NCBI GenBank assembly: GCA_013076295.1
Contig: RQOL01000465.1
Coordinates: 1 to 64,000, forward strand
DNA: 64,000 nt
DNA from: Sanderia malayensis
Lineage: Eukaryota > Cnidaria > Scyphozoa > Semaeostomeae > Pelagiidae
Reading direction: 5' to 3'
Part shown: positions 1-64,000 of the stretch, piece after piece
Layout of the letters: every line of letters starts with the position of its first letter
Numbering within the stretch: the stretch's first letter is position 1
The notes under the pieces: model-generated
Databases searched by the model: none
Told to the model about the DNA's origin: nothing
The model's input: the letters and a program-made list of their open reading frames with translations, nothing else
Position numbers and translations under genes: made by a program

Positions 1-3000
1 CATTCGCTTCCCTAATGCCTCTTTCAACCCCACTTACAATGGGTTAGCTCGCTGCGCTCGTCTGTCTATCTATTATCAAGAAACATTGACTGATAGGGCG
101 CACTTCGTGCCCTGCATTCGCTTCGCTCATGCCTCTTTCAACCCCACGTACAATGGGTTAGCTCGCTGCGCTCGCCTGTCTATCTATTATAAAGAAACAT
201 TAACTGATAGGGCGCACTTCGTACGCTGCATTCGCTTCGCTCATGCTTCTTTCAACCCCACGTACAATGTGTTAGCTCGCTGCGCTCACCTGTCTATCTA
301 TTATGAAGAAACATCAACAGATAGGGCACACTTCGTGCACTGCAATTGCTTCGCTCATGCCTCTTTCAACCCCACGTACAATGGGTTAGCTCGCTGCGCT
401 CGCCTGTCTATCTATTATCAAGAAACATTAACTGGTAGGGGGCACTTCGTGCACTGCATTTGCTTCGCTCATGCCTCTTTCAACCCCACGTACAATGGGT
501 TAGCTCGCTGCGCTCGCCTGTCTATCTATTATAAAGAAACATTAACTGATAGGGCGCACTTCGTACGCTGCATTCGCTTCGCTCATGCCTCTTTCAACCC
601 CACGTACAATGGGTTAGCTCGCTGCACTTGCCTGTCTATCTATTATCAAGAAACATTGACTGATAGGGCACACTTCGTGCCCTGCATTCGCTTCGCTCAT
701 GCCTCTTTCAACCCCACGTACAATGGGTTAGCTCGCTGCACTCGCCTGTCTATCTATTATCAAGAAACATTAACTGGTAGGGCGCACTTCGTGCGCTGCA
801 TTCGCTTCGCTCATGCCTCTTTCAACCCCACGTACAATGCGTTAGCTCGCTGTGCTTGCCTGTCTATCTATTATCAAGAAACATTGACTGATAGGGTGCA
901 CTTCAGGTGCTGCATTCGCTTAAGATCATGCCCCTTTCAACCCCACTTACAATGGGTTAGCTCGCTGCGCTCGCTGTCTATCTATTATGAAGAAACAATG
1001 ATTGATAGGGCGCACTTAGTGCGCTGCATTCACTTCGCTCATGCCCCTTTCAACCCCACTTACAATGGGTTAGCTCCCTGCGCTCGCCTGTCTATCTATT
1101 ATCAAGAAACATTGACTGATATGGCGTACTTCATGCGCTGCATTCGCTTCACTCATGCTTCTTTCAACCCCACGTACAATGGGTTAGCTCGCTGCGCTCG
1201 CCTGTCTATCTATTATGAAGAAACAATGACTGATAGGGCGCACTTAGTGCGCTGCATTCGCTTTGCTAATGCCCCTTTCAACCTCACTTACAATGGGTTA
1301 GCTCCCTGCGCTCGCCTGTCTATCTATTATCAAGAAACATTGACTGATATGGCGCACTTCATGCGCTGCATTCGCTTCGCTCATGCCTCTCTCAACCCCA
1401 CATACAATGGGTTAGCTTGCTACGCTCGCCTGTCTATCTATTATCAAGAAACATTTACTGATATGGCGCACTTCATGCGCTGCATTGGCTTCGCTCATGC
1501 CTCTTTCAACCCTACATACAATGGGTTAGCACGCTACGCTCGCCTGTCTATCTATTATCAAGAAACATTGACTGATAGGGCGCACTTCGTGCGCTGCATT
1601 CGCTTCGCTAATGCCTCTTTCAGCCCCACGTACAATGGGTTAGCTCGCTGCGCTCGCCTGTCTATCTATTATCAAGAAACATGATAGGGCGCACTTCGTG
1701 TGCTGCATTCGCTTAGGCTCATGCCCCTTTCAACCCCACTTACAATGGGTTAGCTCGCTGCGCTCGCCTGTCTATCTATTATCAAGAAACATTGCCTGAT
1801 AGGGCGGACTTTGTACGCTGCATTCGCTTCACTCATGCTTCTTTCAACCCCACGTACAATGGGTTAGGTCGCTGCGATCGCCTGTCTATCTATTGTCAAG
1901 AAACATTGACTGATAGGGGCACTTCGTGGGCTGCATTCGCTTCCCTAATGCCTCTTTCAACCCCACTGGCAATGGGTTAGCTCGCTGCGCTCGTCTGTCT
2001 ATCTATTATCAAGAAACATTGACTGATAGGGCGCACTTCGTGCGCTGCATTCACTTCTCTGATGCCTCTTTCAACCCCACGTACAATGGGTTAGCTCGCT
2101 GCGCTTGCCTGTCTATCTATTATCAAGAAACATTAACTGATAGGGCGCACTTCGTTTGCTGAATGCGCTTCGCTCATGCCACTTTCAACCCCACGTACAA
2201 TGTATTAGCTCGCTGCACTGGCCTGTCTATCTATTATCAAGAAACATTGACTGATAGGGCACACTTCGTGCGCTGCATTCGCTTCGCTCTTGCCTCTTTC
2301 AACCCCACGTACAATGGATAGCTCGCTGCGCTCGCGTGTCTATCTATTATCAAGAATCATTAACTGAAAGGGCGCACTTTGTACGCTGCATTCGCTTCGC
2401 TCATTCTTCTTTCAACCCCATGTACAATGGGTTAGCTCGCTGCGCTCCCCTGTCTATCTATTATGAAGAAGCAATGACTGATAGGGCGCACTTAGTGCGC
2501 TGCATTCGCTTCGCTCATGCCCCTTTCAACCCCACCTACAATGGGTTAGCTCCCTGCGCTCGCCTCTCTATCTATTTTCAAGAAACATTGACTGATATGG
2601 CGTACTTCATGCGCTGCATTCGCTTCGCTCATGCCTCTTTCAACCCCACATACAATGGGTTAGCTCGCTACGCTCGCCTGTCTATCTATTATCAAGAAAC
2701 ATTGACTGATATTGTGCACTTCGTGCGCTGCATTAGCTTCGCTCATGCTTCTTTCAACCCCACGTACAATGGGTTAGCTCGCTGCGCTCGCCTGTCTATC
2801 TATTATCAAGAAACATGATAGGGCGCACTTCGTGTGCTGCATTCGCTTAGGCTCATGCCCCTTTCCACCCCACTTACAATGGGTTAGCTCGCTGCGCTCG
2901 CCTGTCTATCTATTATCAAGAAACATTGCCTGATGGGGCGGACTTCGTACGCTGCATTCGCTTCACTCATGCTTCTTTCAACCCCACGTACAATGGGTTA

Positions 3001-4068
3001 GGTCGCTGCGATCGCCTGTCTATCTATTGTCAAGAAACATTGACTGATAGGGGCACTTTGTGGGCTGCATTCGCTTCCCTAATGCCTCTTTCAACCCCAC
3101 TTGCAATGGGATAGCTCGCTGCGCTCGTCTGTCTATATATTATCAAGAAACATTGACTGATAGGGCGCACTTCGTGCGCTGCATTCACTTCTCTGATGCC
3201 TCTTTCAACCCCACGTACAATGGGTTAGCTCGCTGCGCTTGCCTGTCTATCTATTATCAAGAAACATTGACTGATAGGGCGCACTTCGTGTGCTGCATTC
3301 GCTTATGCTCATGCCCCTTTCAACCCCACTTACAATGGGTTAGCTCGCTGCGCTCACCTGTCTATCTATTATCAAGAAACATTGACTGAAAGGGCGCACT
3401 TGGTGCGCTGCATTCGCTTCGCTCATGCCACTTTCAACCCCACGTACAATGGGTTAGCTCGCTGCACTGGCCTGTCTATCTATTATCAAGAAACATTGAC
3501 TGATAGGGCACACTTCGTGCGCTGCTTTCGCTTCGCTCATGCCTCTTTCAACCCCACGTACAATGGGTAGCTCGCTGCGCTCGTGTGTCTATCTATTATC
3601 AAGAAACATTAACTGAAAGGGCGCACTTTGTACGCTGCATTCGCTTCGCTCATGCTTCTTTCAACCCCATGTACAATGGGTTAGCTCGCTGCGCTCCCCT
3701 GTCTATCTCTTATGAAGAAGCAATGACTGATAGGGCGCACTTAGTGTGCTGCATTCGCTTCGCTCATGCCCCTTTCAACCCCACTTACAATGGGTTAGCT
3801 CGCTACGCTCGCCTGTCTATCTATTATCAAAAAACATTGACTGATATGGTGCACTTCATGCGCTGCATTCGCTTCGCTCATGCGTCTTTCAACCCCACAT
3901 ACAATGGGTTAGCTCGCTACGCTCGCCTGTCTATCTATTATCAAGAAACATTGACTGATATGGCGCACTTCGTGCGCTGCATTAGCTTCGCTCATGCTTC
4001 TTTCAACCCCACGTACAATGGGTTAGCTCGCTGCGCTCGCCTGTCTATCTATTATGAAGAAACAATGA
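1..4068. repeat. 114-bp satellite array, about 35 monomers
   Basis: The whole stretch is a head-to-tail array of a 114-bp monomer counted directly from the sequence. Each monomer has two GC-rich self-complementary segments, GCTCGCTGCGCTCGC and GCGCACTTCGTGCGC, in a more AT-rich backbone. 114 is divisible by 3 and one frame lacks stops in most monomers, so open frames up to 532 codons arise (86-1684); they are a by-product of the period and not a gene. Diagnostic variants recur about 1,134 bp apart (1681 and 2815, 1934 and 3068), showing a higher-order unit of about ten monomers. The array starts before the window and ends abruptly at a GGATCC-containing junction. Confidence 0.95.
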
Positions 4069-4640
4069 AGGATCCCTGAGAAGAATCCCAACAAATGAAA
4101 TTGTGTAGGTACACCTTTTTACATTGTATTTCACATATCTAACATACACACTTTAACAAGGGCATTGCATCTTTTTACAAAATGTTAACAAACTTTAACA
4201 TATCAGTGTTATGTGTGTTAATTTACAGAACACAAAAAGAGGCCTTTGTAAAAATTGCTGGCCAGCAAAAAGGAAAGGCCCCCCAAAAAGAGGGTGGGTA
4301 GGTGGTCACCCAAAACCCTTCCCACAAACTGAAGGCAGAGCCGACCGAATTGGTACGTGGTGCCAAAATTGTAAAAATATCTTACTTTAATATGTAGATA
4401 CTGTACATAGTTAAACAGTAAAAATCTGCATGTAAGAACCTGCCATTTTTAAGAATCTACCACCGAATATTCCATTTTTCTATGTATTTTTTCATACTCG
4501 TGTTCACATGATATTGTCTTATAGTTCACCGATTTTTTTCCATTCTTCACTACCAAAATAGCCTACAAAATAAGATGGAGGATCTTATACGCAGGTTTTT
4601 ACTGTTTGTGGATAGTTTTTAAATAGTTTTTAGTTAAGTA
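4069..4640. other. Unassigned spacer
   Basis: AT-rich non-coding sequence after the satellite. It has a short C-rich/G-rich patch near 4280-4330 and no credible gene or repeat. Confidence 0.6.
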
Positions 4641-5174
4641 GTTATGTTGTTCGATAGTTTGTAGTTAAGCTATGTACTTTGATAGTTTGTAGTTCTGTTG
4701 TTTTGTAGCTTAGTGGCCTTGATCATGCCTGAATTATTCATACTACTAATAATTTACCTTTTTTCGGCCTAGCAATCAATCTCACAAATTTCTCATATTT
4801 ATGCATGGTCAATGCTTTTTCCTGTTTAAATAGCTCCAAATTAAGTTCATCGTAATATTCAGTTCCATTGATATATTATTGTTCTAATTTTAAAACCCAT
4901 ATTAATTAGACACTTACCACACAAAAAACCAAGTAGGGACATCCTTTCCTTTTCTGTTCAGCTATCAGCACCTGCAAGCAACAATAAAATTAAGTGAAAC
5001 CATTAACCAAACACACAGTTTCAATTATTCGGAATATTTTCCAGGTTACAGCAATGCCAACTCATTGCTTATAGCAGTATGAGTTAGCCCACCAAAACAC
5101 AGAAGGAGAGTAGATTGCCATTATTCCTATGCAACTGCTCCGAATTTGCCTTTTTGTCTTATTTCATGCATAAA
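4641..5174. repeat. Duplicated non-coding block, left half, copy 1
   Basis: This segment is nearly the same as 38496-39014, starting at TTATGTTGTTCGAT and running to TTTCATGCATAAAA. No coding capacity is evident. It ends at an A-run (5172-5177), where the large inverted repeat begins. It contains the empty version (TTA at 5159-5161) of the target that holds the Harbinger element in the other copy. Confidence 0.85.
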
Positions 5175-5935
5175 AAATGAAACAAAGGAAACATTGTAAC
5201 AATCTCTCACGCGCCAGAATTTTATTTGCGAAATTATTATTATTACACTGTAAAGAAAAAGAAGCCTCGGCCTCGGTAGATAGCGTTGACAACGAAGAGA
5301 GCCGATGAAATCGGAGGAATAAGATATATGGTAAAAATATAATTTGATCTTTCTCAATCTTTTCAATCAAACACCATTAAGCAAACTATAATGAGTTATG
5401 TTGTGTTTAGCTTTAATTGTTATCTATAGTAGGAGAGGGAGTGGGGGTCTTGGCTCACGCATGCGCAGTAGAATTTTTATTTTATTTTAGTGTTAAGATC
5501 ACGCATGCGCGAGAATCTTCGAGAATTGAAAAGAGCATGAACAGTAAAAAATAATCGAAAACGATAACGGGAAGGTTGTGGAAAGTTAGTTTGAAGTTGC
5601 AAAACATCGCCAAAGCTGATAAAAACCCATAAAAAGCTTAATAACTAAAAACGGTTTTGTTTATGAAAAAGATTTTTACAGCAATAAAAAAAATCTCTTG
5701 ATTATATTGAATGAATTATTTCATATTTTCCATGCACTTATAAGATGATAAGAATTTGTTAAATAAATCGCAAGAAAACACAAAAATATCGAGGAACTGG
5801 CAAATTCACGTTCTCGGCTCGAGATTGAATTCAAAGAACCAATCAGAAACTTTCGAATGCGACGTTCGAATGTACGCGTCAAATCTCTGTCATGAGAAAT
5901 GAGAAATCAGAAACTTCTAGAATCTGGAATGATCT
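5175..5935 (+). repeat. Left arm of a ~760-bp inverted repeat
   Basis: The sequence is the reverse complement of 31377-32141 with only a few mismatches seen by eye. Its inner part (from about 5428, starting AGTAGGAGAGGGAG) is the Polinton terminal inverted repeat. Its outer part (5175-5427) is an inverted copy of the DNA flanking the right end of the Polinton. The inner part holds two CGCATGCGC-containing sites (about 5459 and 5505) and a perfect three-unit heat-shock element at 5910-5922. Confidence 0.9.
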
Positions 5936-6093
5936 GAGTTCAAACTAAGTTGCGTTTTTTCTGCTTCAAATCTTTTTTATCCTTACAGCTTTATTTGGAA
6001 TTAATTCATAATATTAGTGATTATGATTAGTTTATTTAGTTTGAGAAAAAGAAGAACAATTTGAATGTACTAAATATTGAAAATGGCATTTAA

Positions 6094-6312
6094 ATGGTAT
6101 TTGAATGTCCGGTGTGTTGGACACTTTTACCTTTTTTAAGTATAAAACATCGCTGTCCAAGTAATAATGATGAAGGTTATGATGATGGTGATGAAGAAAA
6201 TTATGAAAATGATGAAGTGATTATGAAGATCTTCATACATGAATTGAGGGATGAAAGCATAAAAAAAAGATTTATTATAATAAATGATGAAGAGGATGAT
6301 GAACTAATTTAA
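6094..6312 (+). CDS. Small acidic protein with N-terminal Cys pair
   Basis: This is a 72-residue ORF with no function I recognise. The first 25 residues contain CPVC and a later HRC, which could bind a metal. The rest is strongly acidic (runs of D, E and N), including a DGDEENYENDE stretch and an EEDDE tail. The region is low-complexity at the DNA level (GATGAA repeats), so part of the openness may be compositional. As the first ORF inside the left terminal repeat it could be an accessory gene, but it may not be translated. Confidence 0.35.
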   Translation: MVFECPVCWTLLPFLSIKHRCPSNNDEGYDDGDEENYENDEVIMKIFIHELRDESIKKRFIIINDEEDDELI

Positions 6313-6479
6313 TAATAATGATAATAATGATAAAAATGATAATTGAGAAAAAATATTACTGTGTGTATTCTTATATGCTTCTACCTCTCAACTGCGCATG
6401 CATCACTTTATGGCTCGAACCTTCTTTGAATGATTACATAATCTTCATTCGAATTGGCATACCTTAATCAGGTGGGCTA

Positions 6480-6589
6480 GAACCGGCCCCTTAACTGCGC
6501 ATGCGCCACTCATGTCTTCATCGACGTTCGAAGGGATTTCGAGTAATCTATAAAAACGATAGATTTCATTTATTATCTCAGTAGCAAAG
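6480..6589 (+). promoter_or_regulatory. Putative promoter with TGCGCATGCGCC and TATA box
   Basis: TGCGCATGCGCC (about 6485) differs by one base from the palindromic consensus bound by NRF-1. A CTATAAAAAC TATA box lies about 40 bp before the ATG at 6590. A related GCGCATGC site is at about 6394. The role is inferred from motifs only. Confidence 0.45.
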
Positions 6590-7120
6590 ATGTTGTTAAC
6601 ATTAGCACACATTATAATTAATGACTTTAGGTCATTTCTACAAAGAACAAGAAAAGATTTGCTCTTAGTCTATTTGAAGGAACATTTTAGAGATGTAATG
6701 GGCATTAATACAAAGGTTCAAGTTCGACGCATATATCTTGGGAAAGTATACAACAATTTACACAAGTTTATGGGATTTGCTCGAATAAGCGTTAATTTTG
6801 GAAATCTACCACACGAAAAGGATGCTAAAGATGGGTTGCTGATTGAAGAATCTCCGGTGAATGAAGATGAATGGAAAGACAGGATCAATGATACCTTGAA
6901 AACACTTTTTAATGAAAGTTTTTCTAATGGAAATGGAAACTTTAGAAGGTTTGCTGTGATACTCCTTTGGATAGAGAAGCAAATTATCTATCATCACACA
7001 AAGAAACAATACAACATTAGTAGTTTATGGGTGGATTGTTTACTTTATAACATTAAATATGATTGTGTTCTTAGAGAATGGGGAGATGTTGAAATTACAC
7101 AAAATGATATCCTCGTGTAA
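6590..7120 (+). CDS. Hypothetical Polinton protein, 176 aa
   Basis: This is an intact 176-codon ORF with its own TATA box upstream. The protein looks all-helical, with an N-terminal amphipathic part, an acidic middle (about residues 77-100) and a helix reading NFRRFAVILLWIEK (about 122-135). That helix and a later tryptophan-containing helix loosely recall the BH1/BH2 layout of Bcl-2-type proteins, which some adintoviruses are reported to encode; the match is weak and I do not assign it. It lies upstream of the small basic virion-like genes and may be an early or accessory gene. Confidence 0.6.
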   Translation: MLLTLAHIIINDFRSFLQRTRKDLLLVYLKEHFRDVMGINTKVQVRRIYLGKVYNNLHKFMGFARISVNFGNLPHEKDAKDGLLIEESPVNEDEWKDRINDTLKTLFNESFSNGNGNFRRFAVILLWIEKQIIYHHTKKQYNISSLWVDCLLYNIKYDCVLREWGDVEITQNDILV

Positions 7121-7280
7121 ATGCGTGTTTTTATTTGTATGCATGGGTCTATATAAGGAATCTGCATCATTACAATAATGAAAATGGCACAATGTCGGAG
7201 AGCAATGCACGCATTCATTAAACAGCTTTTTCTTCTTAAATTTCTTATAAAAACAATGCATTTACCTCTCATAAATAAAG

Positions 7281-7559
7281 ATGGGTAAGCGCAAGAGACA
7301 GAGTAGAAAGAAACAGCGTACTAAGAGAATTAGGAGTAAAGGTCTTTTTAAAAACATACAAAATTGGATTGTGAAAACAGCTATTGCAGCAACACCACTA
7401 CCAGGTTTACAGCGAGAGCTGAAACCAACAATGTGGAAAAAGGGTTGGAAAAAACCAAAAGCCCTAGAGTTCATCCCTAGAGAATTTTGGAGAGCTGCTG
7501 GAGTGCCGAAAAAGCAACGCGACAAGTGGGTATATGCAGATGAAGAATTTAAGAAATAG
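7281..7559 (+). CDS. Lys/Arg-rich small protein, possible virion core protein
   Basis: The ORF encodes 92 residues, beginning MGKRKRQSRKKQRTKR. The N-terminal 25 residues are almost entirely basic, followed by a hydrophobic/proline segment (about 28-45) and a Trp-rich basic C-terminus. Such small basic proteins near virion genes in Polintons and adenoviruses usually bind the genome inside the particle. That role is inferred from composition and position. It starts at an ATG directly after an AATAAAG stretch. Confidence 0.55.
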   Translation: MGKRKRQSRKKQRTKRIRSKGLFKNIQNWIVKTAIAATPLPGLQRELKPTMWKKGWKKPKALEFIPREFWRAAGVPKKQRDKWVYADEEFKK

Positions 7560-7607
7560 ATTATAAAAGAAGGAGGAACGCTACAATTTAATAGCTATAA
7601 TATAATC

Positions 7608-8072
7608 ATGGCTAGTATAGCAGCAAGTGTTGTAGCATTAATGCTGATAGATGATATGTTGAAGGATGATGGTGGAGTTGAAGCGATTAAACTAATGACG
7701 GGTGAAGGAACGTACAAAAGGGATAGAATACGAAAACGTGAAAGGAGAGGAGAGAGGAAATCAACAAACATGGGTTCCGCAGTAGCACGTGTAGCAGCTA
7801 GGCAAGCTATTAAACAAGCTGTAAGATAGGGTGGAAGAGCGATAGCAAAACGAGTTAGTAAACAAGCTGTTAAGAAGATAGCATTGAGAGGTGCTAAGAA
7901 AGCTGCAAAAGGTGGAGCAATCGTTGCAGCTGGATATGGTTTACACACAGCAATGAGGAAAATGCAAGGCGGCCGAAAGCGGAGGATGCAAAGGAAGCTG
8001 GTTCGAAAGAAGCATATGAAAGGTAGACGAAGTGGGACTAGATCTATAAAAAAAGCAAGAGTAAGAACCTAA
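7608..8072 (+). pseudogene. Basic core/minor capsid-like gene with in-frame TAG
   Basis: The frame opens at ATG 7608 and meets TAG at 7827-7829, then stays open in the same frame to 8072 (about 153 codons in all). The first half has a short hydrophobic start and an Arg/Glu-rich middle. The second half is alanine/lysine-rich with a glycine/alanine hydrophobic patch and a very basic tail (GGRKRRMQRK region). The charge pattern continues smoothly across the TAG, so one gene broken by one nonsense change is the simplest reading. A virion DNA-binding or membrane-active role is inferred. Confidence 0.6.
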
Positions 8073-8177
8073 CATTTTAAATGAACAGAATTGAAAGACA
8101 TATATGAACAAATCTCAGACAAAAAGCTCATTTCCAATAAGAAGTTCGTGAAGATAGGAGCTCGAGAATAATTCATA

Positions 8178-8727
8178 ATGAATGGAGTATACAGAATTAA
8201 TGTTGATGAAGTAGAAAGAAAGATGTTACATTCTATTTTAAGGTCAGAAGATGAAGTTGACTGTATAAACATGGCAAATTTAGAGGATGCTTATGTATAT
8301 CTAAGAACGATAAGAAAGGTTGTGCTTGATAGAAATTACATTACTCGATTTACAATCGACACTGACATGGTAAAAGAAACACATGAATTTATTTTACCTG
8401 AATAACATGGTAAATTTGCAAATAGTGTAAGATGTGCACGCATGAGTGAAACAGAGATAATAGAATATGGTAAACCTGATCAGATAGAAATTTTATTAAA
8501 CCAATTAATAGAGGCAGCATTACTATAATCCAATAGAATATACAGCATTGTTATTATGGATTCATCCTTTTCCTGATGGAAATGGAAGGTTGGCGAGGTT
8601 GCTGTATTATTATTTAACTGGAGATTTAATAGAGTGGAATCAGGATAAATTTTTAAGTGATATGATTAAAGTTCAAGCAGAAATTGTAGAAGAATTTACC
8701 TCAAACACTTTCGAAAGAAAGTTCTAG
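8178..8727 (+). pseudogene. Fic-domain protein, broken by one stop and one frameshift
   Basis: The decisive feature is the Fic active-site motif HPFPDGNGRLAR, encoded at about 8562-8597, which fits the family signature HPFx(D/E)GNGR. Fic proteins transfer AMP or related groups to target proteins, with the motif histidine as catalytic residue. The start is ATG 8178. The frame is interrupted by TAA at 8403-8405 and by a one-step frame change near 8521, and ends at TAG 8725-8727, giving about 180 residues of recognisable domain. A GKF segment and a QIEILLNQL helix before the motif also suit the fold. It lies among virion genes, so it is probably an accessory gene acting on host proteins; that is inference. 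Confidence 0.75.
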
Positions 8728-9164
8728 AACATTCGAACTTCGAATGCTAACACCACCTTTCAATAATAACTAGAAACTTCGAAGAAGGTTCTAGAACATT
8801 CGAGCGATGATGTAATCGAGAAAGTTAGCAGGAGGTGGTGTGAAAAGAAAGCGTAAAAAGCGATTACGAAGTGGTGGAAAGAAAAAAACCAAAAAAACAT
8901 AGGCAGAAAAACTCTAACATCATATAGAAAGCTTCCAGAAGTTTCCAGGAGCAGAAGTTTCCAGAAGTTTCCAGAAGCTATCAGCCAATCAGATCACAGA
9001 GATTTTTCAGAAGTTTCCAGAAGCAGAAATCTCTGCAATCTGATTGGTTGATTTATATACATAAACAGACGTCTGAAGCTAAATCAAATCAGTCGTGCGG
9101 AGCTGTTGAAGAGTGCAGAGCTTAAAAAATCACTAAAGAATCGCTGAAGAATCACTGAAGAATC
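8717..9164 (+). promoter_or_regulatory. Promoter with heat-shock-element arrays, CCAAT and TATA boxes
   Basis: Perfectly spaced alternating GAA/TTC pentamers (nGAAnnTTCn) occur as four units at 8717-8734, four at 8784-8801, five at 8954-8976 and three at 9010-9022. Two ATTGG/CCAAT boxes (about 8986 and 9040) and a TTATATA TATA-like box (about 9053) follow before ATG 9165. About 130 bp of this module recurs in inverted form at 30150-30340 beside the polymerase gene. The layout fits a heat-shock-factor-responsive RNA polymerase II promoter; activity is inferred. Confidence 0.7.
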
Positions 9165-9800
9165 ATGGCAGGAATTTATGAAGTTAGAAATGAAGAGGGC
9201 CTAATCAAGACATCATTTGCTGTTCAAGCTGCCTCTAACAAATGGGTGTTGGTGGTGAAAGATATAATTAAAGGTGCACTAGCTGTAAAATCAATGGCTA
9301 TTTCTCATACCGCACTGGCTCGTCTCTTGGAAATAGTTGATAGCAACATAAATCTCGATGAGATAAATCATAAATTACAATTTCAAGGAGAAGATGTTAG
9401 AAGTCTGTTTGAGAAGAACGGCGTCATCACTGAAACGAAGCGATATGGGGGAACGTATACTCAATTTCTAACCCTATACACTGAAGTTTTGAGCAAAGAT
9501 GAAGCACATGAAGATAAGGTTGAAATCTATCTGCAGAAAAATGGTGATTTTCCCATAAAGTTATGTCTGGGAATACGAAGATGGAAGAATGAGAAACCAA
9601 CTAAAACTGGAATAAATCTAAAAGAAGAAATGTTGGAAGCATTGCATGGAAAGCTCGCTGACCTGAAAATGCTAGCACCGCCATCCCGCAAAAGGCCTCT
9701 ATCATTGATTTTACCATCATCTTCTGGAAGTGCCGAATCTGATGCGAAGAAAAAAAAGAAAGAAAATATCACAGCTCAAAAAAGAAGAACATATTGTTGA
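9165..9800 (+). CDS. Hypothetical Polinton protein, N-terminal part (211 aa)
   Basis: The ORF starts at an ATG right after the heat-shock-type promoter. The protein is soluble and mixed alpha/beta in character; its last 40 residues are Pro/Ser-rich and end in a run of lysines (residues about 193-200). No domain is recognised. It overlaps the next ORF by 71 bp in another frame, and the overlap includes an A-rich tract (about 9747-9763) where a base gain or loss, or ribosomal slippage, would join the two. The pair probably represents one gene of about 380 codons. Confidence 0.6.
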   Translation: MAGIYEVRNEEGLIKTSFAVQAASNKWVLVVKDIIKGALAVKSMAISHTALARLLEIVDSNINLDEINHKLQFQGEDVRSLFEKNGVITETKRYGGTYTQFLTLYTEVLSKDEAHEDKVEIYLQKNGDFPIKLCLGIRRWKNEKPTKTGINLKEEMLEALHGKLADLKMLAPPSRKRPLSLILPSSSGSAESDAKKKKKENITAQKRRTYC

Positions 9801-10296
9801 ACATGTTCATGATTCCTCAGTAGCAAAGATACTTAAAGCAGCATCAGGAAATGATGATGAAATGTTGCAAAAAGCATATACTGAACTCCAAGAAGAAGAA
9901 GATGCTGATGTACAAGTACAAGAAGCATATGCTAAAATTCTCTTGAAACGCATTTTCAAAAAAGCAAAAGAATACTGTGAAAAATGCTCAACTACAGAGA
10001 TTTACTCTACATCAATTGATGCTACTGACCACAAGCAAGATTGTATGATTCACAATGCTTTCAGATTTTTATCGTTTCACATCAGTTATGTCAACGCCAA
10101 TATGCTGGCTGAGGGGAAAGAATTGTTCAAAAAATCAATGTTTGATGAGTTGAAGAATGGACGTCTAACTCAAACAATCAAATCCAATGTTGGAAACCTG
10201 TATGATGAACTATCACATACAAACCTCTCTACATCCGTATATTTGCTACAGATATTGAACAGAATTATAAGCAATTTAGTCACACCATTAGTTTAA
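9730..10296 (+). CDS. Hypothetical Polinton protein, C-terminal part
   Basis: This continuation ORF is in a different frame from the previous one. After the Lys-rich junction it is helical and acidic (ELQEEEDADVQVQEAY), with CEKC at about residue 82, and ends without further motifs. The annotated ATG lies within the upstream gene, so an independent start is doubtful. I favour one frameshifted gene over two genes. No function recognised. Confidence 0.5.
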   Translation: MPNLMRRKKRKKISQLKKEEHIVEHVHDSSVAKILKAASGNDDEMLQKAYTELQEEEDADVQVQEAYAKILLKRIFKKAKEYCEKCSTTEIYSTSIDATDHKQDCMIHNAFRFLSFHISYVNANMLAEGKELFKKSMFDELKNGRLTQTIKSNVGNLYDELSHTNLSTSVYLLQILNRIISNLVTPLV

Positions 10297-10428
10297 GTTT
10301 TATGAACATTATTTATGTTAAAAATAGTTGTTAGTTATTTGTTCTAGAAATTGTTATAAATAGAAGTTAGTTATTGTTATAAGAAGTTAGTTATTGTTGT
10401 AAAGAGACGTTCTAAATTTTTTATAAAT

Positions 10429-11103
10429 ATGAGTTATGACTTGAGATTTAAAGCACCTTTTTCAATGAATTTATCTGGAGTAAGCGGAAGCGGCAAAACT
10501 ACTTGGGTAGAAAATCTATTTAAAAATTATAATAATATAATCGATGATGGCAGGCAATATCCCAATCTCATGTGGATCTCAGGAACGAACCAGCCAGAGC
10601 TATTTGAGCATATTAAAAAAAGTTTTCTTGGGAATTGTAGATTTATTACTGAATTACCTGAAAACTTGTACGAAGAAATCGAGAGGTCAGACAAAAGATT
10701 AACTATTGTTGTTGATGATCTAATGCATGAAATTGCAAACTTCAAAGATTTGGGAAAATTGTTCACAAAAGGAAGATCTCATCTCAACATTAATGTTATT
10801 GTCATGATGCAAAATCCTTTCCCAAGAGGAACGGAAATGAGAAATTTGGCTCTCAATACTCAATATCAAGTTCTTTTCAAAAATCCTAGAGATAGAAGTC
10901 AAATTAGATTTCTCGCACGACAAATTATGCCCGCATCTCCTAAAACATTTCTTGGCATTTATAATGATGCAACAGCAAGAATGTATGGATATCTACTCTG
11001 TGATTTTACCCATTCAATGAATGAAGATATGAGATTTCGAACAAATATTTTCCCTCATGAAGCTCCCATGGCAGTGTACAAGTCTAAAAAAGGTTATAAA
11101 TAG
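10429..11103 (+). CDS. Polinton genome-packaging ATPase (FtsK/HerA type)
   Basis: The 224-residue protein has a Walker A motif GVSGSGKT at residues 17-24 and a Walker B strand RLTIVVDD at about 90-97, with a conserved-looking TKGRSHLNINVIVMMQN segment after it that fits the sensor region of the A32-like packaging ATPases. In Polintons and related viruses this enzyme pumps the DNA into the capsid. The length is typical. It is followed after 8 bp by the next gene and heads a tightly packed plus-strand gene run. Confidence 0.88.
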   Translation: MSYDLRFKAPFSMNLSGVSGSGKTTWVENLFKNYNNIIDDGRQYPNLMWISGTNQPELFEHIKKSFLGNCRFITELPENLYEEIERSDKRLTIVVDDLMHEIANFKDLGKLFTKGRSHLNINVIVMMQNPFPRGTEMRNLALNTQYQVLFKNPRDRSQIRFLARQIMPASPKTFLGIYNDATARMYGYLLCDFTHSMNEDMRFRTNIFPHEAPMAVYKSKKGYK

Positions 11104-11111
11104 CCATCTAT

Positions 11112-11342
11112 ATGTTTATGAAAACAGCAAAAATGACTTCTTTTGATAAGATAATGATACAACCTAGCGAATTATTTCCAACTGTTGATGAACCGGCGAA
11201 GAAAAAGCCCAAAAAGATCATAAATAAAGGAAGAAAGCCTAAAAAGCGTCTATCAGGTGGTAAAAGGAAAAGAACATACAGACGACGCAAGAAAAACACT
11301 ATAAATGATAAATTCTTAGAAATATTAATTGATTTGTTATGA
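11112..11342 (+). CDS. Small Lys/Arg-rich protein
   Basis: A 76-residue ORF whose middle is almost all lysine, arginine, proline and glycine (KKKPKKIINKGRKPKKRLSG), ending in a short hydrophobic helix. A nucleic-acid-binding virion peptide is the likely role, inferred from composition. Its stop overlaps the integrase start as ATGA at 11339-11342. Confidence 0.5.
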   Translation: MFMKTAKMTSFDKIMIQPSELFPTVDEPAKKKPKKIINKGRKPKKRLSGGKRKRTYRRRKKNTINDKFLEILIDLL

Positions 11343-12394
11343 ATCTAGAAAAGTTATATTCTGATCCTTCTGTTCCGGGTTCTCTTGGAGGTTTAGATAA
11401 AGCATATAGGGAATTTAAAAAAGTAATTCCTAATCTAACAAGAAAAGATGTTAAAGAGTGGAGTAAAACTAGTCTTGCATATTCATTGCACAGACCAAGT
11501 AGGAAGAACTTTAAACGTGAGCGGATACTAACTAATAACATTGATTATTTATGGGAATGGGATCTTGTTGATATGGCATATTTGAAAAAAGAAAACAACA
11601 ACATTACATTTCTATTATGCTGTACTGATACTTTTAGCAAGTATGCTTGGGTAAAGCCTCTGAAAAGAAAAACAGCAAAAGAAATTGTCGATGCTTTTAA
11701 AGAAATTTTATTGGAAAGAAAGCCCAAAAAGGTACGATCTGATAAAGGTACTGAGTTTTTAAACAAAGAATTTCAAACTTTGCTGAAGAAAAATGATATT
11801 GATTTTTACACTGCAAATAATGATGTAAAGGCCGCAGTTGTGGAAAGATTCAATAGAACACTTAAAGGAAGAATGTATAGATACTTTACAGCTAAAAATA
11901 CATTAAGATATATTGATAACCTACAAGATTTTGTTGATTCTTACAACAATACCTATCATAGATCTATTGGTATGAGACCTTCTGAAGTTAATCCAAACAA
12001 TGTGAGCACTTTTCGAAAAAAGCTGTTTAAAAAAGAAACTAAAAAAAATAAAAAGATCTTTAAAATTGGAGATTATGTAAGACTTAGTTTGAAGAAGAGA
12101 ATGTTTAAGAAAGGTTATTTACAAAATTATACTGAAGAAATATTCAAGATTTGCAAAGTATTTAAAGAAAGGTATCCAGTAATGTATAAAATTGAAGATC
12201 TCCAAGATGAAGAGATAGATGATCGCTTCTATGAAGAGGAGCTACAACATGTGTATCTTCCAAAAACCTTCGTCGTCGAGCATGTGTTGGAAACTAAGAA
12301 ACAAAGACGTAAAAACTTCTATTTAATCAGATGGAGAGGTTATCCTCCCCAGTTTGATGAGTGGATAGCTGAAAGTCAATTAGAGACAATATGA
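11339..12394 (+). CDS. Polinton integrase (RVE/DDE) with C-terminal chromodomain
   Basis: The 351-residue protein has a retroviral-type integrase core: first Asp in WEWDLVDM (about residue 75), second Asp in RSDKGTEF (about 136) and Glu in VVERFNRTLK (about 171). This is followed by a YNNTYHRSIGMRP segment and a C-terminal chromodomain (about 305-351) with RWRGYPPQFDEW. It catalyses insertion of the element; the chromodomain probably directs it to marked chromatin. Length and domain order are usual for Polintons, and the frame is intact. It starts and ends with 4-bp ATGA overlaps with its neighbours. Confidence 0.93.
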   Translation: MNLEKLYSDPSVPGSLGGLDKAYREFKKVIPNLTRKDVKEWSKTSLAYSLHRPSRKNFKRERILTNNIDYLWEWDLVDMAYLKKENNNITFLLCCTDTFSKYAWVKPLKRKTAKEIVDAFKEILLERKPKKVRSDKGTEFLNKEFQTLLKKNDIDFYTANNDVKAAVVERFNRTLKGRMYRYFTAKNTLRYIDNLQDFVDSYNNTYHRSIGMRPSEVNPNNVSTFRKKLFKKETKKNKKIFKIGDYVRLSLKKRMFKKGYLQNYTEEIFKICKVFKERYPVMYKIEDLQDEEIDDRFYEEELQHVYLPKTFVVEHVLETKKQRRKNFYLIRWRGYPPQFDEWIAESQLETI

Positions 12395-13425
12395 TTGATG
12401 AAGAATTTGACTTGGTTCTTCCTTCGGGATTTGTTACTGATAGATTAAAACTAGTAGATTTCACAGTTGATTTACCTCACGTTTTTCAATTAAACAATAA
12501 AAGAAAATGGGAAATGGCATTACTACAAATGACGCTGCCAGATAGAGGAGAAAAATCATTACATGATCAATACTGGTTTTCAATTTCCAACGAGTATGTG
12601 ACTATTACCGATGAAGATGGAAAATTGATTTCTTGGGGTACAGATGGTTTTTTCTATGAAAAAATCCGTCTTGACAAAGAAATTATCGAAACCCGTGATA
12701 ATACTCTGATGTATTATGAATTCAAAAGACTTTTCAATGATAGAGTCTTGGATTTCCCTGAATTTGGATACATATTAAAAAACATGTTATCAGTATCATT
12801 AATTGATGGAAAGATACAGTTTGAAATGAAAGATGATTTGAAAACATTAGGCTTTGCAACTCATGGAGGTAAAAGATGGAGATATACTAGTGCACTTTTA
12901 ATAACATTTTCAAGACCTTTGGCACATTTTCTTGGTTTAGAAGATCTGGTCACCCACACTTTACCAAATGGCTCAATAGTCAAATACTTTCACTATAAGA
13001 TTTCTGATAGTATACAATCCAGTCAAACAATGAAACTGATTGTTTACAAAAGGAAGGCAGATGGTGACTCGCTGACTGGAGGAAAGATAAACTGCTTAAG
13101 CAGAATAAAGGACGGTGTTCATCTAAATGAACATACTTCTATAAATGTAGAATGTGATCTATTGGAAAGCAACTATCTTGGAGGTGTTAACAAACGAAGA
13201 GTTTTGAGAAAACTAGCATTTTACGATACAGATCTCGATACATATGTTAGATATTACGCTCCAAAGAATATAATTTACACACCACTGGAGAGGCTGCAGT
13301 TTCAACAAATTCCAATAAAATTGGTAGATGATGATGGGAATCCTATAAAATTAACATCTCTCTATTCCGCAAAGCAGTATATTGGAGAAACATCACTGAC
13401 CATTCGAATTAGACCAGTAATATGA
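12391..13425 (+). CDS. Putative virion structural protein (WE-x-AL family), 344 aa
   Basis: The ORF is intact. The N-terminal third contains NNKRKWEMALLQM, a motif also present at the start of the gene at 13777 (HGKWEVALVEM). Proteins with this motif commonly lie near the capsid genes in Polinton-like elements of animals, and I infer a penton, fibre or other capsid-associated role. The remainder looks beta-rich, without signal peptide or membrane segment. It overlaps both neighbours by ATGA. Confidence 0.6.
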   Translation: MIDEEFDLVLPSGFVTDRLKLVDFTVDLPHVFQLNNKRKWEMALLQMTLPDRGEKSLHDQYWFSISNEYVTITDEDGKLISWGTDGFFYEKIRLDKEIIETRDNTLMYYEFKRLFNDRVLDFPEFGYILKNMLSVSLIDGKIQFEMKDDLKTLGFATHGGKRWRYTSALLITFSRPLAHFLGLEDLVTHTLPNGSIVKYFHYKISDSIQSSQTMKLIVYKRKADGDSLTGGKINCLSRIKDGVHLNEHTSINVECDLLESNYLGGVNKRRVLRKLAFYDTDLDTYVRYYAPKNIIYTPLERLQFQQIPIKLVDDDGNPIKLTSLYSAKQYIGETSLTIRIRPVI

Positions 13426-13784
13426 ATGTGACACTAAATAATAGACATGTAAATTTTGATAACCCACTTCCAGTGGATACTAATTGGAAATGTAGTATGA
13501 TTGCTTGTACATTAAATAAAAAAGAAAAAGATGAGAGTGAAAAAATGTTTGCTGTTTGTTGTGATTTAATTATAAGTAAGGATGCTGTTCCTCTATTGGG
13601 GCTAGTTATTGACAATTCAAAATCAATTCACAGATCAACTATAAATCCAGCAACGTATAGAGTAACAAGATCTAACATAAAATCATTCGATATTAAAATT
13701 ATCAACTGGGAAACTCTGGAAGATATATCAGATAAATTTGAAGAAAATTGTCAAATTGATTTATCATTCGTTAAAGATGATTAA
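13422..13784 (+). CDS. Hypothetical 120-aa protein in virion gene run
   Basis: Intact short ORF starting in an ATGA overlap with the preceding stop. It contains NWKCSMIACTL near the start, which is only reminiscent of the WE-x-AL motif of the flanking genes, and is mixed alpha/beta with no recognised domain. It may be a short relative of its neighbours or a minor virion component. The tight packing supports it being a real gene. Confidence 0.5.
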   Translation: MNVTLNNRHVNFDNPLPVDTNWKCSMIACTLNKKEKDESEKMFAVCCDLIISKDAVPLLGLVIDNSKSIHRSTINPATYRVTRSNIKSFDIKIINWETLEDISDKFEENCQIDLSFVKDD

Positions 13785-14142
13785 TGATTTTTACCTCACA
13801 TGTCCTACTGATTCTTATGGAAAAATAAAACTTAAAGAACAATTACATTTACATGGAAAATGGGAAGTGGCGCTGGTAGAAATGATCTATGAGCTGAGTG
13901 ATAGACTTGTATTTGATCCTGCTCAATTTAAACATGGTGTTTACAATAGTTGGAAAATGTGTGGATTGATGCAACTTGGCACTGATAAGGTTGGCTTTGA
14001 TGAGTTAAATGTGAGAGTAGCGTCAAGTAATGAATATACGAAAAAATGGAATCAAGCAGCAGATAACCTGAGAGATGGATACAATATCGCGACTTCTATG
14101 ATGAAATCTCGAGTGGAGATACTATTAAAAAATTCACAATGA
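13777..14142 (+). CDS. Truncated WE-x-AL family virion protein
   Basis: The ATG at 13777 overlaps the preceding stop by 8 bp. The protein (about 121 residues) begins like the 344-residue protein at 12391 and carries HGKWEVALVEM at about residues 24-34. It then ends after a helical segment, much shorter than its paralogue. A 160-bp tandem repeat begins 59 bp downstream and the adjoining capsid gene lacks its start, so its 3' part was probably lost in the same rearrangement. Confidence 0.55.
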   Translation: MINDFYLTCPTDSYGKIKLKEQLHLHGKWEVALVEMIYELSDRLVFDPAQFKHGVYNSWKMCGLMQLGTDKVGFDELNVRVASSNEYTKKWNQAADNLRDGYNIATSMMKSRVEILLKNSQ

Positions 14143-14200
14143 GAGAAATCGTTGCAATTTTCAATGAAAACGTAAAAAAACAAGAGGGGGAACTGAATAG

Positions 14201-14770
14201 AATTTGGGGGCATTTTTCAAATGGCTCTATATTCCATGCTCTTCAGTGTGTCGAACTTGCTAAGAAGACCAAGTAATGTATCTATCCATCGTTAATTGTG
14301 ATAGTTACAGCCGTTTGTTGGTTTTCGGGATTGGGCTCTAGTACCCCTGTCTAAAAATAGAATTTGGGGGCATTTTTTCAAGTGGCTCTATATTACATGT
14401 TCTTCAGCGTGTCGAACTTGCTAAGAAGACCAAGTAATGTATCTATCCATCGTTTATTGTGATAGATACAGCAGTTTGTTGGTTTTGGGGATTGGGCTCT
14501 AGTACCCCTGTCTAAAAATAGAATTTGGGGCATTTTTCAAATGGCTCTATATTCCATGTTCTTCAGCGTGTCGAACTTGCTAAGAAGACCAAGTAATGTA
14601 TCTATCCGTTGTTTATTGTGCTAGTTACAGCAGTTTGTTTGTTTTGGGGATTGGGCTCTAGTACCCCTGTCTAAAAATAGCATTTGGGGGCATTTTTTGA
14701 AGTGGCTCTATATCTAATATTTTTCAGCGTGATAAACTGCATATGTTGACCAAATCTCATGCTTTTATCA
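14201..14770. repeat. 160-bp tandem repeat, about 3.5 copies
   Basis: The segment starting AATTTGGGGGCATTT recurs at 14201, 14361, 14522 and 14681, a 160-bp period. Copies differ by scattered substitutions. The array replaces the 5' part of the capsid gene and is AT-rich except for a G-run and GTACCCCTG. It has no coding capacity. Confidence 0.92.
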
Positions 14771-14774
14771 CAAA

Positions 14775-15253
14775 ATGAACAAAACCATCATTTTTGTACT
14801 GAAATCTGCTGTACTAAACAGATTGTTTTTTGCTCTTGTGGATAATTCTGCATTTAATGGATCTTCAGAACAAAACCCATTCAACTTTGTACATGGATCA
14901 GTTTCTGACGTTCAAGTGACTGTTAACAATCAAGAGGTCACTCCCCCTCTAAGATTGGATTATGATGATAATGACTATTTCGATGCCTATAGCCGTCTGT
15001 TGACTACTCTGGGCAATTCAGCTAGTCTGGTTGATTATGAGAGATTCAATCAAGGATCAGCAATTTATGGTTTGACTTGACACCAAAGGGAAATTGTGCA
15101 GATGAACAATACTTGCTTAAAAGAGAGGGTAACTTGAGAATAAGCATCAATTTTGCAATGGCTGTTGTAAGTTTGATGAATATTGTTGTTCTCAGAGAAT
15201 TTGACAGAACAATTAAAATTGATAGTCATAAAAACATCATTCGTGATTGGTAA
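14775..15253 (+). pseudogene. Major capsid protein gene, C-terminal remnant
   Basis: About 160 codons of the C-terminal end of the Polinton hexon-like (double jelly-roll) capsid protein remain. The segments DNSAFNGSSEQNPFNF, YDDNDYFDAYSRL and, after a frame change near 15070, VVLREFDRTIKID are in the expected order for this family. A full protein has several hundred residues, so most of both jelly rolls is missing upstream, where the 160-bp repeat sits. The reading frame also shifts once. The stop TAA (15251-15253) overlaps the protease ATG. Without this gene the element cannot make its own capsid. Confidence 0.8.
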
Positions 15254-15714
15254 TGATGGATGATATAACAACCAATAACTTACTTCCGAAACATGAAAAG
15301 CTACCTTATTTCCATGGTGTATTTGGAAAAGATGAAATCAAAAACATCGATGTGCATTCACTACCCTGCTCATTCATTTTCAATGAAGATAATTTTACTG
15401 GTAAAGGAACTCATTGGGTAGCCGTCTATATTAGCGATGATCGCGTTTTGGATTTTTATGATTCGTTTGGTGAACCTCCTATGCTGAAAGAATTTATAAA
15501 CTTCATTCATCCGTTCAAGTTTACTTACAATAAAACTCAAGTTCAATCCTATGAGAGTGCGACTTGTGGACAACATTGCATGTTCTTCCTCATTAATAGA
15601 ACAAAAAACGTTACAATGAACTCATTAATCAATAAATATTTTAATGTAAATGATAAGTTAAGTAATGATTTGTATGTTTACAATTATGTTAATAGAAGAT
15701 ATAGTTTAAAATAA
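15253..15714 (+). CDS. Adenain/Ulp1-like cysteine protease (maturation protease)
   Basis: About 153 residues, starting at ATG 15253 in a TAATG overlap with the capsid stop. The catalytic histidine is in GTHWVAVYI (about residue 55), the acidic residue in DFYDSFGEP and the Gln/Cys in SATCGQHCMFFLI (Cys about 110). This order His-Asp-Gln-Cys is that of adenovirus protease and the Polinton PRO proteins, which cleave capsid precursors. The frame is intact. It is convergent with the polymerase gene, only 27 bp away. Confidence 0.85.
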   Translation: MMDDITTNNLLPKHEKLPYFHGVFGKDEIKNIDVHSLPCSFIFNEDNFTGKGTHWVAVYISDDRVLDFYDSFGEPPMLKEFINFIHPFKFTYNKTQVQSYESATCGQHCMFFLINRTKNVTMNSLINKYFNVNDKLSNDLYVYNYVNRRYSLK

Positions 15715-15741
15715 TGTTAAAAACTTAAATGTTCAGTTAGT

Positions 15742-18489
15742 TTAGAAATGTTCAAATAATGTCTTTTTCTGAGTATCTTTCTTCAGCAGCTTGGCATTTT
15801 CTTGCAAATAATGCCCATATGGCAGTGTGTTAAAACCATTATCAAGAATGTATCTCTTATCATCAAAAGAGCTCAGCGATTTCTTTGTTCTTTCTGTTGT
15901 GTAGATGGTATGATTGTGTGATTCAATATTACGCTGCCTGTGTGAATAGGTTTGCTGTTCTTTCAGGCAATCTAGGTAATCTTCATGCTTTATTTGCTTC
16001 TTTACCACATTTTTTTTAATTCCTTTCGCTCTTTTGATTGTTTGTCCATCATCGATTCTGAGGGTATACATCTTTGATCTCAATCCGACGAATTCTATCA
16101 TTTTCCCACCACTGAGCTCATCTTTCATTTTCCCAATAAATTTCTTGTTTCCTACAGAGTAATTTGGATGTTCTTTATCATAGTTGCTGAAATTGAATCC
16201 ATCTTCATGATCTTTCAATACTCTGTTAACTTGATCTTGAGACATTGGTATGTCATAGATGAAGCTATCAGTATCCATGTAGCATAGTTGAACGTTTGGA
16301 AGGTTTGGTTTTGCAAAGTTGTAGTGGAAATCATACATCAATGTCTTGCTAATATCTAATATGCTGAAACCAACATACATTGGTTTGTCGAGTTTAACTT
16401 TCCCAATCTTTTACTCTACCAAAAGTGTATCTTCATTAATTTCAATTACTCCATAGAACTTTGGACTTCTGACCCATCTTCTCAGGACTATACCATCTGT
16501 GCAGATTTCAAAACGTTGATGATTTCTTACGTTTTCCATCGTCTTTCCAAACACAGAATTGTTCATCAGTTTGAACAGATCTTTTTCAAAGTCGTTTCTT
16601 GCTTGAGTTCTCTTTTGAGTGTTCAAATCAATATATTTTTTCAACCAAAAGTTTTGCTTGAATTCAATAATCTCATGAACTTTTGTTAGCTTCAAACCCA
16701 ATTCCAAACACTGCTTCAAATTTCTTTCATGCATGGTGTATTCTTTTTTGTCATATAGATTTGGTATTAGCTTTGATGTTGACTTGAACTTTTTCCCATG
16801 AGCTTGTCTTTGATATTTTGATAACATTTCTGCTTGAACTTGTAATCTTTGTGGTGCTAATGGTAGATCTGCATGGTGATCATGTAACTCAGCTGGATAT
16901 TCTAAGTCAACTTTGAGAATGTAGCCAATATCTTCATCAGATCTTGACAACAAAGCGTCAATGTTTGTGTTTTTAATTTCTTCTTGTGTAAATTGTTTGA
17001 AACCACCATAAGGCATTGGCTGCGACATTGCCCATCCATAGAGATTGTTTGCATCTAAGTACATCAACGTGCTGTTTTCCGTCGATTCGGCATGACGTTT
17101 CACTGCTGTCGAAACACCCCCTCGAAAACCATCTTCAACCATAAGGTAAATGTCCTTCTTTTCTTCAGATAGTAATTCCAGCGTTACACCAGTCATCTTC
17201 AACATTGCATCCCATGCTAGTGAAGGAGCAGTTAGATAATGAGCAGGATCAAGCTTGTAGAATTTTAGACTCTGCTTTCTGAACGATTCAAATATATCAG
17301 CTAACAGCAGCACATGAGTTTTCAGATATAGCTCATGAAAATCTTGAAAGGTCTGACAATTGAAAAATTGCCAAACCTGTTGAGCATATGTATAATCTTC
17401 ATCACTGATGCTGGAATCATAGTGTTTGTTGTAAAATGCTTCTTTTGGTGGTAGAGATGTTTCTTGCATTTTTTCTATACTATCCACCCAGTCATAGGGA
17501 TAAACACCTTTCCTTGTCAGCAAATCAAACGCTTTCTTGACATCTGCATCTTCTGCTTCTGTTAAAACTCTCTTTGGTGGTATTTTCCAATTTCTATAAT
17601 CCAAAACATCTTCATTTTTTAGCGGATCTTTACATGCTACGCCTGGTTCAAACATGTTTTGACGTTCTCTTTCCAATTCTGTAACTCTTTCTCCTTCATT
17701 TCTAGGTATCTCAGGATATTGTTGTTGGGTGATGTCATCATGCAAGTATTTTTTCATAGATATGAAATTTTCTTTCGGCAGGTTGTTGGCTAGTGTTGCC
17801 AAGCTGGTGCTTAAAAATGCGAATGAATCAATGTATTTGATTCCATTAGTATTGGTATTTCTACCTTCTTCATTTTCTTCAGAATAACCATCAATCTGTG
17901 CAGTCATGATCTTTTCTTTCGAATTGGCGATGATCTTTGCATTTCTGCCATTCAAATTCTTCAGAATATGATGCATATCATATCCTTTTAGATTGTGAAA
18001 GACGATCGGGATGGTGTGATAGTTTGCTACTATATCCAGGTGTTTGAAGTTGCAATGCTTGCAAGCTGGACCTCTGTATTTTCCGGTAATGTGGCAATGA
18101 TCTCTGACTTTTTGTCTATCATTATCATTGAATAGTTGATTGCAACAATAGCAATGCATAGTCTCAGCATGTTCCGCATTTTCTTCCGGTGTTAATCTAA
18201 TCATTGGCATGGTTTTCTTGAATACTGTTCGTATTTCTTCATTTAGCTTATCTAAACTATTCATAAACACCTCCATGCAATCTTCTCGGGAATAACATTC
18301 CAACGGTTGTTGCCACCTATCATCGATTGACGTGACGTAAATACAATAACTGATTGGTTTGTGTTCTTCATAAGAAGCTCCCTTGTTTGAACTTTCCAAA
18401 ATAGATTCAGTATCTGCATATATGATGAATGGTAGCATGCATTGGTTCTTAAAATGTTCAAACTTTAATTCTGCGTCTTTGGGATATTC
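15742..18489 (-). pseudogene. Protein-primed DNA polymerase B, catalytic part
   Basis: On the minus strand this holds the exonuclease and polymerase domains. ADTESILES is Exo I with its Asp-x-Glu; FHNLKGYDMHHIL fits Exo II; DANNLYGWAM is palm motif A; KLMNNSVFGKTM is motif B; YMDTDSF is motif C. An in-frame TAA at 16411-16413 lies between motifs B and C and cuts off the last 220 codons. The 5' end is cut at 18489 by the Copia insertion and continues at 29021. In Polintons this enzyme replicates the element from a protein primer. The gene is doubly inactivated. Confidence 0.92.
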
Positions 18490-18704
18490 TGTTGAGAATA
18501 AGAATGACTCGATTATTATTATTATTATTACTACATCGACTGACTTGATTGACACTAGCTGCATACTTCGTTTCCTTCGCTTTATATTGTAACAGTTATA
18601 TTCTTTCTTTTTACGAACAAGATGTTTATACTTTGATTTCATTATATATCGCGTTTACAATTATATCAAAGTGTTTCTTCATTTGTATTTGCATATCTTT
18701 AACA
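18490..18704 (+). repeat. Copia 5' LTR
   Basis: Paired with 28805-29020. It contains an ATT triplet microsatellite near its start. Confidence 0.93.
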
Positions 18705-18718
18705 GGTTATGGGCCCAG
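18705..18718 (+). promoter_or_regulatory. Copia primer-binding site matching iMet tRNA anticodon arm
   Basis: GGTTATGGGCCCAG directly follows the 5' LTR. It is complementary to the anticodon stem-loop of initiator methionine tRNA, the unusual internal primer known for Drosophila copia, and not to a tRNA 3' end. Confidence 0.8.
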
Positions 18719-18795
18719 GATACGTGGTTTAACAGTTTATCTAAAAGTTATAAGTTTGTCTGTTCTGTTTTGCGTGTCTTATTCGTTCATGGTAT

Positions 18796-20526
18796 TTGGC
18801 GATTGCGACATCAGGGGACGAAACTAGCGGAGGTTTCAAAGTTGAGAAACTCACAGGAGATAACTATTGCTCATGGAAATTCCAAATGAAGATGGCGTTG
18901 GTTGGAAAGGATTTATGGGACATAGTCACTGGCGATGAAGTATTGGATGGAACAGCTGCCGTAGTTCAACAAAGAAAATTCCAACGAAGGGAAAATATTG
19001 CATTAGCCACGATTTGTCTGTCAGTTTTACCAAGCCTTCAAATTTATGTTCGTGCTGCAAAAAGTGCGAAAGAAGCCTGGGATAATTTGGAGCAGCACTT
19101 CGAGAAAAGGTCTTTATCTCAGAAGATTTTTTATCGCCGCAAACTTTATTCTGCTAGGCTAGAGAAAGGCACAACGATGTTGGAGCATGTGAATGGTTTG
19201 CAAACACTGTCCGACCATTTGGAAGCTGTGGGGGATCCGATAATGGAGAAGGATCTAGTCATCATTTTGATTAGTAGCCTAACGGAAGACTACAATCATC
19301 TAATCACGGCATTGGAGACCATAGCAGAAGACAGATTGTCTTGGGTTTATGTGCGTGATAGAGTTCTGCATGAATATGAAAAACTTCATCAACATGCTGC
19401 AAATGAAGGGGCTGTAACAAAAAATGACGACGCGCTATTGGTAATTAGCAAGAAGTCAGATGCCCAACGTAAGAAATGTTTTTATTGCCAAAAAGAAGGA
19501 CATTTTGCAAAGAATTGCTTCAAGAAAAAGGCCGATATGAAAGCAAAACAACGAGCCGAATCTGCAAATTGTGCGGACACCGAAGACGAACCGGACGATG
19601 GGTTTGCTCTGACAGCAAACAACGGTACCGAACAGTCTGGTGATGAATGGTTGATAGACTCAGGGGCGTCACAGCACATGACATATGAGAACTCTGGAAT
19701 GTTAAACTATGAGAAATTTTCAACACCAAGGAATATCAGATTGGCTGATAACAGGACCGTCCATGCGTATGGGAAAGGCAATATCAGAATTCCAATATAC
19801 GATGGCACAAAGAAATGGAATTTCATGTTGTGTGGTGTTCTTTTCGTTCCAGAACTGAAAAGGAAGTTGTTGTCGTTGTCTTCTATAATAGACAAAGGAA
19901 GCAAAATTTGCTTTGATGGGAAATCCTGTACAGCAACAAACAACGGTTTGTCGGTAGCCATTGGACACAAACAAGGAAATCTATTTAAGCTGAACAATAG
20001 AACAAGTGATTCAGCTTGCGCAGTTTCTTCACAAGACAGTAATGGCAAAATGAATTTATGGCATTCTCGTTATGCACATTTGGGGATCAATAACCTGAAG
20101 CTCCTGAAGGAGAAGTCAATGGTTGACGGGTTGGTCTTTAACTCAAAGGAAAGCATCGATTCATGCGAAATCTGTGCTAAAGGTAAGCAGAGATGCGAGC
20201 CATTTCCCAAGAAGAGTCAAAGTCAGACAACACAGTTATTGGAGTTGGTTCATAGTGATGTTGGCATAGTAAATGTTGATTCAGTGGGAGGATCTCGATA
20301 CTACGTGACGTTTATCGTTGACTTTTCAAGATACACTGTGGTGCATTTTTTAAAGAAGAAGAGTGAAGTTCTTGATAAATTTAAAGAATTTGTAGCAGTA
20401 ATGGAAAACCTCACAGAAAAGAAAGTCAAAGCATTGCGTACTGACAATGGAGGTGAATACATATCTGCAGCATTTCAGCAGTTTTGCTCAAATCATGGGA
20501 TCAGAAGGGAATTCACGATTCCAATG
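18796..20526 (+). pseudogene. Copia gag-protease-integrase (first half of polyprotein)
   Basis: The open frame encodes a Copia-type Gag (KLTGDNYCSWKFQMKMAL), a zinc knuckle CFYCQKEGHFAKNC, the aspartic protease motif WLIDSGASQHMT, the HHCC-like pre-integrase zinc domain (WHSRYAHLG, CEICAKGKQ) and the first integrase catalytic parts (HSDVG, RTDNGGEY). It starts with TTG where ATG would be expected (TTGGCGATTGCG), with no in-frame ATG before it, so the start may be mutated. The frame is cut at 20526 by the transposon insertion and continues at 26731. Confidence 0.9.
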
Positions 20527-20840
20527 TAGACAGGGCATATGCTCTAACCATCTACCATTCGGCCTAACCAGTGAGAACTCGACTGATTCTAGTAGTATTT
20601 TTCATGGGCTTTCAGAATCTGCCAGGTGACTTTTCGAAAAATGCTCCATTGTCACGTGATTGATGACGTAATTTAACGGTCAAATTCAAACTTTAAACCT
20701 GCATTATTTGGATATGGCTGGGTGTACATGGACCGGAATAGCACAGCAAGACTCAGTTTTAGCTCCTCTTTCGAATGATATATATAACAAGTATTTTTGC
20801 TGACATCTGCATTTTTAGTGATGACGTCATAATCTATATT
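20527..20840 (+). repeat. Left TIR of the DNA transposon
   Basis: Inverted relative to about 26420-26730. Both arms contain a perfect TGACGTCA palindrome and a TCACGTGA palindrome, classic bZIP (CRE) and bHLH-zip sites. Divergence between the arms is visible around 20710-20740. Confidence 0.88.
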
Positions 20841-21178
20841 TGGTATTTTTAAGATTCATTTTTTAACTGCTTCCGCGGCTATTCCTCTGATAATAGGGTT
20901 GGTATTTGTTATTCGAAATCCTTATCACTTTTGACACCTATTAGCAGCTCAAATATAATTACATTGCCTATTTTTAGATCTATATTAATTAAGGTTTCCA
21001 GACCTCTAAATAAATGCTTCCGTATTACTTGTCAGCTGGCAAACAAACATAACCTTAAGATACATTGTAGAAATACAATGTGAAAAATGTGAAAACAATG
21101 TGAATAACAATGTGAATACAATGTTTTAAATGTGAAAAAAATTAGATATTTAGAATAAACTTTGAAAAGGATTCTGAG
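20841..21178. other. Non-coding 3' region of the DNA transposon
   Basis: AT-rich stretch between the left TIR and the gene stop. It has short AATGTGAA repeats (about 21075-21130). No gene seen. Confidence 0.6.
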
Positions 21179-22582
21179 TTAAGGGAAATAGTCACTGTCG
21201 GAAGAATCCATCATTTCCTCTTCAGAAGTTGTGAAATCTTGCTCCCATTCTGAGCTGGTGGAATGCTTCTCATCACCACTGGACCGAGATTCTGAAACTG
21301 CGGTGGCCTTCGCTAGGAATTCTTTCCAGCTCGGCTTCAAATGCTTTGGAAATGGACCATCGTTTGTATCGCTCATATCAGTTTCCGAGTCGGCATCCTG
21401 TTTTTTCTCAATCGCAGAAATATTTTTTTTGGTTTTTCTGGGCTTTTTTGAACTGGTCAGTGATGGGGGTAACTGTGCTCCTGTGTACCATGTAGGTACC
21501 AATCGATTTAATGCTTCATCGTAATGCCAGCCGCTACTCTTTGGATCAGGTCTTGTGACTACCTTGTCTAAGCAACGCAACCAAATAAAACAAGTCAAGT
21601 TAACACGCAGCAATTCTTGATCAATGGATTTGGGGTCAGCTGGGATGACGGCAGACGACTTTGTCTTTAAACCCTGGTACAGACGAATTCTCGTATTTAC
21701 ATAGCTTTCATCGATTTTCCCACTGTACATTACTGTCTGCACAAAACGTTTTGCGTCGATCTTTATGGTGTCTGAAAGACTTTCATCTTTTCCGAGATCT
21801 TGTATTAGATCACAGTGCGTTTCCTTGGCCATAAGCTTCTTAATCACTTTAATCTTTCCCACGTTATATTTGTATGCAGTTGCGTCTGAACCTGTTATGG
21901 CATGCACTTGCGGAAGGGCATTGCAAATTTTTGACCCAAATCTTTGGATTATGTTTCGAATCTTGACATATTTGTTGTTGTCGATACACATGTACCATTC
22001 TTCAGAAGGACTACAGTTTTGCATTGCGTAGACAAGTAATACGAACACGTCCGTATCTTTGGCAACAACTACCACAGCTGTGTCGATAGAACTAGCATGC
22101 AGTATTATCTTCGTATCTGCCTCTTCGTGGTTACTCCTTGGCAAAGCTTTTACAGAGGTTTTTGAAATTTCCCACGCTTCATCTTTACAAGTTATGATTA
22201 ATGGTATTGTCAGGAGTTTCCTTCCTTCTGCACTTCTGAAAAAGTCCGCCGCAATTTGAATCAGGTTTTCTTTATTCGCATCGTTATGTAGAAATTCCTG
22301 CCAATCTTTACCTTGCATCATCTTTTGCTCTACACTCTGAAGATGTACTCGTCTTGAAGCCTGTCCTCGTTTCGCTCTTGTGCTTGATTTTGTGCTATCA
22401 TCCAAGTATTGATCATTGATAATTTCAATTTGAATGGCCTTTGCATCAACTGGAGGTGTTGCATATTGAAGGACGCTTGCCAGCCATAGCTTATACGTTT
22501 CCTTTGGTTTGATTGTGTGAAAAAGGGCCATTCCATCGATGATCCATCTTGCCTTTTGTGGTGGCATTTCAACAAGTGCGTT
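21179..22582 (-). pseudogene. Transposon protein C-terminal FEN1/PIN-like nuclease domain
   Basis: After the in-frame TGA the frame continues to 21179. Metal-binding positions line up with those of the FEN1/XPG group of PIN-fold nucleases: IDGMALF (first Asp), a DQYLDDSTK...R segment where FEN1 has VFDG..K...R, NHEEADTKI (acidic pair, as in the EAEA motif), AKDTDVFVLL (Asp-x-Asp) and ITGSDATAY followed by a GK-rich helix where the helix-hairpin region lies. The last 110 residues are acidic and Ser-rich. A nuclease that acts on transposon ends or on replication intermediates is a plausible role. ATG 22567 could start a separate 462-residue protein. Confidence 0.65.
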
Positions 22583-24360
22583 TCACTCCTTGATCATAAA
22601 GTTCCGAAGAACTGCCTTGTCTCCTTGTCGCAGTTCATTGCCAGGAGTTGCCAGACTGAGAGGTATAGTAGTCAAGGGAAACGCAAATGCTTCTTCCATA
22701 GACGCTGCTTTTCCTACCAATAAACCAAAGGCTTGACGGTCTTCTTTCAATACTGAGACAGCACTTGGTGTCTTTTTGGGTTTTTCCATGCCCGTTTGCA
22801 ACTTTACTCTCTTTATGGGAGAAAAGTAACTTTCATTGCCATCAACGAGGCGATTCTGAATAAACTCCTTCAGCTTTTTATCACCAATTTCAGGGGCGTG
22901 AAGTACGTCATTGATAACTTTGGCATCAACTTCAGCTCCGATACATATGACTTTTGCCGGGCAATCTGAGAAGGGATCGCACTTGTATAAGCGAAGCTTA
23001 TCTTTAAGTGCATTAACATTCTTCAGGTGGTTACTCTTTCCCGAGTCAGTTTGTTCCTTATGTGTTGACGAAGTCTTCAGCCGTAACTTGTCTCGAATTG
23101 CTGTTCTTAACTTGGCATGTATATGAACTGTCTTGATCCATTTGTTTGTAGTATCTACATTCGTGCTGTACCCAGATCTAAATGGGCCAGCTGTTCCCTT
23201 TGTTTCTCTATTAAAATACTCGGTTACTAAATCGCCGTGAACTGTTGCAAATTTTTCACCAGAATAGTTGGCACCGAATCCGCCGATTCGTAAATCTTCA
23301 TAGGCTGCATTGTTACTTGATTTAAGATCACACAACATAACATGCTGATATGACAAGTAACGCGAATAATTCTGGTGGTCAAATGCAAACACAAACCTTA
23401 GCATGTCTCTTTCTGCCTGCAAATGTTTTTCGAAAGATTTTCCCCGGACTGCTGAGACTAGGGCCAATAACGAAGAAACATCTTGAAGGTAAGCAACTGT
23501 CATTTTTCTCTCTGTTCCTCCAACGTTGCTTGTCATTTTAGAAAAGATGTCAGTGAAGGACTCTAGCTCAATGGTCGTCTCAAGTAGCTCGGCTGACGGA
23601 CTCTTCCTAATTGCAACCAAATTGGCGAGCAGTTGCTGATCCATGTCTCTATACGAATCAGTAATATCTTCCGCATAAAGCTGAATAATTGCATCGAAAG
23701 CTTCTTTATTTAAACGCATGCATCTGTAATAATGCTTTCCCGAAAATGCCTGCTCTACAGATCCGGCTGAAATTGTACCAGCGTCTACGAACCAGTTGCG
23801 GTTTCCCATGCATGCGTGTCGCTTGTAGATTAAGCGTTGCCTAACTCTTAGCTGGTGAAATCCACCCATCAAAACAATTACGTTCTTGTAACAGTCACCG
23901 TGTTTCCAGATGATCTGCACAAGTTTAGAATACACATCCTCGTCAGCATGCGCGAACATATGCTTTAACCCCAGATCGTCAATGATATCGTTGAGTGTGT
24001 CAAGATAATTCTTACAAACTGAAAAATCCGGAGGTTGAGAAATTACGGGCATGTATTCTATTAGCGACTTCTGTTGATCAACACTGCTAACAGTTCTATT
24101 AAAGGCGGTCCATGATCCTAACAAGGGTAGTTCTTCGCTATCGCTACTTGGAACTCCATTTGCAAGAGCCCATAACACATCTTTCTTGAAACATTCTATG
24201 AGTAGGTTCTTTTCCTCATCATCTTTGTACTGTGGAAATCGAGGTGGTTCTTTCCTCTGGCCGAGTGAATAATGCGGAATATCTTGCTGCAATTCGAATT
24301 CATTTGTGTTCAGTTCATCACCAAGATTAGGTTGCTGTTGTTCATTTGCATGCTCTCCAC
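22583..24360 (-). CDS. Transposon protein exon 2, middle part
   Basis: About 590 residues of the transposon protein. Recognisable landmarks only by recurrence in similar elements: VIVLMGGFHQLRVRQR (about residue 190) and an SVEQAFSGKHYYR segment. I see no DDE or RVE catalytic triad with confidence. The frame ends at TGA 22585-22583 but remains open in the same frame beyond it, so the nuclease part (21179-22582) probably belonged to the same protein. Confidence 0.65.
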
Positions 24361-24764
24361 CTGAAACAGAATGGAAAGAAACTTCGTTAAAATGCTCGTT
24401 ATACATGATAATTAAAATTAAAGTACTTAAATAATAAAATATTCAAACTTTTTCCAGGTAATAAAAACAATATAATGCATATTTTTCCAGCGTCAGAGGT
24501 TCGCTAGGTACTCAGTGGAGGAATGCTCATGGTTCATTCATTAACTTCTACCTTTAAACATTTGCATGTGCCAATAAGTTAATTTTTCTGATCGTATAAG
24601 TGCTTCTGAGTACTTTTTCAAGAACAAACAATTTTTAGAAAGAGTCAGCATATCGTCAATGACTATTGGACAGATGTAAAATAGCTGAACATATCTGATA
24701 ATACTATTTCGTGTTCTTATCAACTATGCAAGCATAAAAAACAAATAAAACAATTTCAAAATAC
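24361..24764 (-). other. Predicted intron in transposon gene
   Basis: 404 bp with donor GTATTT at 24764 and acceptor TTCTGTTTCAG ending at 24361. Both flanking exons join in the same frame (phase 1), giving a glycine codon across the junction. Confidence 0.75.
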
Positions 24765-26286
24765 CTGTTAAGGTTGGCTGAAAAAGTGTTCGATTGGTGT
24801 CATGCGTGGTGCCAGAGCCGGTCATCGTTTCCTGTCTACCATCGTTATTATCAATGGACGAATGAAGTACAGTTGCATTTGTAAATCTCTTGTGACTTGG
24901 TGGCTGATTAGAAGACCAAAGGTTGTTGTATCTAAGAACAGCGTTGTATGAAATCCCATGACCAAGGCTATGGAGATATTGAGTCGCTTCTTTGCTCCCA
25001 GTCAATCGGTGAATAGTCAAGCCCAGTATAGCTTGCTTAGAATTTTCCTGACGAGATATTAGAGACTCCCAGTCCATGGCAGTGGACCATATTTTCGGAG
25101 CCACGTTAGCGGATTCTGTCCTTGCATAACCGTGTTCATTAAGAGTAATATTTGGGTACATTGTGGCGTATATAACGTTGTACAGCTCTGGCAAGGGGCC
25201 ATTGTCAAAATTTTCGATTAAGGCATCAGGAGATTGTGGCAATGACTCATAATTACGCTGCTTGATCTTTTTTCTTATGAAATTACCGAAGGAACGCACA
25301 AAATCTTCATCTTTGAGGCAATGCCCCTTCAACGTTGCCACGCTGTATTCGCAAGGATTCACCGTGCAGGAATGGACAATAATGTATTTGCCAACGGGAA
25401 AAAATTCAATCTGATCTCCGAATTCTGCAACAAGTTTTCGTTTTAATGTTGAAGTTGAAGTCACAATAGGATCCATGTCATTTTCTTCGCTAAATAATTC
25501 TACATCACCAAGTAAATGGTGCAATAAATAAGCTTCTTTCTTTCTGAGGATCTTGATGCGGACAGCTCGAAAAAAATCGGACATTATATCAGCTTTTTTC
25601 TGTTCTATTTCTTCGTCGTTTTTCGTCGATGGCAAAGGATTTATGGCAAATTTTACATAGCAAGGTTTGTGATAATACACATCTATCGCAAATATGTCGA
25701 AGGACTGTCCTCCTTGTAAACGCTCAAGTCTTCTAGCTGCTTCATGAAATCGGTGGCTGGTATCGGCGAGAAAGATTTTTTGACGCTCTAATAGGCGGGC
25801 CTGAGATGTCTTGAGCTCACATCTACCAAGGCCACCCTCAGCATATGTATTACAATCTGTCGCAGTTCTTTGCGCACAAATAAAACATTCTCGTTTGCTT
25901 TGTTCTTGTTTAGTTGACCTTTGTCGTAAACGTATTTTTGAATCAGAATCAGACTGGTCGAAATCTACAACATTTTGATCAGTAATATTTTGAGAATTAT
26001 TTCGCTGATATGCAGGAAGCTTTGTAGAAAATTCAGTCCGACAACTTTTATGGACCTTTCCAAATGGCTCGTTAGCATGCTGAACCTGTTTGTAGACCTC
26101 CCCAAACAAAAACCTCTTGTCTTCAATATCAATGACTATATCACTCCAGTCTTTCGCTAAAGTCTTAAACTTTTCCCATCCCTGACTGCCAAGAGCTTGG
26201 AACTTTTCGTTCTTTTTGATGACGATTTGGCACAATAAACATTTATTTCCACCAGGATCTATACTTAAAAACGACGAAGCTGCCAT
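24765..26286 (-). CDS. Transposon protein exon 1 (Cys/His-rich N-terminal part)
   Basis: Starts at ATG 26286 and runs about 507 codons to a splice donor ACAG|GTATTT at 24765/24764. It has a zinc-finger-like set CLLCQIV...HKSCRTEF near the start and a second cluster CFICAQRTATDCN at about 135. The rest is helical with no known domain, including SLGHGISYNAVLRYNN near the end. Unspliced, the frame stops 14 codons into the intron; spliced, it joins the next exon in frame. Its job may be DNA binding, inferred from the Cys/His pattern. Confidence 0.7.
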
Positions 26287-26419
26287 GACATGTTCACATA
26301 AATGAAGGCCAAACTTGACTGCACAGTTACATCGTGGAGATTTGCATAATTCTCTGCTGAGATATCACCACAAAGTCACAACCACAGCTGTTTCAAATTT
26401 CAACTGTCAAGTCATTACA

Positions 26420-26730
26420 AATAGACTATGACGTCATCACTAAAAATGCAGATGTCAGCAAAATACTTTTTATATATATCATTTGAAAGAGGAGCTAAAA
26501 CTGAGTCTTGCTGTGCTATTTCGGTATACGTACGCCAAGCTATATTCAAATTATGCAGGTTTAAAGTTTGAATTTGACCGTTAAATTACGTCATCAATCA
26601 CGTGACAATGGAGCATTTTTCGAAAAGTCACCTGGCAGATTCTGAAAGCCCATGAAAAATACTACTAGAATCAGTCGAGTTCTCACTGGTTAGGCCGAAT
26701 GGTAGATGGTTAGAGCATATGCCCTGTCTA
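26420..26730 (-). repeat. Right TIR of the DNA transposon
   Basis: Partner of the left TIR. It lies upstream of the minus-strand gene (ATG at 26286), so it probably also contains the promoter. Confidence 0.88.
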
Positions 26731-28785
26731 ATGAGTCCTCAACAAAACGGCGTTTCAGAGAGGATGAATCGCACGTTAATGGAGAGTACAAGATGCATGT
26801 TGCATCATGCTGAATTGCCAAAGATGTTTTGGGCAGAGGCGCTAAATACAGCGGTGTACTTGCGGAACAGAAGTCCGACAGTTGCACTTGATGGTGTAAC
26901 ACCTTATGAACGTTTCTTCAGCAAGAAGCCAGATGTAGGAAACTTGAAAACATTTGGATGCAAGGCATTTGTGCATATTCCAAGTGAAAAGAGAAGTAAG
27001 TTGGATGCAAAGTCAATCACCTGTGTGTTCATTGGATATGGAACAATGAGCAAAGCATTCAAGTTTTACGACCCTGTGAAGAAAAGAACGTTCATTAGTA
27101 AAGATGCAAAGTTCTTGGAAAACGACTTTAATTTCAAGCAACTGTGCAGTGAAAGACATGACAATGAACAAGATTTGTTCATCCTGCCTGAAGTGAGCTC
27201 TGAAGAAAACGAGTGTGAGCCAGAAAATCACAACCGACCTGAAGGTGATTTGCCAGCCGATGCTGTTCGTGTAATTGATGCTGATCGTGTAATTGATGCT
27301 GATCGTGTAATTGATGAACAAGAAGAACCTAGACAATCCACAAGAGTGAGAAATGCTCCAGAGAGACTTGGAATAATCACTGGAGATTGGTGGACAGATG
27401 AAGGTTTAAACTGTTCTATTGCAACAACTGATAATGTTGAACCAACAAGTATCAATGATGCACTTAATGGCATGCACGCTCCACATTGGAAAAAGGCCAT
27501 TGAAAGTGAATATCAATCGCTTCTTAAGAACAGAACATGGGATTTGGTCGACCTACCAGCTGCAAAGAACCTGGTTGGATGTAAATGGGTTTTCAAAATC
27601 AAGAGAAACTCTGATGGCAGTATCAACAGATACAAGGCTAGACTGGTCGCGCAAGGATTCTCGCAAGAAGCAGGAATCGATTATGATGAGATATACGCAC
27701 CAGTTGCAAGGTATAATTCAATCCGCACGGTTTTAGCCGTGGCAAATGCATTGGATTATCAAGTACATCAGATGGATGTAAAAACAGCATTCTTAAATGG
27801 AAAACTTGATCAAGACATTTACATGAAGCAACCAGATGGGTGTATAGATGAGAAACATCCAAACAAAGTTTGTAAGCTTCAAAGAAGTCTTTATGGCTTA
27901 AAACAATCTGCTCGATGCTGGAATCTAGAGATGGATAGATATCTAAAGTCAGCAGGCTACAAGCAAAGTGATGCAGATTATTGTATCTATACCAAATCAA
28001 AGAATGATAAAGAAAAGAGAAGAAGTCAAGTCATCATAGCGCTCTATGTAGATGACATAATCATAGCATCAAACGACACAGATATGTTGCGAGCTGAAAA
28101 GAAATCATTATCTGAAAAGTTTGAAATGGAGGATCTGGGCGAAGCTCACTACTGCCTAGGAATGGAAATCAACCGTGATCGTGAGAAGAAAATTCTACAG
28201 ATTAGTCAAAAAGCCTATTTGGAAAATATGCTGAAGAGATTTGGCATGAATGACTGCAAAGCAGTTGCAACACCTTTGGAAGCAGGAGTAACCTTTACCA
28301 AATCAAGTGAAGGTGCCAAATCAGTCAACCTCAAAGAATATCAAGCAGCAATTGGATCTTTGAATTATGCTGCAGTCGCAACTAGGCCTGGCATATCTAC
28401 AGCGGTTGGAAAGTTAAGCCAATACATGTCTAATCCCTCACATGAACATTGGCAGGGGATTAAAAGAATATTCCGCTACATTAGAGGGACATTGGATTAT
28501 CATCTGCAATACGATGGTAACCAAACAAATTTACAATTACAACCGACTACGCTGCACGAAGACAATCAGGGAGCCATTGCATTGTCGAAGAACCCCAGCA
28601 ACCACTCGAGAACAAAACACATAGATGTTAAGTACCATTTTATCCGTGAAACAATTCAAAGTAAGCAAATTGCAGTTGAATATTGCAAGACGGACAAGAT
28701 GGTTGCAGACACGCTCACTAAAGGATTACCGAAGCACAAGTTCCAGGAGCTACGTTCATTGATGGGTATAACAACACGGAAATAA
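26731..28785 (+). pseudogene. Copia integrase end, reverse transcriptase, RNase H remnant
   Basis: The frame resumes with NGVSERMNRTLMES (integrase Glu), then reverse transcriptase with KARLVAQGFSQ, DVKTAFLNG, GLKQSARCWN and the catalytic YVDDIIIAS box. The RNase H part jumps from LQYDGNQ to LHEDNQGAI: the segment that normally carries the SDADWAG aspartate and the AEAEY glutamate is missing in frame, so RNase H should be inactive. The frame ends DTLTKGL...MGITTRK. A purine-rich tract AAGTGGGAG precedes the 3' LTR. Confidence 0.92.
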
Positions 28786-28804
28786 TAAACTCGTCAAGTG
28801 GGAG

Positions 28805-29020
28805 TGTTGAGAATAAGTATGACTCGATTATTATTATTATTATTACTACATTGACTGACTTGATTGACACTAGCTGCATACTTCCGTTTCCTTCGCTTTA
28901 TATTGTAACAGCTATATTCTTTCTTTTTACGAACAAGATGTTTATACTTTGATTTCATTATATATTGCGTTTACAATTATATCAAAGTGTTTCTTCATTT
29001 GTATTTCCATACCTTTAACA
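28805..29020 (+). repeat. Copia 3' LTR
   Basis: Partner of 18490-18704, preceded by the polypurine tract at about 28796-28804. Confidence 0.93.
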
Positions 29021-30107
29021 TATTCAACACTTGGAAGATTTTGATTTTCTGACATAATGTTTTATGTTTATCTAGATTTTCTTGACTTGTGCATGATGAC
29101 AGGCATAGCAGACAGTAAAAACGCTTTCCACGATGTTTATGCCCAGGACGTCCGGCCAACAAACGACTCATACTTTTAATCCAGCAGTAGTGATTCTCAC
29201 CATCATCATTAATTATTAGTAGCAAATCCACATGCTTTCCAAGTTCTTTTTTCGCTATTCTTACTGGTATAATTTCATCATCTTCATTTAAGTTGTTGAT
29301 TGAAATGTTGTTGTTTATTTCGAATGTATCAATCATCTTTTTATCTTGCACTTTTACTGGATATTTCAATCCCTCGCAGTTAAGCTCGTTCAAGTACTGT
29401 TGATACTTTGCGACTCTTTGTGGATCTTTTGATTGTGGATGTAGTGCAGATAGAATTGCCCAGATGAAGCATTTATCATCATCGTTTTGCACGTTAATGA
29501 CTGCTTTTTTGTTTTTGATGTTGGTGGGCAGCTGCAAATATTTTTTACCTTTGATTGCTTCATAGTCAAACATCTTCACTAGCAGTTTGATATACTTTGT
29601 AAATATCCAGCCGCTTCGATTTTCTGTAAATTCATCTATGTCATTTTTTAACTTTCTAATGGTGTCGTCTATTTGGTCTTCAAGCTCTTCGATATCTTCA
29701 ATCTCTGATCGCAGCAGTGAATAGATAGCAGATCTGAATACTGGCGGTGGATCTGATATGATATCCCCAATCGGTTTATGAAATTCTACTTCGAGAACAA
29801 TATAATACTTTATCCTTTGCTTATGTGTAAATATCTCACTCATAAGTTCGCGAATGGTGTGCTGCTTGATCTTTTTCATATTTTCAATATCCTCTTCCTT
29901 AGTATATATTTTAAATGCTTTATCATCTATCTTTTTCTTTTTACTACCTTCGCCAACTAATTTGGGTGGCAATTGCACATTATGAGTTGTTCGCTTGTGC
30001 GCCATTAGATTTGCCATTCTATTGAATACTTTCCCACATTGATAGCAAGAGATTTTTCTTTTCTTGCTATTATTAGCAGCTGCACTTTCTTCGTGTGATC
30101 TCTTCAT
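29021..30107 (-). pseudogene. Protein-primed DNA polymerase B, N-terminal part
   Basis: This is the 5' part of the polymerase gene, displaced by Copia; the TATTC at 29021-29025 repeats the TATTC at 18485-18489. The N-terminus has a C2H2-type zinc finger (CYQCGKVFNRMANLMAHKRT), a helical region, a segment DDDKCFIWAILSALHPQ resembling the N-terminal region of Polinton polymerases, and a second Cys/His cluster (CLLCLSSCTSQENLDKH). I choose the ATG at 30107 because the frame's earlier ATG (30158) falls inside the TATA-like box. Together with 15742-18489 the gene would be about 1,280 codons. Confidence 0.85.
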
Positions 30108-30453
30108 GACTAGATCATGATTTGAAGTGATTTTATTTCGAGGATGATTTATATACATAAATCAACCAATCAGATTGTAGAGATTTCTGCTTCTAAAACT
30201 TTCTAGAACTTTTCACTTCTGGAAACTTCTTTATGACGTCATAGAACTTTCTAGAACTTTTCCGAGGGACTTTCCCTACTTCTAGAAACTTCTGAAAAGT
30301 CCCTGTGATCTGATTGGTTGATAGCTCCTGGAAACTTCTGGAAGCTTCTGCTTCTGGAAACTTCTGGAACATCTTTAAACTTATATAAAAAGATAGTCGA
30401 GTAGATTTCATTTAACTATAAATCGTTGAAGAAGAAAGAAGTAATTAGTCAAG
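30108..30453. promoter_or_regulatory. Bidirectional promoter with heat-shock-element arrays
   Basis: The region separates the divergent polymerase (minus, ATG 30107) and the plus-strand gene at 30454. It has TATA-like boxes on both sides (TATATAAATC towards the polymerase; CTTATATAAAAAG at about 30380). It carries perfect four-unit nGAAnnTTCn arrays at 30331-30348 and 30352-30369, several three-unit arrays between 30198 and 30290, CCAAT/ATTGG boxes and a TGACGTCA palindrome at about 30234. Part of it is an inverted copy of 8930-9070. Confidence 0.7.
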
Positions 30454-31163
30454 ATGTATCATTTTGAATCAAAAATCTCATTAGATGATATTGAAGAAAC
30501 TGATGAGGTGGAAAATCTTTTTACATCATTTTGTAGTGAGGGTTTACCATTTTCCCCAATGTATCATACAAATGTGTATTATGAAGCATTAGTTCAATTC
30601 ATCAGAGGTGATCAACGTACAACCTCTGAAAACCTCTAAAGAATGGTGCGTGGGATATGTTTCGCAAAGAACAAGAAGGACACTGGGAGAATGCCGATAA
30701 GCATGAAATAGATGGAGATGCGTCAAATTTTGAATCTGGATCAACACTTGTCTACCTGTTTAAAAACTTGTTGCATATGTTATATGGTTACTATCCTCCA
30801 TTTTTAACGATTGAAGAAAAATCTTCAATTCTTCTCAGTCTAGATGAGGGAAAAAAAGAAATCATTTTCAATCTATATGGGGTGATAGATGATAGGCTGG
30901 ACAGATGCATCTTATATCGCTATACTTCTGGATTGTACACTGATGAAATTCCAACGTTAACGATCTGTGGTGACTGTGGTCGAGAATGGGATGGTTTTGC
31001 CCAGTGTGATTGCCATGGCATAATTTTCCGAAATGCTGAGATGGAAGATTCAGAAGATGAAAAAATGTCTATATCAGAAGATGAAAAAATGCCTATATCA
31101 GAAGAAGATCCAGAAGATGAAACAATGCCTATATCAGAAGAAAGAGGAAGATTCCCAAAATGA
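30454..31163 (+). pseudogene. Acidic-tailed Polinton gene with likely frameshift
   Basis: An ORF from ATG 30454 stops at 30639, and a second frame runs 30657-31163 with no start of its own in good context. The codons just before 30657 read on smoothly (WDMFRKEQ), so one gene with an indel near 30620-30650 is likely. The second part has a CGDCGREW...CDC cluster that may bind zinc and an acidic tail of repeated EDEKMSIS-type units. Driven from the heat-shock-type bidirectional promoter. Function unknown; early or regulatory role is a guess. Confidence 0.5.
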
Positions 31164-31376
31164 AGAACGTCTATATCAGAAGATGACAAAATGTCTATAT
31201 ATACATACTGCATGCTGCACATGTTGTGCTTAAAATTGTTATAAAATAAAGTTAGTATGATGAAAAATTTACTGCATATGTTACTTTTAAAATTGTTATA
31301 AAATAAAGTTAGTATGATGGAAATCTATGGCTCGTTTTTCTAAATTCTACTAATATATAAATTGTAAAAACTTTCT

Positions 31377-32141
31377 AGATCATTCCAGATTCTAGAAGTT
31401 TCTGATTTCTCATTTCTCATGACAGAGATTTGACGCGTGCATTCCAACGTCGCATTCGAAAGTTTCTGATTGGTTCTTTGAATTCAATCTCGAGCCGAGA
31501 ACGTGAATTTGCCAGTTCCTCGATATTTTTGTGTTTTCTTGCGATTTATTTAACAAATTCTTATCATCTTATAAGTGCATGGAAAATATGAAATAATTCA
31601 TTCAATATAATCAAGAGATTTTCTTCTTATTGCTGTAAAAATCTTTTTCATAAACAAAACCGTTATTTAGTTATTAAGCTTTTTATGGGTTTTTTATCAG
31701 CTTTGGCGATGTTTTGCAACTTCAAACTAACTTTCCACAACCTTCCTGTTATCGTTTTCGATTATTTTTTGCTGTTCATGCTCTTTTCAATTCTCGAAGA
31801 TTCTCGCGCATGCGTGATCTTAACACTAAAATAAAATAAAAATTCTACTGCGCATGCGTGAGCCAGGACCCCCACTCCCTCTCCTACTATAGATAACAAT
31901 TAAAGCTAAACACAACATAACTCATTATAGTTTGCTTAATGGTGTTTGATTGAAAAGATTGAGAAAGATCAAATTATATTTTTACCATATATCTTATTCC
32001 TCCGATTTCATCGGCTCTCTTCGTTGTCAACGCTATCTACCGAGGCCGAGGCTTCTTTTTCTTTACAGTGTAATAATAATAATTTCGCAAATAAAATTCT
32101 GGCACGTGAGAGATTGTTACAATGTTTCCTTTGTTTCATTT
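31377..32141 (-). repeat. Right arm of the ~760-bp inverted repeat
   Basis: Partner of 5175-5935. 31377-31888 is the Polinton right terminal repeat. 31889-32141 is flanking DNA that continues into the duplicated block and is also found, in the same orientation, at 42785-43030. Confidence 0.9.
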
Positions 32142-34760
32142 ATCTTTCTTCTTTTCCTTTGTCTTCTTCTTGCAGGGACAGACGAGACGTGCACACGTGC
32201 CTGCCCCATAGTGTTAATGAGACTTACACTCCATATGCTATTGGCCACTTTTTTCAACTTGGTGCATCAGAACCCTGTGATCTCCATCAACTTGCCAAAT
32301 TGAACGATAATATAGTGTTGAAAAAGTATTAATATTGCTAAACCAACTGTAAATATTCAGTAAAATGAACATAACATTTTAAAGTTTATAATGCTTCTTT
32401 CTTATCTCCTATCTCTTTGAGCCCAGCCAGTCTGTCACGTGCTAATCTTTTCCTTCCCACCTTTAAAAGTAAGAAGGACAAAGGGGAAATCCCTTGCCAC
32501 GAGAATTTTCTCTCCTTTTTTATCATGTGACGCGTATAAACCAATCACAGAGGCGATGTAGTACAATAGAAATCCCGCCTCTAAAATTAGACTTTGTTTA
32601 TTTTTAACCGGCCAAATTTTCTAAAGGCTATAATTATCTCATCTTATTTATCGCTGAGTAAGTATACCTACTTTTAACATGTTTTAATTACTACAAGCTA
32701 GCCAGATTACTTATCGCAACTTCGCCTCATAAGACAAAAATTATTGTTCTTCTTGGTATGCTTTTAATTACGACAACAGGTTACGTGCTGTTCAGGTCAC
32801 TTTTTTTATCAAAATTTTAAGTTTACAACTATTCTGATTTCTCTTTCGTTTCTACCCATATATTGGAAAGACACAAGGTTAGGCTCGGTAAGAAATTTAT
32901 TATTTCACTACAGTTTTCCTACCTCGTTGATCTATTTACCTCTTTAATTGTGTGTTTTTCTTCTAAATAAAGGCCTGCCTAAATCTATTTTAAAATAACA
33001 GACACTTCTCTTTCACAAACTCATTCAGACAATTAACTTATAATTTTTTTATTTCTCTCTTTCCAAATGAGCCTCTGTACAACAAACTATTTCCTTGATT
33101 CAGTGCTTCCTTCATGGATAGTAAGTATATTAACAACAATTTCTCAAATCGTGTTTCAACAAATTATTAAAAACTGCGGCACTCAATTCAACCGGTCCAT
33201 TTTTATTGACTCGCGACGCGCATGCGCAAGCGAGTATATGTTGGTGAGTGGGGAAAATGTTGTGTTCTGTGTCTGTGTCTGTGTCTGTGTCTGTGTCTGT
33301 GTCTGTGTCTGTGTAGACTTCCTACTTGCCCATATAAGGTATGTGCCTCAGATTCAAACGTTCACTTTTGATTTGAAGTGAGGCAACCAAGTATGATATC
33401 ACTTTGCAAGTTTTTCATTGGATAAAATGTAAACTTGTTGAAATAACAAACAACATGACGTACCATACTAGATGCTGGGCACGCTGTGGCAGGGGGGGAC
33501 CACGAGCACGATCACACACGGAGACGGGGAGCATTTTTGACTCGTTGGATTGGAAGCATCAGGTGAAAAGAAGAAAGTTTTCTAGCTGTATGCTTATGCA
33601 ACTAATACAACAATTATAGTATTTCATTTTTGTTTTGGAAAATGATAGTTTTTTAACTTGATGAAACAAGATCGAAAACTGGAGTCAAAATGTTTGCGTG
33701 AGTGGTCTCAAAACAAAGGTTTTTTGAATTTGCTGCGCCAACACTAAATTCGTCTCTCTCCATAAGTCTCGCAAGACGAAACTCTTCTGAAGACCTGGAT
33801 TGGACCGTAACAACTGAAGACAAAACAGTACAATGAACAAAACTCATATGATTCCATAGAATTAATGTTTAACAGTTGCCAATAATTTATTAAATAACAA
33901 ATGAACTAACCAATTATCAACATAAGTTTTATTTTCAAAACGGGCATCCAGCTCTTTCAGAGATATCTAGGTAGGCCTTCACAACCCGATTCTTTATCAT
34001 CACTGCCGTACCCAGCTCTCGGTCTTCTTGCTCTTGCAAGAGGTTCTCCTTCGTGCGAGTTTCAACTATACGAACTGACTACTGAATAGTCTTCGTCTTC
34101 TTCGCTATCCTCAGGAAGACTTCGTCCTTCGTTGTCAGAGGAATTTGTTTTGAGCTACTATTTTCGCAATCCGACATGACATTTTGAAAAGATTTTAGCC
34201 AGACATTGTTTCAACACAGGCCGGGCAGCTCTTGTTCAAAGAACAATAGTTGAAGAACAATAGCTCGGTTCATTCTGACGTCACACTGAATCAAAATCTT
34301 GAAAGTTTTATTTTTTTCAAAATTTGTTAACATTTCTGTTTTAATTGAAAGCAACGAGAATTGACTCATAATGTGAGGAAAATATAGCGCAGACCTGGCT
34401 GTGTTTGAGCTTGGAAAAAACATACTTAAACTCGTCAGAAAACACTCAAAATAGGTTCATAGTGATACTCAGATCTTTTTCTCTCCATCTCCGTAAAAAA
34501 ATCGTTATCTCATTTCAGGCTGCATAAGCCCTTTAATTTAATATTACTTTCTTCACTTTCTGGATAATACAGTGAAATAAAAGCCATCTGTCGCGAGTCA
34601 CCTCAAGGTTCCTTTGATTTACTCAGGTATTCTGAGCTTTGCCCATTATTCATTTCTTTTTACTACATATATTTTAACTATGAATTTACTCTATTCCATT
34701 TTAGTGACTGTTTACCTAACAGAAACGACCACAGTTTAAACGTAAGTATATTTATTTAAT
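31889..34760. repeat. Duplicated block, right half, copy 1
   Basis: Parallel to 42785-44225. Short frames that exist in both copies (31946-32332 and 42843-43214) encode hydrophobic low-complexity sequence and then a segment after a plausible acceptor TTCTTGCAG; copy 2 lacks 15 bp within it. I cannot show it is a gene. It includes a TGTGTC microsatellite (33268-33316) inside an inserted element, and leads directly into the Helitron at 34913, so it may be the Helitron's 5' region. Confidence 0.75.
33208..34619. mobile_element. Small non-autonomous insertion with GACTCGCGAC termini
   Basis: Copy 2 of the block reads straight from TTTTTATT into TACTCAGG (about 44087-44105). Copy 1 has about 1.4 kb here. 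The insert begins GACTCGCGAC and has GTCGCGAGTC at 34590-34599, a perfect 10-bp inverted pair, followed by 20 bp before the target resumes; ATT flanks both sides. Part of it (33737-34530) recurs at about 44550-45480. No transposase is visible. Confidence 0.6.
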
Positions 34761-34912
34761 ATAAATTAGATTATATAGCAACACTTCACCATTGTAACAC
34801 CATACTATAACATACTATAACACCATTGTCAACAAGCAATAACATCTACAATAATTCGGCCTAATTGTATATCTCATACTTCATATTTGTCTTCCATACC
34901 ACAACGTGCACC

Positions 34913-37900
34913 ATGCCGCACAGGGCCAAGAGAAGTATAACCGGCACCAGGTGTAGAAATGTAGTGCGGGAGAATATGCAGCATCACAGACACATCAATC
35001 AACAGCTTCATCCTCAACAGACGGGAAATGCGGATAATCCACTTGCAGCTGTCAACAATCTTCAACAACTGCAGCTCGAAAACTGTCAGCTAGAAGCCCC
35101 TGAATATCAGCCATTTCCAGCACAGTATCCCCTTCCACAGATACAGCCGATGGAGGTGGACATGGAGCCAGAGCTTCCCATTCAGAACCAAGAGCTTCAA
35201 GCAGCAGAACAGCCTGCAGACATCGAGATGCACGACACAGTTCCAGTACCAGATGAAAATCAGATACCAGAACCAGTTGCACATCAGCAAATGCAAGTTG
35301 ACAACACTGTCCCCGAGAACAATGAAGCTGAAAACCTCATCCTCTTCTCCCCATTACCACACCACTTGAATAAAATGACCGGAACATGCATTCATTGTGG
35401 TGCAAAGTACTTCAAAGAAGAACTTAACTCCCGAAAACAATACAAAAAGTGTTGCATGGGAGGTTTAATCGCCGTGGATCTAATTCAACCACCTCCAAAC
35501 AGTGTCATGCACTTATACACTGGTGATACTGCCGAATGAAAATATTTCTTAAAGCACGTCCGCCAATGCAACTCACTAATGGCCATGGCATCATGGAAGG
35601 CTAATATTGTACGTCATGCCAGAGCTGGACCACCAGTTATCACAATTCACGGAAAAGCATATCACATGACAGGTAATGGAAACAATATGATTCCAGTCAT
35701 TATCATTAAAACTTAGCATTCGTTTATGCTGGCTACAGTTGAATTTCTAATTCCCTAACTTATGCTCTTGATCATTGACACATGTAACAGAAACAAACAG
35801 ATCCAGAAAATACGCAGAACTCTACATCATGGATACGCAACAAGCATTGCAGGAACGGCAAAATACTGCAAGAGACCAACGTCTTGATTTGGACATCGTT
35901 GCACTTTTCCTGAATGAATTAATGGCAGTCAATCGTTGCACAACATTATCAAAGTATGGGTGAAATATTGGAGGAACAGCGGCAGCAAGCTATTGCAAAC
36001 AATAAGCCTGTTCCGACATTCATAATGATCATAACAGGTCGCCCACAACAGGATCGCAGATACGATAATCAGCCAGAGAAATTGCAGCTTTATATACTGT
36101 GCAAAATGGAGGTGCACCAAATCCTGATGACAGAGAATTGCAGATACAAACAAGACGCGGAGATCTTATGAAGATATACGCAACAAGTTCTATTGCCGAT
36201 CCTCTCACGTATCCATTGATTTTCTTTCATGGTGATAGAGGATACGGTTTAGACCTTTAACGATTGCCTACTGCCAACGTCAGAGGTCAACCCCACAACA
36301 ATCATGACCGTCATACCAGACTAACCCTCACCAAATACTATTCATACAAAATCCAGGTCAGGGATGCATTCTCAACCATCCACATTGCATCACTTCTATT
36401 TCAAAAGTATCTAGTAGATGCATATACGAAGATAGAAGGCAATAAACTGCACTGGATTATGAAAAACCAATGTCAGCTTCGTGTTGACACATATCGTGGC
36501 CTGATGGATCATCTCCACAGAAGAGCTGAAATCGAAAACCAGATGGCCAGGGCTAACAATCCGAATCAGCCCGTACATATCGATGTTGGCCGTGTTATCA
36601 TTCTACCGTCATCCTTTCAAGGCAGCCAAAGAAACATGTATCAACATTTTCAAGATGCAATGACAATCGTAAGGAAATATGGCAAGCCAGACATCTTCCT
36701 CACAATGACTGCCAATCCTATATGGAAGGAGATTGAAGAAAACATTCATCCGTCTCAGAAGGCCAATGATCGACCAGACATTGTCACCCAAGTAATTCAA
36801 CTGAAACTCAAAGAACTACTCAAAGACATACTAGACAAGCACATTCTTGGATATGTCACGGCACATGTATATGTCATAGAATTCCAGAAGAGAGGACTAC
36901 AACACGCACATATGATTCTGTTTCTTTCGCAAGCTAATAAACCACGAACACCACAACAGGTAATATTTACATACTCAGATATAGAGATTGCAATAATTCT
37001 TACTCAAATAATTATATTTATAACATCAGATGCAGAGTATGTCATGATGGGCATGCGTTACAACTATTCTGTACTTGATCTCGATAATAGTAGCTGATTA
37101 TCATGTTCATTGTCAGGTGGATCAACTCATATCAGCAGAGATACCGGATCCACAAGATGCAGAATATCACAGGTTGGTCCTAAAGCACGTGACACATGCA
37201 CCCTTTGGTGTTTTAAATCCTCATTGCGCGTGCATGGAAAATAACAAATGCAAAAAGCACTTTCCGAAAGAACAAGTTGCTGAAACTCAAATCAATGTCA
37301 ACGGCTATCCTCTCTATGGACGACGCTGTCTTCATCCAGTCAATGTACATGATCGCATTTTCGATGATACCTGGGTAGTGCCACACAACAGACACCTACT
37401 CATCAAATGTCAGTGTCATATCAACGTGGAAATATGCAGCACTGTAAAAAGTGTGAAATACATTTTCAAATATATCCACAAAGGACATGATATGGCACAT
37501 GTTGAAATTCTTGAAGAAAATCAACAACAAGTAACTCAAGATATTGAACACGACGAGGTGCGCCAATACATCAATGCAAGATATATTGGACCACATGAAG
37601 CTGTCTATCGGCTTCTGCAGTTCCCCATGCACGACAAAAGCCACATAGTCAAACTGCTTTCTGTTCATCTACCATTTGAGCAACAAGTCATCTTTCATGA
37701 CAATGATGACGAACAAAGGCTCAACAACATAGGCAACAGAACAACACTCACAGCATGGTTTGCGCTAAACCAGCAAGATCCAGCTGCACGTCAGTACCTC
37801 TATCATGAGATACCAGAGCGCTTTGTTTTCCAGGAGCGTTCAAAAACATGGACACCCAGACAATGAAGAACGATGCCAATCATTGGTAGAGTAACTCAAG

Positions 37901-38470
37901 TGCAGCCTAGACCTTGCAAGCAAAAATTCGCACTAAGACTTTTGCTATTGCATAAACAAGAAGCTACTTCATTTGAAAATCTTCGTACAGTGGAAGATAA
38001 TCTATGTGACTCTTTCAAAGATGCAACATTAGCTTTAGGGCTTTTAGAAGATGATGCCAAAATCACGCGCTGTTTACACGACGCAGTCACCTTCACTCAG
38101 ACAGTTGTTTGCCACATTGCTACTCTTTCAAACGCCTTCAGACATAAGAACACTCTTTGCCACCTTCAAAGAAGCAATGAGTGAAGATTTGTCAGACGTG
38201 ATCAACTCAACAATCCAGACATAACCTTTCAAGACAGACACATGTATGAATGTCTACTTGATATTGACAACAATTTGAAGGTCCATGGTTTGTCAATCAC
38301 CAACTACGATCACCTTCCTCAGCTACCGGCCGACTTTGTCATTCCAGAACAAGGTGATTTACAACTTAACATGATGATACTCACTGTAATTACTTAGCCA
38401 ATATATGCTTCTATTCATACCAAATTAACTATGGTTTATGTTTTCAGAGGAGGATCACATGGATGTTGAG
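34913..38470 (+). pseudogene. Helitron copy A: Rep (HUH) half, truncated before helicase
   Basis: Exon 34913-35672 has a Cys pair region (CIHCGAKYF) and ends at donor CAG|GTAATGG; the next exon begins at 35791. Rep-type sequence follows: YSYKIQVRDAFSTIH, RVIILPSSFQGSQRNMYQ, MTANPIWKEI and the HUH-like box GLQHAHMILFL, then a predicted intron 36960-37116, then AEIPDPQDAEYHR, CSTVKSVKYIFKYIHKG (catalytic Tyr region). Breaks include TGA 35537, a 2-bp deletion near 35935 relative to copy B, and TGA 37864. Homology ends at GGATGTTGAG (38470), exactly where the helicase would begin. Helitrons move by rolling-circle replication. Confidence 0.85.
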
Positions 38471-38495
38471 TAGACGTGGACGTGGCCTGTTGGAT

Positions 38496-39014
38496 GTTAT
38501 GTTGTTCGATGGTTTGTAGTTAAGTTATGTACTTTGATAGTTTGTAGTTCTGTTGTTTGTTGCTTAGTGGCCTTGATCATGCATGAATTATTCATACTAC
38601 TAATAATTTACCTTTTTTCGGCCTAGCAATCAATCTCACAAATTTCTCATATTTATGCATGGTCAATGCTTTTTCCTGTTTAAATAGCTCCAAATTAAGT
38701 TCATCGTAATATTCAGTTCCATTGATATATTATTGTTCTAATTTTAAAACCTTTATTAATTAGACACTTACACTCAAAAAACCAAGTAGGGACATCCTTT
38801 CCTTTTCTGTTCAGCTATCAGCACCTGCAAGCAACAACAAAATTAAGTGAAACCATTAACCAAACACACAGTTTCAATTATTCAGAATACTTTCCAGGTT
38901 ACAGCAATGCCAACTCATTGCTTATAGCAGTATGAGTTAGCCCACCAAAACACAGAAGGAGAGCAGATTACCATTATTCCTATGCAACTGCTCCGAATTT
39001 GCCTTTTTGTCTTA
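38496..39014. repeat. Duplicated non-coding block, left half, copy 2
   Basis: Matches 4641-5161. It ends in TTA (39012-39014), the target duplication of the Harbinger element, and resumes at 42671. Confidence 0.87.
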
Positions 39015-39178
39015 AGGCCCGAATACACCTAGCTATTTTGCATTATTTATTCCCAAAATAGCCGCGGTTAGAATAAATAACGGAATATTGCGAAGTGTAT
39101 ATGCGCGTTCTATTTTCCATTCTACATTCCATTCTATATTCAATAAATCCATTCATTTGAGCACTTTTTGGCCTAAAC

Positions 39179-40548
39179 ATGAGTAATCAAGATAGCCTAG
39201 ATGAGCTTGAAGAAGTTCTCGTTTGTACTATTCTTGGTTGTGCAAGTTTTGTTTATGTCAATACGAATGGCGGTAATACTAAAAACAGAAAGGTATGGTG
39301 CATAGATTATTTTAAGCATCGCGAAGAACGTGGAGCGTATAAATTGACGTTGCAAGAGCTCTGGCTGACTGATCCTTTTTCATTTCGAAGATATTTGAGA
39401 ATGACTGCAGAAACTTTTGAGGTATAAAATTATTAAAACCTACCTACCCGTGTGGTTACAATTAACGATAACAACCCATCAATGAAGATGGTCAGCTAGC
39501 TATCCTAGCTTGAACCTATCACTTTTTTTCAGGAATTATTGCAATATGTAGGGCCATTTATCACGAAAAAAACAACACGACTAAGGAAACCAATAACAGC
39601 ACAACAGAAATTAGCTGTAACTCTGAGATTTTTGGCCACAGGGAATTCATTTGATGACTTATCCTATGCTTTCCGAATTCATCGTACAACAATTGCTCAA
39701 TTTGTTCCAACCGTATGCAAGAAAATATACGAAACCATGAAGGAAACCCATCTAAAATGCCCCGATAGCCCAGAGGCTTGGAAAAATATGCTAAATGCAC
39801 GCAAGAAAAATGGCAATTTCCTAACTGCATTGGGGCTGCAGATGGTAAACACATAGCTATCTTGCACCCAAATGATTCTGGATCTGCCCATTACAATTAC
39901 AAAGGCTTTTTCAGCATCGTCTTGCTTGCAATTGTGGACTACGATCACAATTTTCTGTATGTAGATGTTGGTTGTCAGGGCCGCATAAGTGATGGGGGTG
40001 TGTACAGGCATTCTTCTTTTTATAAATCACTGCAAGATGGCTCCCTTGGTTTACCTGCCCCTGAGCCTTTACCCCAATCAACAGATCCAGCATGGGCCTT
40101 TTACCAGCCACCTGAGCCAATACCATATATGTTTGTGGCAGATGATGCATTTCCTCTAGGGATACATTGCATGAAGCCCTTTCCTCAAGCAAACTTGGAT
40201 GACAGAAGGCGTATTTTCAACTACCGTCTGTCAAGAGTGAGAAGACTGAGTGAAAATGTTTTCGGTATTTGGTCCAATCGCTTCAGAGTGTTCACCACAA
40301 CAATGGCCCTTTGTCCGGATAAAGCAATTGATGTTACACTTGCAACAATTGTTCTTCATAATTTTCTCCGAAGTAAGTCCAAGGACACATATACAGGAGA
40401 AGGTTCTCTTGATGTTGAGAATGAAGACGGAGAAATAATCCGTGGGGATTGGCGGGAAAGCTCTGATAATTTGAGCTTTGCGCAAACTCTTCCAACTACC
40501 AAGAGCAACAAAGCATCATCATCAGCAGGGGTATTCGTGAAATGTTAG
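39179..40548 (+). pseudogene. PIF/Harbinger DDE transposase, frameshifted
   Basis: Exon 1 is 39179-39421 (donor GAG|GTATAA) and exon 2 starts at 39533 after TTTTTTTCAG. Exon 2 has a helix-turn-helix region (SYAFRIHRTTIAQF) and the DDE_4 nuclease: CIGAADGKHIAI (first Asp), YVDVGCQGRISDGGVYR (second Asp region) and RRLSENVFGIWSNRF (Glu). A one-base loss in the A-run at about 39781-39785 changes frame, so the two parts are not joined. Otherwise the coding sequence is well preserved. Confidence 0.9.
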
Positions 40549-40915
40549 CTGATCATTTCTATGGTCCTGGGCAGATACCTTGGCAATGGAACTTGTTAAT
40601 TTGAATATACAAGAGACATATTTAACACACGCTTTTGTTACCTTCATATGTGAATCAAACCAACTGTCAAAGCTTTACTTATATATCACTGATTTATATA
40701 ATCTATAAACATACTAAAACATAAAAAACAACTAATAAAGTTCATTCCTGAAAGCTTACATTGCTATATGCAGGAGAAGGTGTGGCATGCTGGTACGATC
40801 CTGGCAACGATCCCTCTCCCTGAAGCTCGGATGTAAAATATCGTGCAGGCTGTGGCATCACCTGGTTCATCTGCGCATACTGGGGGGCATGGCGGTATCG
40901 CAACTGTACCAGCCT

Positions 40916-41917
40916 TTATTGAAACTCCACCTTCAGCATTGCTTTAGCTTCGGAATCAGGTATAGTACGTAGCATCTGCAAAATCATGTCCGTGAAACAT
41001 CGATCCTCGTCATACCTTTCTTCAGTGCGCTGCTTTCGGATATCTGATAGCTTCTGTAGTGCTTGTGCTGCACCTTCCATTACTTTTTCTGCTGCCTCTA
41101 CAGATTTCTGCTTCATTTTTCTTGCAGTTTTAGCGGATGGGGGCCTATTCACCTCGTAAGTACAGCTCTCATTTGGTACTTCTGCTGGCACTTCTGTTTC
41201 AATGTTGCTGACCGTTTCTCTAGGTGTCAAACCATCTTGTAGAAACTCTAGATAAGAATAAAATTTCCAGGCCGAGATGTAGACGTTATCGGTTCCTGTA
41301 CCACTCCTTCTTGAGCTTTCTGTCTTTCTTCTCTCTGCACCGAAATAGCTGCGTAGACTCTTCATTTTCTCTTGCAACTGCTTTGTGGTTGTAATCGCCG
41401 CACCTTCAGATTTCATACTTGTCAGAATGCCTTCTAGTGACTTCTGTCTGGTATCTCTGTTGTGATAGCGTGGATGTTGTACATTGTACAGATTCTCCTT
41501 TGTGCCCCATAAATCGATCAATCGGAAAATATCATCGTCAGTCCATTCCGTTTCGACCTTCTTTGCTGGGCGTCCACGTCTTTTAGATGTTGCAGCTTTT
41601 GCTTGTGGAGCTGGAGGCACTACTGCTTGGCTGAGATGTTCGTCTAATTGTGAGTCTTCTTCCAATTCAGTGTCATGTATGATTTTGAATGGGGTGATAT
41701 GCGTATCTTTCTCCCTGTAGAGGACAGCAAAACAAAGTCACGCATTGAAATAAAATGAGAATGGTTCACTATAATCATGCTCATTGCTGTCAAAAACTAT
41801 TCTTTTAGTTATCGAGTTCTTTCAATAAATATCTTTTTCTTACCTGTCATTGTCTTCTGCTTCTCTCTCTGCAGCTCTCTTTTTTAAAAATTCAGCAAAA
41901 GCCTTCGGAGTACTCAT
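40916..41917 (-). CDS. Harbinger MADF/Myb-SANT-like protein
   Basis: Two predicted exons on the minus strand: 41917-41844 (ATG, donor GACAG|GTAAG) and 41714-40916 (acceptor CTCTACAG). The joined frame is open for about 290 codons. The N-terminal part has an acidic linker and GRPAKK basic motif; the MADF/Myb-SANT-like domain starts at EWTDDDIFRLIDLW. The C-terminal third is helical. In PIF/Harbinger elements this second protein helps the transposase enter the nucleus and bind the transposon ends. Confidence 0.82.
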
Positions 41918-42494
41918 CTCAAATCTTGGTGATATCGTTCGTGTCTTCGTGTTTGATATGTTCAGAGTTTCAGAAATTATTGCATTGCTAAAGTTTCAGC
42001 TTCAATTTATAGAGCAAAGGGTGATCACGAGAATAATGAGGCAATCTGCTTATTTAGACGCTTTCCGTAGTATTACAGCATTTAGTGCAACAAAAATTCG
42101 CTGACTGGGACGATATTTCATTATTAGTCATGCATGATTCTTGCAAAAAGGTCATGGGTAAGTTATTTAAAGATATTACACCGTATTTCGGGGAACGATG
42201 CAACAATAATGTGCTTGGCTTGCAATCTTTTGTTGCAAGCCAATTCCCACGTAAGGTAGCTTCATCTGAACATGGTTATGCAATGATTGTTGCTTATATA
42301 ATCAAACAGAAGTTTTTCATCAACATATATAGGGGTCATTAAGATCACTTGAGTGACAAAAACATTTCTTCTTTCATGTAAATCGACCAGAAACTTGAGT
42401 GCAAGCACTGGAAATTGTGAAACACTAAAAGAATACGTCACCAGACAGTCGGTTTCTTTATGTCTGCAGTTTCATGCTAGAAACCCAAAATCAT
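41918..42494. other. Harbinger non-coding sequence
   Basis: Upstream region of the MADF gene. Only short chance frames; no motif I trust. A run of C (42597-42606) lies just beyond, towards the right end. Confidence 0.55.
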
Positions 42495-42558
42495 GCTGAG
42501 AATATCGGATGGAATAAAATCAAAACGTTTTGATTTTATTCCATCGAATATTCTCAGC
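42495..42558. repeat. 64-bp near-perfect palindrome inside Harbinger
   Basis: Two 31-bp arms, starting GCTGAGAATAT and ending ATATTCTCAGC, separated by 2 bp with two mismatches. It lies 112 bp from the right end and would form a long hairpin or cruciform. Confidence 0.92.
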
Positions 42559-42784
42559 TTCTTTTGCTTCTTTTGACAAGGTGTTAATTCGATTCCCCCC
42601 CCCCCCGACGGGCTATTTTTGGGATGTCTGGAGAATAAATAATGCAAAATAGCTAGGTGTATTCGGGCCTTTATTTCATGCATAAAAAAATAGAGTAACA
42701 AATTTACCCAGGCCTGCCATGCATGTTGACTATTTTTAATGAAAGGATGCATATTCTCTTCCAATATGTCGAAATTCTATAATT

Positions 42785-44225
42785 GATAGATAACAATTAA
42801 AGTTAAACACAACAAAACTCATTATAGTTTGCTTAATGGTGTTTGATTGAAAAGATTGAGAAAGATCAAATTATATTTTTACCATATATCTTATTCCTCC
42901 GGTTTCATCAGCTCTCTTCGTTGTCAATGCTATCTACCGAGGCTGAGGCTTCTTTTTCTTTACAGTGTAATAATAATAATTTCGCAAATAAAATTCTGGC
43001 GCGTGAGAGATTGTTACAATGTTTCCTTTGTTTCATTTGTCTTCCTTCTTTTCCTTTGTCTTCTTCTTGCAGGGACAGACGAGATGTGCACATATGCCTC
43101 CCCCATAGTGTTAATGACGCTATTGGCCACTTTTTTCAACTTGATGCATCAGAACCCTGTGATCTCCATCAACTTGCCAAATTGAACGATAATATAGTGT
43201 TGAAAGAATATTAACATTGCTAAACCAACTGTAAATATTCAGTAAAATGAACATAACATTTTAAAGTTTATAATGCTTCTTTCTTATCTCCTATCTCTTT
43301 GAGCCCAGCCAGTCTGTCACGTGCTAATCTTTTCCTTCCCACCTTTAAATGTAAGAAGGACGAAGGGGAAATCCCTTCCCACCAGAATGTTCGCTCCTTT
43401 TTTATCATGTGACTCTTATAAACCAATCACGGAGGCGATGTAGTACAACAGAAATCCCACCTCTAAAATTAGACTTTGTCTATTTTTAACCGGCCAAATT
43501 TTCTAAAGGCTATAATTATCTCATCTTATTTATCGCTGAGTAAGTATACCTACTTTTAACATGTTTTAATTACTACAAGCTAGCCAGATTACTTATCGCA
43601 ACTTCGCCTCATAAGACAAAAATTATTGTTTTTCTTGGTTTGCTTTTAATTACAACAACAGGTTACGTGCTGTGCAGGTAACTTTTTTTATCAAAATTTT
43701 AAGTTTACAACTATTCTGATTTCTCTTTCGTTTCTACCGATAGATTTGAAAGACACAAGGTTAGGCTCGGTAAGAAATTTATTATTTCACTACAGTTTTC
43801 CTACCTCGCTGATCTATTTACCTCTTTAATTGTGTGGTTTTCTTCTAAATAAAGGCCCGCCTAAATCTACTTTAAAATAACAGACACTTCTCTTTCACAA
43901 ACTCATTTAGACAATAAACTTATATTTTTGTTTTTTTATTTCTCTCTTTCCAAATAAGCCTCTGTACAACAAACTATTTCCTTGATTCAGTGCTTCCTTC
44001 ATGGATAGTAAGTATATTAACAACAATTTCTCAAATCGTGTTTCAACAAATTATTAAAAACTGCTGCACTCAATTCAACCGGTCCATTTTTATTTACTCA
44101 GGTATTCTGAGCTTTGCCCATTATTCATTTCTTTTTACTACCTATATTTTAACTATGAATTTACTCTATTCCATTTTAGTGACTGTTTACCTGACAGAAA
44201 CGACCACAGTTTAAACATAAGTATA
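42785..44225. repeat. Duplicated block, right half, copy 2
   Basis: Runs parallel to 31889-33207 plus 34618-34760, without the 1.4-kb insertion. It is clearly more diverged from 31889-32141 than the latter is from its inverted copy at 5175-5427. Confidence 0.85.
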
Positions 44226-45585
44226 TTCATTTAAAGTATTTGCTGAAAAGTATAGAATTCAACGTGCTTATCAACATGCCGCAAATAGAATTTTTAAATA
44301 TTTTGTAGTTTTTGAGTTATTCATTGTCAAAATAGGGAATTTGGACAAATTCTGTTGAAGAAATTGACGTCAGAAGGATGCGAAATCCCAGACACCTTTG
44401 CATACCACGGCCAACAAAACAACAAACCGGGCAGACTGAAGAACGTCACGTCAATATGCAACTTAAAATAGGGAAGAAAATAGTAATAAAGAGTATTAAA
44501 AAAGCATTTCATGGTCGATCATGTATTATAGGGGAACCCAAAAGCGCAAGTTGGACCAACACTAAATTCATCTCTCTCCATAAGTTTCGAAACTCTTCTA
44601 AAGACCTGGATTTGACTGTAACAACTGAAGACAAAGCAGTACAATGAACAAAACTCATATGAATCCATAGAATTAATGTTTAACAATTGCCAACAACTTA
44701 TTAAATAACAAATGAACTAACCAAATATCAGCATAAGTTTTGTTTTCAAAACCGGCATCCAGCTCTTTCAGAAATAGGCCTTCACAACCCGATCCTTTAT
44801 CATCTCATCACCGCCGTACCCAGCTCTGTCTGGGTCTTCTTGCAAGAGAATGTCCTTCGTGCGAGTTTCGAGTATACGAAATGACTACTGAATAGTCTTT
44901 GTCTTCTTCGCTATCCTCAAGAAGACTTCTTTTTTCATTGTCAGAGCAATTTGTTTTGAACTACTATTTTCGCAATCCGACATTTTGAAAAGATTTTAGC
45001 CAGACACTGTTTCAAAAACACAGGCCGGGCAGCTCTTCCTCAGAGAACAATAGTTGAAGAACAATAGCTCGGTTCATTCTGACGTCACATTTCACCAAAA
45101 TCATGAAAATTTTATTTTTTTTTAAATTTGTCCAAATTTCTGTGTTCTATTGAAAGCAATGAAAATTGACTCATAATGTGAGGAAAATATCGCGCTTTTA
45201 GCCACGGGTGAGATAATTGAAATCGGCGTCACCTAAGTCGAGTTATTAAAAAAACCGTGCCGCGGGGCCAATTTTCCCATATTGACCCCTATAAAAAATG
45301 ATTCGAGTGTCATCAAACTGACATCACAGCTCTTCAACAGACCTGGGTGTGTTTGAGCTTGAAAAATACATACTTGTGCTCGTCAGAAAACATTCAAAAT
45401 AAGTTCATAGTGATACTCGGATCTTTTTCTCTCCATTTCCGCACAAAAACCGATATGTCATTTTAGGCTGCATAAGCCCTTTAAAATATATTAGATTATA
45501 TAGCAAAACTTCTCTCTACTCTACATAAATTAGATTATATAGCAATACTTCTATAATACTATTTACTTCTTTACCTATTTCAACT
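44226..45585. other. Second copy of part of the small element, plus unassigned sequence
   Basis: 44550-45480 resembles 33737-34530 with indels; 44226-44540 has no match in the window. No credible gene. Confidence 0.6.
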
Positions 45586-45684
45586 GCGGATAATCCACTT
45601 GCAGCTGTCAACGATCTTCAACAACTGCAGCTCGAAAACCGTCAGCTAGAAGCCCCTGAATATCAGCCATTTCCAGCACAGTAT

Positions 45685-45910
45685 TGTCACGATCTGACTA
45701 TCTATCTGAGTTCTTTAAAGGAAATCCACAAGAGATACTACAAACTTTCATACGAGTGCATATATATCTTTTTTTTCTCGAATCACAAAAATCTACTTCT
45801 TACTCTAACCTTCTCGTCTTACACACTGGCTTCCGTTTTTCTTTAGTCACGATCAAGAAAACTTTACAAAACCACAAAACCGCGACACGATATGCTACAA
45901 ATATGTCACA
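45685..45910 (-). repeat. Gypsy 3' LTR (left in window)
   Basis: Preceded on the minus strand by the polypurine tract AGGGGGGAGG (45911-45920). Confidence 0.95.
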
Positions 45911-45920
45911 CCTCCCCCCT

Positions 45921-46515
45921 TAGATTGGATTTCTCGCTCGCAAGAAATACTATCTAAAAGTTCCGAGTATTACACTAAGTCCGCCGATAAAATGTCTTCT
46001 CAAATCGACTGCAATCTTCGAGAAATCTTATTTCTTCAACCCAGGCCTCTCTTCTAAGAGCCTTCTCTAAGGGTTACAAAATCTGTAAGAGCTACGAACA
46101 GACAGCGATTAAGACCAATGTATGTGGTACGTCCAACGAATCGACTTCGCAGCAACAATGAAACAATTGCAACACAAATTCTCTAACTCCGGTCTCCATG
46201 TGTAAAGGATTACAGTAAAAGACTTTCACAAGACTCTTAATATCTACTGCTCCATAAATTACTCTGAAGTATCTAAGTTCTTCTGAGAAATAGTCACAAC
46301 GCGATACTACAGCAACGATTGGGCGACATCCACAAAAATTCTGCGATTCTTTTTCGTCCACTGCGCAGCGAAAACGTAAAGCATCTCGGGTAATGTAAAC
46401 AATGCGAAGAACTTAAGGTTTAAAAATCAAATAGGAGTCCTTTCTCAACAAAACGTGAATATATAATAGTTCTGAGTCCTTTCTCAACAAAACGCGCTAA
46501 ATAGCTACAAACAAT
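45921..46515 (-). other. Gypsy 3' non-coding region
   Basis: 600 bp between pol and the 3' LTR. An 89-codon frame (46092-46361, minus) has no recognisable features and no membrane segment that would suggest env. The ACTCCTTTCTCAACAAAACG motif is duplicated near 46440 and 46475. Confidence 0.6.
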
Positions 46516-49260
46516 TTATTTCCGGTTATAGGTTTCTAGTAACTCGTTCGGCAAATGTGCATCGTCCATCCAAAGTGATTCTCCATTCCTTAATAAGACG
46601 AAGTACTTAGTCTCTAAGCGACCCTTATCATTTCTTGACCTCATCTTATCCATTATTTCTACTACCTCTTCGCATATTTTCTCTGTATTGTCCGCTTTAT
46701 CTGGCTTTAGCCGATTGACGTGTACTACTGGGTGCCTACGAGAGTTGCCCATCTGCAACTTAACATTTTCTTTCGAAATAATTTTTTCGATGATGTAGGG
46801 TCCTTCCCAATGATTTCTGTCTAGCCCTGTTTTCTTTTCTCCTGCTTTAAAATAAACCGAGTCTCCCGCTTTGAATTCGCATTCTTCAGCTGTGTGTTTC
46901 TTGTCGTAAATCGCTTTATGCCGGTCTCTCTCTGTTTGATTCAGTTCGCGAACTAGTTCGTAAGCTTGTCTTAGGTTATTCTGCCTTTCTGTAACAAAAT
47001 CGTCGGTGTATAATCGTACAGGTGCCTGAAATTGCACGCTTGGGGGCACCTTGAACTGTCTCCCAAACATAAGGAACACGGGAGTCTCTTTTGTAACTGT
47101 GTGTGGTGTCATACGATACGCAGTCACCATATCGGGTAGAAATACGTCCCAATTTGTTTTCCCCTTATCGATTACAAGAGATAAAGCAGTTTTTAGCGTT
47201 GAATGGAATCTTTCACATAAACCGTTCGCTTGTGGATGATACGATGTTGTTGCAGAATGATTTATTCCTATGATTTTACAAGCTCTTTTTACTAAATCGG
47301 ATAAAAATGCTGCTCCACGGTCGGATAAAATCGTCTTGGGATATCCAAAATCATTTGCAAATGATTGAATACATTCGATGACTTTATACTCGTTTGCCTC
47401 TTCCAGTGCATAGGCAGCTGGAAATCTGGTGAAGTGGTCCTGCATCGTCAGAACGTACCTGTTGCCTTTCGTAGTCACTGGTAACGGCCTGACGAAATCG
47501 ATACCTACTATTTCTAACGGTGCCTGGACTTTTATTGGATTGAGTGGTACCGTCTGCGGTCTCTTTGGGGATTTCCTTGCCGCACAGCTTTTACAATTTT
47601 TGCAATGTCGAGCAACATCTTTCTTCATGGAAACCCAAAAATAATTGTCCCTTAACCGTGAAAAGGTTCTCATGAACCCTGGGTGCCCAAGCTTGTCGTG
47701 GCCATATACGAGTAGCTTTCCGATTTCCTTCTTGGGTACTACTAATTGCTTCCTCGGCCTTGTCGAAACTCCTCTTACCTTTGGAGACCATAGATGATAT
47801 AGAACATCTTCTTCTAAAATATACTGACTTGAGAAATTTCTTATTCTGTCGCTACTCCTTTCTTCGCTTGGGAGTATTCCGTGCGACAGAAAATCCTTCA
47901 GCTCCTTAACATCGCTGTCTTCATCCTGCGAGCGACTGATGTCGATTGCTTCTAACGCTGCGACGAGGAATTTGCTTTCACAGCCTTCCTGTTCCTGCAA
48001 ATCGGACGTAATTGGGCATCTTGACAACGCATCAGCGTTCCCATTTGTTGTGCCTGCCCTGTGCTTTACGATGAAAGAATAACCTTGTATTTCGCACATC
48101 CATCTTTGGATCATTTGGTTTTTCGGTTGCATTTTGCATAGCCATTTCAAAGGGCAATGATCAGTTACCACAGTAAAACTAGGTTGTCCATATAGGTAGT
48201 GATGAAAGTATCTGATGGCCCAAACCACCGCCAAACATTCCTTTTGGATCGTTGCGTAATTTTGTTCGCTAGACTTCAATTGCCTACTGGCGTACGCTAT
48301 CGCAACCTCCTTCCCATTTTGAATTTGAGCTAATACCGCTCCCAGACCGCTATTACTTGCATCAGTTTGTAGTATAAAAGGCTGTTTAAAGTCTGGGCAA
48401 CACAATACAGGTGCATTCATCAACCTCCGTTTCAACTCATTGAAAGATTCCTGTGCCTCATCTGTCCATCGAAAAACCGCTGGCACCTTCGTTTTTGTGA
48501 GGTTCGTGAGTGGTCTTGCGACACTTGCAAAGTTTGGGATAAACTTTCTATAATACGAAGCTAAGCCCAGAAAAGCGCGGACATCCGTTCGATTTCCTGG
48601 TACTGGGAAATCTCGTACAGCAACCATTTTTGCGGGATCAGGCGATACTCCCGCGCCATTAATTACGTGTCCTAAGTACTTCACCTCCGGCTTTGCCCAT
48701 TGGCACTTGCTTAGCTTTATTGAGAGACCAGCATCTTTTAAGCGACTCAAAACTGTCTCAAGCCTGTCCTGGTGTTTTGCGAAGGACTTCCCAAATACGA
48801 TGATATCGTCGAGGTAAACTAAACACTGGCTCCAGTGAAGCCCTGTCAAAACGAAATTCATCAGCCGCTGAAATGTGGACGCTGCGTTTGATAGACCGAA
48901 GGGCATTACATTGAATTCGTAATGGCCTTTTGCCGTAGAGAATGCAGTTATTTCTTTGGAGCTTTCCTCCAATGGCACCTGCCAATAACCGCTCTGTAAA
49001 TCCAGCGTAGAAAAATAATTTGCGCCCCCTAAGGCATCCAAAGTTTCGTCGATACGAGGAAGAGGGTATGCGTCCTTTTTGGTGACCAAATTAACCTTCC
49101 TATAGTCAACACAAAAACGGGTTGAACCATCGTGTTTTTTAACCAAGACGATAGGAGACGACCAAGGACTCATTGACGGCCTGATGACTTCTTGTACAAG
49201 CATTTTTTCTACCTCCTGATCTATTATTTCCCTTTTAGTTATTGGTACTCGGTAGGGCAC
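46516..49260 (-). CDS. Gypsy Pol: reverse transcriptase, RNase H, integrase
   Basis: 914 codons, in the -1 frame relative to protease. Reverse transcriptase has RFCVDYRKVN, FSTLDLQSGYWQ and the active-site YLDDIIVFG. RNase H follows with LQTDASNSGLGAVL and a TDHCPLKWL segment. Integrase has the HHCC zinc domain (GHPGFMRTF...CKNCKSCA), catalytic Asp in GIDFVRPLP, Asp in LSDRGAAFLSD and Glu in NGLCERFHSTLK, plus a C-terminal GPY/F-like EGPYIIEKI. All catalytic positions are present. The frame starts at a non-ATG codon just after TAA, so frameshifting from protease is expected, though no classical slippery heptamer is seen. Confidence 0.95.
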   Translation of the reverse strand: MPYRVPITKREIIDQEVEKMLVQEVIRPSMSPWSSPIVLVKKHDGSTRFCVDYRKVNLVTKKDAYPLPRIDETLDALGGANYFSTLDLQSGYWQVPLEESSKEITAFSTAKGHYEFNVMPFGLSNAASTFQRLMNFVLTGLHWSQCLVYLDDIIVFGKSFAKHQDRLETVLSRLKDAGLSIKLSKCQWAKPEVKYLGHVINGAGVSPDPAKMVAVRDFPVPGNRTDVRAFLGLASYYRKFIPNFASVARPLTNLTKTKVPAVFRWTDEAQESFNELKRRLMNAPVLCCPDFKQPFILQTDASNSGLGAVLAQIQNGKEVAIAYASRQLKSSEQNYATIQKECLAVVWAIRYFHHYLYGQPSFTVVTDHCPLKWLCKMQPKNQMIQRWMCEIQGYSFIVKHRAGTTNGNADALSRCPITSDLQEQEGCESKFLVAALEAIDISRSQDEDSDVKELKDFLSHGILPSEERSSDRIRNFSSQYILEEDVLYHLWSPKVRGVSTRPRKQLVVPKKEIGKLLVYGHDKLGHPGFMRTFSRLRDNYFWVSMKKDVARHCKNCKSCAARKSPKRPQTVPLNPIKVQAPLEIVGIDFVRPLPVTTKGNRYVLTMQDHFTRFPAAYALEEANEYKVIECIQSFANDFGYPKTILSDRGAAFLSDLVKRACKIIGINHSATTSYHPQANGLCERFHSTLKTALSLVIDKGKTNWDVFLPDMVTAYRMTPHTVTKETPVFLMFGRQFKVPPSVQFQAPVRLYTDDFVTERQNNLRQAYELVRELNQTERDRHKAIYDKKHTAEECEFKAGDSVYFKAGEKKTGLDRNHWEGPYIIEKIISKENVKLQMGNSRRHPVVHVNRLKPDKADNTEKICEEVVEIMDKMRSRNDKGRLETKYFVLLRNGESLWMDDAHLPNELLETYNRK

Positions 49261-50240
49261 TGTTTAATGGGTCTTGCGTCCCCCACATTTATAGAATGCT
49301 CCACTGTATCAACACTACCCATTTTAGCCGGTGCAACAATGTTCATCTGATTAAGCAAGTTCAAAAGTTGATCTTTTTCTGCTGGTGTTAAATGTTTTAT
49401 GTCAATATCCTGTTCCGTGAGTACCAAACCTATCTCTGCTTCTACTGAATTTATCATGTTCCCAACAGTATTCCTCGTTACTGTTTCATGAAAAAGTTCA
49501 ACGTCTGCTATTGGGGAACCTTTTGCAAGAAAAACAGCTTGTTCTGTTATGTTCGAAATTTGTACCGTTATTTTTCCATTACTCGGCCGTACCTTTGTTA
49601 AGATTCTTGCAACAAACAATGAATTATCGTTCAAAAAACCTCCTTCTATCAACAGATCGCCAGTTTTTATTGGTGCTTCACATTTAGTTTGAATGGCACA
49701 TGTTGACCTCGGTTTCATGTGGAGGCTATCTACTAGACGAACAGTTTTTCGAGAAGTTGGTTTCGCAAATTTGACGGTTAATTCTTGAATCTTCAAACAG
49801 AGATTACCGAAGTCGACGACAGCTTGATTTTCTGTTAAAAAGTCTTTGCCCAACAAAAATTCGTAATTAAACCCTTCAACAACAACAACGGTATGTTTAA
49901 AAACGCGACTGTTCAATTCAATAGTACATTCTGTAGTTCCCAAAACGTGCAACGATGATCCATTTGCAGCAAACATTGAAATGTTTGTCTTATTCAACTC
50001 TGGTGTGTTGCTCATTCTTTGAAACATATTTGTAGACATTATGGAAATATCTGCTCCTGTGTCAATTAACAACATCGCTTCAACACCGTTAAGCAGTCCT
50101 TGAACGTAACCGTGCTCTTTCACAGCTTTTTTATCAAAGTTTATGTTAAAAATGTTTATGTTCTCTAGTAGCAAATCGCGATTGTTTCCCTCGATATTTC
50201 CTTCCTTTGATTTCGCTGCGAAATCCTCATATCCCTCTAG
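49239..50240 (-). CDS. Gypsy aspartic protease region
   Basis: This frame begins directly after the gag TGA and is open for 333 codons in the gag frame. The protease signature LLIDTGADISIMS is at about 58-70 of the open region and FLLGKDFL, fitting the second flap/dimer motif, follows. There is no good ATG before it, only TTG, which supports translation by readthrough from gag. Its 3' end overlaps the pol frame (-1) by about 25 bp. Confidence 0.85.
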   Translation of the reverse strand, partial: LEGYEDFAAKSKEGNIEGNNRDLLLENINIFNINFDKKAVKEHGYVQGLLNGVEAMLLIDTGADISIMSTNMFQRMSNTPELNKTNISMFAANGSSLHVLGTTECTIELNSRVFKHTVVVVEGFNYEFLLGKDFLTENQAVVDFGNLCLKIQELTVKFAKPTSRKTVRLVDSLHMKPRSTCAIQTKCEAPIKTGDLLIEGGFLNDNSLFVARILTKVRPSNGKITVQISNITEQAVFLAKGSPIADVELFHETVTRNTVGNMINSVEAEIGLVLTEQDIDIKHLTPAEKDQLLNLLNQMNIVAPAKMGSVDTVEHSINVGDARPIKQCPTEYQ

Positions 50241-51296
50241 TCAGTCCTGTTGATTTGTTCGCCCCTCTACATGCCGTGGATCCTGGTGTACATTCTGCGG
50301 GGCCCTGGGACATTTATTTCGGAAATGGCCTTTTTCACCACAGTTCCAGCATTCCACATCCCAGTGTGGTTTCCTGTAACTTGGGTTTTCATTGCGTCTT
50401 GCAAAGGGACCTGGCCTACTTTGAAAATTCTGGAGTTGCATTTCAAGAAGTGTTTCTTGATTTTTCATAATTGCCTGCATGTTTTTCAAAAGTGCTTGCA
50501 TTTGACTTTCAATACCGGAATCTGTTTGGTTTACTTCTACTTTTGGCTTTGTTTGAAAATCAGATTCAGCTGCTCTGATGTCGAACTTATTGCTCTTTGA
50601 TTGCAAATAGAGCTCACGCGTGCGTGCTTTTTGAAACGCTTCGTCCAAAACATCGATTTCTTCTCCCCAAAATATCTTTTTAATAGTTGGCTTCAGCCCC
50701 TTTACGAAATACTCGAGGCACTTTTCATTTCTGAATTCTACAGATTTATTACACCAGGCTCGGTGAACGAGTTTGCAGATATCATCATAAAATTCTGCTA
50801 CGCCCTCGTTTTGCCGCTGGTATCTGTCGCCTATCAAATGTTTTGCCTGAGATCTTTGTGATGGGGAATTAAAATGTTTTTCTAATTCCTGTTTCAACAA
50901 TGCAGGATTTTGGATAATACTCTCGGGCAAGTTTCTAAAAAACTGGCTTGCCCTTCCCTCTAAATACAAAGGTATCATTACCTTTTCTTCTTCTGTCTTC
51001 CATGCGTTGGCTCGTACTGTGCGATTCCAGTTGGCCAGCCATTCTGTGACATCTTCTTTATCTTCTCCGTGGAACCGCTTTATGTCAATTACTGATCTTC
51101 TGGGCTTTATACGTCCTGCATCCCTTGCTCTAATTTCGGGTAAACTTCGCATTTGCCGTTCTCTGGGGTTATTCTCCATTTGTTCTACCCCTGTCTGGTA
51201 CCGAAAAAGATGTTGTAGCATTTCGTTCGGGTCTTCTGCTGTTGTGGCCAAATCAAAATTGTGCGTCTGTCTGCCTTCCTCCATCTCTCTTTCCAT
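50241..51296 (-). CDS. Gypsy Gag with zinc knuckle
   Basis: ATG 51296; 351 codons. Central retrotransposon Gag region (WLANWNRTVRANAW, EGRASQFFRNLPE) and a C-terminal zinc knuckle CWNCGEKGHFRNKC. Gag forms the particle and packages RNA. The stop is TGA followed by CTAG and the same frame stays open into the protease, a context known for efficient stop-codon readthrough. Confidence 0.92.
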   Translation of the reverse strand: MEREMEEGRQTHNFDLATTAEDPNEMLQHLFRYQTGVEQMENNPRERQMRSLPEIRARDAGRIKPRRSVIDIKRFHGEDKEDVTEWLANWNRTVRANAWKTEEEKVMIPLYLEGRASQFFRNLPESIIQNPALLKQELEKHFNSPSQRSQAKHLIGDRYQRQNEGVAEFYDDICKLVHRAWCNKSVEFRNEKCLEYFVKGLKPTIKKIFWGEEIDVLDEAFQKARTRELYLQSKSNKFDIRAAESDFQTKPKVEVNQTDSGIESQMQALLKNMQAIMKNQETLLEMQLQNFQSRPGPFARRNENPSYRKPHWDVECWNCGEKGHFRNKCPRAPQNVHQDPRHVEGRTNQQD

Positions 51297-51339
51297 TATC
51301 GATTACAATTTCCTTTTTCGACCCACACTGGCCACCAAA

Positions 51340-51565
51340 TGTCACGATCTGACTATCTATCTGAGTTCTTTAAAGGAAATCCACAAGAGATACTACAAAC
51401 TTTCATACGAGTGCATATATATCTTTTTTTTCTCGAATCACAAAAATCTACTTCTTACTCTAACCTTCTCGTCTTACACACTGGCTTCCGTTTTTCTTTA
51501 GTCACGATCAAGAAAACTTTACAAAACCACAAAACCGCGACACGATATGCTACAAATATGTCACA
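51340..51565 (-). repeat. Gypsy 5' LTR (right in window)
   Basis: Followed on the minus strand by TTTGGTGGCCAGTGTGGG, whose TGG start suits a tRNA 3'-end primer-binding site. Confidence 0.95.
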
Positions 51566-53460
51566 GTATCCCCTTCCACAGATACAGCCGATGGAGGTGG
51601 ACATGGAGCCAGAGCTTCCCATTCAGAACCAAGAGCTTCAAGCAGCAGAACAGCCTGCAGACATCGAGATGCACGACACAGTTCCAGTACAAGATGAAAA
51701 TCAGATACCAGAACCAGTTGCACATCAGCAAATGCAAGTTGACAACACTGTCCCCGAGAACAATGAACCTGAACACCTCATCCTCTTCTCCCCATTACCA
51801 CACCACTTGAATAAAATGACCGGAACATGCATTCATTGTGGTGCAAAGTACTTCAAAGAAGAACTTAACTCCCGAAAACAATACAACAAGTGTTGCATGG
51901 GAGGTTTAATCGCTCTGGATCTAATTCAACCACCTCCAAACAGTGTCATGCACTTATACACTGGTGATACTGCCGAATGAAAACATTTCTTAAAGCACGT
52001 CCGCCAATACAACTCACTAATGGCCATGGCATCATGGAAGGCTAATATTGTACGTCATGCCAGAGCTGGACCACCAGTTATCACAATTCACGGAAAAGCA
52101 TATCACATGACAGGTAATGGAAACAATATGATTCCAGTCATTATCATTAAAACTTAGTATTCGTTTATGCTGGCTACAGTTGAATTTCTAATTCCCTAAC
52201 TTATGCTCTTGATCATTGACACATGTAACAGAAACAAACAGATCCAGAAAATACGCAGAACTCTACATCATGGATACGCAACAAGCATTGCAGGAACAGC
52301 AAAATACTGCAAGAGACCAACGTCTTGATTTGGACATCGTTGCACTTCTCCAGAATGAATTAATGGCAGTCAATCGATTTGCACAACATTATCAAAGTAT
52401 GGGTGAAATATTGGAGGAACAGCGGCAGCAAGCTATTGCAAACAATCAGCCTGTTCCGACATTCATAATGATCATAACAGGTCGCCCAGAACAGGATCGC
52501 AGATACGATAATCTGCCAAAGAAATTGCAGCTATATATACTGTACAAAATGGAGGTGCACCAAATCCTGATGACAGAGAATTGCAGATACAAACAAGACA
52601 CAGAGATCTTATGAAGATTTACCCAACCAGTCTCATTGGCGATTCTCTGCCGTATCCATTTATGTTTTTTCACGGTGATAGAGGATACGGTTTGGACCTT
52701 TAACGATTGCCTACTGCCAACGTCAGAGGTCAACACCACAACAATCGTGATTGTCGTACCAGACTAACCCTCACCAAATACTATTCATACAAAATCCAGG
52801 TCAGGGATGCATTCTCAACCATCCACATTGCATCACTTCTATTTCAACAGTATCTGGTAGATGCATATACGAAGATAGAAGGCAATAAACTGCACTGGAT
52901 TATGAAAAACCAATGTCAGCTTCGTGTTGACACATATCGTGGCCTGATGGATCATCTCCACAGAAGAGCTGAAATCGAAAATCAGATGGCCAGGGCTAAC
53001 AATCTGAATCAGCCCGTACATATTGATGTTGGCCGTGTTATCATTCTACCGTCATCCTTTCAAGGCAGCCAAAGAAACATGTATCAACATTTTTAAGATG
53101 CAATGACAATCGTAAGGAAATATGGCAAGACAGACATCTTCCTCACAATGACTGCCAATCCTATATGGAAGGAGATTGAAGAAAACATTCATCCGTCTAA
53201 GAAGACCAATGATCGACCAGACATTGTCACATAACCTTTCAAGACATAACCTTTCAAGGCAGACACATGTATGAATGTCTACTTGATATTGACAACAATT
53301 TGAAGGTTGATGGTTTGTCAATCACCAACTACGATCACCTTTCTCAGCTACCGGCCGACTTTGTGATTCCAGAATAAGGTGATTTACAACTTAACATGAT
53401 GATACTCACTGTAATTACTCAGCCAATATATGCTTCTATTCATACCAAATTAACTATGGT
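51566..53460 (+). pseudogene. Helitron copy B Rep half, internally deleted
   Basis: It has the same exon pattern as copy A, including the same TGA (51978-51980), so this stop predates the split of the two copies. Copy B keeps the 2 bp lost in copy A near 52376. It has its own TAA in the QHF segment at 53094-53096. At 53231 the sequence jumps over the catalytic HUH and Tyr regions, with a partial repeat of ATAACCTTTCAAG at the junction. Confidence 0.82.
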
Positions 53461-53474
53461 TTGTGTTTTCAGAG

Positions 53475-54950
53475 GAGGATCACATGGATGTTGAAAATGA
53501 AAGAGAGCAAGGAGAACAAATGCGCGCTGCGTTGAATCCAGAACAACAAGTGCAATCAGAACAGAACTGTCACTTTCCCGATGGACCAACTGGCACAGGG
53601 AAATCATTTCTCTACGACACGTTGGTTCGGAACCCCAATGCTTCTGGACACAAAGTTCAGTGTATGGCTTGGTTAGGAATTGCAGCAACACTACGTATCA
53701 ATGGCAGAACATCGCATTCACAATTCCAAATTCCAATACCATTGAAACTCGAATCAACATGCAATGTCAAGAGACAGAGCCGAAGAGCACAGCTGTTGCG
53801 TGAGACAACCCTGTTCATATGGGATGAAGCTTCAATGATACCAGTATTGGCATTACAAGCAGTTGACAGACTGCTTCGGGATATCGGACAAGTTGAAAAG
53901 CCATTTGGTGGCAAATTCATGTTACTTGGTGGCGATTTCAGACAGGTCTTACCTGTTGTTCCCAAAGCAGGAAGGGAGAAAATCGTATCAGAGAGTCTTA
54001 AATCATATCAAATCAGTGATTTGTGGGCACAGTTTCAACAACATCGCCTGCACACAAACATGAGAGCTGTTCAAGATGAATCTTACAGAGAATTCTCAGA
54101 ATGGCTCCTAAGACTCGGCAATAAACAAGAACCACATGATGCACTCAACAATATCACTTTGCCACACCAAATATGCACATCTTCGCGAGAGGCAATGCTC
54201 AACTTCATATATCCCGAGCCTAACACACCACAATCCCACCTCATGCTGGATCCGGTAACCATGTCAGAACGTTGTTGTCTTACCCCAAAGAATGACTTTT
54301 CACATCAAATAAATGACATCATTCTGGAAAGACTACAAACTCCTTAAAGAACATACTACAGCACAGACAGTGTGACAACAGAGGATCCAGATGAGGAGGC
54401 GGCATGTCCAATTGAGTTTATCAACAATCTAACTCCTACTGGATTTCCGTTACACCGACTTAGACTCAAGGTATAATCTTCCTATGTAATAATTACGTAT
54501 ACATGAAATGAAGTTCACACTAATAGCACTTTTTTAAGCTTAATTATCCTTCATTATCACAGTACTATAATGCAATACACATTGTTTTTTGCAACTCTCT
54601 TTGCTTAAGGTTGGTGCAACAATCGATCTTCTGAGGAATCTAAATCCAAAGAAAGGTCTTTGCAGACTCATTGTACGCCATCTCTGACGTAGCGTGATCA
54701 CAGCAGAGATCATCACGAAGGAACACAGAGGCCAGCAGGTCACGATTCCCAGAATAACAATGTCAACACAAGACACTGAGATGCCTTTAAACATCAAACG
54801 ACGGCAATTTCCAGTCAGACTAGCATACTGCCGTACTATCAACAAGGCACAGGGACAATCTCTCAGGTATGTTGGTTTGTATTTACCTGAGCCCGTGTTC
54901 ACACATGGTCAGTTATATGTGGCCATCCAGAGCAACATCATTTGACGGGC
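53475..54950 (+). pseudogene. Helitron copy B PIF1-type helicase
   Basis: After an acceptor TTTTCAG the exon encodes Walker A DGPTGTGKSFLY, Walker B LFIWDEASM and GGDFRQVLPV, all PIF1-helicase signatures. An in-frame TAA at 54345-54347 is followed by more open codons to donor AAG|GTATAATC (54470). The next exon (from about 54610) has GATIDLLRNLNPKKGL and ends with TINKAQGQSL and FTHGQLYVAIQ, the last helicase motifs, again with a stop and a frame change. The helicase would unwind the DNA strand during rolling-circle transposition. Confidence 0.85.
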
Positions 54951-55000
54951 TTAAAGTATTCCTCCCACAGGAAACACACATGAAGACAAAAAATATTGCC

Positions 55001-57557
55001 TTCCAAGAAGTCCTGTAAAGGTCTTCACAAACTTTTGAGCATTAATCGCGTTGCTCTCAAAGGCGTCTACCAAAACACACACCAAACCCGAGGGCTCAGA
55101 TTGTGGTTCTACCGGATCGGCTTTGTTGCACTTTATGGTGTGATGAACATTCATTCCTGGTTTGCCACGCCACTCCAGGTAATAAGATCCACCAAGAACG
55201 ATCCGGACACTTTCACAACACTCCAGTGTCCGGGGGTGTTTATCAACAACAACACGATCTGGGTCCTGCGTAGCGCCTGTATCAAAAGAGATATGCTTTG
55301 CCATGCTCTCCGATATTGCCTATGGGAGTATGGCTTTCCTTTTCTCTGTGAAAACTGCAATCTCTCCATTGAAAATAGCTTTTGGATAAGAAATTGCATA
55401 CAACATTAAGATTATCCCTCTCTCATCCCAATAACTAATGATAACTAATGTACTTATTAAATTTAACTCTTCAATATGTAGTATTACATATTCCAAATTA
55501 AAATTGCAGTTTTCATGAACACCAAGGAAACCACGAACAAAGGTTACCCCTTGAAGTTGGTGTTTGAGCTTTAAACTAATGTAACCGGCAATCTTCTTTT
55601 TTTACTATGACCAAACTTAATGGTGAGAAAGCGCGAAGCATCGAGAGAACAGACATCAGTGTCGTTGATTTGTGCCACGCGAGTGCGAATTTGATATTGA
55701 ACAATTCTGTCAACATCGCTGGACACTCCACATGATGAATGAAGACATTAATACAATCTACATACAGGACCAATTATCTCTCATTCATCTTCACCATCCA
55801 TTGATAACTGTCAAGAATAATAATTAACTGGTTACTATTTTTTACTAATGTAATTTTTTTACATATATAAAAAATTTGCAGGATTAATCTACTCTCTGTT
55901 TGTGTCTAATAACCTCATCAATGTTAATTTTTAATGAGATGCATTTCTGTAGTTTATCTTAACCAATAATAGAAGTTTATCTCACATTGAAACGAGGCCA
56001 TTGTATCACATTGAAAAGACTTTGGCCTCAATTCCATCAATGGCACCGCTAACTTTTGAAATGCCATGAATCAGCTTAACTTTGGCATCACAAAAAATTA
56101 TCAAGAGGACAACTTTAAGTTTCAAAACTATCTCCAGATTTACAGAGAGCATTTTCAATGTGTCTCACAGGTAGGTGAATACGTTTACATCTTATATTTA
56201 ACCATTTGCAATTCAATCACCAGCTTAATTTTTGTTAGGCCATCCAAACTTCACTGATTGCCCAGACACACGACACGACAGTTTCTTCGGTTAGGCCATG
56301 CAAACCTTAACAATTGTTTTACAACTTTACAGTTTCGCTGATTCAAAAATAAATTTCTGGTGCCCTGACTATATGTGCCTACGAGTGCCAGCTTGGACTG
56401 AAAATAATTCTTTCAGTATTTACCACTTTATGGATTCCTTTGTGCCATTGCCTCGATGTGTTACATACATCAACATCTGGAAACTAAAGTTAACGGAAGT
56501 TTTTTACCAATATTAATGATGAATGACATAAAAATCATCTTCAAAGGCTTTTCCCGTTTAGTTTCATTGTTGTATGTCAGGGAAGCTACTGTAATGATGT
56601 TTACAGTAAAAAATTTTTAAGCTCTAGGAAAACTAACCTGGATGTTACATACACACACTGTCAGGTGATCTAATTAATAATTCATGCATTACATGAACAC
56701 TTGCCCAAATGCAGAAAGCCAATGAAAATATATTACAACAACATGAAAGTTTGTTTCCACTAATTGATAAACAATCTCTATCTACCTCTTTCTATTAGTA
56801 CGTCAAGTTATGTAGCAAAGCATAAATATAATTTTCACAGATTTTGCATTTCAAACATGTTTTTGAAGTAATCCAGAAAGGGGATCAATCAATGCGGCTT
56901 CACAACTATTATATTGTTCTATTGTCCTGTATTATTTGGCACTATTAATTATTCCTTTTTTCCCATATGATACTTAGCAAACAAATGCTGAAGTGCTGAA
57001 CCAAAGCTGTCAATGTCACTAATGTTTGCTAATCACACCATGCAATTGTCAAATGACTCAAACAAACCTTTACTACAACATATATGAAAAATAAATGGAA
57101 CCCTTAACAAACTCATGGAGAGAGAATTCTGCCTAGGTAAGTTCCAATCACATTTTAATTTCACTAGCTTTTTGTGACAGGCTATTGCCTCATAATAATT
57201 GACTGAAATGGGAAACTGCTAAAATGACAATGTATTACCTATATCATTGTGATTGAAATGAAATTCTTGCCCGATATCAAACCTCATCTGTTATGACCTA
57301 TGTATATTAGTCAAATTTAAGTTAACTTCGATTTACATTAATTAGCTTTTCATTAACCTTACACCAAAAGTATTGTGTTTCAGAGGTCTATTGCCACTAT
57401 ATGATCCATTTTAGCCTGTCCACCAATACGAGGCTACATTTCTCAAAACGAGGCTAATCTGTCAGTCTCTATTTATACACCCCAAAAAGCATAAGCGAAA
57501 GCGAATAGAACACGTGCATGCATACCAACCAGTTAACTAATCTCAACAACAGACTAT
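55001..57557. other. Unassigned AT-rich region
   Basis: Contains the 3' remainder of Helitron copy B up to perhaps 55410, with a CCGGACACT...AGTGTCCGG hairpin at about 55207-55237. From there to 57557 I see only short, poorly supported frames and no repeat with a partner in this window. Confidence 0.55.
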
Positions 57558-57712
57558 CAGGCGAGCGCAGCAAACCAATCAATTAGACGTGGCATGAGCG
57601 CCAGCGAATGCAGTTCGCGCCATCCAATCACCCTTTGTTGATAAAACACTCTTAGGCGAGCAGAGCGAGCCAATCTAATGGATGGGCATGAGCGGGAGCG
57701 AATGTAGCGCAC
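57558..57712 (-). repeat. Two degenerate relatives of the 114-bp satellite
   Basis: AGGCGAGCGCAGC...GGCATGAGCG...GCGAATGCAG (57558-57621) and AGGCGAGCAGAGCGAGC...GGCATGAGCG...GCGAATGTAG (57653-57712) follow the reverse complement of the satellite monomer, but the central third is shorter and diverged. A third partial block GAGCGAACGAGCGAAGCGAA follows near 57745. Confidence 0.75.
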
Positions 57713-58980
57713 CAACCAGATTAAGCTTTTTTCCCTTGATGGGCTGGAGCGAACGAGCGAAGCGAATGATGACCCCTAGTTGTCATAATATTGTAAGAGC
57801 AACAATGAATTTTCAGTATAATGAACATAACAGAATACTTTAAAGATAATTTCTTTGAGGTTTTTAATTGAAAATTAAAAGTATCAATATACTTTGACTT
57901 CAATATGTGAAGCTCTAGCTGTAGAGTTTTGTCCACCATTTTGTTTGAGGTGGCTGGCCTGGAAATTTTCACACGCTCACAGATGGAGGATTGCCGTTAG
58001 CGCTCTATGTAGCCTGCGTGCAGCCTCAAAATCTTCAAACGTGAAGAGTAGAGTCTGCGCAACAATGAACGAAAGCTTGTAAAAGCCTCGTGTTCATAAA
58101 CTGTAATCCTCTTTATCTTCTCCTTGTCTGTTGTTTAGTAACCAATCAAATCTATCTGGCAACCTTCTGCCAGATGATTTGATTGATCAAATGCAATTTC
58201 CATTGTCCTAATCGCCGTTCCACCATGTGAAAATGGCAAAGCATCGCGCGGGTCGGGTTATTTTTATTATTATTCTCAAAATGGCGATCATAGCTGCAAA
58301 AAAGGAAAGCTGTTCCTTGGAAGACTTATTTTTGGATAAAATAAGCAAAAATCATATGCATGACATTCTCAGAACAATATGTGCAACGTCTCAATTCACT
58401 GACAACAAATGTTGGAATGTAGGCCATATCTCTTGGCTTTGTTATTGACAAGGATTATGAGTGTTGAAAAGACAGAGGATTGACCCAATCAAAAAAAAAA
58501 TAACAGGAAAGACTACGTGACAGTATATTATATTATGTTGGTTCGCAATTCTAAAAACGCAACACTCTTCAAAAATAAGTTTTCTCTAAGGAAATTACTC
58601 TCTGTGCGACACATGTTACCTTCATTTCTTCACTCAGTTTGATTTCCGATTCCGACTTCACTTTTGGTGAGATTTTTCCCAAACTTTTTAAGCTACGTAA
58701 GCAGTAAGTTGGTGTTCAGGAAATCTGACTTAAATTATTAACCTTTAATTGTCAAACATATCAGTCCCGAGAGAAGAAATGAGACAAGGATAAAATTCAG
58801 CAGGAGAGTGACTTCGTGCGGTATTGAAAGCGGGGCGCTTTCACTCAGCGGATTTTCTATTTGAAAGTGAGGCAGCTTTTCTGAAAATAGCTAGCCAATT
58901 ACGGCAGAATTTACTTAGCAAGATGCTTGTGGTTAACCCCTCTCAGGAACTGAAAATTACGGTCGCCCAAAAGTTCACGG
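57713..58980. other. Unassigned region
   Basis: Non-coding by inspection. A 73-codon frame at 58227-58448 follows a good start context but has no recognisable features and no continuation. Confidence 0.5.
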
Positions 58981-59078
58981 CAATTTCAATTTGATCACGA
59001 CAATTTCAGTTTGCTCACGGCAATTTCAATTTGCTCACGGCAATATCAATTTGCTCACGGCAATTTCAATTTTACAAT
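58981..59078. repeat. 20-bp tandem repeat, 5 copies
   Basis: CAATTTCAATTTGCTCACGG-type units repeat with a 20-bp period, and another partial unit lies at 59094-59112. They are 120 bp before the IS3-like transposase and may be its subterminal repeats or binding sites. Confidence 0.9.
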
Positions 59079-59199
59079 AGAAAACAACCCAGTACAATAT
59101 CAATTTGCTCATGTATAATTATTATTTCCATGGGCTTTATTAAGAGATGACCGCCAACAGACACTGGCTTCTATTAAATGCCGATTGCTGTTTGAAAAG

Positions 59200-60339
59200 A
59201 TGGCGGACAACGAAAGAGTAATACTGGAATCACTATTTTATAAAGGACACAAGTACCAACAGATTTGTGAAATGATGAAAACAGATCACAACATAAATCT
59301 TAGCCTTGCTCAGCTGAAACGAAAGCTCAAACAATACAACCTTAGAAGAAACAAGGTGGAATATAATCGTCAGTCATTAAGAAATTCTATCATGGAAATC
59401 CTTGATGGACCTGGAAGTTCTTGGGGCTACCGCAGCGTTTGGCATGCGCTACAGCAGCGAGGTATACGAGTACCAAGAAAAGCTGTAGAGGAAATTGTGC
59501 GTGAGGTTGATCCTGATGGAGTAGCAACCAGAAAGAGTCATAAGCTGCGTAGGCGTGAATACATCTGCCCTGGGCCAAATGAAGTTTGGCATGCTGATGG
59601 GTACGACAAGCTAAAGCCATTTGGCTTCCCGATACATGGATGCATCGATGGCTATAGCAGGAAAGTTTTATGGCTGTACATCACACGTTCCAACAATTTG
59701 CCTGACAATATAGCTGCATATTACTTGGAAACTGTTCGTGCGCAAGGAGGTTGTCCCAAAGAGCTATACACTGATTTGGGCACAGAAAATGGCATAATGG
59801 CTGGAGTTCATTCATTCTTTACAGATGATGTGGACAGTCATAAGTATGTTCCATCTCCCCGTAATCAGCGGATTGAGGGATGCTGGAGTTTTCTCAAGAA
59901 AAGCTGGTCATCATGGTGGATTTCTTTCTTTAAAGATTTGGAGTCTAAAGGTGATCTTAACATGTTTGATCCGGTTCAGAAAGAATGTTTGTGGTTTTGT
60001 TTTGCAAAAATAGTACAAACAAGTCTTGATGAAATAAAGAATAACTGGAACATTCATTACATAAGGAAATCCAGATTTGATACAGTCAGTGGGAGACCAG
60101 ATGCCTTGTACACAATCCCAGAGTTTCATGGTGGTATCAGCGATCTTATTGTGCCTGTGACAAATGCAGACTTGGATTATGCTTACTCTCATCTTGTTGA
60201 AGCCAGTGATAACAACTCAGACTATGAGGAGCACTTCCAATATGTCATAGATGAATTGCAATTGACTGCAGCTAATGACTGGAAGACTGGTCTAGATCTT
60301 TATAAAACAATCACAAATTTAGCCGTAAATGGAATATAG
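59200..60339 (+). CDS. IS3-like (IS3EU-type) DDE transposase
   Basis: I use ATG 59200 in the context AAGATGGCGG; the frame is then 379 codons and intact. An N-terminal helix-turn-helix (YQQICEMMK...AQLKRKLKQY) is followed by WGYRSVWHALQQRGIRVPRK, which mirrors the HTH_21 segment of bacterial IS3 OrfB. The RVE core has Asp in VWHADGYDK, Asp in LYTDLGTENG and Glu in RNQRIEGCWSF, with about 33 residues between the last two. This fits eukaryotic IS3-like DNA transposons. The convergent HECT gene may belong to the same element. Confidence 0.85.
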   Translation: MADNERVILESLFYKGHKYQQICEMMKTDHNINLSLAQLKRKLKQYNLRRNKVEYNRQSLRNSIMEILDGPGSSWGYRSVWHALQQRGIRVPRKAVEEIVREVDPDGVATRKSHKLRRREYICPGPNEVWHADGYDKLKPFGFPIHGCIDGYSRKVLWLYITRSNNLPDNIAAYYLETVRAQGGCPKELYTDLGTENGIMAGVHSFFTDDVDSHKYVPSPRNQRIEGCWSFLKKSWSSWWISFFKDLESKGDLNMFDPVQKECLWFCFAKIVQTSLDEIKNNWNIHYIRKSRFDTVSGRPDALYTIPEFHGGISDLIVPVTNADLDYAYSHLVEASDNNSDYEEHFQYVIDELQLTAANDWKTGLDLYKTITNLAVNGI

Positions 60340-60775
60340 GACAATGCTCTTTTCAGTATTCACAAGGCATTAATTTTCAAAAACTCTCTTGATTGCATAT
60401 ATTCAAAATATCTTCCCATGAACTTAACTGTAACAATAACTTTAGAATGTAGTATAAAAATATATCAACCTTAGCCACCTTATCATAAAAATTTAGGAAT
60501 ACCCTCTCACCTAGTGAAAATATACTGGTACTCAAAACAGGTCAAGAGTAAACATTTCGCTATTCAGATACGCCATCCATTCACATAATGCAGAGTGAAC
60601 ATGGCCGGTACGTGCATTGTTTATCCTGAATTGTTTTGAGTATTTTAGAAAAGCTAATAATGACAATCTTTCAATGTAAAAGGCCACAAAATATAACTTG
60701 AAATAAACATGTTTTTGAAATAGAACAGAATAATTAATAAAAAGTTATGCATCAACATCAAAATATCAACAGTTC
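60340..60775. other. Spacer between convergent genes
   Basis: 436 bp of AT-rich sequence between the transposase and HECT stops. No gene seen. Confidence 0.6.
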
Positions 60776-62713
60776 TTAAGACCGACCAAATGCTTGACCT
60801 TTGCAGTAAACCGTCATAAAAATGTCTTTAAATTCTTCATATTTGACCATGTGTACAGCAGGAAGTGTGATTTCCAACACACAAGCACCCACAACTGGAT
60901 AGCAAACTGTGTGTTTAGGGTTGGCTTCCCTACACGAATGGTTGAATTTAACAGTAATCTTAATATTGCTTTCAGTTAGATCCCTATGGCCCTTTCCTGC
61001 CAACCACTGCATCACTCCTGCTGGTGTCAGGTCTGCACACTGATACCTTTCCTCTCCATTACTTTCTTTGTACTCATCATCTCCGTCATCATAATTCCAG
61101 GCTACAGCAGAAGCAATACTTGACATCTTTTGATCTTCCAGACAAGAGATAAAATCTTGAAAGTTGTCTAGTACTTGGTCTTCAGCAGCTCTATGTTGGT
61201 TATCTTTCTCAGGAAAATCAGGATACAGCAGGTTTACCAAGTAATTGGCATCAACCTCATCTGCCTTTCCCTTGATGAAAAGAGCTTGACGTAACTTTGA
61301 ATTGTTCATCAAGTGTTTCTTCAAGTCATATGCTTGAAACCCTTCCATCAACTCTTTTAATGCCAGTTGCCTTCTGCTAACCATACTCACAACAATGGAG
61401 CCAACAATATCTTCAATTTTTTCTTCCTTTAATGGACCAGTATATCCATGATCAAGGATTAGATCGTGACAATCCATGAAATTGCTTCTGATTTCAGCAA
61501 TTTCTTCCCTCTCTGAAGATGTTAAATGGAGAGAAGGATCTAGGCTACTCAAATCTACATCTGGATTAATCATAGCGTTGTACACAACCTCTTCCAAGAA
61601 GCAAGGAGGAGGCCCATTCTGTGCAATGCTAGCTGCAATAATCTCTCCTGCAGTCCTAAATGCTCCATTTTTTATGAAAAATGTCGAATGGACTGGGGTA
61701 CCCTTCGGGAACAAAGATTTACCAATATCTTTCATTGTGTCTGCAAAGAACTCTCTGGATAAAGCACCAGTATCAATTCCTAATTCGCCCAGAAACTTGA
61801 CAACAACTCTGCTGTTTGCTGGCTTCTGCTTCCTTTCTCGTTGCCACAGTTGGATAATGCGGTTAATGGGTACTTCTCGTCTTGTTGTTAGAAATATTTG
61901 CTCAGTTTGCAGGACTTTCTCATGTAACTCTTGAACAACTTGTGAAGTATCATGTAGCTCCATTACTCCCTTTTTTGACGTCTCCATACCATCAGCCAAT
62001 TCAATGTCATCATCTACAATATCCTTGTTTAAAGTAGCATGCAGAGACAATGCTAGCTCATGATCTTTGGTTACCTGTGAATTGCTGGGTGATTCTTTAA
62101 TGGAGTAGTTGCTGTTATTGAAAGCTGGTATTTCGAGAATGCTATCATTGCTATCAAATGATTTATTCTCTTGATACAGAAGGTATCCTTCACCGGGATT
62201 ACTATTGAAATGCAAGTCAAAATCTGCTTTGGCACAAATATACAATGCTATTCTTCTAAAGTCTTTGCCGACTTCCTCCTGATATCTTCCAATTGTAAAA
62301 TGTTCACTCTGTGAGCCTGGGATGTAAACTGCTTCCTAGAAATGCTGAACTAGTAGTACATATTCAACATCTTCATTGTAGCAATTGCTATGATATGCCT
62401 TCCATTTATTGATAGCTTTTTCCAATAATGTTACAGAAGGATCTAGTACATTCACCCTCAGCACCAAACGTTTCCCATGTTTCTTTCTCAAACTATCAGT
62501 TTTCGGATGCCATTCAGCAATGCCAATATTAATAACAACTTCTTTGCTTATAGATTTTTGTGGGAGAGCCATCCCTTTGCCCTTTTTCGACACACTATCT
62601 TTCCACTGAATTCCCTTTTCTCTCTTAAAACTTATGAGACTCTTGACTCGTCCAAAACTGGGGCCACTGGAACCACTGGGACCAGCACCACCTCCTTTAT
62701 GATAGTTGATCAC
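60776..62713 (-). pseudogene. HECT-type ubiquitin-ligase-like protein with in-frame TAG
   Basis: The frame runs from GTG 62713 to 60776 (about 645 codons) with one TAG at 62336-62338, across which similarity in composition and frame continues. The N-terminal part is Gly/Ser-rich and then basic. The C-terminal 370 residues match a HECT domain: IIQLWQRERKQK, VKFLGELGIDTGALSREFF, and a final GACVLEITLP where the thioester cysteine is expected, ending in an AFG tail. HECT ligases pass ubiquitin to substrates. No ATG precedes the GTG before an upstream TGA, so a 5' exon may be missing or was displaced by the neighbouring retrotransposon. Confidence 0.75.
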
Positions 62714-62727
62714 GATGATAGTTCAAG

Positions 62728-64000
62728 ATGGTGGGTGTAACACCGCTTGTTCTTGCTGTATTTTGCATGTGTCTGGCTCAGTTTTGTGCCTCAGCTACTT
62801 ACAAAGTCAAATTTTTCGACTCTTTCAAAAGAAGAACCGAACAACAACATAGGTTTTCATCTGGAGCTATTGGTAGTTTGCTTGGAGCAATGAAAACATG
62901 GGAGAACGCTTCTGCCAATATGCATGGCCTAAATCAGGGAACGCCTAAGTCGAGGTTGATGATGAGGAAACAGAGGAAACAAAGGAGCGTCTATGAAAAG
63001 TCAACTTGTACACTTAGAAAGTATGTTTTGATTATGACTATACTTCTCAGCGGAGACATCAGTTTAAATCCTGGACCAGTTAAACACCCGTGCTCCATTT
63101 GCTTCAGACCAGTTGCCAGAAACCATAAAGCTGTGTCCTGTGATGCATGCAATGGGGAAGTTCACATTCACTGTGAAGGAATAACCAGAAAGAAGTATAA
63201 AGATCTTGCAAAGCTTGATGAGTTTCCATGGACATGCAGGCGATGTTGCTCAACTAATCTGCCATTTTCTAATATCAACAATGGAGTGATAGAATATCAG
63301 ATCGATAATTCTGACTATTCAAATGGTGTCGATATGCCTGCTTTTCTGGAGGTAGATTTCCAGCAAATAAAGGAAAAGAGTGTCTTGAAAATGCTTCACC
63401 TTAACATCAATGGTTTATTATCCAAGTTAGACTATATGAGACTGTTAGCGGAAAAAGTAGGATTTGACATATTGAGCTTGAATGAGACAAAAATAGCTGC
63501 AGATATTGGAGATGAAGATATCCATATTAATGGCTACTCAGTTTTTAGAAATGATAGGTCAAGACATGGAGGTGGGGTACCTTTGTATGTTAAAGAGACA
63601 ATAGAAGCATACCTAGTAAAAGAATGGGAAGAAGAAGGTATTGAAGCTGTTTGGATAAAGATCTGCTTAAAAAATAGTAGCCCATTAATAGCATGCAGTT
63701 TGTATAGACCACCTAACAATGGCAAAGATGTGGAAGACATGGAGGCAGTGTATAATTATCTGGCAAAAGTTAAGAGTAAACTGAAAGAAGTCAAGGAGGT
63801 GCATGTTTTTGGTGATTTCAACTGCAATATGTTGAAATCCAATGCTTTGTCATCACTGGTTAAGGACACATGTAATATCATGGGTGGGGCACAGTTAATT
63901 AAAAACCCAACCAGAGAAACAGCAACTTCATCATCTCTGATTGATATTTTCATCTGCACTGCTGAGCATTTTATCAAAGACTGTGGAATTATTAAAACTG
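62728..64000 (+). CDS. CR1/L2-type non-LTR retrotransposon ORF: leader, 2A, PHD, endonuclease (3' end outside window)
   Basis: The frame is open from ATG 62728 to the window end (424 codons). It starts with a hydrophobic stretch (MVGVTPLVLAVFCMCLAQF) that looks like a signal peptide, then a basic region (RKQRKQR), a 2A-like GDISLNPGP, a C4HC3 PHD finger (CSIC, CDAC, HIHC, CRRC) and the APE-type endonuclease with NINGLLSK, LSLNETK, SLYRPPN, FGDFNCN and SSLIDIFI. Reverse transcriptase should follow beyond the window. PHD plus APE is typical of CR1/L2/REX-like elements. Confidence 0.88.
   Translation, partial: MVGVTPLVLAVFCMCLAQFCASATYKVKFFDSFKRRTEQQHRFSSGAIGSLLGAMKTWENASANMHGLNQGTPKSRLMMRKQRKQRSVYEKSTCTLRKYVLIMTILLSGDISLNPGPVKHPCSICFRPVARNHKAVSCDACNGEVHIHCEGITRKKYKDLAKLDEFPWTCRRCCSTNLPFSNINNGVIEYQIDNSDYSNGVDMPAFLEVDFQQIKEKSVLKMLHLNINGLLSKLDYMRLLAEKVGFDILSLNETKIAADIGDEDIHINGYSVFRNDRSRHGGGVPLYVKETIEAYLVKEWEEEGIEAVWIKICLKNSSPLIACSLYRPPNNGKDVEDMEAVYNYLAKVKSKLKEVKEVHVFGDFNCNMLKSNALSSLVKDTCNIMGGAQLIKNPTRETATSSSLIDIFICTAEHFIKDCGIIKT
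63052..63078 (+). promoter_or_regulatory. 2A-like ribosome-skipping motif
   Basis: Codes for GDISLNPGP after the hydrophobic VLIMTILLS, matching the pattern of 2A peptides (D-V/I-x-x-NPGP) found in APE-type retrotransposons. Skipping between the last Gly and Pro would release the leader peptide from the PHD-endonuclease protein. Confidence 0.75.

Follow-up and report, generated by a model that had tools for sequence, protein, structure and literature searches.

The C-terminal part of a transposon protein from Sanderia malayensis raises the question of which domain would cut the DNA, a nuclease resembling FEN1 or a transposase core elsewhere in the chain. We analyzed a window of 64,000 nucleotides (the whole stretch of DNA examined), for which a program-made list gives a 462-amino-acid open reading frame (ORF) at 21179-22567 on the minus strand. 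Its translation carries, in this order, the motifs IDGMALF, DQYLDDSTK, NHEEADT, AKDTDVFVLL, and ITGSDAT, which a preliminary description took for the metal-binding acidic residues of a FEN1/XPG nuclease at the C terminus of a DNA transposon protein. Having seen no convincing DDE triad elsewhere in the protein, it offered as one of two options that the PIN-fold domain is itself the cleaving enzyme, by a new mechanism.

A DNA transposon inserted into a Copia element

The ORF lies within a transposon at 20527-26730, with its transposase on the minus strand, that is bounded by terminal inverted repeats at 20527-20837 (plus strand, beginning 5'-TAGACAGGGCATATGC...) and 26421-26730 (minus strand) and flanked by a 3-bp duplication, ATG. 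The two repeats share the starting letters TAGACAGGGC and are identical in 298 of 311 columns, with one gap. The insertion splits a Copia gag-pol gene on the plus strand into a 5' part at 18796-20529, with Pfam Retrotran_gag_2, Pol_BBD, and rve domains, and a 3' part at 26719-28785, with RVT_2, the first bases of the latter ORF, at the junction, being those of the transposon. If the element and one ATG are removed in silico, the two Copia parts read on in a single frame, ...FTIPMSPQQNGVSERMN...; the repeats and the duplication support the assignment of the ORF to a DNA transposon.

The surrounding sequence, at 9165-30158, is a series of nested insertions. The Copia element has 216-bp LTR-like repeats at about 18490-18704 and 28805-29020 (96.8% identical) and apparently sits in a Polinton-like element, of which Pfam searches identified an A32-like ATPase (10429-11103), an integrase with a chromodomain (11339-12394), an adenovirus-protease-like segment (15247-15714, below the cut-off), and an endonuclease VII-like domain within 16411-18642. 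Elsewhere in the window, a retroelement pol with RVT_1, RNase H, Integrase_H2C2, and rve domains occupies 46516-49260 on the minus strand.

The nuclease ORF is part of a longer spliced gene

An upstream ORF at 22583-24406 is in frame with the ORF at 21179-22567, and the sole break between them is a TGA at 22583-22585. Joining exon 1 (24765-26286, with a GT splice donor) to exon 2 (21179-24360) across a GT...AG intron at 24361-24764, all on the minus strand, yields 1,568 codons, in which this TGA (codon 1100) is the only stop besides the terminal codon. The joined frame has uninterrupted counterparts in five of 20 stretches fetched from the same assembly (L010-L013 and L017), which hold single open frames of 1,545-1,624 codons, and long relatives in the databases, among them proteins of 1,567 and 1,625 amino acids, span the same parts as the spliced window protein. 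Nuclease and core are thus encoded in one protein, as the spliced frame and the long relatives both indicate. Since the relatives read through, and since the FEN-like match in the predicted model of one of them, P0004, starts at residue 672, ∼17 residues before the equivalent of the ORF's own ATG, we rejected a separate gene beginning at that ATG. Exon 1 also encodes zinc-finger-like CxxC...HxxC pairs, whose Cys and His columns are invariant in the 8-11 rows of alignment A1 that have residues there.

A predicted FEN-like 5'-nuclease domain at the C terminus

The predicted nuclease domain maps to 21497-22618 on the minus strand, with end points transferred from P0004. Seven carboxylates, Asp-11, Asp-52, Glu-149, Asp-151, Asp-171, Asp-173, and Asp-228 in ORF numbering (Asp-1116, Asp-1157, Glu-1254, Asp-1256, Asp-1276, Asp-1278, and Asp-1333 in the spliced protein), were paired with FEN1 residues by order and spacing. 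Each is kept in 14 or 15 of 15 same-genome sequences, window included, in an alignment whose copies were picked for open frames and are in part near-identical to each other. This alignment comprised the window and 14 of the 20 stretches; L009, L014, L015, L017, L027, and L028 were left out as near-identical to a kept row, interrupted by stops, or partial matches. Among database relatives with 20-63% identity (19 rows, the window and 18 of the 35 proteins found; another alignment used 28 of the 35), all seven are kept in 18 of the 18 rows that have the residue. A broader set of 47 rows (the window, 10 stretches, and 36 of 81 proteins) gave 35/36, 34/35, 46/46, 46/46, 46/47, 47/47, and 45/46 of the rows with a residue, respectively, and in the same set Lys-60 and Arg-67 (Lys-1165 and Arg-1172 of the spliced protein) are kept in 36/36 and 35/36. 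We take this pair, matched by spacing only, to correspond to the gateway Lys-93 and Arg-100 of FEN1; Arg-100 of FEN1 also appears in the title of a fold-matched structure entry.

In comparisons of four pairs of diverged families, the nuclease domain has a saturated pS of 0.77-0.81 and a pN of 0.22-0.34, and so is under purifying selection. The complete metal site and this selection support the prediction that the nuclease is catalytic.

The predicted models of P0004 and of the window ORF match solved 5'-nuclease structures of the FEN, EXO1, and XRN types, with only 9-15% identity in the fold alignments with FEN1, EXO1, XPG, and XRN nucleases. The whole P0004 model has no Foldseek match at E ≤ 0.001, its best being Rad2 at 0.054, and the fold search with the window ORF places the unrelated arginyl-tRNA synthetase (3.6e-3) and SUMO E1 (0.012) among the nuclease rows. 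Sequence-level and profile searches of the nuclease against PDB chains found no match, and Pfam XPG_N and XPG_I match none of 15 family members at E ≤ 1. Judged on the models, the C-terminal domain is FEN-like by fold and stands outside the Pfam XPG families, and the FEN1/PIN-like character given to it in the preliminary description holds, as does the order of its acidic motifs, whose conservation, checked in the copies, is above chance. A chance motif match was rejected on the fold matches, the residue conservation, and the purifying selection. Four matches to XPG_I occur in the S. malayensis genome itself.

A conserved D-D-E in the middle region

Pfam DUF6589 scores 25.7 bits in the window against a cut-off of 27, a weak match; it is above the cut-off in the relatives P0001, P0002, and P0004, weak in P0032, and gives no match at E ≤ 1 in the long same-genome copies L010 and L011. 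In the predicted model of P0004 (mean pLDDT 83.6), strands at 55-63, 76-84, and 188-195 are followed by a helix, a strand at 223-227, a helix, a strand at 249-253, and then a long helical stretch that leads to a helix at 464-476. Asp-63 closes the first strand, Asp-228 stands after the fourth, and Glu-469 lies inside the last helix, which is the order expected of DDE cores that carry a helical insertion.

These three residues are kept in 20/20, 26/27, and 25/25 of the rows with a residue among 28 aligned proteins, and each is kept in 15 of 15 long proteins, eight of them from the S. malayensis genome; the column of Asp-60 has Asp in 18 of 20. The core of the window protein maps to 23200-24867 on the minus strand, split by the intron and with end points again transferred from P0004. 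Its equivalents in the spliced protein, all in conserved columns, are Asp-482 (with Asp-479 for Asp-60), in the motif DNND/DNxD of codons 479-482 (about 24841-24852, near the end of exon 1), Asp-647 (23942-23944), and Glu-888 (23219-23221), and a GxxH lies downstream of the second Asp. A Foldseek search with P0004 returned HzTransib at rank 21 (E 3.8) and RAG at rank 43 (E 5.4), both weak. Since solved DDE transposases scored poorly throughout, we base the RNase-H reading on the conserved residues and on the order of the predicted strands; on the P0004 model, an RNase-H-like fold of the core is likely.

A conserved D-D-E therefore stands at the positions expected of a predicted RNase-H-like core, for which catalysis is likewise predicted, and the statement that the protein has no convincing triad is not supported: the conserved D-D-E lies in the DUF6589 region, its first Asp in exon 1. 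The preliminary description had named an RNase-H-like middle region with a conserved DDE, together with a non-PIN C-terminal fold, as the outcome that would speak against it. The first part is present, as a conserved DDE in RNase-H-like strand order, although solved transposases match it only weakly, and the second is not, the C-terminal fold being PIN/FEN. Through fold prediction and residue conservation, these data support the view of the odd C-terminal part as a 5'-nuclease kept under selection beside a conserved DDE triad.

Copies in the Sanderia malayensis assembly

The ORF has at least 92 scored matches in its own assembly (184 Mb, 918 contigs), from which the 20 stretches were fetched. 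When inverted repeats were sought without presupposing a motif, 15 of the 20 stretches had them around the ORF; in all of these but L024, hence in 14, the repeats start no more than 9 bases from a TAG.NAGG end. All 14 resolved stretches have duplications of exactly 3 bp and of varied sequence (AAA, ATA, TGT, TTA, AAT, TAT, TAC, TTT, CCA, and TCT), and, counting the window, 15 of the 16 copies for which both ends could be read carry a 3-bp duplication. The duplication script presupposed a TAG..AGG end motif, so the case for shared ends rests on the motif-free search.

At C471:7415-10328 (L033 and L034), an internally deleted derivative of about 2.9 kb, without most of exon 2, has the same ends as the window element, at 96% in the terminal inverted repeat; it is flanked not by a 3-bp direct duplication but by a 10-bp inverted repeat. 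Contig C679 (L009) carries a second, nearly identical copy of the nuclease ORF (98%), with one end only and about 2 kb of the element within the fetched stretch. Within young families pN and pS lie closer together, both at 0.007 when the window is compared with its nearest copy and at 0.008-0.016 (pN) and 0.009-0.042 (pS) for four other young pairs, and one further pair is identical, as expected of drifting copies. A RAG1 family search of the genome, which cannot show absence, gave no match, and KDZ fragments also turned up.

Relationship to Academ and other transposons

Taken as a whole, the element is very probably a decayed cut-and-paste transposon of the Academ type (AcademX-like), Academ being known here by description, with a single spliced protein. 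That protein starts with zinc-finger-like Cys/His pairs, continues with a DUF6589 core of DDE type, probably RNase-H-like and interrupted by a helical insertion, and ends in a FEN/EXO1-like 5'-nuclease; the strand cuts would be divided between core and nuclease. Kapitonov and Jurka reportedly described the Academ nuclease as being of the XPG type.

For Academ/AcademX, the literature already describes a nuclease paired with a DDD/E transposase (PMC9587614, PMC10045372). Repbase is cited as placing Academ among the DDD/E superfamilies (PMC9587614), and the AcademX lineage is credited to Repbase and Kojima 2020 (via PMC10045372). AcademX is described as producing duplications of 3 or 4 bp and AcademH of 9 or 10, and the author ties this length, as a suggestion, to the encoded nuclease or helicase, respectively (PMC10045372). 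By description, our element resembles AcademX in its conserved DDE, encoded nuclease, 3-bp target-site duplications, and inverted repeats, and that comparison yields no difference. AcademH, by report of the same superfamily, differs in its 9-10-bp duplications and its helicase (PMC10045372); here the duplication is 3 bp, and no helicase family was found when the three ORFs of the window, together with six relatives or copies, were scanned with Pfam, or in precomputed Pfam lists of 80 proteins among the best 7,995 candidates by shared words, so that among these no helicase-bearing protein links the core to AcademH. KolobokE, KolobokP, and KolobokD likewise associate a DDD/E transposase with a nuclease, but the nucleases are described as PD-D/ExK, His-Me finger, and DEDDh and the duplications as 4-bp TTAA (PMC9587614), in place of which the copies here have varied 3-bp sequences.

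With FEN1, EXO1, XPG, and XRN the domain shares its fold, seven carboxylates in the same order and at similar spacing, and a Lys/Arg pair 7 residues apart; it differs in its low identity, in its lack of a Pfam XPG match, and in being joined to a transposase. The nearest named relatives are from animals. Three family relatives filed under a Candidatus Thiodiazotropha MAG (P0083), Capsicum chinense (P0102), and a Flavobacteriaceae MAG (P0127) are probably animal contamination, and a distant match from Myxine joined to MOV-10 helicase domains (P0034) was taken to be a fused gene model.

Possible roles of the nuclease

In the mechanism that we propose, the DDE core would cleave the 3' ends and attach these to the target in a reaction staggered by 3 bp. 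The nuclease would act at the element ends, where it would cut or trim either the non-transferred (5') strand or 5' flaps. By analogy with Tn7, the core would do the work of TnsB and the nuclease that of TnsA. What the two systems would share is that the non-transferred strand has a nuclease of its own; TnsA has a restriction-endonuclease fold, and TnsA and TnsB are two proteins, from bacteria. We consider it unlikely that the core depends on the FEN/EXO1-like domain as an obligatory partner in this sense, one that makes the non-transferred-strand cut, or trims the 5' flank, at each transposon end. A somewhat better, though still doubtful, case can be made for a passenger or accessory function in repair, element replication, or flap removal after insertion, dispensable for end cleavage; this reading and our preferred account part ways at the last, inferred step alone. 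FEN1 and EXO1 are themselves enzymes of repair and replication. The description of AcademH with a helicase instead of a nuclease indicates that the core can apparently work with another partner, yet purifying selection on the domain, and its place on one polypeptide with the core in long relatives, count against a dispensable role.

The bolder of the two original options, that the FEN/PIN domain is itself the transposase that cleaves the ends while the DUF6589 region serves in binding or structure only, can point to the conserved nuclease carboxylates and to a fold match far stronger than that of the DDE core. The three middle-region acids, however, are conserved at the D-D-E positions of the predicted RNase-H-like order, and short exact duplications with terminal inverted repeats are products of DDE enzymes; FEN-type enzymes hydrolyze, and none is known to join strands. 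With a conserved D-D-E upstream, a PIN-only mechanism is not needed, and we rejected it as the default and regard it as most improbable. It is also very unlikely that the element represents a separate, unnamed superfamily that is AcademX-like only in its nuclease and 3-bp duplication. Academ was compared by description, not by sequence, and the passage that quotes a C/DxxH signature names five superfamilies without Academ (PMC9587614), so that the GxxH here is neutral on Academ; against this, the published features that lend themselves to testing all agree (a conserved DDE, a nuclease, and 3-bp duplications where 3 or 4 bp are expected).

If the obligatory-partner proposal is true, excision would be the joint work of two activities of a single polypeptide, a strand-joining DDE enzyme and a structure-specific flap nuclease. 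The arrangement would be a eukaryotic counterpart of the division between TnsA and TnsB, with a nuclease unrelated to TnsA. With many diverged copies in this genome, and five of the 20 fetched having frames of more than 1,500 codons, the role of the Academ nuclease is directly testable.
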